From Candidatus Saccharimonadota bacterium (GTDB lineage: Bacteria; Patescibacteriota; Saccharimonadia; Saccharimonadales; Saccharimonadaceae): DNA of 42,095 nt. The stretch is from contig JAFWKF010000006.1 in the NCBI GenBank assembly GCA_017533605.1, forward strand, positions 1-42,095, read 5' to 3'. This document shows, one piece after another, positions 1-42,095 of this stretch (position 1 is its first letter; every line of letters starts with the position of its first letter). A program made the translations under genes and the position numbers. Below the pieces are notes generated by a model that was given only the letters and a program-made list of their open reading frames with translations, did not search any database and had not been told where the DNA came from.

Positions 1-1644
1 GATGAGTTAGGTACTTTGCCGACCCCAACTCCGCCAAATGAAAACTATACCTTTGTTGGGTGGTTTGATGAATCGGTTTCGCCAGCCGTCCAGGTTACTT
101 CTACCACAAGACCAGATGGCAATAAAGTATACGTAGCACATTACTCTTATGATTCATCTGATGAACCGGTAGTATTTAATATAGCAAATGACGCTTGGCA
201 AGGATATCAGACCCTCATCAACAGTTGGGTACCAAGTCCGATTAATATTACTACATTCAATCAAAGTTCACCGATTAACAATTCGACCTGGGGCGACACA
301 AGCGAACTTTCTGAGCAAGAATTCTGGCAGGGCATAAAAGGTAATTTTGAAAACAATTTATGCTCGATACCGAGTTACGGTGATGCCACCAAGCCATTAT
401 CTTCGCTTTCCAACTGGGGAAATGGTTCAGTAGACTGCTCCAAACCGAGAGCTTACGACACAAAAATTGGCGCAGCGCTTAACGTCTATCTAGATGACGA
501 AAATGGTGAACAAGTCGCATATGCAAATGCTACAAATGGCATCATCCACAATATGATTCCTGGGCAGACGTATTATTGGGAGAAAGCAGACGATAGCACG
601 GTTTATGGTTATGTGACAGCTACCTCTGTGAATGGTAGAAGACCGATTGAACTCAGTGCAAATCGCAATACTCGTGACCTGGGTGGTTTGCCAGTGACCT
701 ATACAGATAGTAATAATCAGACTGTAACAGGTACACTAGCTTATGGAAGATTATTCCGTGGAGAGAGACTATGGAATACTCCAGCAACCGAACTATATAA
801 TTTAGGCATCAATAAACAGTATGATGTAGGCGATCCTACCGAATATGCAAACGATACGAAACTCAGCGATTATAAATGGGATCCAGTAATCCATTACAAT
901 TTCGACTATAATTCTGGTGACGAAAACAATGCTTCATCAAATTATATGAAGGCTTGGACAGCCGTAACTGATATCATGACCGATATTACAAGCGCCAACG
1001 ATCCAAAAAATATTTACTTCCATTGCCGCGTTGGAGCCGACCGTACAGGTACAACAGCGTATCTGCTTGAAGGTTTGCTCGGTGTACCCGATGAGGCAAG
1101 GTATGAGGAATATGAGCTTACAAATCTGTCTGGTCTTTATGATAGAACCAGGTATTATAAGCAGAAAACTAGCACTAATAACTTGAAGTTTGTCTTCATG
1201 ATGGAATATGTTAAAACTAATGCGGACATCCTCAACTGGTACATGAGTAATCCAAACTCCGATATAAACTTAGTACAAGCCTTTAGGTCAGCAATGACCG
1301 TTACAACCCAGCAACAGCAGCAGTCACCAGCAGCAGGGCAAAACAATATCCAAAACCAAATTAATTCTCTAAATATCAGTTCCAACAGAAGTATCACTAA
1401 TAATCAAGCCCCTAATGACACCGAAGATAACAATAACGGAGCCACCAATACCTACAGTGGTTATAGCTTACCGCTTGGCGCCAATAATAATTCAGATAAT
1501 GCCGAAGACGACTACATTACTACAACCAGCTCACCATCAGTAGGAGACATCGCCGTTGTAACTACGGCCGCTGCTGCTACTGCCGCAGTTTCGCTAGCTC
1601 TACTCAAAGGTCGTAAAGACGAAGAAGAAGACGGAGAAGGGTAA
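1..1644 (+). CDS. Surface-anchored tyrosine-phosphatase-like protein (5' partial)
   Basis: The frame is open from base 1, so the gene begins upstream of the window; the TTG at 16 is not a credible start. The first visible residues (LPTPTPPNENYTFVGWF) resemble the end of an InlB B-type/Listeria-Bacteroides repeat. A secreted protein-tyrosine-phosphatase domain of the Y_phosphatase3 type follows: the N-terminal signature RDLGGLPV with GRLFRGERL lies near 660-770, and the CX5R catalytic loop HCRVGADRTG has its Cys codon at 1024-1026. A Q/N/S-rich low-complexity linker leads to a C-terminal hydrophobic Ala-rich segment and a charged tail (KGRKDEEEDGEG), which suggests membrane anchoring with an outside catalytic domain. 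No LPxTG motif is seen. The substrate is unknown; phosphoinositide or phosphoprotein are both possible. The family call is confident, the localisation is inferred. Confidence 0.8.
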   Translation, partial: DELGTLPTPTPPNENYTFVGWFDESVSPAVQVTSTTRPDGNKVYVAHYSYDSSDEPVVFNIANDAWQGYQTLINSWVPSPINITTFNQSSPINNSTWGDTSELSEQEFWQGIKGNFENNLCSIPSYGDATKPLSSLSNWGNGSVDCSKPRAYDTKIGAALNVYLDDENGEQVAYANATNGIIHNMIPGQTYYWEKADDSTVYGYVTATSVNGRRPIELSANRNTRDLGGLPVTYTDSNNQTVTGTLAYGRLFRGERLWNTPATELYNLGINKQYDVGDPTEYANDTKLSDYKWDPVIHYNFDYNSGDENNASSNYMKAWTAVTDIMTDITSANDPKNIYFHCRVGADRTGTTAYLLEGLLGVPDEARYEEYELTNLSGLYDRTRYYKQKTSTNNLKFVFMMEYVKTNADILNWYMSNPNSDINLVQAFRSAMTVTTQQQQQSPAAGQNNIQNQINSLNISSNRSITNNQAPNDTEDNNNGATNTYSGYSLPLGANNNSDNAEDDYITTTSSPSVGDIAVVTTAAAATAAVSLALLKGRKDEEEDGEG

Positions 1645-1653
1645 AACCCACAC

Positions 1654-1664
1654 TGTGATATAAT
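1654..1664 (+). promoter_or_regulatory. Extended -10 promoter of uvrB (leaderless)
   Basis: TGTGATATAAT, with the TATAAT hexamer at 1659-1664. The start codon is at 1672, so the expected start of transcription is at or 1 nt before the ATG. There is no Shine-Dalgarno site in the gap. Confidence 0.75.
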
Positions 1665-1671
1665 TTTAGAT

Positions 1672-3645
1672 ATGGCTAAATTTAAATTAGTTTCAAAATA
1701 TCAACCAACCGGAGACCAGCCAGCGGCCATCCACCAACTGACTAATGGTATTTTGCGTGGTACACATGAACAAACCCTGCTCGGTGTCACCGGCTCTGGC
1801 AAGACTTTCACTATGGCCAACGTTATTCAAAATGTGCAAAAACCTACTTTAGTTTTAGCTCATAACAAAACTCTTGCTGCACAGCTATATTCTGAATTTC
1901 GCGATTTCTTTCCCAAAAACGAAGTGCATTATTTTGTTAGCTATTTTGATTACTATCAGCCAGAAGCCTACATCGCTTCTACCGATACGTACATCGAAAA
2001 AGATTCCGCTATTAACGAAGAAATAGATCGCCTCCGTCATGGCGCCACTGAAGCACTGCTAACTAGAAACGATGTTATCGTAGTGGCCTCAGTATCATGT
2101 ATTTATGGCATTGGTTCACCAGAAAATTACACCGAGATGTCTTTACCTTTAGACAAAAAAACCGAAATCACACAGCTTGACTTCATTCGCCGCTTAGTTA
2201 ACATGCAATATCACCGCAACGATCTCGCCTTTGAGCGCGGCAACTTTCGCGTCATGGGCGACACCATTGATTTATATCCTGCCAACGGTGAATACGCCTA
2301 CCGTTTTGAATTTGGCTTTGATACACTAGAAGATATTAAAATCGTAGATCCGCTCACTTTTGAAGTAAGAGAGAAACCAGGGCATGTACATATTTTTCCA
2401 AACACCCACTACGCCACTCCGATGGACCAATTAGAAAAAGCCTTAATCACTATACGCGCCGAATATGAAGAACGTTTAAAATATTTCGAAAAGCATCAAA
2501 AATATCTAGAAGCTCAACGCCTCAGTCAACGTACCAAGTACGACCTAGAAATGCTAAAAGAGACTGGCTTCGTCAAGGGAATTGAAAACTATTCTCGTCA
2601 TCTCGACGGCAGAAAACCAGGTGAACCGCCTTCTACTTTGCTAGATTTCTTTCCTAAAGACTGGCTACTTATTGTTGATGAATCTCATATGACCTTACCG
2701 CAAGTACGTGGCATGTATAATGGCGACCACTCTCGCAAAGAAACATTAGTAGAATTTGGTTTTAGATTACCCAGCGCATTAGACAACCGCCCACTTACTT
2801 ATGGCGAATTTCAGAAAAAAATCAACCAAGCCATTTATGTTTCTGCTACACCAGGGGAATATGAGTTGGAGCATTCACCTAAGCCCGCCGAACAAGTCAT
2901 TCGCCCAACTGGACTCTTAGACCCAGAAATAGAAGTACGCGGTTCCGAAGGCCAGATTGATGATTTAATGGAAGAAATTGACAAACGCATAGCCAAAGGC
3001 CAAAGAACTCTAATTACTACTCTAACTAAACGTATGGCTGAAGATTTATCTGATCACTTAAAGGAGCGTGGTGTTAAAACTGCTTATATCCACTCCGATA
3101 TCGATACTTTAGAGCGCGGTGACATTCTCCGAGATTTGCGCGCCGGAATTTATGATGTATTAGTAGGTATCAACTTACTCCGTGAAGGTTTAGACTTACC
3201 AGAAGTATCGCTTGTAGCAATTTTAGACGCCGATAAAGAAGGTTTTTTGCGTAGCGAATCCGCTTTAATCCAAACCATCGGTCGTGCCGCCCGTCACGAA
3301 GAAGGCAAAGTTATTATGTATGCAGACTTTATCACTGAAAGTATGGAAAAAGCTATTTCGGAAACCAATCGCCGCCGTGAGATACAAAAAGAATACAATG
3401 AAAAACACCACATTACTCCTCACTCTATCCAAAAGGAGGTTGGAGTTGGTTTACGCGCTATCATCCCAGAAAAAGAAAAGATCGACAAATTAGATATTAA
3501 ACGAATTCCGAAAGATGAGTTACCGCCACTAATAAAATCGCTCACATCAGAAATGCAACTTGCCGCCGCTAACCTAGAATTTGAACGCGCCGCTCTATTA
3601 AGAGATGAGATTGAAAAAATCAAAGATTTTATGAACAACAAATAA
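1672..3645 (+). CDS. uvrB: Excinuclease ABC subunit B
   Basis: UvrB receives damaged DNA from UvrA, verifies the lesion by strand separation and recruits UvrC in cytoplasmic nucleotide excision repair. At 657 aa it is full length for the family. Visible marks are the Walker A GVTGSGKT (residues 38-45), the beta-hairpin region [10 protein letters not shown] (91-100), the helicase motif II variant DESH, the late motif QTIGRAARH, and a C-terminal UVR domain ([21 protein letters not shown]) that contacts UvrC. The ATG at 1672 follows a near-consensus -10 box by 7 nt, which fixes the start and suggests a leaderless mRNA. No uvrA or uvrC lies in the window. Confidence 0.97.
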
Positions 3646-3650
3646 TAATT

Positions 3651-3674
3651 GGTTTATTATGATATAATTAAACC
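3651..3674 (+). promoter_or_regulatory. Phosphoketolase promoter with flanking inverted repeat
   Basis: The extended -10 TGATATAAT has its hexamer at 3663-3668, and the ATG is at 3675, exactly where +1 is expected. The arms GGTTTA (3651-3656) and TAAACC (3669-3674) form an inverted repeat around the -10 box, which is suggestive of an operator. Operator function is inference. Confidence 0.65.
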
Positions 3675-4604
3675 ATGAGCACGGTGGGCATTGCTGAAAC
3701 CGAAAGCATCAAAAAACGTGTCCGAGCCTGCGATTATTTGGTAGTCGCGCAATTATTTTTGCAAGATAATTTTTTTCTTGAAAGACCGCTTGAATTCAGT
3801 GACATCAAACCCCGCCTCCTTGGGCATTGGGGCACTTGCCACGGCATTAATGTCGCCTACGCCAATCTAAAAACCTATTTTAAAGATAATCCTAATTTCA
3901 CTTTTGTGCTTGGCCCAGGACATGGTTTCCCCGCTTTGCAAGCCAACCTTTTTTACGATAAAGAGCTCCAAAAAGTCGATATTCGCGCTTCATTAGATGC
4001 AGCCGGTATAGAATACATCTGTAAAAACTTTTCCTGGCCAGATGGTTTTCCGAGCCACGCCAGTCCATATACGCCCAGTGTTATTACTGAAGGCGGGGAA
4101 CTAGGCTACGCTCTAGCTAATTCCTATGGTCTAGCTCTCGGACATCCAGAAAAAACTATTGCTGTATTAATCGGCGATGGCGAACTTGAAACCGCCACTG
4201 CTCTAGACTCACTTAATCTCAAGAATCTACTTGCCGGTTCTAAAAATGGCACTGTCTTACCAATATTACATTTAAATGGTTATAAAATTTCCGGACCCAC
4301 CATTTACGCCCGCAAATCCGAAAGAGAATTGCACGAGCTTATCCGCGGCTTCGGTTTTACGCCTGTTACCGTTACGGATAATCCTGAAGAGTTCCAAACT
4401 AAATTAGACGAACCGACAGATTCGCCATTTTATATTTTAAAGACAGAGAAGGGTTTTGGCGGTCCAGTTCATTATCACATGTCGCACCAAATTCCACTTA
4501 AAAATCCCGCTACTGACGAAAACGAACTAAAACAACTAGAAACGTGGCTCAAATCCTATAACTTCAATGAATTATTTGATAAGGAAAAGGGGTTTAAACT
4601 ATGA
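3675..4604 (+). CDS. Phosphoketolase, N-terminal (TPP PP-domain) subunit
   Basis: First half of a xylulose-5-P/fructose-6-P phosphoketolase, which cleaves the ketose phosphate with inorganic phosphate to acetyl phosphate plus an aldose phosphate, using thiamine diphosphate. The 309-aa chain matches the XFP N-terminal domain and keeps family motifs GHWGT (His51), GPGHG (His83), PSHASPYTP (His128), GGELGYAL, the TPP-binding GDGELET (168-174) and LHLNGYKISGPT. It ends right after LKSYNFNELFDKEKG, which corresponds to the interdomain linker of one-chain enzymes. Its TGA overlaps the ATG of the next gene (ATGA), so the two are probably translationally coupled. The ATG at 3675 coincides with the predicted transcription start. 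No acetate kinase or phosphotransacetylase lies nearby. Confidence 0.92.
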   Translation: MSTVGIAETESIKKRVRACDYLVVAQLFLQDNFFLERPLEFSDIKPRLLGHWGTCHGINVAYANLKTYFKDNPNFTFVLGPGHGFPALQANLFYDKELQKVDIRASLDAAGIEYICKNFSWPDGFPSHASPYTPSVITEGGELGYALANSYGLALGHPEKTIAVLIGDGELETATALDSLNLKNLLAGSKNGTVLPILHLNGYKISGPTIYARKSERELHELIRGFGFTPVTVTDNPEEFQTKLDEPTDSPFYILKTEKGFGGPVHYHMSHQIPLKNPATDENELKQLETWLKSYNFNELFDKEKGFKL

Positions 4605-5746
4605 CCGAACTATACTCCCCCGCTTTAAGAATTGGCAAACTCCTAAGTGAAGAGTTTAAAAAAGATCCTCACTTTTATTTCTTCTCACCAGACGAAACTA
4701 CTTCTAATAAGCTAGATCAAATTTTTGAAGTCGAAAAACGCGCTTGGGGCTACGAGCAAAAACCGTGGGATTTGCCAGAAGCTCCAGGCGGACGCATAAT
4801 TGAAATGTTATCAGAAAATGTACTCTTTTCCGTAATGACCGGTCACTTAGAGAACGGCGAAAAAGCCATGATGGGAAGCTACGAAGCATTTTATCCAATT
4901 ATCACCTCGCAGATTTTGCAGCAAATCAAGTTCATTAAACAATCTAAGACGGTATCGTGGCGAAAACCAATCCCGGCAATTAATCTATTATCTACTTCAA
5001 CCTGCTGGCGCCAAGACCATAATGGCTTCACACACCAATCACCCGCTTTAATCTCAATGCTTCTATCTCACCCATCCAATCTCGCCAACTGTCTCTTTCC
5101 GATTGATGATGTTTCGGCTGAAGAAATTTATAACTTCATGATTAATTCTAAAAATGTTGTAAATCTTACAACATTTGATAAAAATGAGCGCCCTCGCTAC
5201 CTAGATCAACAGCAAGCTAAATCGCAACTAGAAAATGGCGGTGCTAAGATATATGAATTTGCTTCTGATTCAAATCCAGATTTCGTCTTTACTGCCGCCG
5301 GTGATATTGTTTCGCACGAAATCTTAGAAGCTATCAAAATCATCAAAGAAGATATGCCCGAAGTTAAAATCCGTTTTGTCGGTATCAATGCGCTTTCTTA
5401 TCGCGCTATCGGAACCACTAATAATAAACTAAGTCGTGGCCAATTTAATCAATTATTCACCATTAATAAACCAATTCTCGCTAACTTCCACGGTTATCCA
5501 GAAACCTTAGAAAATATTCTAGAAAACTACACTGCTCGCAGCCGCTTACGTGTCCACGGCTTTAACGAGGAAGGTTCTACTACTACTCCATTTGAAATGC
5601 TCCGCCGCAATATGGCTTCGCGCTACGACCTCGCTATGGATGTAGCTAGAGTTAAAGGCCGCGAAGATCTCGTCTCCAAATATGATTCATTTTTGACACA
5701 AAACCATTTACATGCTATAAAATATGGTAAAGATTTAATAAAATAA
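4601..5746 (+). CDS. Phosphoketolase, PYR plus C-terminal domain subunit
   Basis: Second half of the phosphoketolase, 381 aa. It starts at SPALRIGKLLSEEF, equivalent to the beginning of the PYR domain, and carries FSPDETTSNKL, MMGSYEAFYP (the Glu that activates TPP), WRKPIPAINLL, the RQDHNGFTHQSP loop with its catalytic-site histidines, and near the end GFNEEGSTTTPFEMLRRN of the C-terminal domain. Together the two chains total 690 aa against about 790-825 aa for one-chain enzymes; the missing part is mainly the linker between domains. A GGGG-containing Shine-Dalgarno-like stretch precedes the ATG inside the upstream gene. Because the break falls at a domain boundary and motifs survive on both sides, I read this as a working two-subunit enzyme, not a pseudogene. 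Confidence 0.9.
   Translation: MTELYSPALRIGKLLSEEFKKDPHFYFFSPDETTSNKLDQIFEVEKRAWGYEQKPWDLPEAPGGRIIEMLSENVLFSVMTGHLENGEKAMMGSYEAFYPIITSQILQQIKFIKQSKTVSWRKPIPAINLLSTSTCWRQDHNGFTHQSPALISMLLSHPSNLANCLFPIDDVSAEEIYNFMINSKNVVNLTTFDKNERPRYLDQQQAKSQLENGGAKIYEFASDSNPDFVFTAAGDIVSHEILEAIKIIKEDMPEVKIRFVGINALSYRAIGTTNNKLSRGQFNQLFTINKPILANFHGYPETLENILENYTARSRLRVHGFNEEGSTTTPFEMLRRNMASRYDLAMDVARVKGREDLVSKYDSFLTQNHLHAIKYGKDLIK
5713..5721 (+). promoter_or_regulatory. Possible extended -10 box before the PIN-TRAM gene
   Basis: TGCTATAAA lies inside the 3' end of the upstream phosphoketolase gene, about 28 nt before the next ATG. No clear -35 is present. It may only supplement readthrough transcription. Confidence 0.4.
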
Positions 5747-5749
5747 ATT

Positions 5750-6433
5750 ATGGAAATAATAATTCTAATTATTGTACTAATTATTTTGGCAGAGACTACT
5801 TTTTCACTATTTAAAAAGTATAAAACTACCAGAATTGGCGCTCGCAAAATTTTTGTAGATACTTCAGCTTTAATAGATGGCCGAATTCTAAATATCGCTC
5901 GAACAGGTTTTATAGACGGCGATTTAATTATTTTAAAGAGCGTGTTAAAAGAACTTCAACTCCTAGCCGATGGTAAAGATAGTGAGAAACGAAGTCGCGC
6001 CAGAGCCGGGCTCAACAATCTTTCCGAGCTAGAACGTGTCATAGAGGTTAATACTGAAATTCTAGACGACGGCGAAGGCTATAAAAAAGTTGATGACGAA
6101 CTCTTAAAACACGCCAAAGAAACTAAAGGCGCTGTGCTTACACTTGATTACAACTTAATTAAGGTTGCTGAAGTTGAAAAAATCGCTACGTTAAATATTA
6201 ATGACCTTGCACTAGCCGTGCGCACCGAGTTTCTACCTGGTGCCAAAATTAAACTTAAGATTACCGAAAAAGGTTCCAATCGTGGTCAAGGTGTCGGCCA
6301 TCTAAAAGACGGCACTATGGTAGTAGTTGACAAAGCTGCTAACAAAATCGGTAAGGAAATCACTGTGGAATTTGTTAGATTCCACGAGACTCCTGCTGGT
6401 AAAATGATCTTTGCTAAACCTACTAGAAATTAG
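5750..6433 (+). CDS. Membrane-tethered PIN-TRAM domain protein (YacL-like)
   Basis: A 227-aa protein with one N-terminal membrane segment (about residues 2-17), then a PIN-like nuclease domain starting at KIFVDTSALIDGRI with a first acidic active-site residue in VDTSALIDG and a later acidic motif in LTLDYNL, and finally a TRAM-type RNA-binding domain (about 165-227; GQGVGHLKDGTMVVVD). This order matches bacterial YacL/PilT-N-TRAM proteins, which usually have four membrane helices instead of one. A role in RNA cleavage or binding at the membrane is inferred. No Shine-Dalgarno site is evident. The 3' end overlaps the convergent PBP gene by 4 nt. Confidence 0.82.
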   Translation: MEIIILIIVLIILAETTFSLFKKYKTTRIGARKIFVDTSALIDGRILNIARTGFIDGDLIILKSVLKELQLLADGKDSEKRSRARAGLNNLSELERVIEVNTEILDDGEGYKKVDDELLKHAKETKGAVLTLDYNLIKVAEVEKIATLNINDLALAVRTEFLPGAKIKLKITEKGSNRGQGVGHLKDGTMVVVDKAANKIGKEITVEFVRFHETPAGKMIFAKPTRN

Positions 6434-9174
6434 TTTTTATTCTTTGGATCAGTTTCCGGCTGAGTGTTAGTTTCTTCCGGAACGGTTGGAGTTAAAGTCA
6501 TTTCACTTGAAGCTGAATAACCAGAAGTATCCGTAATCACAAATCTAATTGAAGACTCAGTACCTTTAAGTGCATAGCCATTAATCACGCCATTACCACC
6601 TAGTGAAATACCACCTTGTTCTACACCATTGACATAAAGTGTATAACCAGCAATGTCATACGTACCCTTACGAATAGTAGCAATGATTCTATTTTCACTT
6701 ACTGACAACGATAAACGCGGTGGAGCATAATTACAAGTATCACTAACTTCGCGATTATATGGTTCTGGAACACTATAGACGGATTCACCAGTCATTGGAT
6801 CAATTGTCTTAGTGACCTCAACCTCAATCTTATAAGATTCGTCCGTACAATCCGAAGCTAACAAATGATTATAGCGGTTAAATACTAAGGTTTCTTTAGA
6901 GATACCAGAATTCTTAGAGGCGTTAAACCAGCTTGGCCAAATATCAGTTTTACCATTTACGGTTAGAGTCTGAATACCCGCTGGTCGTGCTGGTTGATCG
7001 CCAGAATGCCATCTACCATCCGGTGCATAAACCTCGCTATGTACTCGACCCATGTATTCAGCAATAGTATAACGTGCGATATCGTGCGTGTTAGAAGTTA
7101 ACCCAGAACCATCATGATTACCATTCCAAACTAAAGTAGAAACAGCCGTCGAGTAACTCTCCATCAAAGAATCCTTCGTAACGGCAGCATTTGCGGTAGT
7201 AGTAGTACCAGTTTTAGTCGCAGTCCAAACACCCGGTATTACATAACCAGCACTCTGTGAACCACCAGCAGCATATATACCAAAGCGCGCACTACCATCA
7301 CTTAAGATATTAGAAACCATATAAGCAACCTGATCGTCAACTACACGCGTACCTTCTGAATCGGACCATGATTCAATCACTTCGCCAGAAGAATTTTTAA
7401 TTTCAAGTACATATGATAAATCTTTATAAACTCCACCTCTCGCAAGGGAAGCGTAGGCGTTAGCATGCTCTACCATCTTAACGCCACAACCGGAACCAAT
7501 TGCAATTGATAGGCCATAACCCTCGCGACCATCACAATAAGCTTTATCACCAAGGGCATGAGCAATTTCAAGAGAATTGTCGATACCATTAATATATAGA
7601 GCTTTAACTGCGGCAATATTAAGAGAGTGGCCAAGCGAAAAACGAATTGTTACATCACCATAGAAAGTACCTGTCGCATTGGTAAGCGAACAGCTACCAG
7701 AATAGCCCGCACAATATAATTTATTAATATTTTCATCTTTAAGCACTGAACCTGGCCCATAGTTCACGCCATCTCGCTGCATAAACAATGGCGAATAATC
7801 CAAGATAGGCTTGATCGAAGAACCCGGCTCAATCGAAGAATCAGTCGTGACATTTAGCTCACCATAAGTCGGGTTATTAAAATCAGATGAACCTACCATT
7901 GCTACAACTTGAGAAGTTTCCACATCTACTGAAACTAAAGCAAGGTTATCGCTGCGGTTCTTATAAGCGTGGCTCATACCTACCGCCACGGCATCTTCGG
8001 CAATTTTCTGCGCACGGTAATCTAGAGTAGTTTTGATAGTCCAACCACCAGCCCGCATGGTTTGAATACCATATTTTTCTTCTAACTGTTTTTTGACCTC
8101 TAGTACAAAATGTGGAGCTTTCATATCTGCATACTGAGCAGATTCTGGACGAATTGTGTCTAGAATTGCAACTTCCTTAGCTTCATTTGCTTCTTGTTCA
8201 GTAATATAGCCCATGGACACCATATCATCTAATACCTTATGCTGGCGTTCAATCAACATATCATTGCCATATGAATTGTATGGATTTAGCACGGCCGGGT
8301 TGTTTGGGATCGCAGCTAAAAGTGCTGACTCAGCCAAAGTCAAATCTTTAGCCGATTTGTTAAAGTAAGTTTGCGCAGCTGACTCCACGCCATTACGACG
8401 ACCGCCGTATGGCGACTGGTTTAGATACATAGTCAAAATTTCATCTTTGCTATACATTTTTTCAAGTTCAATAGACAAAATCAACTCTTTAATCTTGCGG
8501 GACAGACCACCACGGTCTTCGCTAGCTGCTTCATCCGAGAAGTAAACTTGCTTGATAAGCTGCTGAGTCAAAGTAGAACCACCCTGCACACCATGCCCAG
8601 AAAGCGTAGAAAATGTAGCGCGGATCAAAGCTCCGAAATCTACCCCGATATGGTTATAAAAATTCTTATCCTCAATCGCGACCGTAGCTTGATACATATA
8701 TTCGGAAATATCATCAGCATCTACTACTAAACGATAGTTTTCGTTACCAGTATCTTTCCAAAGCAATTCACCATTTCGATCCAAGTAAGTATTAACTGTT
8801 TCCGAAATTGACATCTCGTCAAGGCGAATTTCATCAAGATCCTTTTTATAATAAAGGAACAGACCGCCAATAAAGATAATACCAATTAACACACAAGCCG
8901 CAAGAAATTTTAAAATGGCTTTCTGGCCACGCCATGAAAACCACCATTTAAATACACGTTTAGGATGTAATCTAGCAAAGAACCTCTTAACCGGTTCTTT
9001 AGGTAGCTTGGCCAATTCTTCGGCTCGTCTCCTAGAATTAGCTTCTTTCTTTGCACGATAGTTATAAGCCAAACTAGAGTACAAATTCATATTCTTTTTA
9101 GAAAACTTCTTACTCGATTTATTTGCCTTCTTTGTCTTAGACGGCAAAATTACCACACTCTTCTTTTTCTTCAT
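6430..9174 (-). CDS. Class A penicillin-binding protein (GT51 plus transpeptidase)
   Basis: Bifunctional peptidoglycan synthase, 914 aa. A long basic cytoplasmic N-terminus (about residues 1-85) precedes one membrane helix (about 88-108). The GT51 glycosyltransferase domain shows EDKNFYNHIGVD (169-180, catalytic Glu) and QGGSTLTQQ (197-205). The transpeptidase domain has the full triad of motifs: SSIK (452-455), SLN (517-519) and KTGT (654-657). The C-terminal ~200 residues form an extra Pro/Ser/Thr-rich extension ending in a polar tail. Family enzymes polymerise lipid II and cross-link stems outside the membrane. It is divergent from the lipid II flippase gene murJ, with the two -10 boxes about 46 nt apart. 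The ATG at 9174 sits exactly 7 nt after TATAAT, indicating a leaderless message. Confidence 0.95.
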   Translation of the reverse strand: MKKKKSVVILPSKTKKANKSSKKFSKKNMNLYSSLAYNYRAKKEANSRRRAEELAKLPKEPVKRFFARLHPKRVFKWWFSWRGQKAILKFLAACVLIGIIFIGGLFLYYKKDLDEIRLDEMSISETVNTYLDRNGELLWKDTGNENYRLVVDADDISEYMYQATVAIEDKNFYNHIGVDFGALIRATFSTLSGHGVQGGSTLTQQLIKQVYFSDEAASEDRGGLSRKIKELILSIELEKMYSKDEILTMYLNQSPYGGRRNGVESAAQTYFNKSAKDLTLAESALLAAIPNNPAVLNPYNSYGNDMLIERQHKVLDDMVSMGYITEQEANEAKEVAILDTIRPESAQYADMKAPHFVLEVKKQLEEKYGIQTMRAGGWTIKTTLDYRAQKIAEDAVAVGMSHAYKNRSDNLALVSVDVETSQVVAMVGSSDFNNPTYGELNVTTDSSIEPGSSIKPILDYSPLFMQRDGVNYGPGSVLKDENINKLYCAGYSGSCSLTNATGTFYGDVTIRFSLGHSLNIAAVKALYINGIDNSLEIAHALGDKAYCDGREGYGLSIAIGSGCGVKMVEHANAYASLARGGVYKDLSYVLEIKNSSGEVIESWSDSEGTRVVDDQVAYMVSNILSDGSARFGIYAAGGSQSAGYVIPGVWTATKTGTTTTANAAVTKDSLMESYSTAVSTLVWNGNHDGSGLTSNTHDIARYTIAEYMGRVHSEVYAPDGRWHSGDQPARPAGIQTLTVNGKTDIWPSWFNASKNSGISKETLVFNRYNHLLASDCTDESYKIEVEVTKTIDPMTGESVYSVPEPYNREVSDTCNYAPPRLSLSVSENRIIATIRKGTYDIAGYTLYVNGVEQGGISLGGNGVINGYALKGTESSIRFVITDTSGYSASSEMTLTPTVPEETNTQPETDPKNKN

Positions 9175-9180
9175 GTTTCT

Positions 9181-9189
9181 ATTATAGCA
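9181..9189 (-). promoter_or_regulatory. Extended -10 promoter of the PBP gene (leaderless)
   Basis: On the minus strand the sequence reads TGCTATAAT, with the hexamer ending at 9181 and the start codon at 9174. The predicted +1 is the A of ATG. Confidence 0.75.
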
Positions 9190-9228
9190 TTATTATTTTA
9201 AATGTGTAAATTTTTTTATCGCCTTTTG

Positions 9229-9237
9229 TGCTACAAT
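9229..9237 (+). promoter_or_regulatory. Extended -10 promoter of murJ (near-leaderless)
   Basis: TGCTACAAT, hexamer 9232-9237, with the ATG at 9246 (9 nt after the last base). It decides the start codon: a GTG at 9228 would lie inside the promoter. Confidence 0.65.
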
Positions 9238-9245
9238 TATTATAT

Positions 9246-10886
9246 ATGCGGAAATTCAGATTTAAGTCGGTAGTTGCTCTAGCGAACATGAAACTATCTG
9301 TTAAATCAGCTGCTATTGTGTTAGCCAGCTCAACTTTTATTTCGGCACTTTTAGGGCTTTTCCGCGATCGCTTACTAAACTCATATTACCTCGGTACTTA
9401 TCCCACCGGTATTGACGCCTACACTGCTGCTTTTACTATTCCGGATTTCATGTTTTTTATTTTAACGTCCGGCGCCCTAGCGGTTTCATTTATTCCGGTT
9501 TTCAACCAGCGTCTTGCCACTGGCAATAAAAAATCCGCCTGGGAAATGTCCGCCAGTCTATTAAATCTTTTAGCACTTTTAACCCTAGTTACTAGTGTTT
9601 TAATTATGATTTTTGCTGAACCTTTAATTCGCTACGTAGTAAGCCCAGGTCTAGACGAATCTGGTATGGTACTAGCCATCAATATGACTAGGGTGATTGC
9701 GATTAATCCATTTTTGTTTTCTATTGCCACCGTGCTCACATCCATGCAACAGGCTGTCGGGCGTTTCGTATTCTATGCCATTGCACCCACCATATATAAT
9801 ATAGGCATTATCATTGGTATTACTTGCTTTACTGGCGGAATTAACATCTTTGGCGTTCAATTGTTTGAAGGTGGTATCATGGGCGTAGCACTTGGCGTTA
9901 TTCTCGGTGCTATCATGCAACTTATCGTGGCGCTCATCGGCTTATTCGGCTTAGGCTTTGATTACTGCTTTAAAATATATTGGCGTAATCAAGGTTTCCG
10001 CACCATCCTAAGGCTCTTGCCACCTCGCTCACTTGACCAGGGAATTGATTATATTAATGCTATCGTTAGCACCAACTTATCCTCTCGTATGGGCGCCGGT
10101 GCTGTACGTTCTTTTGACCAAGCTACTACTTTGCATACCGTACCAGTTAATCTAATCGGTGTCGCAATTTCCACTGCTTTCTTTCCAAAACTCACCGACG
10201 AACTAGGCAGCGGCGACAAAGTAAAGTTTAATGATACTTTTAGGCAGGCTCTACGCACTATTATTTGGATCGCCTTACCAGTTTCTATCATTGCGTTCTT
10301 TGGTCGCGGCTACGTCACGAGCTTTATTTCCAACATCGGCAACAACGACAGTAACGGCACAATTTCTTCAATTCTCGGTATGCTCTGTATTGCTATTTTT
10401 GCCAAATCTGTTTTCCACATTGCTTCACGCGGATTTTACGCATACCAAGACACCAAAACACCATTTTATATTTCTATCTTTGCCATCGGTCTTACTATTA
10501 TTTTAGCAGTTTGGTTTTACTTACTTGGCTGGGGCGTGGATGGGCTCGGCCTCGCTCAATCTATCGGCGCCGTAATTGAAATTGTTGTTTTGTTATATAT
10601 TTTGAATCACCGCTCACACAGACAATTATTAGACAAAGCTTTTTGGAAAGCCACCTTTAGGATGGGAATTGCTACCCTGATTACCGGCTGCGTAGCCTTT
10701 TCTATGACTAAATTTATTCCACTTATGGCCACCGATAATTCGCTCGTAATTACCATTCCGAAATTCCTCCTCATCGCTTCAATTTCGGCTGCCGCCTACC
10801 TTGTGGCAAGCTATTTCTTAGACCTAAACGAAGCTAAACCGGTCTTTACTTACATCAAAAAAATACTCTTTAGAAATGCAAAATAA
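9246..10886 (+). CDS. murJ: Lipid II flippase MurJ/MviN family
   Basis: Polytopic membrane protein of 546 aa with about 14 predicted hydrophobic segments. The N-terminal hallmark region ALLGLFRDRLLNSYYLG is followed by DAYTAAFTIPDF, then SGALAVSFIPVFNQ, and later RSFDQATTLHTVPVNLIGVAISTAFFPKL, all typical of MurJ. The family flips undecaprenyl-PP-linked peptidoglycan precursor to the outer face, feeding the divergently encoded PBP. I place the start at ATG 9246 and not at GTG 9228, because a TGCTACAAT promoter occupies 9229-9237 and a transcript from it could not contain the GTG. A further in-frame ATG at 9288 is possible but would remove a basic N-terminus. Confidence 0.93.
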   Translation: MRKFRFKSVVALANMKLSVKSAAIVLASSTFISALLGLFRDRLLNSYYLGTYPTGIDAYTAAFTIPDFMFFILTSGALAVSFIPVFNQRLATGNKKSAWEMSASLLNLLALLTLVTSVLIMIFAEPLIRYVVSPGLDESGMVLAINMTRVIAINPFLFSIATVLTSMQQAVGRFVFYAIAPTIYNIGIIIGITCFTGGINIFGVQLFEGGIMGVALGVILGAIMQLIVALIGLFGLGFDYCFKIYWRNQGFRTILRLLPPRSLDQGIDYINAIVSTNLSSRMGAGAVRSFDQATTLHTVPVNLIGVAISTAFFPKLTDELGSGDKVKFNDTFRQALRTIIWIALPVSIIAFFGRGYVTSFISNIGNNDSNGTISSILGMLCIAIFAKSVFHIASRGFYAYQDTKTPFYISIFAIGLTIILAVWFYLLGWGVDGLGLAQSIGAVIEIVVLLYILNHRSHRQLLDKAFWKATFRMGIATLITGCVAFSMTKFIPLMATDNSLVITIPKFLLIASISAAAYLVASYFLDLNEAKPVFTYIKKILFRNAK

Positions 10887-10887
10887 G

Positions 10888-10896
10888 TGATATAAT
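10888..10896 (+). promoter_or_regulatory. Extended -10 promoter of the gatCAB operon (leaderless)
   Basis: TGATATAAT, hexamer 10891-10896, with the gatC ATG at 10904 (8 nt after the hexamer). It overlaps the end region of murJ by position only, as the murJ stop is at 10884-10886. Confidence 0.72.
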
Positions 10897-10903
10897 TAAT
10901 GAT

Positions 10904-11191
10904 ATGGATATAAAACGCGAGGATATCTTACATTTAGCTGACTTGTCAAAATTTGCCCTCTCTGATAAAGAAGCAGATTCGCTCGGTAAAGACCTTGATA
11001 ATATCATTAAGTATATTTCTCAACTAGATGAATTAGATACTGATAATATTAAACCTACTTATCAGGTTTTTGAAATGGAAAATATCTGGCGCGATGATGA
11101 AATTTTAGAGCAAGACGCTAAAAGAGAAGATCTACTCGCTCTTACTAAAGAAGCTAAAAATAATCAAATAAAGGTGCCAAAAGTTCTATGA
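10904..11191 (+). CDS. gatC: Asp-tRNA(Asn)/Glu-tRNA(Gln) amidotransferase subunit C
   Basis: A 95-aa GatC, about the family length. It has the conserved start IKREDILHLADLSKFALSD and the ISQLDELDTDNIKPTYQVFEMENIWRDDE segment that wraps around GatA and reaches GatB. The complex converts misacylated Glu-tRNA(Gln) and/or Asp-tRNA(Asn) to the correct amide form, so this organism probably lacks at least one of GlnRS and AsnRS. It is the first gene of the operon, and its stop overlaps the gatA ATG by 4 nt. Confidence 0.92.
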   Translation: MDIKREDILHLADLSKFALSDKEADSLGKDLDNIIKYISQLDELDTDNIKPTYQVFEMENIWRDDEILEQDAKREDLLALTKEAKNNQIKVPKVL

Positions 11192-12561
11192 AAATTGCAA
11201 GTAAATCTCTTACAGCCGAAAAACTAGTCCGCGATGCACTAGAAAAAGCTAAGCACTACGCCGACTACAATATTTTCACCTTTCTAGACGAAGAAGGCGC
11301 TATCGCTCGCGCCAAAGAAATTGACACCAAAATTAAAAAAGGTGAAAAAGTCGGCCGTCTTGCTGGCGTACCATACGCCTTAAAGGATAATTTCTTAAGC
11401 CCGCGCGGTGAAACCACCGCATCAGCACATATTTTACAAGGTTTTACTTCACCTATTACCGCCACCGCTGTTACTAAACTAGAAGCCGAAGGTGCAATTA
11501 TGATCGGCCGCACCAACATGGATGCTTTTGCTCACGGCTCATCTACCGAAAACTCCTATTTTGGCCCCACTTTAAACTCACACGACAAAGAACGCGTTTC
11601 TGGTGGCTCTTCCGGTGGTTCAGCCGTGTCTGTAGCCCTAGATATTGTAGAATTTGCTACTGGTACCGACACCGGTGGTTCTATCCGCCAACCTGCTTCT
11701 TTTAACGGCATTTATGGCTTGAAACCAACTTACGGCTGTATTTCTAGATACGGCGTAGTTGCTATGGCTTCTTCTACTGACTGTATTGGCTTTTTCACTA
11801 AAAACCCTGACGACATGGATCTTTTGATGTCCATCGCTAGCGGCCAAGACCCCAAAGACATGACCACATTGCCAGATTATTATAATGAGGAAAGCGAACA
11901 AAAAGCTCATTACCGTATCGGCATCATTAAAGACTTTGATAATGAATCTGTCAATTCGGAGATTCGCACTGCGCTAGAAACTAAGTGCGACCTCTTAAAA
12001 TCCAAGGGTCACGAAATAGTTGAACTTAAAATGCCTAGCCTAAAATATGCTCTTGCTGCATATTACATCATTGTCCCAGCCGAAATCGCCAGCAACCTGT
12101 CGCGCTACGACGGTGTTCGTTATGGTTTTCGCTCTAAAAACTCTGAAGATTTAGACGCTCTATATAACAACACGCGTAGCGAAGGCTTCATGCCAGAAAA
12201 CAAACGCCGCATTATGATCGGTAACTTCGTATTATCTAGTGGTTTTTACGATGCTTACTTCTTAAAAGCCGCTAAAGCCCGCTCTCTCATCATCAAAGAA
12301 TACGAAAATGCCTTCAAAAAATGTGATTTCATTTTAACCCCAGTTGCACCAAACCCAGCCTTTAAACTTGGCGAGAAAATAAACGATCCAGTAGCCATGT
12401 ACCTAGAAGACGTCATGAGCGTACCTCTAAATCTCGCCGGCGTACCCGGGCTTACTATTCCAGCAGGAGAAACCAAATCCGGTCTGCCACTAGGCCTACA
12501 ATTAATCGGTCCTCGCCGTAGCGATAAAGCATTAATTAAATTTAGCAAGGAGTTAATCTAA
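11188..12561 (+). CDS. gatA: Amidotransferase subunit A (glutamine amidase)
   Basis: Amidase-signature protein of 457 aa, slightly shorter than the usual ~485. The catalytic Lys-cisSer-Ser triad is visible: Lys66 in YALKDNF, Ser141 in SGGSSGGSA and Ser165 in TDTGGSIRQP; the 75- and 24-residue spacings are those of known GatA enzymes. It liberates ammonia from glutamine and passes it to GatB. It starts inside the gatC stop (ATGA overlap) and its TAA overlaps the next ATG by one base. The C-terminus is trimmed compared with longer homologs. Confidence 0.96.
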   Translation: MKIASKSLTAEKLVRDALEKAKHYADYNIFTFLDEEGAIARAKEIDTKIKKGEKVGRLAGVPYALKDNFLSPRGETTASAHILQGFTSPITATAVTKLEAEGAIMIGRTNMDAFAHGSSTENSYFGPTLNSHDKERVSGGSSGGSAVSVALDIVEFATGTDTGGSIRQPASFNGIYGLKPTYGCISRYGVVAMASSTDCIGFFTKNPDDMDLLMSIASGQDPKDMTTLPDYYNEESEQKAHYRIGIIKDFDNESVNSEIRTALETKCDLLKSKGHEIVELKMPSLKYALAAYYIIVPAEIASNLSRYDGVRYGFRSKNSEDLDALYNNTRSEGFMPENKRRIMIGNFVLSSGFYDAYFLKAAKARSLIIKEYENAFKKCDFILTPVAPNPAFKLGEKINDPVAMYLEDVMSVPLNLAGVPGLTIPAGETKSGLPLGLQLIGPRRSDKALIKFSKELI

Positions 12562-12980
12562 TGGATGGTGGAGTAGTTACCTTTATCCTAGCAATCTTAA
12601 TCGTGGCAGTTTTTGTATTTGTCGCTATTCTGCTCACCGGCAAACGTAAATATATTTTTAATCGCGAAGCCTACCAAACCAAGTTTTTATCAATTGAAAA
12701 CAAGTTAAACAAAGACAACCCCACCAGCTTTACCGCTACCATTATAGAGGCAGACAAACTTCTAGACAAAGCCCTAAATGAAATGGGCATCCCTGGTAAA
12801 ACCATGGGGGATCGCCTTAAAAAATCCGGCGACAAATTCGGCAATCTTAACGCCGTTTGGCGCGCCCACAAACTCCGTAACGCCATCGCTCACGAATCAG
12901 ACCTAGAAATCAGCTACAAACAAGCATATAACGCATTAGAGATTTACAAGCAAGCTCTAAAAGATTTGGGGGCAATATGA
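12561..12980 (+). CDS. Membrane-anchored HEPN-like protein within the gat operon
   Basis: A 139-aa protein of unknown function encoded between gatA and gatB, overlapping both by 1-4 nt with an AAGGAG Shine-Dalgarno inside gatA. One N-terminal membrane helix (about residues 5-27) is followed by a basic stop-transfer (GKRK) and an all-alpha cytoplasmic domain. The segment VWRAHKLRNAIAHESD contains Arg106-x4-His111, the Rx4-6H motif seen in HEPN RNase/RNA-binding domains. That suggests a membrane-bound HEPN domain, though short RNxxAH motifs also occur in inactive relatives. Co-translation with GatCAB hints at a link to tRNA or translation but may only be operon packing. Confidence 0.8.
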   Translation: MDGGVVTFILAILIVAVFVFVAILLTGKRKYIFNREAYQTKFLSIENKLNKDNPTSFTATIIEADKLLDKALNEMGIPGKTMGDRLKKSGDKFGNLNAVWRAHKLRNAIAHESDLEISYKQAYNALEIYKQALKDLGAI

Positions 12981-14398
12981 GTAATACTAAATATATTCCG
13001 ACCATCGGTATTGAATGCCACGTCCAGCTAGCAACTAAAACCAAGCTTTTTTCCGAAGTAGATAACGACGCCAGAGGTAAAGAGCCTAATTCCTGTGTTT
13101 CACCTGTAGATTACGCCCTACCCGGCATGTTGCCAAGATTGAACGGCGAAGCCATCCGTCTAGCAATTTTAGCTGGCCGCGCCATGAATTGCGAAATCAA
13201 CTCCCATTCTCGCTTTGATCGCAAACACTACTTTTACCCAGATTCACCTAAAGGCTATCAGATTACTCAGTTTTACGAGCCAATCATCGGCGAAGGCTAT
13301 GTAGAATTGCCCTCTGGTACTAAAATCCGCATTGAACACGCCCACCTAGAAGGCGACGCTGGCAAACTCACTCACTATGATTCTTATTCACTAGTGGATC
13401 TAAACCGCGTAGATACGCCACTAATTGAAATCGTTTCCATGCCAGATATTCACTCTGCTAAAGACGCCCACGATTATTGCAAAGAACTCTGGCGTCTCAT
13501 GACATTTGCTGGCGTATCCTATGGCGACCTCTACAACGGAAATATGCGCTTTGATGTTAATATTTCGCTCGCACCAGAGGGCGCCAAAAAACTCGGCACC
13601 CGTGCCGAAATCAAAAACCTCAATTCCTTTAGATCAGTTGAACGCGCTGCCGAATATGAAATTATCCGCCAAACTAAAATCTACGAGAAAGGCGAAAAAG
13701 TCGTCCAAGAAACCCGTGGCTGGAACGATGCCTCTGGTAAAACCACCACTCAGCGCTCTAAAGAAGAGGCCAAAGATTACCGCTATATGCCAGAACCAGA
13801 TCTTCCGCCTATTAATCTCTCTGATGATTTCATTGAAACCGAATCGGCCAAACTTCCACCTATGCCAGCCGATTATCGCAAGATTTTCAAGGGTAAAATC
13901 CCAGAGGATATCCTTGAACTCTTGCTTGATTATCCTAAACTCGCCGAAAAATTAAACGATACCGATGAAAAATATGCTAAAAACATCGCTAATCTGTTTA
14001 CCTCTGTTTTATTAGCCGAAGAAAAATCCGCCGAATATCTCAATGATTTACCATCTACTAAAGACTTAAACGAACTCGCCGAGATGAACGAGAATAAAGA
14101 ACTTAGCTCTACCGCCACTAAAGAGGTGTTCTTAAGATTATTTGACCCCCAAATGAAACATCGTGGCGCCAAAAACATCGCTAAAGAACTGGGGTTAATC
14201 CAAGAAAATGACCTCGGCGCCCTAGAAAAAATCGTAGATGCTGTACTTGCTAAACCGGAGACCAAAAAAGCCCAAGAAGATTATAGAAACGGGGAACAAA
14301 AGGTAATTGGCTTCCTGATCGGCCAAGTCATGAAAGAATCTAAGGGTAAAGCTAACCCCTCTGCCGTTCAAGAGATTATCAAGCAAAAATTAGCCTAA
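12977..14398 (+). CDS. gatB: Amidotransferase subunit B
   Basis: A 473-aa GatB, full length. The start IGIECHVQLATKTKLFSEVDND matches the family kinase-like domain, with the metal/ATP-site region SRFDRKHYFYPDSPKGYQITQF and the hallmark DLNRVDTPLIEIVS. The C-terminal half carries the helical and YqeY-like tail domains that grip the tRNA (VIGFLIGQVMKESKGKANP near the end). GatB phosphorylates the misacylated aminoacyl-tRNA and amidates it with ammonia from GatA. The ATG overlaps the stop of the preceding membrane gene by 4 nt, and a G-rich stretch (GGGGGC) 5' of it may serve as ribosome binding site. Confidence 0.96.
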   Translation: MSNTKYIPTIGIECHVQLATKTKLFSEVDNDARGKEPNSCVSPVDYALPGMLPRLNGEAIRLAILAGRAMNCEINSHSRFDRKHYFYPDSPKGYQITQFYEPIIGEGYVELPSGTKIRIEHAHLEGDAGKLTHYDSYSLVDLNRVDTPLIEIVSMPDIHSAKDAHDYCKELWRLMTFAGVSYGDLYNGNMRFDVNISLAPEGAKKLGTRAEIKNLNSFRSVERAAEYEIIRQTKIYEKGEKVVQETRGWNDASGKTTTQRSKEEAKDYRYMPEPDLPPINLSDDFIETESAKLPPMPADYRKIFKGKIPEDILELLLDYPKLAEKLNDTDEKYAKNIANLFTSVLLAEEKSAEYLNDLPSTKDLNELAEMNENKELSSTATKEVFLRLFDPQMKHRGAKNIAKELGLIQENDLGALEKIVDAVLAKPETKKAQEDYRNGEQKVIGFLIGQVMKESKGKANPSAVQEIIKQKLA

Positions 14399-14402
14399 TT
14401 TA

Positions 14403-14431
14403 TTGACTTTTTTTGCAAAGTGTGATATAAT
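14403..14431 (+). promoter_or_regulatory. Strong promoter of a small RNA gene
   Basis: -35 TTGACT (14403-14408), 17-nt spacer, extended -10 TGATATAAT (hexamer 14426-14431). Together with the small-RNA and spaA-gene promoters it is among the few here with both a good -35 and -10. Expected +1 is near 14438. Confidence 0.8.
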
Positions 14432-14437
14432 AAAAGC

Positions 14438-14524
14438 GTATCAACCCTCCTGATACAAAGGGCGGTTCGCCTCCGCTCTACCACCCCTCACTGCCCTGGG
14501 CTTTATGCTCGGGGCATTTTCATT
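14438..14524 (+). ncRNA. Candidate small RNA of about 85 nt
   Basis: Stretch between gatB and fusA with a consensus-like promoter and its own terminator but no ORF. The predicted RNA begins with a perfect 6-bp hairpin (14438-14443 with 14451-14456), then a GGCGG-TTCGCCT-CCGCT hairpin (near 14460-14477), a C-rich single-stranded stretch (CTACCACCCCTCACTG), and the terminator helix. fusA has a separate -10 box downstream, so this is not simply the fusA leader. It does not contain the GGAAGCAG core of SRP RNA. Function unknown; the exposed C-rich segment could pair with purine-rich ribosome binding sites. Confidence 0.62.
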
Positions 14525-14532
14525 GTTTTTTT
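14492..14532 (+). terminator. Rho-independent terminator of the small RNA
   Basis: A 10-bp stem (14492-14501 with 14507-14516, two G-U pairs) with a TTTAT loop is followed by TTTT and, after a short gap, seven more T. Confidence 0.75.
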
Positions 14533-14542
14533 AAAACAAATG

Positions 14543-14551
14543 TGCTAAAAT
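14543..14551 (+). promoter_or_regulatory. fusA promoter (-10)
   Basis: TGCTAAAAT, hexamer 14546-14551. The predicted leader is about 54 nt and ends with the Shine-Dalgarno AAAGGAG at 14602-14608, in contrast to the leaderless genes. Confidence 0.6.
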
Positions 14552-14611
14552 GAACAAAAGTCTTATTTTTCTTGTCTATGCGAGAAAACAATTAAATTAA
14601 TAAAGGAGTAT

Positions 14612-16711
14612 ATGGCTACTGCGAACAACGATCTCAGTAAACTGCGCAATATTGGTATTATTGCCCATATTGATGCAGGTAAAACTACCACCAGTGAAGC
14701 AATTCTATATCGCACTGGTTTAAAGCATAAAATTGATTTAGTCAAAGGTGGCACCGGTGGTGCTGATACCGACTGGATGGAACAGGAAAAGGAACGTGGT
14801 ATCACGATTACTTCTGCTGCCGTTACTGTATATTGGAAAAACCATCAAATCAACATTATCGACACCCCAGGGCACATTGATTTCACCGCCGAGGTGGAAC
14901 GCTCACTCCGCGTACTTGACGGCGCAGTAGTCGTTTTTGATGGCAAAATGGGTGTAGAAGCTCAATCTGAGACCGTTTGGCGTCAAGCCACCAAATATGG
15001 TATTCCACGTATCTGTTTTGTTAACAAAATCAACCAAATCGGCGGTGATTTTTACAAATCCCTCGATTCCATTCACAAACGTCTCTCTAAAAACGCTGTA
15101 GCCATTCATTTACCAATTGGTTTTGAAAAAGACATTTGTGGTCTTGTTGATTTAGTTGATATGAAGGCTTACACCTACAAAGATTACGCCGATCATGAGC
15201 TTACCGTAGGAGAAATTCCAGCCGACATGGTAGAAAAAGCCAAAAATGCTCGCTCTATGCTCGTAGAAGAAGCCGTCCAAGCCGACGAAGCTTTGATGGA
15301 TAAATACTTCAACGAAGGCGAAGAATCAATCACGATTGATGAACTTAAAGCTGCTCTTAGAAAACGCGTCCTTGATGGCGATTTCTTCCTAGTAACCGGT
15401 GGTGATGGTCGTGGTGTAATCGTAGAAAAGGTCCTAGACCTCATGACCGATTATCTTCCTAGCCCATTAGATCGTGACCAAGGTCAAACCGTAGGTACCG
15501 ATCCGAAAACTGGCGATCAGATTATTCGTAAAGCCGACGACAAAGAACCTCTTACTGCCCTCGCTTTCAAAATTGCCACTGACCCATTCGTAGGTAAATT
15601 AATCTTTATCCGCGTTTACGCTGGTAAACTCAAATCGGGTGACACCGTTCTCAATGTCTCAACCGGCGACAAAGAGCGTATCGGCCGTTTAGTCCGTATG
15701 CATGCCAATGATCGTAAAGACATTTCAGAAATCGGCGCTGGCGACATCGCTGCCGTGGTAGGTTTAAAGAGCTGCACAACTGGTACTACGCTTTGTGCTC
15801 CATCTAGCCCAATTTTACTAGAATCTATCGAGTTCCCAGACCCACCAGTATCTATTGCCGTTGAACCAAAAACTAAAGCCGACCAAGAAAAAATGGGTCT
15901 TGGCCTCTCAAAACTAGCTGAAGAAGATCCAACCTTCCGCGTTCATACTGATGAAGAAACTGGCCAAACCATTATTTCTGGCATGGGCGAATTACACCTA
16001 GAAATTATTATTGATCGCTTAAAACGTGAGCACAATGTAGAAGCTAACACTGGCGCCCCACAAGTAGCCTACCGCGAAACCATTCGTGGCACCGCCGAAG
16101 CCCAAGGTAAACACATCAAGCAGTCCGGTGGTCGCGGCCAATATGGTGACGTTTGGATTAAATTTGAGCCAAATGAACCAGGGAAAGGCTTTGAATTTAT
16201 TGACCAAATTAAAGGTGGCGTGGTTCCTCAAGAATACCGCAAGCCAGTCCAAAAGGGTATTGAAGATACACTCGCTGGCGGCGTTATTGCTGGTTACCCA
16301 GTAGTAGATATTAAAGCCACACTTTACGATGGTAGCTACCACGATGTAGACTCATCTGAGCTCGCCTTCACCTTAGCAGGTGCACTTGCTACCCGCGAAG
16401 GTATCAAAAAGGCTAACCCAGTACTCTTAGAGCCTGTCATGAAAATGGAAATTACTACTCCAGAAGAATTCATGGGTGACGTGATTGGTGACATCAACTC
16501 TCGCCGCGGTCGCATCGACGAAATGGAAGATTTAAATGGTGGTGCTAAGCTTATTAAAGCTTTCTGTCCACTTGCTAATCTCTTTGGTTACACCGGCGAT
16601 TTACGTGGTATGACCCAAGGTCGTGCTGCTTCTTCTATGGAACTCTTCGCTTACGAAGAAGTACCACCTAACGTAGCTCAAGAAATCATCGAAAAACGAA
16701 ACTCTAAATAA
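14612..16711 (+). CDS. fusA: Elongation factor G
   Basis: Translocation GTPase, 699 aa, full length with domains I-V. G1 is AHIDAGKTT (18-26), the switch I end RGITI (62-66), G3 DTPGH (84-88); the C-terminal part has GGVVPQEYRKPVQKGIEDTL and the domain V region near MKMEITTPEEFMGDVIGDINSRRG. Unusually, the G4 guanine-recognition motif reads NKIN (138-141) instead of NKxD, with AAC at 15032-15034. EF-Tu in this same window keeps NKMD. The gene stands alone with its own promoter, Shine-Dalgarno and terminator; it is not next to rpsL/rpsG. Confidence 0.97.
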   Translation: MATANNDLSKLRNIGIIAHIDAGKTTTSEAILYRTGLKHKIDLVKGGTGGADTDWMEQEKERGITITSAAVTVYWKNHQINIIDTPGHIDFTAEVERSLRVLDGAVVVFDGKMGVEAQSETVWRQATKYGIPRICFVNKINQIGGDFYKSLDSIHKRLSKNAVAIHLPIGFEKDICGLVDLVDMKAYTYKDYADHELTVGEIPADMVEKAKNARSMLVEEAVQADEALMDKYFNEGEESITIDELKAALRKRVLDGDFFLVTGGDGRGVIVEKVLDLMTDYLPSPLDRDQGQTVGTDPKTGDQIIRKADDKEPLTALAFKIATDPFVGKLIFIRVYAGKLKSGDTVLNVSTGDKERIGRLVRMHANDRKDISEIGAGDIAAVVGLKSCTTGTTLCAPSSPILLESIEFPDPPVSIAVEPKTKADQEKMGLGLSKLAEEDPTFRVHTDEETGQTIISGMGELHLEIIIDRLKREHNVEANTGAPQVAYRETIRGTAEAQGKHIKQSGGRGQYGDVWIKFEPNEPGKGFEFIDQIKGGVVPQEYRKPVQKGIEDTLAGGVIAGYPVVDIKATLYDGSYHDVDSSELAFTLAGALATREGIKKANPVLLEPVMKMEITTPEEFMGDVIGDINSRRGRIDEMEDLNGGAKLIKAFCPLANLFGYTGDLRGMTQGRAASSMELFAYEEVPPNVAQEIIEKRNSK

Positions 16712-16724
16712 CAAACAACAAAAA

Positions 16725-16747
16725 ACCGGCCAGAAGGCCGGTTTTTT
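16725..16747. terminator. Bidirectional terminator between fusA and the surface protein gene
   Basis: The stem ACCGGCC/GGCCGGT (16725-16731, 16736-16742) has an AGAA loop with an A-run on the left and a T-run on the right, so it can end transcripts from both convergent genes. Confidence 0.9.
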
Positions 16748-16750
16748 GTC

Positions 16751-19700
16751 TTACATGTGCTTGTAGAATTTTTTCCTAGCAATATATCTATAAGTACCAT
16801 ACCCACCAATACCTACTAGTACAATTCCGATAGCCACATATAGTATCTGGCCACCGCCCGCGCCCTCAGAAGCGAGTCTAGTAAACAAACCTGTTTCAGG
16901 AGCAGGTGGAATCACGCTGACAGTTTCATCTTCGTTATTAATATCTTTATGTTCTAAGATTAGTTCATCTTCATAGTACAAACTTTCGAAGATTACGAGG
17001 TCAGCACCACCAAGGTTAGCAGTATTAAACTTAAAGGTCATTGTAGTTTCACCACAAGCCTCAGTTGGAGTAAATGTAGTAGAAGCTTCTACTGGTTCGC
17101 TATTAACTAAAAGTCCATTTCCAGTCTTTTTATTCATCAATATACCTTTAACTGTGTATTCTACGCCTGGTTTCAAACAGTATTTCACTAAATCTTTGAT
17201 TTCTACATCCTCATCAAGTGGCAAGAGCTTTTCGCCAGTTTTGGCATTCGTTGCGTAAGTCTTCAAGCTGATTAGCTCAATAGTTTGACCTAAATCATTA
17301 ATATCATTGTGTCTAGTAATCACGTCGTCCTTGTACCACAGAGTTTCAAATACTACCACTTCTTTACCGCCTAGCTCACTGGCGTCAAAGGTAAATTCCA
17401 TCTCAATTTCGCCACAGTCTTCCTCGGAGCGTAGGTTGACACTGCTTTCTACCGTTTCACCGTTAATTAGAAGTGGTTCACCAGTAGATTTGTCCATCAA
17501 TATACCTTTAATCACAAAATTCGTATTTGGCTTGACGCAGTATTCAATTTTATCGATGATTTTAGCTTCTTTGGAAATTTCAACGTAATGATCACCATCC
17601 TCAGCATCAGTTGCCGTGGTACCAAGGCTAAACTTAGTACAAGCATTGTTCCAGTCTCCTAAATCAACTACTTGATTAGCGCTATTAATTGTCACGGTGA
17701 CTTTTTGGTTTAGAATACCCGTACAGAAGAGATTTGAACCACAGCGTAGCTCTTGAATTAGGTACGTACCATATGGCAACGCTCCTACTTCATCACGTAC
17801 CGGCACGCCATCGCCGTTTTTATCTAGCCCAAACCAAGAGCCATAACCAGAGAAGAAGAATGGATCAACTTCATCATATAGCGCATCGTAGCCATTAGTA
17901 TTAATAGAGTGGAGAATGAAACTAGATGAAGTATCTACCACGCCATCATCGTTACTCACCACGATGTGAGTTTCTTTAATTTGGTTGTGCTCATCAATCG
18001 AGGAAATACTAAAGATTACATCACGCATTGGCACGTTATTATTGGCATCCATCTTTACAAATCTAATGTCGCCACGAATCGGCTGGTTCGCAACTGTAGT
18101 GGAAACATTCACCGTATTATTAGTTGGGATTGTTACGGTCTTTGCTTCTGTATTTAGCATATACCCTTCACTAGTTTCTTCCTCTTTTATAATGTAAGTA
18201 CCATACGGAAGATTTTCGAATGTTACACTACAATCGCCATCAGACATAGTTTTCGTAGTGATAATAGAACCTTTCGGCTTTGGACTGCCATTATAATATA
18301 CTGCATTTGTAGAGTCATTAGTGATAGAGAATCTAACACCGGCAAATGAAAGGCCATCGCTATTAGTACAACTACCAGTATCAGCATCCACCTTATTTAC
18401 AGTAACTTTACCTTTGATGCTAGTATTACTAAACTCCGTTTCAGCTGACGAGCCACCAAGAGTTACGGTTTTAGAATCCGTGTCGGCGGTATAACCTGTA
18501 CTTGCTGAAGCCTCTCTTACTTCATACGCACCGTAAGGTAAATTGTCAAATTCTACACTACATGCGCCAGTAGCAATAGTTTTAGAAGCAATCTTAGCAT
18601 TATTAGCGTAAGATTGACCACCATATTTTACTGGACCACCAGTCTTATTATAAAGATCAAATACTGTACCAACTAACGATAAATTACCAGTTGGAGTACA
18701 ACTACCAGTATCTTTATCAGTCTTGTTAACTACAATTTTGCCTTTCTTCGGAGTGTTAGTAAACGTTACAGAAGTAGATGTACCAGAAAGACCAACATTT
18801 TTATCTGAATCCCCAATGTATCCAGTTGGCACAGAACTTTCTTGAATTGTGTATTGCCCATAAGGTAAGTTAGTGAATTCTACTGAACAGTTTCCGTTAG
18901 AAAGAGTTTTAGTGTCGATCGTACCATTATTTTGTATTACATTACCGCCATATTTCACCGGACCACCAGTCTTGTTAATCAAAGTAAATTTGATGCCATT
19001 AAATGAAAGGCCTGCGGTATTTGTACAACTACCAGTATCTGCGTCAACTTTGTTTACGGTAATTTTACCTTTGTTTGGCGTATTGGAAAAACTAATTGAA
19101 ACACTGCCACTATTCAAAGTGACTATTTGATCGCCAGCCCCCGAATAGCCTGAAGGAGCGGCTGTTTCTCTAACCGTATAATTGCCATATGGTACATTCT
19201 CAAATGTTACACTACACGAACCGCCAGAAAGACTTTTAGTGGCAACAGTTTCACCGCTACTATTAAGTAATGCAAAAGTGGTACCATTAAGCGAAAGAGC
19301 CGCCGAAGTAGTACAGCTACCAGTATCTGAGTCAATCTTATTAACTGTGATACTGCCATATTGAATATCCGGCGCCTCAATCCACATTACACGCTGTTTT
19401 CCACCAGTATCCGTAGTCGAGTATAATTTATATTTGCTGGCCGCTTGCCATTTTTCATCATTGGTAGAAATCATTTGCCCTAAATCAGCATTCACTGTTT
19501 GCAACCATTCTTTCTGGGCATCACTAAAACCAGTTGTGTCTCCACCATTAATATAACCAACTATGCCATGGACATACGCATATCTTAATGCAAAATCGGA
19601 CTCAGGTATAGTTTGAAAAATAGTATTAAGGTATGTTTTATTAGCAGGCGTATCGACGAAGAATATATAAAGAATTAATTTAACTTTTCCATTATCGACT

Positions 19701-20005
19701 GTGTCACTAGTGAGACCGGCATGATAATGAACATTCGTTGGCGTCCCGAGTCTAGGATCAGCACACATACCGTAATACTGATTCGTGCCAGTATTAACCG
19801 TAAAAATATTCGTTTCCCAACCAGTGTCACCATATCTAATCTCTTGTCCAGGATAGATTTCCACAGCCGCTCCATCCTGCGTATTAGCGCTAACCTTGTT
19901 TTGAACATGCCTTATAATGGCAAACATCGCCAAGATAGCCAAAACAAAACCGACAAAAACAAGCAGCGCTCGTTTAAAAATCCTCTTCTTACTTAGAACA
20001 AACAT
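16751..20005 (-). CDS. Large SpaA/VaFE-repeat surface adhesin with sorting signal
   Basis: A 1084-aa cell-surface protein. Basic N-terminus plus membrane/signal segment (about 11-33); a head domain (about 45-215) with GMCADPRLG around Cys81, perhaps TQXA/thioester-like; prealbumin-like SpaA repeats beginning near residues 217, 314, 423 and 533 (each VNKxDxDTGSC...CSVxFxNxPYG) and a divergent fifth from 644; two VaFE/T-Q ester-type domains (about 797-909 and 913-1032, with VVFETLWY and HNDINDLGQT); an APETG motif (1035-1039); a membrane helix (about 1054-1075) and a basic tail. This is the layout of sortase-anchored pilin/adhesin stalks. Each SpaA repeat has a Cys pair. A 68-nt leader with AAAGGA lies upstream. 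Ligand unknown. Confidence 0.88.
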   Translation of the reverse strand: MFVLSKKRIFKRALLVFVGFVLAILAMFAIIRHVQNKVSANTQDGAAVEIYPGQEIRYGDTGWETNIFTVNTGTNQYYGMCADPRLGTPTNVHYHAGLTSDTVDNGKVKLILYIFFVDTPANKTYLNTIFQTIPESDFALRYAYVHGIVGYINGGDTTGFSDAQKEWLQTVNADLGQMISTNDEKWQAASKYKLYSTTDTGGKQRVMWIEAPDIQYGSITVNKIDSDTGSCTTSAALSLNGTTFALLNSSGETVATKSLSGGSCSVTFENVPYGNYTVRETAAPSGYSGAGDQIVTLNSGSVSISFSNTPNKGKITVNKVDADTGSCTNTAGLSFNGIKFTLINKTGGPVKYGGNVIQNNGTIDTKTLSNGNCSVEFTNLPYGQYTIQESSVPTGYIGDSDKNVGLSGTSTSVTFTNTPKKGKIVVNKTDKDTGSCTPTGNLSLVGTVFDLYNKTGGPVKYGGQSYANNAKIASKTIATGACSVEFDNLPYGAYEVREASASTGYTADTDSKTVTLGGSSAETEFSNTSIKGKVTVNKVDADTGSCTNSDGLSFAGVRFSITNDSTNAVYYNGSPKPKGSIITTKTMSDGDCSVTFENLPYGTYIIKEEETSEGYMLNTEAKTVTIPTNNTVNVSTTVANQPIRGDIRFVKMDANNNVPMRDVIFSISSIDEHNQIKETHIVVSNDDGVVDTSSSFILHSINTNGYDALYDEVDPFFFSGYGSWFGLDKNGDGVPVRDEVGALPYGTYLIQELRCGSNLFCTGILNQKVTVTINSANQVVDLGDWNNACTKFSLGTTATDAEDGDHYVEISKEAKIIDKIEYCVKPNTNFVIKGILMDKSTGEPLLINGETVESSVNLRSEEDCGEIEMEFTFDASELGGKEVVVFETLWYKDDVITRHNDINDLGQTIELISLKTYATNAKTGEKLLPLDEDVEIKDLVKYCLKPGVEYTVKGILMNKKTGNGLLVNSEPVEASTTFTPTEACGETTMTFKFNTANLGGADLVIFESLYYEDELILEHKDINNEDETVSVIPPAPETGLFTRLASEGAGGGQILYVAIGIVLVGIGGYGTYRYIARKKFYKHM

Positions 20006-20079
20006 AGAAATATCCTTTGTTTTTTTATATTTATTTAGATTGTGTTTTGTTTTTGTGTATAACTCTGACTCTACCTTAT

Positions 20080-20107
20080 ATTATACTTATGTTTAAAGTT
20101 TTGTCAA
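20080..20107 (-). promoter_or_regulatory. Consensus promoter of the SpaA/VaFE surface protein gene
   Basis: On the minus strand there is a perfect -35 TTGACA (20107-20102), a 16-nt spacer and TATAAT (20085-20080). It is one of the strongest-looking promoters in the window, suggesting high expression. Confidence 0.85.
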
Positions 20108-20126
20108 GCCCAAATTTTATATTAAA

Positions 20127-20150
20127 AAGACGCTTGAATTCAAGCGTCTT
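20127..20150 (-). terminator. Terminator of the small membrane protein gene
   Basis: A perfect 24-nt palindrome centred on GAATTC overlaps the last codons and stop (20140-20142) of the minus-strand gene and is followed on that strand by a T-run. It lies just upstream of the surface-protein promoter, insulating the two. Confidence 0.75.
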
Positions 20151-20379
20151 CTTCCCATGGAGGAGTTTCTTTGTTTGTCATATCCAATTTGTCCATTGGA
20201 TCATCATATGTAACGGCATTTTTAAACTCTCTTACCATCACAAATATCGTCAGCCCGATAAAAATAAACAAGCAAATAAGTGGAACCGAAGTTCTAACTT
20301 TACCTGCAATACGCAGGACAAAAGTAACGACCGTCGCCCAAAGCGACAGCATGTCTACAGTAAGTAAAAACTTGTCCAT
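20140..20379 (-). CDS. Small two-helix membrane protein, unknown function
   Basis: A 79-aa protein with two hydrophobic segments (about residues 8-26 and 34-49) and an acidic soluble C-terminus ending PPWEEDA. The start at 20379 (MDKFLLTVD) is chosen over an ATG at 20412 because a strong Shine-Dalgarno, AAAAGGAGGG, lies just before it. Own promoter and terminator show it is an independent unit. I do not recognise a family. It separates tuf from the surface adhesin gene. Confidence 0.75.
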   Translation of the reverse strand: MDKFLLTVDMLSLWATVVTFVLRIAGKVRTSVPLICLFIFIGLTIFVMVREFKNAVTYDDPMDKLDMTNKETPPWEEDA

Positions 20380-20420
20380 ATTAACCCTCCTTTTGAATGT
20401 ACGCCCCTCCATCTCCTTAT

Positions 20421-20449
20421 ATATTACACTTTTTTAGCAAAAAAGTCAA
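20421..20449 (-). promoter_or_regulatory. Promoter of the small membrane protein gene
   Basis: Minus strand: -35 TTGACT (20449-20444), 17-nt spacer, -10 TAATAT (20426-20421) preceded by TG-like context. The leader is about 35 nt. Confidence 0.6.
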
Positions 20450-20486
20450 ATGAAGCACCGATAATCAAAAAATAGCATAAATACTC

Positions 20487-20515
20487 TTTACAAATCATAA
20501 AAAATAGTCTAAAAT
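20487..20515 (+). promoter_or_regulatory. tuf promoter
   Basis: -35 TTTACA (20487-20492), 17-nt spacer, -10 TAAAAT (20510-20515). Predicted leader about 60 nt. Confidence 0.65.
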
Positions 20516-20528
20516 AGTAGGGTAGAGA

Positions 20529-20558
20529 TTTGGAGCTGGTTTTTATTAGCGCTCCAAA
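20529..20558 (+). promoter_or_regulatory. Hairpin in the tuf leader
   Basis: TTTGGAGC (20529-20536) pairs with GCTCCAAA (20551-20558) around a 14-nt U-rich loop. No T-run follows, so it is not a terminator; it could stabilise the mRNA or be a regulator site. The Shine-Dalgarno AAAAGGAG lies downstream, outside the stem. Confidence 0.55.
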
Positions 20559-20582
20559 CATAATAATATAAAAGGAGAAAGA

Positions 20583-21764
20583 ATGGCAAATTTTGACCGT
20601 TCCAAACCACACATCAATGTGGGTACTATGGGTCACGTAGACCATGGTAAAACTACTTTAACTGCGGCAATTACTAGCGTTCTCGCGAAAAATTTTCCGT
20701 CAGACGTAAACAAACCTGTCGCTTATGATCAAATTGATAACGCTCCAGAAGAAAAGGCTCGCGGTATTACTATCGCTACCTCCCACCAGGAGTACGAATC
20801 CAGCAAACGCCACTACGCACATGTAGATATGCCAGGGCACGCCGATTACATCAAAAACATGATTACTGGTGCCGCCCAGATCGATGGCGCTATCCTCGTT
20901 GTTGCAGCAAACGATGGTGCTTTGCCACAAACCAAAGAACACATCCTCTTGGCTCGCCAAGTAAACGTGCCTAAAATCATCGTTTTCTTAAACAAAATGG
21001 ACCTCGCTGATCCAGAGATGGTCGAATTAGTTGAAGAAGAAGTTCGCGACATTCTCGAGAAAAACGGCTTTGATCGTAACTGCCCAATCATCAAAGGTTC
21101 TGCTACCAAAGCTCTCGAAGGTGACCCAGACAACGAAAAGGCTGTTATGGATCTCGTTGACGCTATGGATGAATACTTTGACATCCCAGAGCACGATCTA
21201 GACAAACCATTCCTCATGCCAATTGAGGATGTCTTCTCCATCAAAGGTCGTGGTACTGTTGCTACTGGCCGTATTGAACAAGGCATTGTTAAGCTAAACG
21301 ACGAAGTTGAAATTGTTGGCCTTAAAGACACTCAAAAATCTGTCGTTACCGGTATCGAAGCCTTCCACAAGACTTTGGATCAAGGCCAAGCTGGCGATAA
21401 CGCAGGTCTTCTACTTCGTGGTATTGAACGCGACCAAATCGAACGTGGTCAGGTAATCGCCAAGCCAGGCACCATTACCCCACATACCGAATTTGAAGCT
21501 GAGGTTTACATCCTTAAGAAAGAGGAAGGTGGCCGCCACACTCCATTTTCAAAAGGTTACAAGCCACAATTCTACTTCCGCACCACTGATGTTACTGGTG
21601 AAGTAGAACTTCCAGCTGACAAAGAAATCGTCATGCCTGGCGACCAAGTAACCTTCAAGGTTAAACTCTTGGCTCCAGTCGCTATGAACGACCAAGACCG
21701 TTTTGCTATCCGCGAAGGTGGCAAAACCGTCGGTTCTGGTGTTATCACCAAGGTTATCAAATAA
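20583..21764 (+). CDS. tuf: Elongation factor Tu
   Basis: A 393-aa EF-Tu, full length with three domains. G1 GHVDHGKTT (17-25), switch I RGITI, G3 DMPGHADY (the usual Cys is Met), G4 NKMD, then domain II with [13 protein letters not shown] and domain III with [21 protein letters not shown]. It delivers aminoacyl-tRNA to the ribosome. It is monocistronic here, with its own promoter, hairpin leader, Shine-Dalgarno AAAAGGAG and a terminator, so the classic str operon is broken up in this genome. Confidence 0.98.
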
Positions 21765-21784
21765 TTTGATACTGAACTAAAAAG

Positions 21785-21811
21785 TCTCCCCTTTACGGGG
21801 GAGATTTTTTT
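21785..21811. terminator. Bidirectional terminator between tuf and the E2-like gene
   Basis: TCTCCCC (21785-21791) pairs with GGGGAGA (21798-21804), followed by seven T; on the minus strand a T-run also follows the stem. It serves both converging genes. Confidence 0.9.
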
Positions 21812-22679
21812 ATCTTATTTCTTCAAGATTTATCTTCTCGCTGACTGGTTTTTCTAGTTCTTCCGGGTTAGACAAAAGATACTGCAACAAATCGGCGGAT
21901 TTCGCAAAATAATAGCCATCCGCAATCCGTTCGTCAAAATTCATCCCCCATTCACACATTTTGCGTGTGGATTTTTTACCATCTTCTATTATTTCTTCAT
22001 CTCGTATCTCGCCCATCGTAAGTAGGGAAGATGAATTGCCAAAATCAGTAATATTATGGTGAATCGCCCCACAGCCAATTGAACCGAGATTCGATAAAAT
22101 CATCGTGCTATAATAAAGATTGTCTTCAATCAAAGAACTTGGCAGAATACCTTTTTTATCGCACCATTTAAAAAGCCCAACAATCGGGACGCGAAGAATA
22201 TTTGGAAGCTTTCCCAAAGTATCAATTGCAGAATTGGCCCCAGCTTTTTCGATACTGCCCGTCTTACGATTGCGAAAACTATCAGTCTTTTTCTTTATCT
22301 TTTCACCTAAAGCGTAAATATTATCATTCTTTTCAATCGGAATCATTACCATCATCTCTTCCGAATGATCGTCAAAACTCACTTTCGCCACGAAAGAAAG
22401 CACAATCTCATCATGTTCCCACAGGTGACGGTTGGCCACAAAATAGTTTAGTTTTGGGCGATTATAAACTGTTTTACCGATCGCAGTCAAAAAAGCATGA
22501 AAATACGTAATATTTTCACCAGATTTTTTCTTTTTCTCAATAAATTTTGACAGATTAGTTAAATCCATCTTCTGATTAATATAAACATCACTTACGCTAC
22601 GATTGGGCTTTAAATCAATACTTATTTGCGCCATGCCAGTGACATTTTTTACCCTTCGAGCTCCTCCATATTTCTTCAT
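21810..22679 (-). CDS. Stand-alone E2/CAT-fold acyltransferase-like protein
   Basis: A 289-aa protein resembling the catalytic domain of 2-oxoacid dehydrogenase acyltransferases and chloramphenicol acetyltransferase: SNLGSIG, the LTMGEI strand, and a C-terminal FDERIADGYYFAKSADLLQYLLSNPEEL that aligns with the DHRxxDG catalytic loop. The His of that motif is Glu here (DERIADG, residues 249-255), and there are no lipoyl or subunit-binding domains, so classical E2 activity is doubtful. No E1/E3 genes lie nearby. The start at 22679 (MKKYGGARR) is supported by TATAAT ending exactly 7 nt upstream; a longer frame to 22787 would run through that promoter. Confidence 0.78.
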   Translation of the reverse strand: MKKYGGARRVKNVTGMAQISIDLKPNRSVSDVYINQKMDLTNLSKFIEKKKKSGENITYFHAFLTAIGKTVYNRPKLNYFVANRHLWEHDEIVLSFVAKVSFDDHSEEMMVMIPIEKNDNIYALGEKIKKKTDSFRNRKTGSIEKAGANSAIDTLGKLPNILRVPIVGLFKWCDKKGILPSSLIEDNLYYSTMILSNLGSIGCGAIHHNITDFGNSSSLLTMGEIRDEEIIEDGKKSTRKMCEWGMNFDERIADGYYFAKSADLLQYLLSNPEELEKPVSEKINLEEIR

Positions 22680-22685
22680 ACTACT

Positions 22686-22694
22686 ATTATAGCA
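22686..22694 (-). promoter_or_regulatory. Extended -10 promoter of the E2-like gene (leaderless)
   Basis: Minus strand TGCTATAAT with hexamer 22691-22686 and start codon at 22679. It is divergent from the rpsJ promoter about 50 nt away. Confidence 0.75.
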
Positions 22695-22716
22695 AGAGAC
22701 CAAAAAAGTCACTATC

Positions 22717-22745
22717 TTGTGTTTTTTCGTAATCTGTGATATAAT
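22717..22745 (+). promoter_or_regulatory. rpsJ promoter
   Basis: -35 TTGTGT (22717-22722), 17-nt spacer, extended -10 TGATATAAT (hexamer 22740-22745). The leader is about 68 nt and ends in AAAGGAAAC before the ATG. Confidence 0.7.
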
Positions 22746-22819
22746 ATAGATATAAATATCATTAATTATCAAATCCGAAAAACTCATGTCTTGGAGGTTA
22801 TCGGATAAGAAAGGAAACT

Positions 22820-23146
22820 ATGACAGAAGCCAAAAAACAAGAAGGTCTCAAAATTCGTATCCGCCTCAAAGCTTACGATCATCGTGTCATTGATCAAAGC
22901 GCAAGGCAAATTGTAGACACCGCAATTCGTACCGGTGCCTCTGTAAGTGGCCCTATTCCACTTCCTACCAAACGTTCAACATTTACTGTAGTAAAATCCC
23001 CACATGTCTATAAAACCGGCGGTGAAGCATTTGAAATGAAAGTCCACAAACGCTTAATTGACATCTCTAACGCCACCCCTAAAACCATTGAGAGTTTACA
23101 AAATCTCTCTTTGCCAGCTGGCGTAGACGCCGAAATCAAGATGTAA
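22820..23146 (+). CDS. rpsJ: 30S ribosomal protein S10
   Basis: A 108-aa S10 with the family pattern [29 protein letters not shown] and [20 protein letters not shown](Y)K, ending in [11 protein letters not shown]. It sits in the 30S head and also acts as NusE in transcription antitermination. Normally it heads the S10 operon (rplC, rplD...); here a terminator follows directly and the next gene is a Mur ligase, so it is monocistronic. A 68-nt leader and AAAGGA Shine-Dalgarno precede it. Confidence 0.97.
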
Positions 23147-23150
23147 TACA

Positions 23151-23175
23151 AAATCCCCCAAAATGGGGGATTTTT
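23151..23175 (+). terminator. rpsJ terminator
   Basis: ATCCCCC (23153-23159) pairs with GGGGGAT (23165-23171) and is followed by T-run to 23175. The -10 box of the next gene starts 3 nt later, so terminator and promoter abut. Confidence 0.9.
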
Positions 23176-23183
23176 GATATAAT
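23175..23183 (+). promoter_or_regulatory. Extended -10 promoter of the Mur-ligase cluster (leaderless)
   Basis: TGATATAAT with hexamer 23178-23183; the ATG at 23190 is exactly 7 nt after it. Confidence 0.75.
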
Positions 23184-23189
23184 ATTCTT

Positions 23190-24461
23190 ATGAGCGTTGC
23201 TAAGTTTAAGAAACGTTTTTATTTCGCGGTCGCGAAGTATTTTCGGCATTTTGCAAATATCGCTTTTAAGAAGTGGCACCCCAGAGTAATAGCCGTTACT
23301 GGCTCTGCAGGCAAAACCACTATGATGACCATGCTAGAGCACGAGATCGGCAAAAAAGCTCACTATTCACACGATGCCAACTCAGCTTTTGGTGTACCTT
23401 TTGATGTTTTAGGTCTAAAAGGTATCCGCGGTTCCAAAATCCGCTGGATTTGGCTTTTAATTGCCGCTCCGTTCAAGAGTATTTTTCACCGCCACAAAGA
23501 GGAATTTTACGTAGTAGAAATTGATGGCGAACGCCCTCACGAAACCGAATTTCTCGCCGAATGGCTTCGCCCAGAAATAACTATCTGGGTTTCCATCGGA
23601 CTTTCTCACGCTGTACAATTTGAAAAAGAAGTAGAAAACGGCAAATTCAAAAATGTTAAAGAAGCAATTGTAGCCGAATTTACCAATCTCCCCGTAAATA
23701 CCTCAAAGAGAGTTTACATTGATGCCGATTCTAAGTACATGATTGAAGCCACCGCCAACATCACTGCCGAAGTTATCCCGATTAAAAAAGACGAGCTTAA
23801 AAAATACGTAGTTTACCCAGATTCTACCGATTTTACTTACGGCGATACAACTTTTCACTTTAATCACCCTGAGCCTAAAGACATTGCCTTTAACCTCTTT
23901 GTCGTGCGCGACCTCATGAAATACCTCAAACTCAAGTTTAATCCAGATTTTTCCGACATGAAAATTGCCCCTGGTCGCTCCTCTTATTTTAAGGGCAAAA
24001 AGGGAATCAATATCGTAGATAGCAGCTACAACGCCCACATGATTTCTATGACCTCAGTTCTAGACATGGCAAAACGCATGCACGCCGAACGCAAATGGCT
24101 AGTTATCGGTGATATCGTAGACCAAGGCTCGCTAGAAGAAGAGGAGCACCGCAAACTCGCTAAATTGATTGCTGCCGTTAAGCCAGAAAAGGTGATTCTA
24201 GTCGGTAAACGCACTAAAAAATACACCGCACCAGAGCTGAAAAAACTCGGAGTTTCTGCCGTAGCTACGCTAGATCCTAGAAAAGCCCTTGAATATATTG
24301 AAAAAAGCATCACCGGCAAAGAAACTCTCATCTTTAAAGGCAGCCAATATCTAGAATGGATCATTGAGAAGTTATTAGCCGATCCTAAAGACGCCAAAAA
24401 GCTTTGTCGCCGAGAAAAAGCGGCCGTAATGCGCCGCAAAAGCTGGGGGCTAGATTCATAA
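23190..24461 (+). CDS. MurF-like Mur ligase lacking the N-terminal domain
   Basis: A 423-aa ATP-dependent ligase of the Mur family. The P-loop VTGSAGKTT lies at residues 37-44, only ~30 residues from the start, whereas MurF normally has about 100 residues of UDP-substrate-binding domain before it; here only a short basic amphipathic segment is present. The central region has HDANSAFGVPFDVLG and VVEIDGERPHETEFLAEWLRPEITIWVSIGLSHA; the C-terminal domain has PGRSSYFKGKKGINIVDSSYNAH, typical of MurF-like ligases adding a peptide unit. Substrate is uncertain: a D-Ala-D-Ala step or a related amide ligation. It heads a cluster with FemAB-type transferases. Confidence 0.85.
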   Translation: MSVAKFKKRFYFAVAKYFRHFANIAFKKWHPRVIAVTGSAGKTTMMTMLEHEIGKKAHYSHDANSAFGVPFDVLGLKGIRGSKIRWIWLLIAAPFKSIFHRHKEEFYVVEIDGERPHETEFLAEWLRPEITIWVSIGLSHAVQFEKEVENGKFKNVKEAIVAEFTNLPVNTSKRVYIDADSKYMIEATANITAEVIPIKKDELKKYVVYPDSTDFTYGDTTFHFNHPEPKDIAFNLFVVRDLMKYLKLKFNPDFSDMKIAPGRSSYFKGKKGINIVDSSYNAHMISMTSVLDMAKRMHAERKWLVIGDIVDQGSLEEEEHRKLAKLIAAVKPEKVILVGKRTKKYTAPELKKLGVSAVATLDPRKALEYIEKSITGKETLIFKGSQYLEWIIEKLLADPKDAKKLCRREKAAVMRRKSWGLDS

Positions 24462-24477
24462 TGAAAGGAGGTGGAAA

Positions 24478-25158
24478 GTGGCAGATTTATATATAATTCA
24501 CGGCTGGACCTACACGGTTGAACCATGGAAGCAAACTTTAAGTGAGCTGCGCGACCGTGGCATCAGCGTCAAAATGCTCCGTGTCCCCGGCCTGACCGAA
24601 GAATCCAAAAAAGTTTTCACTATTGAAGATTACGTCAAATGGGCCAACAAAGAAATCCCAGACGGCGCCATCGCGCTCGGTCATTCTAACGGCGGCCGTA
24701 TTCTTTTAAACCTCTGTGCTAAAAAACCAGATAAACTAAAATATCTAATTCTACTTGATTCCGCCGGAATTTATGAACCCACCACCAAGAAAAAGGTGGT
24801 TAGTTTCCTAGCTAAAATTGGTAAACCGTTTAAAAAGATACCTTTAATTGATAAAGTTTTCCACAAGGTTACTGGTTCAACGGATTATTCCCGCGCGCCA
24901 GAAAACATGAAGCAAACTCTGGCCAACATGCTAGAGTCAGACGAAAACCTAGATTTTAGCAAAGTTGAAACTAAAACCTTCATTCTTTGGGGCAAAAAAG
25001 ACACCGTTACTCCGCCTCGCCAAGCCACCGCAATTTACGAAAAACTCCCCAACGCAGAACTTAAATTCTATTCAAACTGGACTCACGCCCCTTATATTTC
25101 TAGCCCTGATGAACTTGCGCGCGCCCTCGCTGCGCTAGTAGAAAGGCTTAAAAAATGA
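24478..25158 (+). CDS. Alpha/beta hydrolase
   Basis: A 226-aa alpha/beta-hydrolase-fold protein. The nucleophile elbow GHSNGG puts the Ser at 70; the acid is the Asp in LWGKKDTVTP and the His is in NWTHAPY near the C-terminus, giving an intact triad. There is no signal peptide, so it acts in the cytoplasm. GTG start at 24478 is set by the strong Shine-Dalgarno AAAGGAGG at 24464-24471. The TGA overlaps the next ATG by 4 nt, tying it to the aminotransferase-like and FemAB genes. The substrate is not readable from sequence; an ester or thioester intermediate in bridge synthesis is speculation. Confidence 0.85.
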   Translation: MADLYIIHGWTYTVEPWKQTLSELRDRGISVKMLRVPGLTEESKKVFTIEDYVKWANKEIPDGAIALGHSNGGRILLNLCAKKPDKLKYLILLDSAGIYEPTTKKKVVSFLAKIGKPFKKIPLIDKVFHKVTGSTDYSRAPENMKQTLANMLESDENLDFSKVETKTFILWGKKDTVTPPRQATAIYEKLPNAELKFYSNWTHAPYISSPDELARALAALVERLKK

Positions 25159-26366
25159 GACGCTTCTTTCTAGGACTCGCCGCAAATTACAACCGAGAAG
25201 ATCGCCATTCTCAGCTTTTTACGATTGGTCGCAAAGAAGATTACAAAGATCTGCAACAATTCTTACTCCGTAAATACACCGGCGAACGTGCCTTACTTAC
25301 CAAAAACGGCCGTTCGGCTCTTGCTCTTGCCTTAAAAGCCTATTTTGACAAAGGCGACAAAATCCTGGTTAATGGTTTTACTTGCTATGCCGTTTATGAA
25401 GCCATCAAAGCCGCCGGCCTAGAGCCAGTCTTCGCCGACATCACCAAAACCGACCTCAATTTTAATGCTAATACTTTAAATGACGCATGGGCGGGTTCTG
25501 ATAATTCAAGACCATGGGCGGGTGACGAAGCTGGGGGGACCCCCGCCGCGCGCAGCGAAGCGAGCACGGTGGGGGAAACTGCGACGGCAGGACCCGCCCA
25601 GAGTAGCATTAAGGGTATCATCATTCAAAACACTCTCGGTCATCCCACCAATATCGTCGCCATTGAAAAATTCGCCACCGAGCACAATTTAATCATTATT
25701 GAAGATCTCGCCCACTGCGCTGGCGTAAAATACCCAGATGGCAGAGAAGTCGGTACGGTCGGCGCAGCTACCGCCTTATCATTCGGCAAAGACAAGTCCA
25801 TTGACACTGTTTCTGGTGGCGCCGTCATCTTCCGCCACCCCTATAAAAACCGAATCGAAGCGCCCTTCAAAACTCCGAAACTCTCTGATCATTTGCGCGC
25901 TAGATTTTACCCTACTTTTGGTGCAATTTGCCGCGTTCTCGCCCACATTCATCTTGGTGGCGCCTTAATGAGATTTCTAGTTAGAATTCACTGGGTTGAA
26001 AAATCCGCTGACAGCAAACTAGACTTAAAACGCAAACCCAGCAAGTTTGAAACCCGTCGTGCTCTTATCCAAATTAAAAGTCTCAGTAAATCCGGCGAAA
26101 AGCCTATTCGCGAATTTTACTTAGTTAAAAACCGCGCCGAAGTCCTGGCTAAACTAAAGAAATCCGGCTACTATTTTGACGCCTTTTGGTACGAAAAACC
26201 AGTTTCACCAGTCAGATATTACAAAAAAGTCCATTTCCCAGAAGAATCCTGCAAAAATGCAGTTTACGTGGCCGACCATATTATCAATTTGCCAACCTAT
26301 TATAAAAAGAACAGCCTCAAGGCCGCACGCGAAATCATCAAAGAATATCTAGAGGAGGAACAGTGA
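25155..26366 (+). CDS. DegT/DnrJ/EryC1-type PLP enzyme with in-frame repeat insertion
   Basis: A 403-aa fold-type I PLP protein of the DegT/DnrJ/EryC1/StrS group. Visible features are KNGRSALALALKA (cofactor phosphate region), IIIEDLAHCAG (Asp that holds the pyridine nitrogen) and SFGKDKSIDTVSGGA with Lys214 in the SFxxxK position for the Schiff base. Residues about 112-149 are a GC-rich insertion not expected in the family (see repeat at 25487-25600); it replaces the loop before the strand KGIIIQNTLG and keeps the frame. Members transaminate sugars or related ketones. The start overlaps the hydrolase stop and the stop overlaps the next GTG. The specific substrate is unknown. Confidence 0.85.
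   Translation: MRRFFLGLAANYNREDRHSQLFTIGRKEDYKDLQQFLLRKYTGERALLTKNGRSALALALKAYFDKGDKILVNGFTCYAVYEAIKAAGLEPVFADITKTDLNFNANTLNDAWAGSDNSRPWAGDEAGGTPAARSEASTVGETATAGPAQSSIKGIIIQNTLGHPTNIVAIEKFATEHNLIIIEDLAHCAGVKYPDGREVGTVGAATALSFGKDKSIDTVSGGAVIFRHPYKNRIEAPFKTPKLSDHLRARFYPTFGAICRVLAHIHLGGALMRFLVRIHWVEKSADSKLDLKRKPSKFETRRALIQIKSLSKSGEKPIREFYLVKNRAEVLAKLKKSGYYFDAFWYEKPVSPVRYYKKVHFPEESCKNAVYVADHIINLPTYYKKNSLKAAREIIKEYLEEEQ
25487..25600. repeat. GC-rich palindromic element inserted in a coding gene
   Basis: About 114 bp (38 codons) of mainly G/C sequence in an AT-rich genome. ATGGGCGGGT occurs twice as a direct repeat (about 25487 and 25514) and the second copy is matched by the inverted arm ACCCGCCC (25592-25599). 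An inner GGGGG-A-CCCCC hairpin is also present. The segment GCGAGcacGG...GGGGGAAACT-GCGA matches the reverse strand of the repeat at 42011-42056, so the two appear to be one family. Confidence 0.7.
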
Positions 26367-27331
26367 GCTGGCAAGAAATAGTCAAAAAATACCCTGAAGC
26401 TAATTTCTTACAATCGCCAAGTTACGCCAAAATGAATGAAGCACTTGGTAGTAAAACTATTACTGAAGATTTTGACGGCTCCGGCCATGCACTCATGATT
26501 GTACGCGACGCCAAACGCGGTCGCTATCTAGAAATCCCTTGCGGACCTTTAATTAATTGGCAAGACAAAACCCTGATTAAAAAAGTCTTCCAAAAAATCA
26601 CTAAAATAGCCGAGCAAGAAAAATGCGTCTTTGTCCGCCTTCGCCCACAACTTTCAGCCACTAAAGAAAACTTAAAACTTTTAGAAAACCTCGGTCTTAA
26701 AAAATCCCCTATGCACCTAGCAGCGGAACACACTGTAATGATTGACTTACAAAAAACTGAAGATGAATTACTTGCCAACATGCGCCGTCAAACTCGCTAT
26801 GAAGTTCGTCGAGCTACAAAGCAAAACATCAAAGTAGAAAAGTCCAATTCCGAAGAAATATTCAAAGAATTCCACAAAGTTCAAGTTGCCACGGCTAAGC
26901 GCCAAGGCTTTATCCCACCAGACTTAAAAACTCTCCTCGCCGAAAGAGAAAACCTTGATTCCGTTATTTATATCGCTAAAACTAGCGAAGGCCAACCAAT
27001 CGCCTACGGCCTCATTATCAAAGACGGCAAAGAAGGGGATTACTATGAAGCCGCTTCCACCGACTTAAATCGCAAAATTCCTGGCGCCTATGCCCTGCTT
27101 TGGCAAGCAATAAAAGACCTTAAAAAAGAAGGCTACGAACGTTTTAATCTTTGGGGTATCGCCCCAGCCGGCCAGCCCAACCACCGCTATGCCGGCGTCA
27201 CCACTTTCAAAACTGGCTTCGGCGGGGAAATCATAGAATACGTCCCGGCTCACGATTTAATCATTTCAAAAGTTAAATATCTTAAAAACTTAGCAGTAGA
27301 AACTTTGCGAAAGAAAAAGAGGCACCTATGA
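26363..27331 (+). CDS. FemAB-type aminoacyl transferase, copy 1
   Basis: A 322-aa protein of the FemAB/FemX (lipid II:amino acid transferase) family, two GNAT-like domains. Typical segments are ANFLQSPSYAKMNEALG at the N-terminus, CVFVRLRPQLS, LLANMRRQTRYEVRRATKQNI in the middle and RFNLWGIAPAGQPNHRYAGVTTFKTGFGGEIIEYVPAHDLII at the end. Such enzymes add amino acids from aminoacyl-tRNA to the peptidoglycan stem to make interpeptide bridges. GTG start at 26363, after AGGAGG (26352-26357) and overlapping the previous stop. It is a tandem paralog of the next gene, so two sequential additions are plausible. Confidence 0.9.
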   Translation: MSWQEIVKKYPEANFLQSPSYAKMNEALGSKTITEDFDGSGHALMIVRDAKRGRYLEIPCGPLINWQDKTLIKKVFQKITKIAEQEKCVFVRLRPQLSATKENLKLLENLGLKKSPMHLAAEHTVMIDLQKTEDELLANMRRQTRYEVRRATKQNIKVEKSNSEEIFKEFHKVQVATAKRQGFIPPDLKTLLAERENLDSVIYIAKTSEGQPIAYGLIIKDGKEGDYYEAASTDLNRKIPGAYALLWQAIKDLKKEGYERFNLWGIAPAGQPNHRYAGVTTFKTGFGGEIIEYVPAHDLIISKVKYLKNLAVETLRKKKRHL

Positions 27332-28347
27332 TTATAAAAACTATCACCGACCAAAAAAAATGGGACGATTTTATCAAATCCCATAAGGAATCAAATTTTC
27401 TTCAATCTTGGGATTTTTATGAATTTCACGCCGCACGCGGCAAAACCATCGTTCGCCGTGCCGCTTTAAACGAAAAAGGCGAAATCACCGCCGCTTACGC
27501 CGGCGTGGTAGAAACTGCTAAGCGTGGTAAATATCTCGCCATCGCTGGTGGCCCAATTCTGGACTGGCAAGATAAAACTCTCGTTAAAAAGATTTTTGAA
27601 GACATTAAAAAGTCCGGGGAAGAAAACGACTGCGTTTTTGTACGCGTCCGCCCACAACTTGAACTATCTGATAAATCACTAAAACTCATGCAAAGTTTAG
27701 GTCTTAAAAAAGCCCCAATGTATCTCTCGGTAGAATATGCTGGCATTCTAGACCTAACTAAATCCGAAGAAGAGATTCTAGCCGGCGCTTCGCAGGGCTT
27801 CCGCCGCAAGCTTAGAAAAGCCGAGAAAGCCGAAATAACCACCGAGACCTCCGAAGATCCTAGAATCGTTAAAACTTTTTACAATTTAGAAGTTACCCAT
27901 GCCAAACGCCAAGGTTTTGTTGCCTTTTCAGAAGATTTTCTCACCAAACAATTTGCCGCCTTCGCCAAAAACCACGAAGTTTTAATGTATACTGCCAAAA
28001 AAGACGGTGAAATCTTAGCTCAAAACTTTATAATTTTTTACGGGCCTGAAGCTAGCTATCATTACGGCGTATCTTCTGACCTCGGTACTAAATATTCTGC
28101 CGCCCCACTTCTTCATATTAAAGCCATGGCCGAAGCCAGAAAACGCGGTTGCATCCGCTACAATCTCTGGGGAATTGTTGGCTTAGAAGAAAAATCCCAC
28201 CGCTTTTATGGAGTTTCTGAGTTTAAACGTTCTTTTGGCTGCGAAGAATTAAAATACACCCCAGCTCACGACCTAATTCTAAAACCCACCAAATACCAAA
28301 TCACTAAAATAGTGGAAAGTGCCCGCAAAAAAATCCGCCATGTCTAA
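27328..28347 (+). CDS. FemAB-type aminoacyl transferase, copy 2
   Basis: A 339-aa FemAB-family protein, clearly paralogous to the preceding gene (shared SNFLQSWDFYEFHAARG, CVFVRVRPQLELS, LAGASQGFRRKLRKAEKAEI, RYNLWGIVG and HRFYGVSEFKRSFGCEELKYTPAHDLIL). Its ATG overlaps the stop of copy 1 (ATGA). It ends the overlapping gene chain; the next gene has its own promoter and Shine-Dalgarno. Which amino acid is transferred cannot be read from the sequence. Confidence 0.9.
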   Translation: MIIKTITDQKKWDDFIKSHKESNFLQSWDFYEFHAARGKTIVRRAALNEKGEITAAYAGVVETAKRGKYLAIAGGPILDWQDKTLVKKIFEDIKKSGEENDCVFVRVRPQLELSDKSLKLMQSLGLKKAPMYLSVEYAGILDLTKSEEEILAGASQGFRRKLRKAEKAEITTETSEDPRIVKTFYNLEVTHAKRQGFVAFSEDFLTKQFAAFAKNHEVLMYTAKKDGEILAQNFIIFYGPEASYHYGVSSDLGTKYSAAPLLHIKAMAEARKRGCIRYNLWGIVGLEEKSHRFYGVSEFKRSFGCEELKYTPAHDLILKPTKYQITKIVESARKKIRHV

Positions 28348-28350
28348 AAT

Positions 28351-28370
28351 TTATGCTATAATAAGCATAA
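28351..28370 (+). promoter_or_regulatory. Promoter with inverted repeat before the HdeD-like gene
   Basis: Extended -10 TGCTATAAT (hexamer 28357-28362) lies inside an inverted repeat TTATGCT/AGCATAA (28351-28357, 28364-28370). A repressor site is one reading. A short leader with AAAGGA precedes the ATG. Confidence 0.6.
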
Positions 28371-28386
28371 GTAATAAAGGATAATT

Positions 28387-29001
28387 ATGGCACATATTAA
28401 TAGAAGATTTATTGATAAACATTGGCTAATCTTTATCATCCGCGGCGTACTCGCCGGGGTTTTTGGCCTTATCGCTCTATTTGGCGGTATGGTTAACGTG
28501 GAAAGCATGATTGCAATTATTAGCCTATTCTTGCTCTTTATGGGTATAATTGATTCCGCCAGCGCTCTTTATAACTCCACTAAAAAACGTGGCTGGGTCA
28601 ATTCCATTATTGATGCCTTCATAGACGTTGCAGCAGCACTTCTTCTGCTCTTCTGCTCACAAGGCAACATCGTATTTGGTCTGATCATTCTTTCAGTTTA
28701 TACTATCCTATCTGGCGTCATTGATATCTTCCATGGTTTTCTTTCTACTGCCGACCCCACAGACCGCTTTATTCGTATTTTAGCCGGTGTCTGTGGTTGT
28801 ATTATTGGCGTAGTTATCATTAACGCTGGCGAATTTGAAGTAACCACCTTTATTCGCTTCTTTGGTGCCTATATGCTAATTGTTGGCGTTACTAGTATGA
28901 TTTATGGCGTACACAACCGCTCCCAAGATATAGAAGACAAAACCGCCCGAAAAGAAGCGCGCACCAAATCTCCGAAAAAACCCAAAAACCGTCGCAAATA
29001 A
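28387..29001 (+). CDS. HdeD/DUF308-like membrane protein
   Basis: A 204-aa integral membrane protein with about six hydrophobic helices, including IIRGVLAGVFGLIALFGGMV (near 18-37) and IRILAGVCGCIIGVVIINAGEF (near 131-152), and a strongly basic C-terminal tail (KEARTKSPKKPKNRRK). The repeat of paired helices with small residues fits the HdeD family, whose E. coli member is tied to acid resistance. The function here is unknown. It lies between the FemAB cluster and galU, with its own promoter. Confidence 0.82.
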   Translation: MAHINRRFIDKHWLIFIIRGVLAGVFGLIALFGGMVNVESMIAIISLFLLFMGIIDSASALYNSTKKRGWVNSIIDAFIDVAAALLLLFCSQGNIVFGLIILSVYTILSGVIDIFHGFLSTADPTDRFIRILAGVCGCIIGVVIINAGEFEVTTFIRFFGAYMLIVGVTSMIYGVHNRSQDIEDKTARKEARTKSPKKPKNRRK

Positions 29002-29012
29002 TAGCCATTTTA

Positions 29013-29021
29013 TGTTATAAT
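29013..29021 (+). promoter_or_regulatory. galU promoter (-10)
   Basis: Extended -10 TGTTATAAT, hexamer 29016-29021. The leader carries an AAGGAG Shine-Dalgarno before the ATG at 29044. Confidence 0.65.
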
Positions 29022-29043
29022 AAAGTCTCAAGGAGAACTTATT

Positions 29044-29919
29044 ATGCCTATTAAAAAAGCAATTATTACAGATGCTGGTTTTGCTAGCCGCTTTTTACCA
29101 ATCACTAAAACTATTCCTAAAGCCATGATTCCAATTGGCGCGAAACCCGTAATGCAACTTTGTGTAGAAGAATGTGTCGCTGCCGGTATTGAAGAAATCA
29201 TCATCGTAGTAGCACCAAATACTAAATCTAAAGAAATTTACGAAGATTATTTCCACGGCAAGTCCGAGAATGTCAAAGCTTTACTAGAAAAGCAGGGCAA
29301 AATGGATCGTTTTACGCCAGTTGAAGAAATCCAAAATTTCCCCAAAATCACTATCATCGAGCAAGATATCAATCTTCCTTATGGCAACGGCTCGCCAATT
29401 GTTTCCGCTAAAGAATATGTTAAAAATGAAGAAGCCTTTGCGGTTTTATATAGCGATGATTTAATCCTTGGACCAAGCGACGTCAAAACCCTAATTGATA
29501 CTTATGAAGCCAACAAATCAGCTAAAGCCGTAATCGCTGCTCAAGAAATGCCTGAGGAAGTCTGGAATAAGTACGGCATGATTGCCTTAAAAGAAAATGG
29601 TACACTAAGCCACATCGTTGAAAAACCTAAAACTCCAGATCTAAGCCCCAGCAATCTTACTAGCTACGGCCGCTATCTTTTAACACCAGAAGTATTTGAT
29701 TATCTGATTCCTTCTAACACTGGCCTAGACGATGAACTTTGGACCGTAGATGCTATCACCAAACTCGCAGAACACGGTGATGTGATTATCTCTAGAAGCC
29801 AAGGTAAATGGATTACTACTGGTGATCCTAAAAACTATTTCCTCGCTCAACTTGAATTTGTTTTAGCCCACACCGACTACGGCGATGATATTAAAAAAAT
29901 CTGTGATACAATAAAATAA
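29044..29919 (+). CDS. galU: UTP-glucose-1-phosphate uridylyltransferase
   Basis: A 291-aa nucleotidyltransferase of the GalU type, which makes UDP-glucose from UTP and glucose-1-phosphate for glycolipid and polysaccharide synthesis. It has KAIITDAGFASRFLPITKTIPKAMIPIG at the N-terminus, EDYFHG, LPYGNGSPIVSA, the active-site AVLYSDDLI and VEKP. The usual GxGTR in the nucleotide loop reads GFASR, a mild divergence. UDP-glucose could feed the GT4 glycosyltransferase encoded near 38 kb (inference). Good Shine-Dalgarno AAGGAG. Confidence 0.92.
   Translation: MPIKKAIITDAGFASRFLPITKTIPKAMIPIGAKPVMQLCVEECVAAGIEEIIIVVAPNTKSKEIYEDYFHGKSENVKALLEKQGKMDRFTPVEEIQNFPKITIIEQDINLPYGNGSPIVSAKEYVKNEEAFAVLYSDDLILGPSDVKTLIDTYEANKSAKAVIAAQEMPEEVWNKYGMIALKENGTLSHIVEKPKTPDLSPSNLTSYGRYLLTPEVFDYLIPSNTGLDDELWTVDAITKLAEHGDVIISRSQGKWITTGDPKNYFLAQLEFVLAHTDYGDDIKKICDTIK
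29904..29912 (+). promoter_or_regulatory. Promoter inside the 3' end of galU
   Basis: Extended -10 TGATACAAT, hexamer 29907-29912, with +1 near 29919 and AAAGGAG immediately after. It drives the two small membrane protein genes. Confidence 0.5.
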
Positions 29920-29929
29920 AGGAGAAAAA

Positions 29930-30208
29930 ATGAATACAGCAGAATGGATTATCGTAGTAATTCTAGCAGTCACACTTTTCATCTTTTTGATTGTTGGAAT
30001 TATTCTACTAGTAAAACTAATCGGCCTCACTAAAGATGCCAAAGAAGTAATTGTTGAAGGTAAAGACATTGCCAAAAACACCAACGGTATTGTTTCAAAC
30101 GTCAGAGGTATGACTTCTATCGGTGGGACTGTAGAAATGTTTGTTGATAAATACATCAACCCAAAGTTAAAAGATAAAATTAAAGAGTCCAAAAAGGAGG
30201 AAAAGTAA
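29930..30208 (+). CDS. Small single-pass membrane protein (DUF948-like)
   Basis: A 92-aa protein with an N-terminal membrane helix (about 6-31) and a charged helical cytoplasmic tail (TKDAKEVIVEGKDIAKNTNGIVSNV and KLKDKIKESKKEEK). The pattern resembles DUF948/YoxC-type proteins. Shine-Dalgarno AAAGGAG lies before the ATG. It is followed 1 nt after its stop by a second small gene and the two probably form one unit. Confidence 0.7.
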   Translation: MNTAEWIIVVILAVTLFIFLIVGIILLVKLIGLTKDAKEVIVEGKDIAKNTNGIVSNVRGMTSIGGTVEMFVDKYINPKLKDKIKESKKEEK

Positions 30209-30209
30209 A

Positions 30210-30434
30210 ATGGCTGAAAATACCGAAAAAAACAAAAGTGGTGCTGGCAAGTTTTTCTTAGGTGCTCTGCTCGGCGGTATTGCTGGTGCTATCGCTGGCA
30301 AATTTATTAAACTCGGCGACGATGGTGGCGAAGAAGTTGAAGAAGGATGTAACTGCGAAGGCAGATGCGACTGCAAAGAAAAGGAAGCCAAAAAAGAAAC
30401 CAAACCTGCAGCCGAAAAAGCCGCCAAAAAATAG
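30210..30434 (+). CDS. Small Gly-zipper protein with a CxCx3CxC motif
   Basis: A 74-aa protein. A glycine-zipper membrane helix (FFLGALLGGIAGAIAGKF, residues 15-32) is followed by an acidic stretch, then CNCEGRCDC (Cys47, 49, 53, 55) and a Lys/Ala/Glu tail. YtxH-like small proteins have a similar Gly-zipper. The paired CxC motifs suggest metal binding or disulfides; this is inference. Shine-Dalgarno AAAAGGAGG precedes the ATG. Confidence 0.72.
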   Translation: MAENTEKNKSGAGKFFLGALLGGIAGAIAGKFIKLGDDGGEEVEEGCNCEGRCDCKEKEAKKETKPAAEKAAKK

Positions 30435-30446
30435 TACCAACTTTTA

Positions 30447-30455
30447 TGCTATAAT
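30447..30455 (+). promoter_or_regulatory. Extended -10 promoter of dnaE (leaderless)
   Basis: TGCTATAAT, hexamer 30450-30455; the ATG at 30462 is exactly 7 nt after it. Confidence 0.75.
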
Positions 30456-30461
30456 CTTATT

Positions 30462-33400
30462 ATGGAGTTAAAATCAAGTGATTTTGTTCACTTGCACAAT
30501 CATACACATTATTCTTTGCTCGACGGGCTAACCAAGGTCCCCGAGCTAGTTGATTTTGTTAAAAAAGACGGCATGGAAGCTGTAGCTGTGACCGATCATG
30601 GCACTATGTCTGGGCTAGTCGAACTCTACAAAGAATGCAACGACAAGGGAATTAAACCCATTCTTGGCCTTGAGGCCTACGTCGCGGCGCGCAAAATGAC
30701 CGACAAAGACCCAGCTCACGACAAACAAAGATTTCATATTACGTTACTAGCCATGAATAATAAGGGCTTTGAAAATCTTTGCCGCATTATGACTAACGCC
30801 GAAGAGTACGGCAAATACTACAGACCACGCACCGACCATGACGAATTAAAAAAATACAACGAAGGCATTATTTGCCTGTCCGGCTGTATGGGTTCAGAAA
30901 TATCTGAGGCCATCCGCGCTGGCGACGATAAACGCGCCCTAGAACTCATCAAATGGTATAGTAATACTTTTAAAGACCGCTTTTATCTCGAAATGCAAGA
31001 CCACGGCCATCCTAAATCTTCCACTCATTCCAAAGAACAAAAAAAGGTTAATGATTGGTTGATGGCGCATGCCGAAGAACTAAAACTACCACTAGTAGTC
31101 ACTTGTGATGCTCACTATTTAAGCCACGAAGATCAAGATGCCCACGAAGTTTTACTTTGTATTGGTACCGCAGCCTATCTTTCCGATCCCAACCGTATGA
31201 GTCTAAAAGAATACGATCTCCATGTTATTTCGTCAGAAGAAATCATCAGCCATTGGCAAGACACCTGCCCAGAAGCCGTGTTAAACACTAAAAAAATCGC
31301 CGACCGCTGCAATGTAGATCTGCAACTTGGTCGAGTTTTAATTCCTAAATTCCCAGTACCAGACGGCGAAGACGAAAAAACTTTCCTCGACAAACTTGTC
31401 TTCCAAGGTTTAGTTTATCGTTACGGTGGCAAAAGCCTAGAAGAAGCTTCTAAATTAAACGTAGCAAAATGCCGCAAAATCTTAGCCGAAACCGACAAAA
31501 CTCGTGACGAAGACCATAAGATTTTACCTCGCATTGATTATGAATTATCCGTAGTAGACAAAATGGGCTACAACGGTTATTTCTTAATTGTTCAAGACTT
31601 TATTAACTGGGGCAAAAACCAAAGAATCGTTTATGGGCCAGGTCGCGGTTCCGCTGCTGGTTCAATTCTAGCTTACGCCCTTAGAATTACCGATCTAGAC
31701 CCACTTAAATATGACCTTCTTTTTGAGAGATTCTTAAACCCAGATCGTATCAGCATGCCAGATATTGACACGGATATTCAGGATACTCGCCGCGACGAAG
31801 TGATTGAATATTGTACCAAAAAATACGGCGAAGCCAGAGTATCAAACATCGCTACCTTCGGCAAAATGATGGCTAAAAATGCCGTACGCGATGTAGCGCG
31901 CGTGCTAGAAGTACCGTACGCTGAAGCCGACCGCCTAGCTAAACTCGTGCCAGATCCCGTGCAAGGCCACCACGTCCATCTCGCTGATGCCATCAAAGAA
32001 GTGCCAGATTTAAAACAAGAATACGAAACCAACCCTACTTCAAAAGAAGTGATAGATTTTGCCTCGCGACTTGAAGGTACCATCAGAAATCACGGCGTAC
32101 ACGCCTGCGGCGTGATTATCGCGCCAGACGATTTAGTTAAATTCTTACCACTTGAAGTTTCCGCTAAAGGCCCCATCGCCGCTCAATTCCCAATGGGTCA
32201 AGTAGAAGAACTCGGCCTTCTTAAAATGGACTTTTTGGGGCTTTCTAACCTTTCAGTGATTAATAACGCCCTGCGTATGGTTCGCAAAGTCTATCACGAT
32301 GATATTGATTTATCAAACTTACCGCTTGATGACAAAAAGACCTACGAACTCTTACAACGCGCCGAAACTACTGGCGTCTTCCAGCTGGAATCTGCCGGCA
32401 TGAAGCGCTATTTAAGAGATCTTAAGGCTTCTTCCTTTGAAGACATCATCGCTATGGTCGCGCTTTATCGCCCTGGCCCAATGCAATTTATTGACTCATT
32501 TATTAAACGCAAACACGGCGAAGAGCCCATCACCTACCTCCACCCTGGTCTAGAAAACTCGCTCAAAAACACCTACGGTATTCTAATTTATCAAGAGCAG
32601 TTCATGCAGATTAGCAAGGAATGGTGCGGTTTCACCGGCGGCCAAGCTGATACTCTCCGTAAAGCCGTAGGTAAAAAGAAGATAGACTTAATGAACAAGG
32701 TCAAACCAGAATTTATTGAGGGTGCTATTAAAGTTGGTGGCGCCACTAAAGAAATCGCCGAAACCTTCTGGAACCAACTCCTAGAATTTGCTAATTACTG
32801 TTTTAATAAGTCCCACGCCGCTTGTTACGCCCTAATTGCTTACTGGACAGCTTACCTAAAAGCCCACTACCCAGATGCCTTTATGGCGGCACTAATGACC
32901 GCGGATATGCGCTGGACCGACCGCTTAGCTATAGAAATTGCCGAATGCAAAAAAATGGGACTAAAAGTCCTAGGCCCAGATATTAACGAAAGCTATGGCG
33001 ACTTTGGCATTGTCGGCGGTGAAAAAACTATCCGTTTTGGACTTTCTGGTGTTAAAAACATGGGCAAAGCCCTAGTAGAAGAAATCGTCATCCCAGAACG
33101 CGACAAAAACGGCCCCTTTAAATCTGTCTGTGATTTTGCCAAGCGCGTAGATTCTACCAAGTTTAATAAAAAATCATGGGAAGCCGCCATTAAAACCGGC
33201 GCTTTTGACCGCTTTAAGGCATCACGCTCAGATTTGCTGTTTAATCTTGAAGCTATTCAAGCTTACGGTTCCAAGATTCAAAAAGATGTCGGCTCTGGCC
33301 AAACAGATTTATTTGGTATGATGGGCGAAGCCGGCGCTATACCAGAGGTAGAAATCAAAACCGCCCCTGTACAACAACCAGACAAAGAATTACTCCTGTG

Positions 33401-34160
33401 GGAACGCGATCTAATGGGACTTTATCTCTCGGCCCACCCTCTTGATAAATATGATGTATATTTTGAGGAACAGACCCATCCGATGTCCATTATTACCGCC
33501 GAAAACGATAACAAACTCGTCACTATCGGGGGAATCATCACTGCAGTCCGTACCATTTTAACCAAAAAAGGCGAAAAAATGGCCTTTGTAAAAATAGAGA
33601 ACAAGACCGACGAAACCGAATTTATTGTTTTCCCGAGCGTTTTTGAAGAATACGGCGGCAAATTAGTTGCGGACAACGTAGTAAAAGTCCGTGGCCGCGT
33701 AAATGCTAGAGACAAAAACGGCAATCTCACCTCTGATATCAAGATTCTCGCCGAATCTGTAGAGCTGATCTCTGACGAAGTCTTAGAAAACTACAAATCT
33801 ACCGGAACTAAACTAGAAGCTCCAACGGCTGCTCCTGGTACAAACCGCCCCAAAAGACGTTCCTCTGCTGAAAGAGTCTATAATAATAAAACGGAAGAAA
33901 AACATATCCTCAAAGAACCCCCTAAAGACACTCGTAAAGAACGCCTCTTTATCTTAATTGAAAACCCCGATGACACTGATACTTTAGCCGCTATTCGCCG
34001 CCTTGCAGACATTCATCTAGGCATGCAAGAAGTAGTCTTAGTCCTTAAAGAAGGGGAGAAAAAACGCCCCCTTAAAATGCCATTTAAGGTGGAAGCTAAT
34101 GAAGAGCTCCTTACTAAATTAAATGATTTATTAGGGGAAGAAAACGTCAAAATCAGCTAA
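30462..34160 (+). CDS. dnaE: DNA polymerase III alpha subunit
   Basis: Replicative polymerase catalytic subunit, 1232 aa, DnaE1-like in order: N-terminal PHP domain (HNHTHYSLLDGL near residue 11, VTDHGTMSGL), palm with YGPGRGSAAGS and PDIDTD (Asp434 and Asp436 correspond to the catalytic pair), thumb/fingers with VALYRPGPMQFI and YQEQFM, then a helix-hairpin-helix region, an OB domain near TIGGIITAVRTILTKKGEKM and a C-terminal tail. It acts with the beta clamp and the clamp loader. It is transcribed alone from a promoter overlapping its start codon, with no Shine-Dalgarno. Confidence 0.97.
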   Translation: MELKSSDFVHLHNHTHYSLLDGLTKVPELVDFVKKDGMEAVAVTDHGTMSGLVELYKECNDKGIKPILGLEAYVAARKMTDKDPAHDKQRFHITLLAMNNKGFENLCRIMTNAEEYGKYYRPRTDHDELKKYNEGIICLSGCMGSEISEAIRAGDDKRALELIKWYSNTFKDRFYLEMQDHGHPKSSTHSKEQKKVNDWLMAHAEELKLPLVVTCDAHYLSHEDQDAHEVLLCIGTAAYLSDPNRMSLKEYDLHVISSEEIISHWQDTCPEAVLNTKKIADRCNVDLQLGRVLIPKFPVPDGEDEKTFLDKLVFQGLVYRYGGKSLEEASKLNVAKCRKILAETDKTRDEDHKILPRIDYELSVVDKMGYNGYFLIVQDFINWGKNQRIVYGPGRGSAAGSILAYALRITDLDPLKYDLLFERFLNPDRISMPDIDTDIQDTRRDEVIEYCTKKYGEARVSNIATFGKMMAKNAVRDVARVLEVPYAEADRLAKLVPDPVQGHHVHLADAIKEVPDLKQEYETNPTSKEVIDFASRLEGTIRNHGVHACGVIIAPDDLVKFLPLEVSAKGPIAAQFPMGQVEELGLLKMDFLGLSNLSVINNALRMVRKVYHDDIDLSNLPLDDKKTYELLQRAETTGVFQLESAGMKRYLRDLKASSFEDIIAMVALYRPGPMQFIDSFIKRKHGEEPITYLHPGLENSLKNTYGILIYQEQFMQISKEWCGFTGGQADTLRKAVGKKKIDLMNKVKPEFIEGAIKVGGATKEIAETFWNQLLEFANYCFNKSHAACYALIAYWTAYLKAHYPDAFMAALMTADMRWTDRLAIEIAECKKMGLKVLGPDINESYGDFGIVGGEKTIRFGLSGVKNMGKALVEEIVIPERDKNGPFKSVCDFAKRVDSTKFNKKSWEAAIKTGAFDRFKASRSDLLFNLEAIQAYGSKIQKDVGSGQTDLFGMMGEAGAIPEVEIKTAPVQQPDKELLLWERDLMGLYLSAHPLDKYDVYFEEQTHPMSIITAENDNKLVTIGGIITAVRTILTKKGEKMAFVKIENKTDETEFIVFPSVFEEYGGKLVADNVVKVRGRVNARDKNGNLTSDIKILAESVELISDEVLENYKSTGTKLEAPTAAPGTNRPKRRSSAERVYNNKTEEKHILKEPPKDTRKERLFILIENPDDTDTLAAIRRLADIHLGMQEVVLVLKEGEKKRPLKMPFKVEANEELLTKLNDLLGEENVKIS

Positions 34161-34175
34161 AAGCCTAGTCCATAT

Positions 34176-34205
34176 TGACATTTTTAAATTGTGTGCTATA
34201 ATAAT
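34176..34205 (+). promoter_or_regulatory. Consensus promoter of the structured RNA
   Basis: Perfect -35 TTGACA at about 34176-34181 and a TATAAT-type extended -10 at about 34198-34205, spacer 16-18 nt. One of the strongest promoters here, consistent with an abundant RNA. Confidence 0.8.
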
Positions 34206-34210
34206 AACAA

Positions 34211-34557
34211 TGCATCTCTATAAAGGGAAGCGCAGGAGCTTTGGGGTGTACTGAATGATGATGAGCGGTACACTTCAAAAAATTACTCTTTGCGCCTCCC
34301 AAGAGGTGCTTCGTATCCCACAAGCCAAGTACGCACCAGTAGAGGTTACTGGTTCTGTAAAGCGAAAAGCATTCCGTGCAAATAAAACGGAAATGCCATA
34401 AGCCGCAGATTGTGGGAAAACCATTAAAAAGTACTCTGGGTCGAGCGCACTAAAAATTTCATATTGTGCCGCCACCGGCGACACGCCTCCGATAGACGCA
34501 CTTTTCAGCTGCTCCCCAGATACTTCCATTCCCCCGGCACACTGTCGGGGGATTTTT
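34211..34557 (+). ncRNA. Structured RNA of about 340 nt, family not recognised
   Basis: 480 bp between dnaE and the next gene hold a strong promoter, a terminator, and extensive helices but no convincing ORF. The ends pair: GGAAG (34226-34230) with CTTCC (34523-34527), and GGAGC (34235-34239) with GCTCC (34511-34515). Inside are GTGTAC/GTACAC (34246-34251, 34268-34273), TCCCACA/TGTGGGA (34316-34322, 34411-34417) enclosing hairpins CCAGTA/TACTGG (34336-34352) and TTCCGT/ACGGAA (34372-34392). smpB lies 400 bp downstream, so tmRNA was considered, but I see no T-arm or CCA end and no RNase P or SRP signature. Confidence 0.72.
34530..34557 (+). terminator. Terminator of the structured RNA
   Basis: CCCCCG (34531-34536) pairs with CGGGGG (34546-34551), extended inward by three weaker pairs, and is followed by a T-run. 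Confidence 0.85.
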
Positions 34558-34566
34558 CAATTTTTA

Positions 34567-34622
34567 TGGTATAATATATCTAGATTTGGCGAGGAAAATC
34601 TCTTAATTATTTACGGCCAAAT
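34567..34622 (+). promoter_or_regulatory. Promoter and structured leader of the 78-aa gene
   Basis: Extended -10 TGGTATAAT (hexamer 34570-34575), +1 near 34582. The leader has a long-range inverted repeat ATTTGGC (34584-34590)/GCCAAAT (34616-34622), ending just before the Shine-Dalgarno. Confidence 0.6.
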
Positions 34623-34639
34623 AGCACCAGGAGGGGGAA

Positions 34640-34876
34640 ATGAAAGAAATTGAATATTGCCCACTTGAAACAATCATTCGTGACGAGAAAGACAAGAAAA
34701 AAATCATCGTCTACACTTTTTTTTCCAATATAGGCGACCCGCAATTTAAGTGGGAAACCTATGTATCAGGAGAAGATGAACAAGGATACTTAAAATGGCT
34801 GGAAACAGCCTACAATAAAACCTATAAAGAGGCATTAAGCTATCATATGAGTTTTGTTAGAAAATATTCAGAGTAA
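34640..34876 (+). CDS. Small soluble protein, unknown
   Basis: A 78-aa protein, acidic and aromatic-rich, with no membrane segment (YCPLETIIRDEKDKKKIIVYTFFSNIG, then WLETAYNKTYKEALSYHMSF). Strong Shine-Dalgarno AGGAGGGGG, own promoter, hairpin leader and terminator make it a real gene. I do not recognise a family. It lies between the structured RNA and smpB. Confidence 0.75.
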   Translation: MKEIEYCPLETIIRDEKDKKKIIVYTFFSNIGDPQFKWETYVSGEDEQGYLKWLETAYNKTYKEALSYHMSFVRKYSE

Positions 34877-34892
34877 CATCAAGCCATTCATC

Positions 34893-34921
34893 CGCTCGGG
34901 ACTTTCGGCCCGGGCTTTTTT
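34893..34921 (+). terminator. Terminator of the 78-aa gene
   Basis: GCTCGGGAC pairs with GGCCCGGGC (one mismatch, one G-U) around a TTTC loop, followed by six T, just before the smpB promoter. Confidence 0.85.
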
Positions 34922-34930
34922 ATCTCTATA

Positions 34931-34939
34931 TGGTATAAT
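34931..34939 (+). promoter_or_regulatory. Extended -10 promoter of smpB (leaderless)
   Basis: TGGTATAAT, hexamer 34934-34939; the ATG at 34946 is exactly 7 nt after it. Confidence 0.75.
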
Positions 34940-34945
34940 TAAGTC

Positions 34946-35362
34946 ATGAAAAAGCCAAAAAACCCAGATATGGTCACAGTTAATCGCAGAGCGCATTATG
35001 ATTACACGCTCGGCGATAATCTTTCTGTGGGCATGGTTTTGTCTGGCCCAGAAGTCCGCAACATCCGCGATCACCACGTCCAGCTCAAAGGCTCTTTTGT
35101 CACTATTAAAGACAATGAACTCTGGTTAAATAACCTCACCCTCGGTGCCGATACCGCTCGCAATATCAAACTGCTCGCCACAAGAAAACAAATCGCCACT
35201 CTCGCCCGCGAAAAAGTCGCTGGCTCTACCATTGTGCCAGTTAAACTCCTAGGTGGCAGCAGGCATATCAAACTAGTCATTGCCGTAGGAAAAGGTAAGA
35301 AAAAATACGATAAACGCGAAACCATCAAAAAACGCGACATAGAAAGAGGTAAATATGCTTAA
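34946..35362 (+). CDS. smpB: SsrA-binding protein
   Basis: A 138-aa SmpB, which binds the tRNA-like part of tmRNA in trans-translation. The OB-fold core is seen in NRRAHYDYTLGDNLSVGMVLSGPEVRNIRD and LNNLTL; the basic C-terminal tail KKKYDKRETIKKRDIERGKYA is typical. The family implies that the genome encodes a tmRNA, which I could not identify in this window. It overlaps the next gene by 8 nt. Confidence 0.93.
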   Translation: MKKPKNPDMVTVNRRAHYDYTLGDNLSVGMVLSGPEVRNIRDHHVQLKGSFVTIKDNELWLNNLTLGADTARNIKLLATRKQIATLAREKVAGSTIVPVKLLGGSRHIKLVIAVGKGKKKYDKRETIKKRDIERGKYA

Positions 35363-36140
35363 AATCTTCTCGTGGAACGTGAATGGCCTGCGTGCCGTAA
35401 TCAACAAAGGCGCATTTCAAAAATTCATCGCCGAAAATAACCCAGATATTTTATGCATTCAAGAAACCAAAGCCAAACCCGGCCAAGCCGTGATTGACTT
35501 ACCTGTGTACGAAGAACTTTGGAACTCCGCCGAGCGTCCAGGCTATTCTGGCACCGCAATCTTTACTAAAATTAAACCCTTGTCAGTCAAAAATTCTCTC
35601 CCTACTGATAAAGATTTTAAAGACCAATTCGGCGACCCTTTGACCGAAGGCCGCGTGCTCACCGCCGAATATGAGGACTTTTTCTTAGTTAATGTCTACA
35701 CTCCTAATTCCAAAAACAACCTCGAGAGACTAGCTATGCGCGAGAAACTCTGGGACAGGGAATTCCTAAAGTATCTAAAATCTTTAGAAAAAGAAAAGCC
35801 AGTAGTAGTTTGTGGCGATTTTAACGCCGCACACGAAGAAATTGATATTGCTAGACCAAAAACCAACCATCACTCCGCCGGTTTTACCGATGAAGAACGC
35901 CAGGGAATCACCAATTACATTAACGCTGGTTTAGCTGACACTTTTCGCACCTTGCATCCAGATTCCGTACGCTACACTTGGTGGAGCCATTGGGGCCAGG
36001 CCCGCGCCAACAACGTCGGCTGGCGTATTGACTACTTCTTTATTTCTAAATCGCTTCTAAAAAATCTTAAATCCGCCGAAATTTACGAAGATGTTATGGG
36101 CTCAGATCACTGCCCCATCTCAATCACAATGGAGTTTTAA
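35355..36140 (+). CDS. xthA: Exodeoxyribonuclease III / AP endonuclease
   Basis: A 261-aa endonuclease/exonuclease/phosphatase-fold protein. Motifs: FSWNVNGLRA (Asn), IQETKA (metal-binding Glu), GDFNAAHEEID (Asp/Asn active site), TWWSHWGQARANNVGWRIDYFFIS and SDHCPI (His). Incises at abasic sites and removes 3' blocks in base excision repair. It starts inside smpB (8-nt overlap) and its TAA overlaps the next ATG by one base (TAATG). Confidence 0.95.
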   Translation: MLKIFSWNVNGLRAVINKGAFQKFIAENNPDILCIQETKAKPGQAVIDLPVYEELWNSAERPGYSGTAIFTKIKPLSVKNSLPTDKDFKDQFGDPLTEGRVLTAEYEDFFLVNVYTPNSKNNLERLAMREKLWDREFLKYLKSLEKEKPVVVCGDFNAAHEEIDIARPKTNHHSAGFTDEERQGITNYINAGLADTFRTLHPDSVRYTWWSHWGQARANNVGWRIDYFFISKSLLKNLKSAEIYEDVMGSDHCPISITMEF

Positions 36141-36913
36141 TGGATTATTTTGAAAAAATCGAAAAACCCGCCACCGACCTTAACTGGAATATCCCAGAAA
36201 AAAAGCAGGGATCGCTTAACGTCATCGGCGGCACCAGCGAATCTTTTAAAAACGAAGTTAAAGTTGCTGAATTTTTAAATAAATACCCCATCGCCGAACT
36301 AAACCTAGTTTTGCCAGACGCACTTAAAAATAAACTCCCGAACTTGCCAAATTTCACTTTTTTAAAATCCACCGACTCCGGCTCTTTTGCTGACCAAGAC
36401 GAGTTGTTAAACACTTTTAATTCTGCAGAATATAACCTACTTTTAGGTGACTTATCTAAAAATTCCATCACCAAAAAAGCAATTTCCAGCGCGGTCAAAA
36501 GTTCCGATAAGCCTCTGTTAATCACTCGCGACAGCGTAGACGCCATCGCTGAATCCCAACCAGAAAAACTCCTCATGAACACCAACCTTTGCTTCATGGC
36601 TTCGCTAGCTCAGCTCCAAAAACTTTTACGCGCAGTTTATTATCCTAAGGTACTGCTTTTATCGCAATCATTAATTCAAGTTTCTGAAGTTTTGCATAAA
36701 TTCACCTTAAGCTATCCGGTCGCAATTATTACTCTTCATAACGAACAAATCTTAATCGCCAAAAACGGCGAGGTCAAAGCCATACCACTAGCAAAATCCG
36801 ACTACTCAGTGCTGATGTTTTGGCAGGGCGAACTCGCCGCCAAAATCGCCGCTATTAATCTTTACAACCCCAACAATTTTATCGCAGCTTCTATTAGTGC
36901 GATTTTTTCTTAG
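36140..36913 (+). CDS. Uncharacterised protein, perhaps ribokinase-like (NnrD-like)
   Basis: A 257-aa protein with no clear family. Weak points of similarity to ADP-dependent NAD(P)H-hydrate dehydratases are the start LNVIGGTSESF (cf. glycine-rich VGGS), YNLLLGDL, LLITRDSVDAIA, and the late LMFWQGELAAKIAAI, but the normal catalytic GDxL motif is not convincing. It is soluble and cytoplasmic. It is translationally coupled to xthA and overlaps the convergent phosphatidyltransferase gene by 20 nt at its 3' end. Confidence 0.55.
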   Translation: MDYFEKIEKPATDLNWNIPEKKQGSLNVIGGTSESFKNEVKVAEFLNKYPIAELNLVLPDALKNKLPNLPNFTFLKSTDSGSFADQDELLNTFNSAEYNLLLGDLSKNSITKKAISSAVKSSDKPLLITRDSVDAIAESQPEKLLMNTNLCFMASLAQLQKLLRAVYYPKVLLLSQSLIQVSEVLHKFTLSYPVAIITLHNEQILIAKNGEVKAIPLAKSDYSVLMFWQGELAAKIAAINLYNPNNFIAASISAIFS

Positions 36914-37535
36914 CTAACTTCTCTTCAATTTCAACCGCATCGCGTGAAACATTTTTTCTGCGCTGAGCCAAGAAAAACCAAATAAACAGAAAGATTGAGC
37001 AACCAAAAATGAACAAAACGATTTTTACCGGCAACGGCCAGCTCGTTGCAAACAGAATAAATGCATTTACTATGCCAAGACAAATCGTGTACAAATAACG
37101 CCGAGCAAGCACTATCTTTTTAGCCAACGTAAAGTTTCTTTGCGTTAAAGAGTTTTTAGTGCAATTATCTGGATGACCAAAAAACTTACCATACACAATT
37201 AACTCAATCGCACCGCACACGATGGTGTAATAAAAGATCACAATTAGCCCTACTACCATATTTACCCTAACAGTCACAAATAATACCTGTGCTGCCGCGA
37301 GTAACACGTCCGAAATCATATCATACTGCGCAGCGTATTTACGATACTTTGGCTCCTTGCCTTTTGGAAATGGCCACTTGCGCGCACAAGTACCATCAAA
37401 AGTATCAGTAAACTCGGCTGCAAGGAAAATAATAAAAGCGGCTTCCGGCCCTCCACTATGTATTACGCAGCCATAAATTAAAGCCAGCGCCAAAATGAAT
37501 CTAAGTAAGGTAAGAATATCCGCTAAGTATCTCAT
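36894..37535 (-). CDS. CDP-alcohol phosphatidyltransferase family protein
   Basis: A 213-aa membrane protein with about six hydrophobic segments. The family motif is recognisable as DTFDGTCAR (Asp44, Asp47) followed by YDMISD (Asp72, Asp76), so all four metal-binding Asp are present. The spacer between Arg52 and Asp72 is 19 residues instead of the usual 12, and the conserved Gly is Ala68. Such enzymes move a phosphatidyl group from CDP-diacylglycerol to an alcohol acceptor. Paired with the upstream GT4 gene it may build a glycophospholipid. The ATG overlaps the GT stop (ATGA), yet a leaderless promoter is also present within that gene. Confidence 0.82.
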   Translation of the reverse strand: MRYLADILTLLRFILALALIYGCVIHSGGPEAAFIIFLAAEFTDTFDGTCARKWPFPKGKEPKYRKYAAQYDMISDVLLAAAQVLFVTVRVNMVVGLIVIFYYTIVCGAIELIVYGKFFGHPDNCTKNSLTQRNFTLAKKIVLARRYLYTICLGIVNAFILFATSWPLPVKIVLFIFGCSIFLFIWFFLAQRRKNVSRDAVEIEEKLAKKKSH

Positions 37536-38764
37536 GATTTAATTATATCACTAAATAATTTCTCTAAAATCTTAATCCGTTTAGAAATCAAAACCTCATC
37601 GCGGTGAGCTAGCATCACTTTAGACATTTGTTCTATTTTATCTGGATTGGCTAATAAATCATTCAAAGCTTCAGCCATTTTTTCGAAACTTTGATCCGCG
37701 CTCAAAATATAGCTTCCGCTCGGTACAACCTCTTTCATATCGGGGTCGCAGAAAAACACCGGCACCCCATATGCCTCTGCCTCAATCAAAGTCATCCCAA
37801 AAGTATCAAAATTATATGACACCAGCACATCTAGCTCTGCATTATTAATAGCTTCTTTTAATATATCAAACGGCACATTACCATGAAAAACTACTTTCAT
37901 ATGGTGTCTTTTAGTAAATCTCTTAGCGCGGAAGAAATCTCCGCCCCCGCCATAAACATCCATCCGATATTTATTTGGCACCTGTTTTAATGCTCTTAAA
38001 AACGGCATCATACGCTTTTCTGCCGAAACTCGCGAGTGCCAGATAATCCTTAATTCTTCACCAGGCTTTAAAGTTTTAACCGCTGGATTTTTAGGAAACT
38101 TACTGTCCGGATAGCCATTTGGCAAAACTTTAATTACTTTTTTTACACCATAATGAATTAGTTTTTTACGAAAATGCTCTGAAGGCGTTAAAACTAAGTC
38201 TGCATAATTCGCGTGATTTACCATTAAAGTCCACATTTTAGCCTTGGCGATTGTATCTGCCAAATAATTATCGCGATGAATAGTTGTGTTATGTGGCAAA
38301 TACCACGAATGAAACCAATTTAAAAGTATCGCCACAATCGTTCTGAAACCAAAGGGAATGATATTACCTTCGCCCATATCTTCGCGCCCATGCATTACTT
38401 GTACTGAAGGAATTTTGAGTTTCTTAGCCAACCTCAATCCCGCAATAGAACAACCACTCTCATAGTGCACATAAAACACATCAAAATTTTTAATTTCCGG
38501 AAAGTTTTTCATTAGCCACTTTTCAATAATTTCGGGTCGGCGCGAAACCGGCGTCAGCCCCCGAAAAGCCCACCTGCAAGAAGGCACTGGAAAAATGTGG
38601 TTTTTGGCCATCTCGTCTAGCTGTTCTTTAGTTTTTGGAAAAGACGAACTAAAAACATAAACCGTGTGGCCATCTTTTTCAAGAGCCGCTTTTTGCGCAT
38701 CAATTGAGCTTTTTATCCCACCCGTCAAATCCAAATAGCAATCCGAAAAAAATGCAATTTTCAT
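37532..38764 (-). CDS. GT4-family glycosyltransferase
   Basis: A ~410-aa GT-B glycosyltransferase. N-terminal MKIAFFSDCYLDLTGGIKSSI with the Gly-rich acceptor loop; C-terminal domain has RIIWHSRVSAEKRM and FDTFGMTLIEAEAYGVPVF, the EX7E-like donor motif with Asp in the first position. Related enzymes glycosylate lipids (PimA-like). The start at 38764 (MKIAFFSD) is preferred over 38800, since TATAAT ends exactly 7 nt upstream on the minus strand. The TGA overlaps the next ATG. Confidence 0.87.
   Translation of the reverse strand: MKIAFFSDCYLDLTGGIKSSIDAQKAALEKDGHTVYVFSSSFPKTKEQLDEMAKNHIFPVPSCRWAFRGLTPVSRRPEIIEKWLMKNFPEIKNFDVFYVHYESGCSIAGLRLAKKLKIPSVQVMHGREDMGEGNIIPFGFRTIVAILLNWFHSWYLPHNTTIHRDNYLADTIAKAKMWTLMVNHANYADLVLTPSEHFRKKLIHYGVKKVIKVLPNGYPDSKFPKNPAVKTLKPGEELRIIWHSRVSAEKRMMPFLRALKQVPNKYRMDVYGGGGDFFRAKRFTKRHHMKVVFHGNVPFDILKEAINNAELDVLVSYNFDTFGMTLIEAEAYGVPVFFCDPDMKEVVPSGSYILSADQSFEKMAEALNDLLANPDKIEQMSKVMLAHRDEVLISKRIKILEKLFSDIIKS
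37542..37550 (-). promoter_or_regulatory. Extended -10 promoter of the phosphatidyltransferase gene
   Basis: Minus strand TGATATAAT, hexamer 37547-37542, lying inside the 3' end of the GT4 gene; the ATG at 37535 is exactly 7 nt after it. Confidence 0.7.
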
Positions 38765-38770
38765 AATATA

Positions 38771-38776
38771 ATTATA
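38771..38776 (-). promoter_or_regulatory. -10 promoter of the GT4 gene (leaderless)
   Basis: Minus strand TATAAT at 38776-38771, without an extended TG; the ATG at 38764 is exactly 7 nt after it. Confidence 0.7.
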
Positions 38777-38839
38777 CTCTTTTCCTTTGTCTATTTCCAT
38801 TTTCTTAATTCTTGTGTTTCAATTTTGAGCGCTAACAGG

Positions 38840-38869
38840 TTGCATTTTTTTACCATACATGCCTATAAA
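38840..38869 (+). promoter_or_regulatory. Candidate promoter of a small ORF
   Basis: -35 TTGCAT (38840-38845), 18-nt spacer, -10 TATAAA (38864-38869). +1 near 38876. Confidence 0.5.
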
Positions 38870-38914
38870 TTTCCGTTGGTAACTTGGTAAAACAAAAAAC
38901 TAAAGGAGGCCACG

Positions 38915-38995
38915 ATGGAAATTGAATTCTACTTCAAGTTTACTCGTAAACCAAGAATTAAAAAAATTACTGTCCAGACCGAACCTGAACAGTAA
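38915..38995 (+). CDS. Small 26-codon ORF
   Basis: Encodes 26 residues, MEIEFYFKFTRKPRIKK followed by ITVQTEPEQ, amphipathic and basic. The near-perfect Shine-Dalgarno AAAGGAGG (38903-38910) lies 4 nt from ATG. It sits in a 400-bp gap between the GT4 gene and metK with its own promoter-like site. It may be a small protein or a leader peptide; no family is recognised and no terminator is visible after it. Confidence 0.55.
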   Translation: MEIEFYFKFTRKPRIKKITVQTEPEQ

Positions 38996-39038
38996 ACTTA
39001 AACCCAACAGCAAACTTCTAGCACTTGCTTGTTATGCT

Positions 39039-39044
39039 TATAAT
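39039..39044 (+). promoter_or_regulatory. Second TATAAT box upstream of metK
   Basis: TATAAT at 39039-39044, preceded by ATGCT, with a weak -35. It may be an upstream metK promoter or a chance match. Confidence 0.35.
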
Positions 39045-39089
39045 ACTGTAGGCATGTTATTAAGTTAAGATTATAAACACGAAAAACTA

Positions 39090-39098
39090 TGTTATAAT
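39090..39098 (+). promoter_or_regulatory. metK promoter (-10)
   Basis: Extended -10 TGTTATAAT, hexamer 39093-39098, +1 near 39105, about 10 nt before the first helix of the riboswitch. Confidence 0.7.
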
Positions 39099-39114
39099 CA
39101 TTATTACAATAATA

Positions 39115-39203
39115 ATATCAAGAAGGGGTGAGGGAGCGGCCCGACGACCCCCTGCCAACCTAGCTAAGCCAAGGTGGTAATTCCGACCAGAAAGGAAAGA
39201 TAT
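39115..39203 (+). promoter_or_regulatory. SAM riboswitch (SAM-I clan) overlapping the metK start
   Basis: The leader matches the SAM-I/SAM-IV superfamily core: ATCAAGA, then GGTGAGGGAGCGGCCCGA (P2 and kink-turn region), CTGCCAACC, and AAGGTGGTAATTCC. P1 can form between ATATC (39115-39119) and GATAT (39199-39203), so its 3' strand includes the A and U of the metK AUG (39202). A hairpin TTCC (39181-39184)/GGAA (39194-39197) covers the Shine-Dalgarno AAAGGAAAG. There is no terminator, so translational repression by SAM is predicted. Confidence 0.85.
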
Positions 39204-40164
39204 GTTCTATAGAACTGCGGAGAGTGTTTCTCCAAAACATCCAGATAAACTATGCGACCAAATCAGCGATGCGATTTTGGATGCTTACTTAAAAGAAGAT
39301 CCTAATGCCCGCGTTGCTGCCGAAACTTGTGGCGGCCACGGTGTAGTTTTTGTAACCGGTGAAATCACTTCTACGGCTAGCGACGTAGATATCCCAGCCA
39401 TTGTTAAACGCATTGCCGGCGACAATGAAGTTCACACTAAAATTGTTAAACAGTCTCCAGAAATCGCTGGCGGCGTAGACACTGGCGGTGCTGGCGACCA
39501 GGGCATCATGATTGGATATGCCTGCGACGAAACTCCTGAAATGTTACCACTAGAAGTAGTTTTATCTCGCCGGCTCAATCAATTTATTTACGACAAATAT
39601 CCATACGACGGCAAAACCCAAATCACCATCGCACCAGATGGCACGATTGATTCTATCGTAGCTAGCTTCCAAAATGTACCTAAAAAAGAACTTGAAGAAA
39701 TGGTCAAAAAATTTATCGCTGACCAAAAACTAGAAGGGAAATTAGAGCTCCACATCAACCCAGCCGGCGACTGGAAACAAGGCGGTTTTGAAGCTGATAC
39801 TGGCCTCACTGGCCGCAAACTAATCGTAGATAACTACGGCCCACGCATAGCTATCGGCGGCGGCTGTTACTCCGGCAAAGACCCATCCAAAGTTGATCGC
39901 TCCGCCGCTTACATGGCCCGCAAAATCGCGGTTGACTATCTAAGGAAGCGCAAAGCCCACGAAGTCTTAGTTCGTCTAGCTTATGCCATCGGCTATGCCG
40001 AACCACTAGAAAAAACCGTCATTATTGACGGAAAACCCGAAGAAATTGAAGGCTACGACCTAACCCCACGCGGCATCATTAAATTCTTAGACTTAAAACG
40101 CCCAATTTACGAAAAAACCGCGCGTTACGGCCACTACGGCGAAGGTTTTGACTGGGACAAATAA
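39202..40164 (+). CDS. metK: S-adenosylmethionine synthetase, short form
   Basis: A 320-aa MetK, roughly 60-80 residues shorter than typical bacterial enzymes. Retained motifs: SPKHPDKLCDQISDAILD (ATP-binding His), GGAGDQGIMIGYACDE (gating-loop region), DTGLTGRKLIVDNYGPRIAIGGGCYSGKDPSKVDRSAAYMARKI. It makes SAM from methionine and ATP; the SAM riboswitch in its leader closes the feedback loop. The C-terminus ends at HYGEGFDWDK without the usual tail. The ATG at 39202 follows AAAGGAAAG. Confidence 0.95.
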   Translation: MFYRTAESVSPKHPDKLCDQISDAILDAYLKEDPNARVAAETCGGHGVVFVTGEITSTASDVDIPAIVKRIAGDNEVHTKIVKQSPEIAGGVDTGGAGDQGIMIGYACDETPEMLPLEVVLSRRLNQFIYDKYPYDGKTQITIAPDGTIDSIVASFQNVPKKELEEMVKKFIADQKLEGKLELHINPAGDWKQGGFEADTGLTGRKLIVDNYGPRIAIGGGCYSGKDPSKVDRSAAYMARKIAVDYLRKRKAHEVLVRLAYAIGYAEPLEKTVIIDGKPEEIEGYDLTPRGIIKFLDLKRPIYEKTARYGHYGEGFDWDK

Positions 40165-40167
40165 CTG

Positions 40168-40176
40168 TGCCATAAT
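40168..40176 (+). promoter_or_regulatory. Extended -10 promoter of the ABC transporter gene (leaderless)
   Basis: TGCCATAAT, hexamer 40171-40176; the ATG at 40183 is exactly 7 nt after it. Confidence 0.65.
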
Positions 40177-40182
40177 ATAGTC

Positions 40183-41946
40183 ATGGCAAAACCTGGTAAT
40201 ATCAAAAGAACTCTGCACTATTTTTGGCTAGCTTTGATGCAGCATAAAATTAGAACGATTCTGTTATTGATTTTGGTACCAATTTGGATTTTTCTGTCAA
40301 ACGTCGTTGTGCCATACGGCACTTCGCAAATCATTGGTAAATTATCAAGTGGCGATTTTATTATTGAAAACTATATTGGCATTTTACTGCTAACTATTCT
40401 ATCCGCTGGAGTAAATAATTTAGCGGTAATTCGGGCAATTGACTGGTTAGACTGGTCACTAGACGCATTGGGCGGGGAATATTTAGCAAGATTAGCTTTC
40501 ACGGCAGTGATCAATCAATCAATGACTTTTCACAACGACAGGTTTTCTGGCTCACTCACTAGCGCCGCCAACAAACTACCCGGAGCCTTTATTGATTTTA
40601 AATCAAACTTTGTCTGGGATATTTACCCATTAATACTGACCGCGCTATTTTCAATCGGAGTAGCAGCAATGGTTTGTGCGCCTTTTGCTATAATCTTAGC
40701 AATTTATATCGTGATATACATGACGGTCGCAATAATTACTTTTTATAAAACACGTAAAGTGGATGAAGTATTAGCAGACGCCGAAAACAAACAAACCGGA
40801 CAACTTGCAGATACAATCACCAACGAAATGTCGGTAAAATCATACGCGCGAGAAAACCAAGAAAAAACACGGTTTAAGACAGCTACAGAGCGAACCAAGA
40901 TGGCAGTTTTCGGGGCAGCCAAAGTATCATTGTGGCGCAATTTATCAATGAATATTATCAATATGATTACTTTTGCTGGGTTGCTAATCCTAATAATAAT
41001 GAGTCACAACTGGTTCGGGCTCACAATTGCAAATATGGTATTCTTGTATTCTTTGTCAAATTCTTTGCTTTCAAATGTATGGACAATTAATCATATTTTA
41101 AGAGCTATGAACCGGTCATTTGGCAATGCTAAAGAAATGGTGAGTATTTTAGATTTACCATTAATCATCGACGACAAAACCGACAAGCCGCTCAAAATAT
41201 CGCAGGCCGAAATAGAGATTTCGCACATAGTTTTTGAACATAGTGGCCAAAAGAAACCTTTATTTAATGACTTTAGTCTAACCATTCCAAGCGGAAAAAG
41301 TATCGGCTTAGTTGGCGTATCTGGCTCTGGTAAAACCACCCTCACAAAACTATTACTACGTTTTGATGATGTTTCGGCAGGTGCCATTTATATCGATGGA
41401 CAAGATATTCGCGACGTAACGCAAAAAACTCTGCGTGAAGCAATCGCCTACGTCCCACAAGAATCGTCACTATTTCATCGCTCGGTTTATGAAAATATCG
41501 CTTACGGCAAAATAGGTGCTACTCGCGAAGAAGTTTTGCGCGCCGCAAAATTAGCTAACGCCGATGAGTTTATTAAAGATTTACCAGACGGATATGACAC
41601 TCTGGTAGGAGAACGTGGAGTCAAACTATCTGGCGGTCAAAGGCAAAGAGTTGCAATCGCCAGAGCTATTCTAAAAAATGCCCCCATTTTAGTGCTAGAC
41701 GAAGCAACCTCAGCTCTAGATTCAGAGTCAGAAGGCTTAATTCAAGGTGCTCTTAAAAACCTAATGAAAAACCGGACTTCCATCGTGGTGGCCCACCGTC
41801 TATCCACAATCGCTAGTTTAGACGAAATTGTGGTCTTAAAAGACGGTCAAATCGTAGAGCGCGGCACCCATCAAGAATTACTTAAAGCCAATCAGGAATA
41901 CGCAAAACTCTGGTCAAGACAAAGCGGCGCCTTCTTAGAAAAATAA
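40183..41946 (+). CDS. ABC exporter, fused membrane and ATPase domains
   Basis: A 587-aa half-transporter: six membrane helices in the first ~310 residues, then the ATPase domain with Walker A GVSGSGKTTL, Q-loop PQESSLFHRS, signature LSGGQRQRVAIARA, Walker B ILVLDEATSALD and the H-loop VAHRLS. This layout fits MsbA/MdlB-type lipid or multidrug exporters working as dimers. The substrate is unknown. It follows metK at a distance of 18 nt with its own leaderless promoter. Confidence 0.95.
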   Translation: MAKPGNIKRTLHYFWLALMQHKIRTILLLILVPIWIFLSNVVVPYGTSQIIGKLSSGDFIIENYIGILLLTILSAGVNNLAVIRAIDWLDWSLDALGGEYLARLAFTAVINQSMTFHNDRFSGSLTSAANKLPGAFIDFKSNFVWDIYPLILTALFSIGVAAMVCAPFAIILAIYIVIYMTVAIITFYKTRKVDEVLADAENKQTGQLADTITNEMSVKSYARENQEKTRFKTATERTKMAVFGAAKVSLWRNLSMNIINMITFAGLLILIIMSHNWFGLTIANMVFLYSLSNSLLSNVWTINHILRAMNRSFGNAKEMVSILDLPLIIDDKTDKPLKISQAEIEISHIVFEHSGQKKPLFNDFSLTIPSGKSIGLVGVSGSGKTTLTKLLLRFDDVSAGAIYIDGQDIRDVTQKTLREAIAYVPQESSLFHRSVYENIAYGKIGATREEVLRAAKLANADEFIKDLPDGYDTLVGERGVKLSGGQRQRVAIARAILKNAPILVLDEATSALDSESEGLIQGALKNLMKNRTSIVVAHRLSTIASLDEIVVLKDGQIVERGTHQELLKANQEYAKLWSRQSGAFLEK

Positions 41947-42010
41947 GCAAAAAAATGGTGCATTTATATAACACCGCTAGAAACTATTTTACTACAAAAC
42001 TCGAATAAGT

Positions 42011-42095
42011 GGGGGACTTTCGCGAGTTTCCCCCCGCCAAACTCGCGAAAGTCCCCAGCATTATGATCAGGGCCCCTGCGGGCTTCCCCCGCCAA
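42011..42095. repeat. GC-rich palindromic repeat at window end
   Basis: Perfect 18-bp arms (42012-42029 and 42039-42056) flank a 9-nt C-rich loop. A second hairpin GCGGG/CCCGC (42078-42082, 42088-42092) follows and the end CTTCCCCCGCCAA resembles the first loop TTCCCCCCGCCAA. No T-run, so it is not a classic terminator. The reverse strand shares a core with the insertion at 25487-25600. It may continue beyond the window. Confidence 0.75.

Follow-up and report, generated by a model that had tools for sequence, protein, structure and literature searches.

Dispersed palindromic DNA inserted in frame in conserved genes of ruminant-gut Saccharibacteria

In-frame palindromic elements are known mainly from Rickettsia, and to our knowledge no mechanism for their spread has been established. 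The Rickettsia palindromic elements (RPEs) are short dispersed palindromic repeats, which occur between genes as well as in frame in unrelated genes and form several families per genome (PMC10969869). REPs are extragenic sequences of 20–40 bp, most of which carry GTAG or CGTC tags (PMC3733652). Inverted repeats within protein-coding genes have also been described from nematomorph mitochondria (PMC6649704). There, each of the two arms encodes conserved regions of a protein, whereas the palindromes reported here are copies of a dispersed consensus element in tolerant loops of bacterial proteins.

We analyzed a window of 42,095 nucleotides from Candidatus Saccharimonadota bacterium (contig JAFWKF010000006.1, positions 1 to 42,095), in which an earlier note on the sequence had compared a GC-rich segment of a degT-like gene to RPEs. 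As an analogy this comparison fits, since the segment belongs to a family of short, dispersed palindromes that lie in frame in unrelated genes. Like RPEs, the members of this family (referred to as R1) form a stable hairpin, exist in several copies per genome, and are found both within genes and in intergenic positions. They differ from RPEs in their occurrence in another phylum (Patescibacteria), in a core of ~82 bp compared to ~150 bp, in their presence in genes in both orientations and across a genus and, weakly, an order, in their recurrence in the same loops of different species, and in the complementarity of the host flanks. RPEs are the closest known kind of element, and R1 appears to work like an RPE, a likeness that refers to behavior. 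Searches of the open-access literature, outside of which most subscription journals lie, gave no earlier report of palindromic inserts in Saccharibacteria or Patescibacteria.

The in-frame insert of the degT-like gene

The reading frame of the degT-like gene (Table 1) stays open across the GC-rich insert (70% GC versus ~45%), which encodes the peptide WAGSDNSRPWAGDEAGGTPAARSEASTVGETATAGPAQ. The insert had previously been placed at positions 25487–25600; its frame, its length of 114 bp or 38 codons and its GC-richness were confirmed, whereas its start was one base off (25488–25601). A repeat search of the sequence located both the direct arms (CATGGGCGGGT at 25486–25496 and 25513–25523) and the inverted arms (TGGGCGGGTTCTG at 25488–25500 and CAGGACCCGCCCA at 25588–25600) that had been described. 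The core of the insert (25514–25601) folded with −50.9 kcal/mol (z = −4.7 compared to dinucleotide shuffles), and in a BLASTN search the segment matched unrelated places of its own genome with E-values down to 6e-30. Hence, the core is far beyond what would be expected by chance.

Table 1 Positions of the degT-like gene, its insert and the arms and flanks of the palindrome in the window, and loci of other palindrome families.
Feature	Position	Strand	Evidence or remark
degT-like (DegT/DnrJ/EryC1/StrS) PLP aminotransferase gene, 403 aa	25155..26366	+	Pfam PF01041, E=1.2e-29, two stretches
Whole in-frame insert, 114 bp = 38 codons = residues W112-Q149	25488..25601	+	Sequence; missing in homologue L043
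Extra 5' piece TGGGCGGGTTCTG	25488..25500	+	Reverse-complement copy of the element's 3' end 25588-25600, 12/13 bases
Core copy of the dispersed palindromic element (86 bp, family model R1)	25515..25600	+	cmsearch 67.2 bits, full-length 1-82; BLASTN copies in own genome
Outer stem 5' arm TGGGCGGGT	25515..25523	+	Pairs with 25592-25600; consensus helix 1
Outer stem 3' arm ACCCGCCCA	25592..25600	+	Pairs with 25515-25523; consensus helix 1
Inner hairpin 5' arm CCCCCGCCG	25540..25548	+	Pairs with 25567-25575 in fold; consensus helix 3
Inner hairpin 3' arm CGGTGGGGG	25567..25575	+	Pairs with 25540-25548 in fold
Host-gene flank TTAATGCTA	25462..25470	+	Inverted repeat with 25604-25612; palindrome outreaches insert
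Host-gene flank TAGCATTAA	25604..25612	+	Inverted-repeat partner of 25462-25470
Second-family loci	L236:1669-1788; L245:2650-2769; L278 = G000:C2:34277-34348 (own genome)		
Further palindromes in ArgRS/DegT loops	L233, L234, L238, L246, L050, L053, L056, L057		

The organisms in which the compared DegT loci were found are Candidatus Saccharibacteria, mainly from the ruminant gut. As the earlier note had anticipated, the nearest homologues lack the segment (the closest one, L043, shares 78% aligned identity), and at the same loop others contain R1 in reverse orientation or inserts of unrelated kinds. Distant homologues having the segment as ordinary protein sequence were not encountered. In four other species the same loop is occupied by R1, in sense orientation in L059 and in antisense orientation in L052, L108 and L064, the last with a weak match of 25 bits. 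The length of this loop also varies among many DegT homologues, as would be expected of an ordinary variable low-complexity protein loop that was expanded by chance. However, the same DNA, with a conserved DNA hairpin, is found at intergenic sites and within unrelated genes, in either orientation. It is therefore not a simple variable loop, and chance expansion can practically be dismissed as an explanation.

An AlphaFold2 model of the DegT-like protein, based on 42 aligned DegT sequences, had a mean pLDDT of 86.8 and matched PDB structures of sugar aminotransferases (Foldseek E 4e-15). Residues 119–148 were below 50; this disordered loop falls between a helix (105–117) and a strand (152–158), and the remaining fold was confident. 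In this one modeled protein the insert is thus predicted to be a disordered loop in an intact fold and, as a surface loop, to be compatible with that fold, as in RPEs.

The core of the insert had also been reported to match an intergenic repeat at 42011–42056, and this match did not hold. The latter is a perfect 18-bp hairpin with a 9-nt loop near the contig end, exists as a single copy and gave no match to the R1 covariance model. We rejected it as a member of R1, its only other match in the genome being its own palindromic reverse. The letters common to both (GCGAG..GGYGGGGG..AAACT, with one extra G) look like a chance similarity between two GC-rich hairpins. Elsewhere in the window, a SAM riboswitch (Rfam RF00162, 62.6 bits) was detected on the plus strand at 39112–39206, at the 5' end of the gene at 39202–40164, and a 1084-aa open reading frame on the minus strand (16751–20005) with internal tandem repeats of ~327 bp at 18195–19351 likely encodes a repeat-domain surface protein.

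Dispersal of the element and the genes that it occupies

In the genome to which the window belongs (593,307 bp in 6 contigs, 89.5% complete), a covariance model of R1 built from 31 copies detected 14 copies. Seven of them lie in frame within conserved genes, namely degT, an RNA pseudouridine synthase gene (S4), the exonuclease I gene, argS (two copies), the diacylglycerol kinase gene and topA, and copies also occur between genes. This result refutes the option, raised in the earlier note, that the genome might contain no other copies, and many more were found in the genus. There, R1 was present in 29 of 60 genomes of ruminant-gut Saccharibacteria with 1 to 27 copies each, and its presence was patchy from species to species. 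Across the order, 16 of 149 genomes had matches, those outside the genus being weak (<50 bits); in the six out-of-genus matches that were read, a GGGTGRC...CAGGACCC-like frame and the hairpin were kept. No R1 copy was found in phage, plasmid and viral collections, a single viral pattern match being rejected as a chance hit that lacks the hairpin, and no curated Rfam family matches the element. These data show a palindromic repeat family which is dispersed, lies in frame in conserved genes, is present or absent across species, occurs in both orientations and has a conserved hairpin.

Copies were read together with their flanks and regarded as inside a gene if they were located in an open reading frame of ≥180 aa with ≥45 aa on either side. 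By this definition, 67 of 140 non-redundant copies were inside long open reading frames (45 sense and 22 antisense), and several of the remaining 73 were located immediately upstream of a TATAAT box. The intergenic copies L019, L022, L033, L134, L194, L200, L215, L216, L218 and L261 sit at the −35 position just upstream of TATAAT-like −10 boxes, and an effect of such copies on transcription is possible.

Pfam domains were present in all 25 interrupted proteins checked, most of which are conserved housekeeping enzymes. These include 20 open reading frames scanned in a further round, all with conserved domains (TopA, ObgE, IleRS, YchF, QueA, UvrB, PheT, BipA, class-V aminotransferase, MurB, amidase, Tgt, MnmA, DNA polymerase I, E1-E2 ATPase, FemAB, penicillin-binding protein, TyrRS, TruB and TsaE). 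The 45 sense copies were distributed over the three reading frames as 31, 12 and 2, and the nearly unused frame is the plus-strand frame that is closed by a conserved TGA in GGGTGACG. On average, the element has 4.09 open frames compared to 4.27 predicted from its dinucleotide content. Selection for open reading frames, considered as a candidate, was thus unsupported after the dinucleotide control, and a plain shuffle is misleading in this respect. Since the frames are no more open than the dinucleotide content predicts, the data give no sign that the element evolved for translation.

The same loops were used repeatedly across species in DagK (L009, L221, L141), QueA (L164, L201, L203), ObgE (L181, L184, L193), exonuclease I (L003, L021, L037, L173) and YchF (L017, L034, L205). 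Subtype or orientation mostly varies among the copies of a given loop, and the best reading is therefore that each was inserted separately at a loop that tolerates it. One ArgRS was found per genome, and argS of the window's own genome contains two R1 copies; in an alignment of the ArgRS sequences of the genus, the two corresponding sites were empty in most relatives or contained other low-complexity inserts. In a topoisomerase I gene (L271; G178:C2), an antisense copy of the element appears as the protein insert SAGPAVASSPTHAGAGVPQATSPAD, and the topA gene of the own genome likewise has a copy (L214).

Hairpin covariation, flank complementarity and modes of spread

The element consensus of ~82 bp comprises three stems. 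The outermost one is TNRRCGGGT/ACCCGYYNA, the second consists of six pairs, and the innermost is a hairpin of a C-run and a G-run of variable length. Conserved unpaired bases (GA opposite GCAGG) form asymmetric internal loops. Six of eight folded copies had z-scores of −3.9 to −6.9. In an alignment of 92 copies, 96.4% of the pair cells were standard pairs and the covariation score was 0.541 compared to 0.145 after shuffling (reached in 0 of 500 shuffles) and ≤0.10 with the partners slid by 1–3 columns; this alignment was fitted to the covariance model, which favors such a result. A MAFFT alignment of 31 copies agrees, with two-sided changes in 13 of 20 pairs. One-sided changes were rare (in helix 2, 7 one-sided versus 191 two-sided cells), and G.U accounted for 2.7% of the paired cells.

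Stems of RNA under selection normally contain more G.U pairs. The covariation of the R1 stems almost without G.U therefore points to a process at the DNA level, either recognition of the hairpin or correction of its arms by template switching. If each copy were a structured RNA or aptamer that is functional where it sits, this would account for the three covarying stems, the conserved internal loops and the weakly related sequences in further families of the order. Such a role is very unlikely, as the copies occupy sense, antisense and intergenic positions, are not tied to a single orientation and gene class, are patchily distributed across species, match no Rfam family and nearly lack G.U pairs.

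Complementarity was also observed beyond the element. The flanks of 11 coding copies had an inverted local score ≥10 (1.7 expected), and 22 of the other copies did so (3.2 expected), a non-coding excess that is due in part to promoter motifs in facing orientation. A displaced control, with flanks drawn from 100 bp farther away, was at background level (4 of 139).

A second palindromic family, unrelated to R1, was detected with a 72-bp core from an ArgRS insert (core GAGCATGTTTGGCGACGGG...GGGAGCG) and had 22 matches in seven of eight genomes, one of them in the own genome. All 11 copies that were read are inside open reading frames (with in-frame insertions in ArgRS, a TsaD-like gene and further genes), and most have copy-specific complementary arms of ~17–25 bp, often with one bulged base. 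At one ArgRS site in four species, 19 to 22 of 23 arm pairs of this family were Watson–Crick pairs, compared to 27–30% pairing in slid controls, and the coding flanks at this site shared 58–75% identity. At least four more kinds of inserts with long-palindrome DNA, for example RDDGSERRSKPRDDGRE, GGFRSAAARGLAREPHGDGRE and HEDLARAARSV, were noted in the ArgRS and DegT loops of other species. Saccharibacteria seem to host many coding palindrome families.

These arms and flanks bear on the alternative that template switching (quasipalindrome correction) maintains and lengthens the palindromes where they are, with mobility rare or secondary. Here, the polymerase would copy one arm from the other, and palindromy would spread into the host gene. 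Template switching is an established route for making and maintaining hairpins (PMC8794818). It would fit the two-sided changes almost free of G.U intermediates, the inverted complementarity of the host flanks of coding copies, the copy-specific arms of the second family, whose complementarity at one ArgRS site persists in four species, and the extra 5' piece of the window copy, which repeats the 3' end of this copy as a reverse complement. However, template switching alone would not account for dozens of unlinked genes sharing one 82-bp consensus, and full correction would tend to erase the conserved asymmetric internal loops. We regard this alternative as possible, short of probable; as a partner process to mobility, template switching is compatible with the explanation that we prefer.

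REPs are tied to Y1 transposases. R1 resembles the REP/RAYT system in that its imperfect, GC-rich hairpins are dispersed and retain conserved unpaired bases. Movement as an REP-like or IS200/IS605-like single-strand element, by a Y1 (HUH) transposase recognizing an imperfect hairpin, would further be in line with the structure retained despite varying stem sequence, the lack of a target-duplication signal in the flank statistics and the TTACA-like 5' flank. A TTACA/GAGA-like flank was common to approximately half of the copies. Yet the Y1 transposase domain (Y1_Tnp, PF01797) was missing from all R1 carriers among the 60 genomes, being detected in two genomes without R1 matches, and no tetranucleotide foot of the GTAG, GGAG or CGTC type was seen at the hairpin base, where the flank consensus is TTACA..GAGA. 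R1 is not a REP with its RAYT, and movement by a Y1 transposase is rather unlikely.

Bacterial MITEs are likewise short and non-coding with inverted ends and many copies. If R1 were an ordinary MITE, derived from an element with a DDE transposase and marked by terminal inverted repeats and a duplicated target, this would explain the terminal inverted repeats and the dispersed non-coding copies of similar size. Against this reading, the terminal arms are not fixed and differ between copies yet remain paired, no excess of direct repeats indicative of target duplication was present in the flanks, and no long autonomous copy was found in four genomes. Solitary 3' ends considered as traces of autonomous copies were rejected, as they are deletion derivatives or, in one case, a copy cut by masked bases. 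Furthermore, rve, which was the only DDE family searched, was missing in the own genome and in most carriers. We consider a MITE origin distinctly unlikely.

Y1, rve and reverse transcriptase were all missing from the own genome (89.5% complete) and from G004 (96% complete), each of which has 14 copies. Reverse transcriptase (RVT_1) had one to four matches in each of 39 of the 60 genus genomes, and RT genes were missing from several R1 carriers. The compared species were too diverged to reveal a clean empty site at the DNA level, and they included no near-identical strain pair with a filled and an empty site.

Proposed origin and biological meaning

Taken together, the insert is very probably a copy of selfish, non-coding palindromic DNA of RPE-like character, which multiplied in ruminant-gut Saccharibacteria and would be translated within an enzyme that keeps its function. 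Its insertions fall into intergenic stretches and, in many cases, into genes. Usually five of its six frames are free of stops, so that insertions which keep the frame leave the gene open, and the product would gain a low-complexity surface loop of approximately 28–38 residues. Natural selection would keep only insertions at loops that tolerate changes in length, and this would explain why the same loops (DegT, DagK, QueA, ObgE, exonuclease I, YchF) recur across species. Probably, the bacteria make these enzymes with the extra loops, which would be translated and tolerated.

The copies would spread as DNA hairpins. A trans-acting enzyme, template switching during replication, or both would multiply them and keep their arms complementary, and template switching would also correct and extend the arms. 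On this basis we tentatively suggest that several families of coding palindromes may spread as DNA hairpins without a known transposase, and that insertion or later template switching may turn host flanks into arms, steadily remodeling genes at tolerant loops.

Our results place an RPE-type phenomenon in a distant, host-dependent lineage, where it affects many genomes and, within them, essential single-copy genes. For annotation, they imply that protein insertions in these genes which appear to be 'Saccharibacteria-specific' are repeated DNA and not adaptations. The apparently independent insertions in the same loops represent a large natural experiment on which loops tolerate 30 extra residues, on how coding palindromes originate, and on whether an enzyme or replication slippage does the copying. 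If spread by hairpin propagation holds true, it would represent a novel way for proteins to acquire loops, operating on essential enzymes across the genus.
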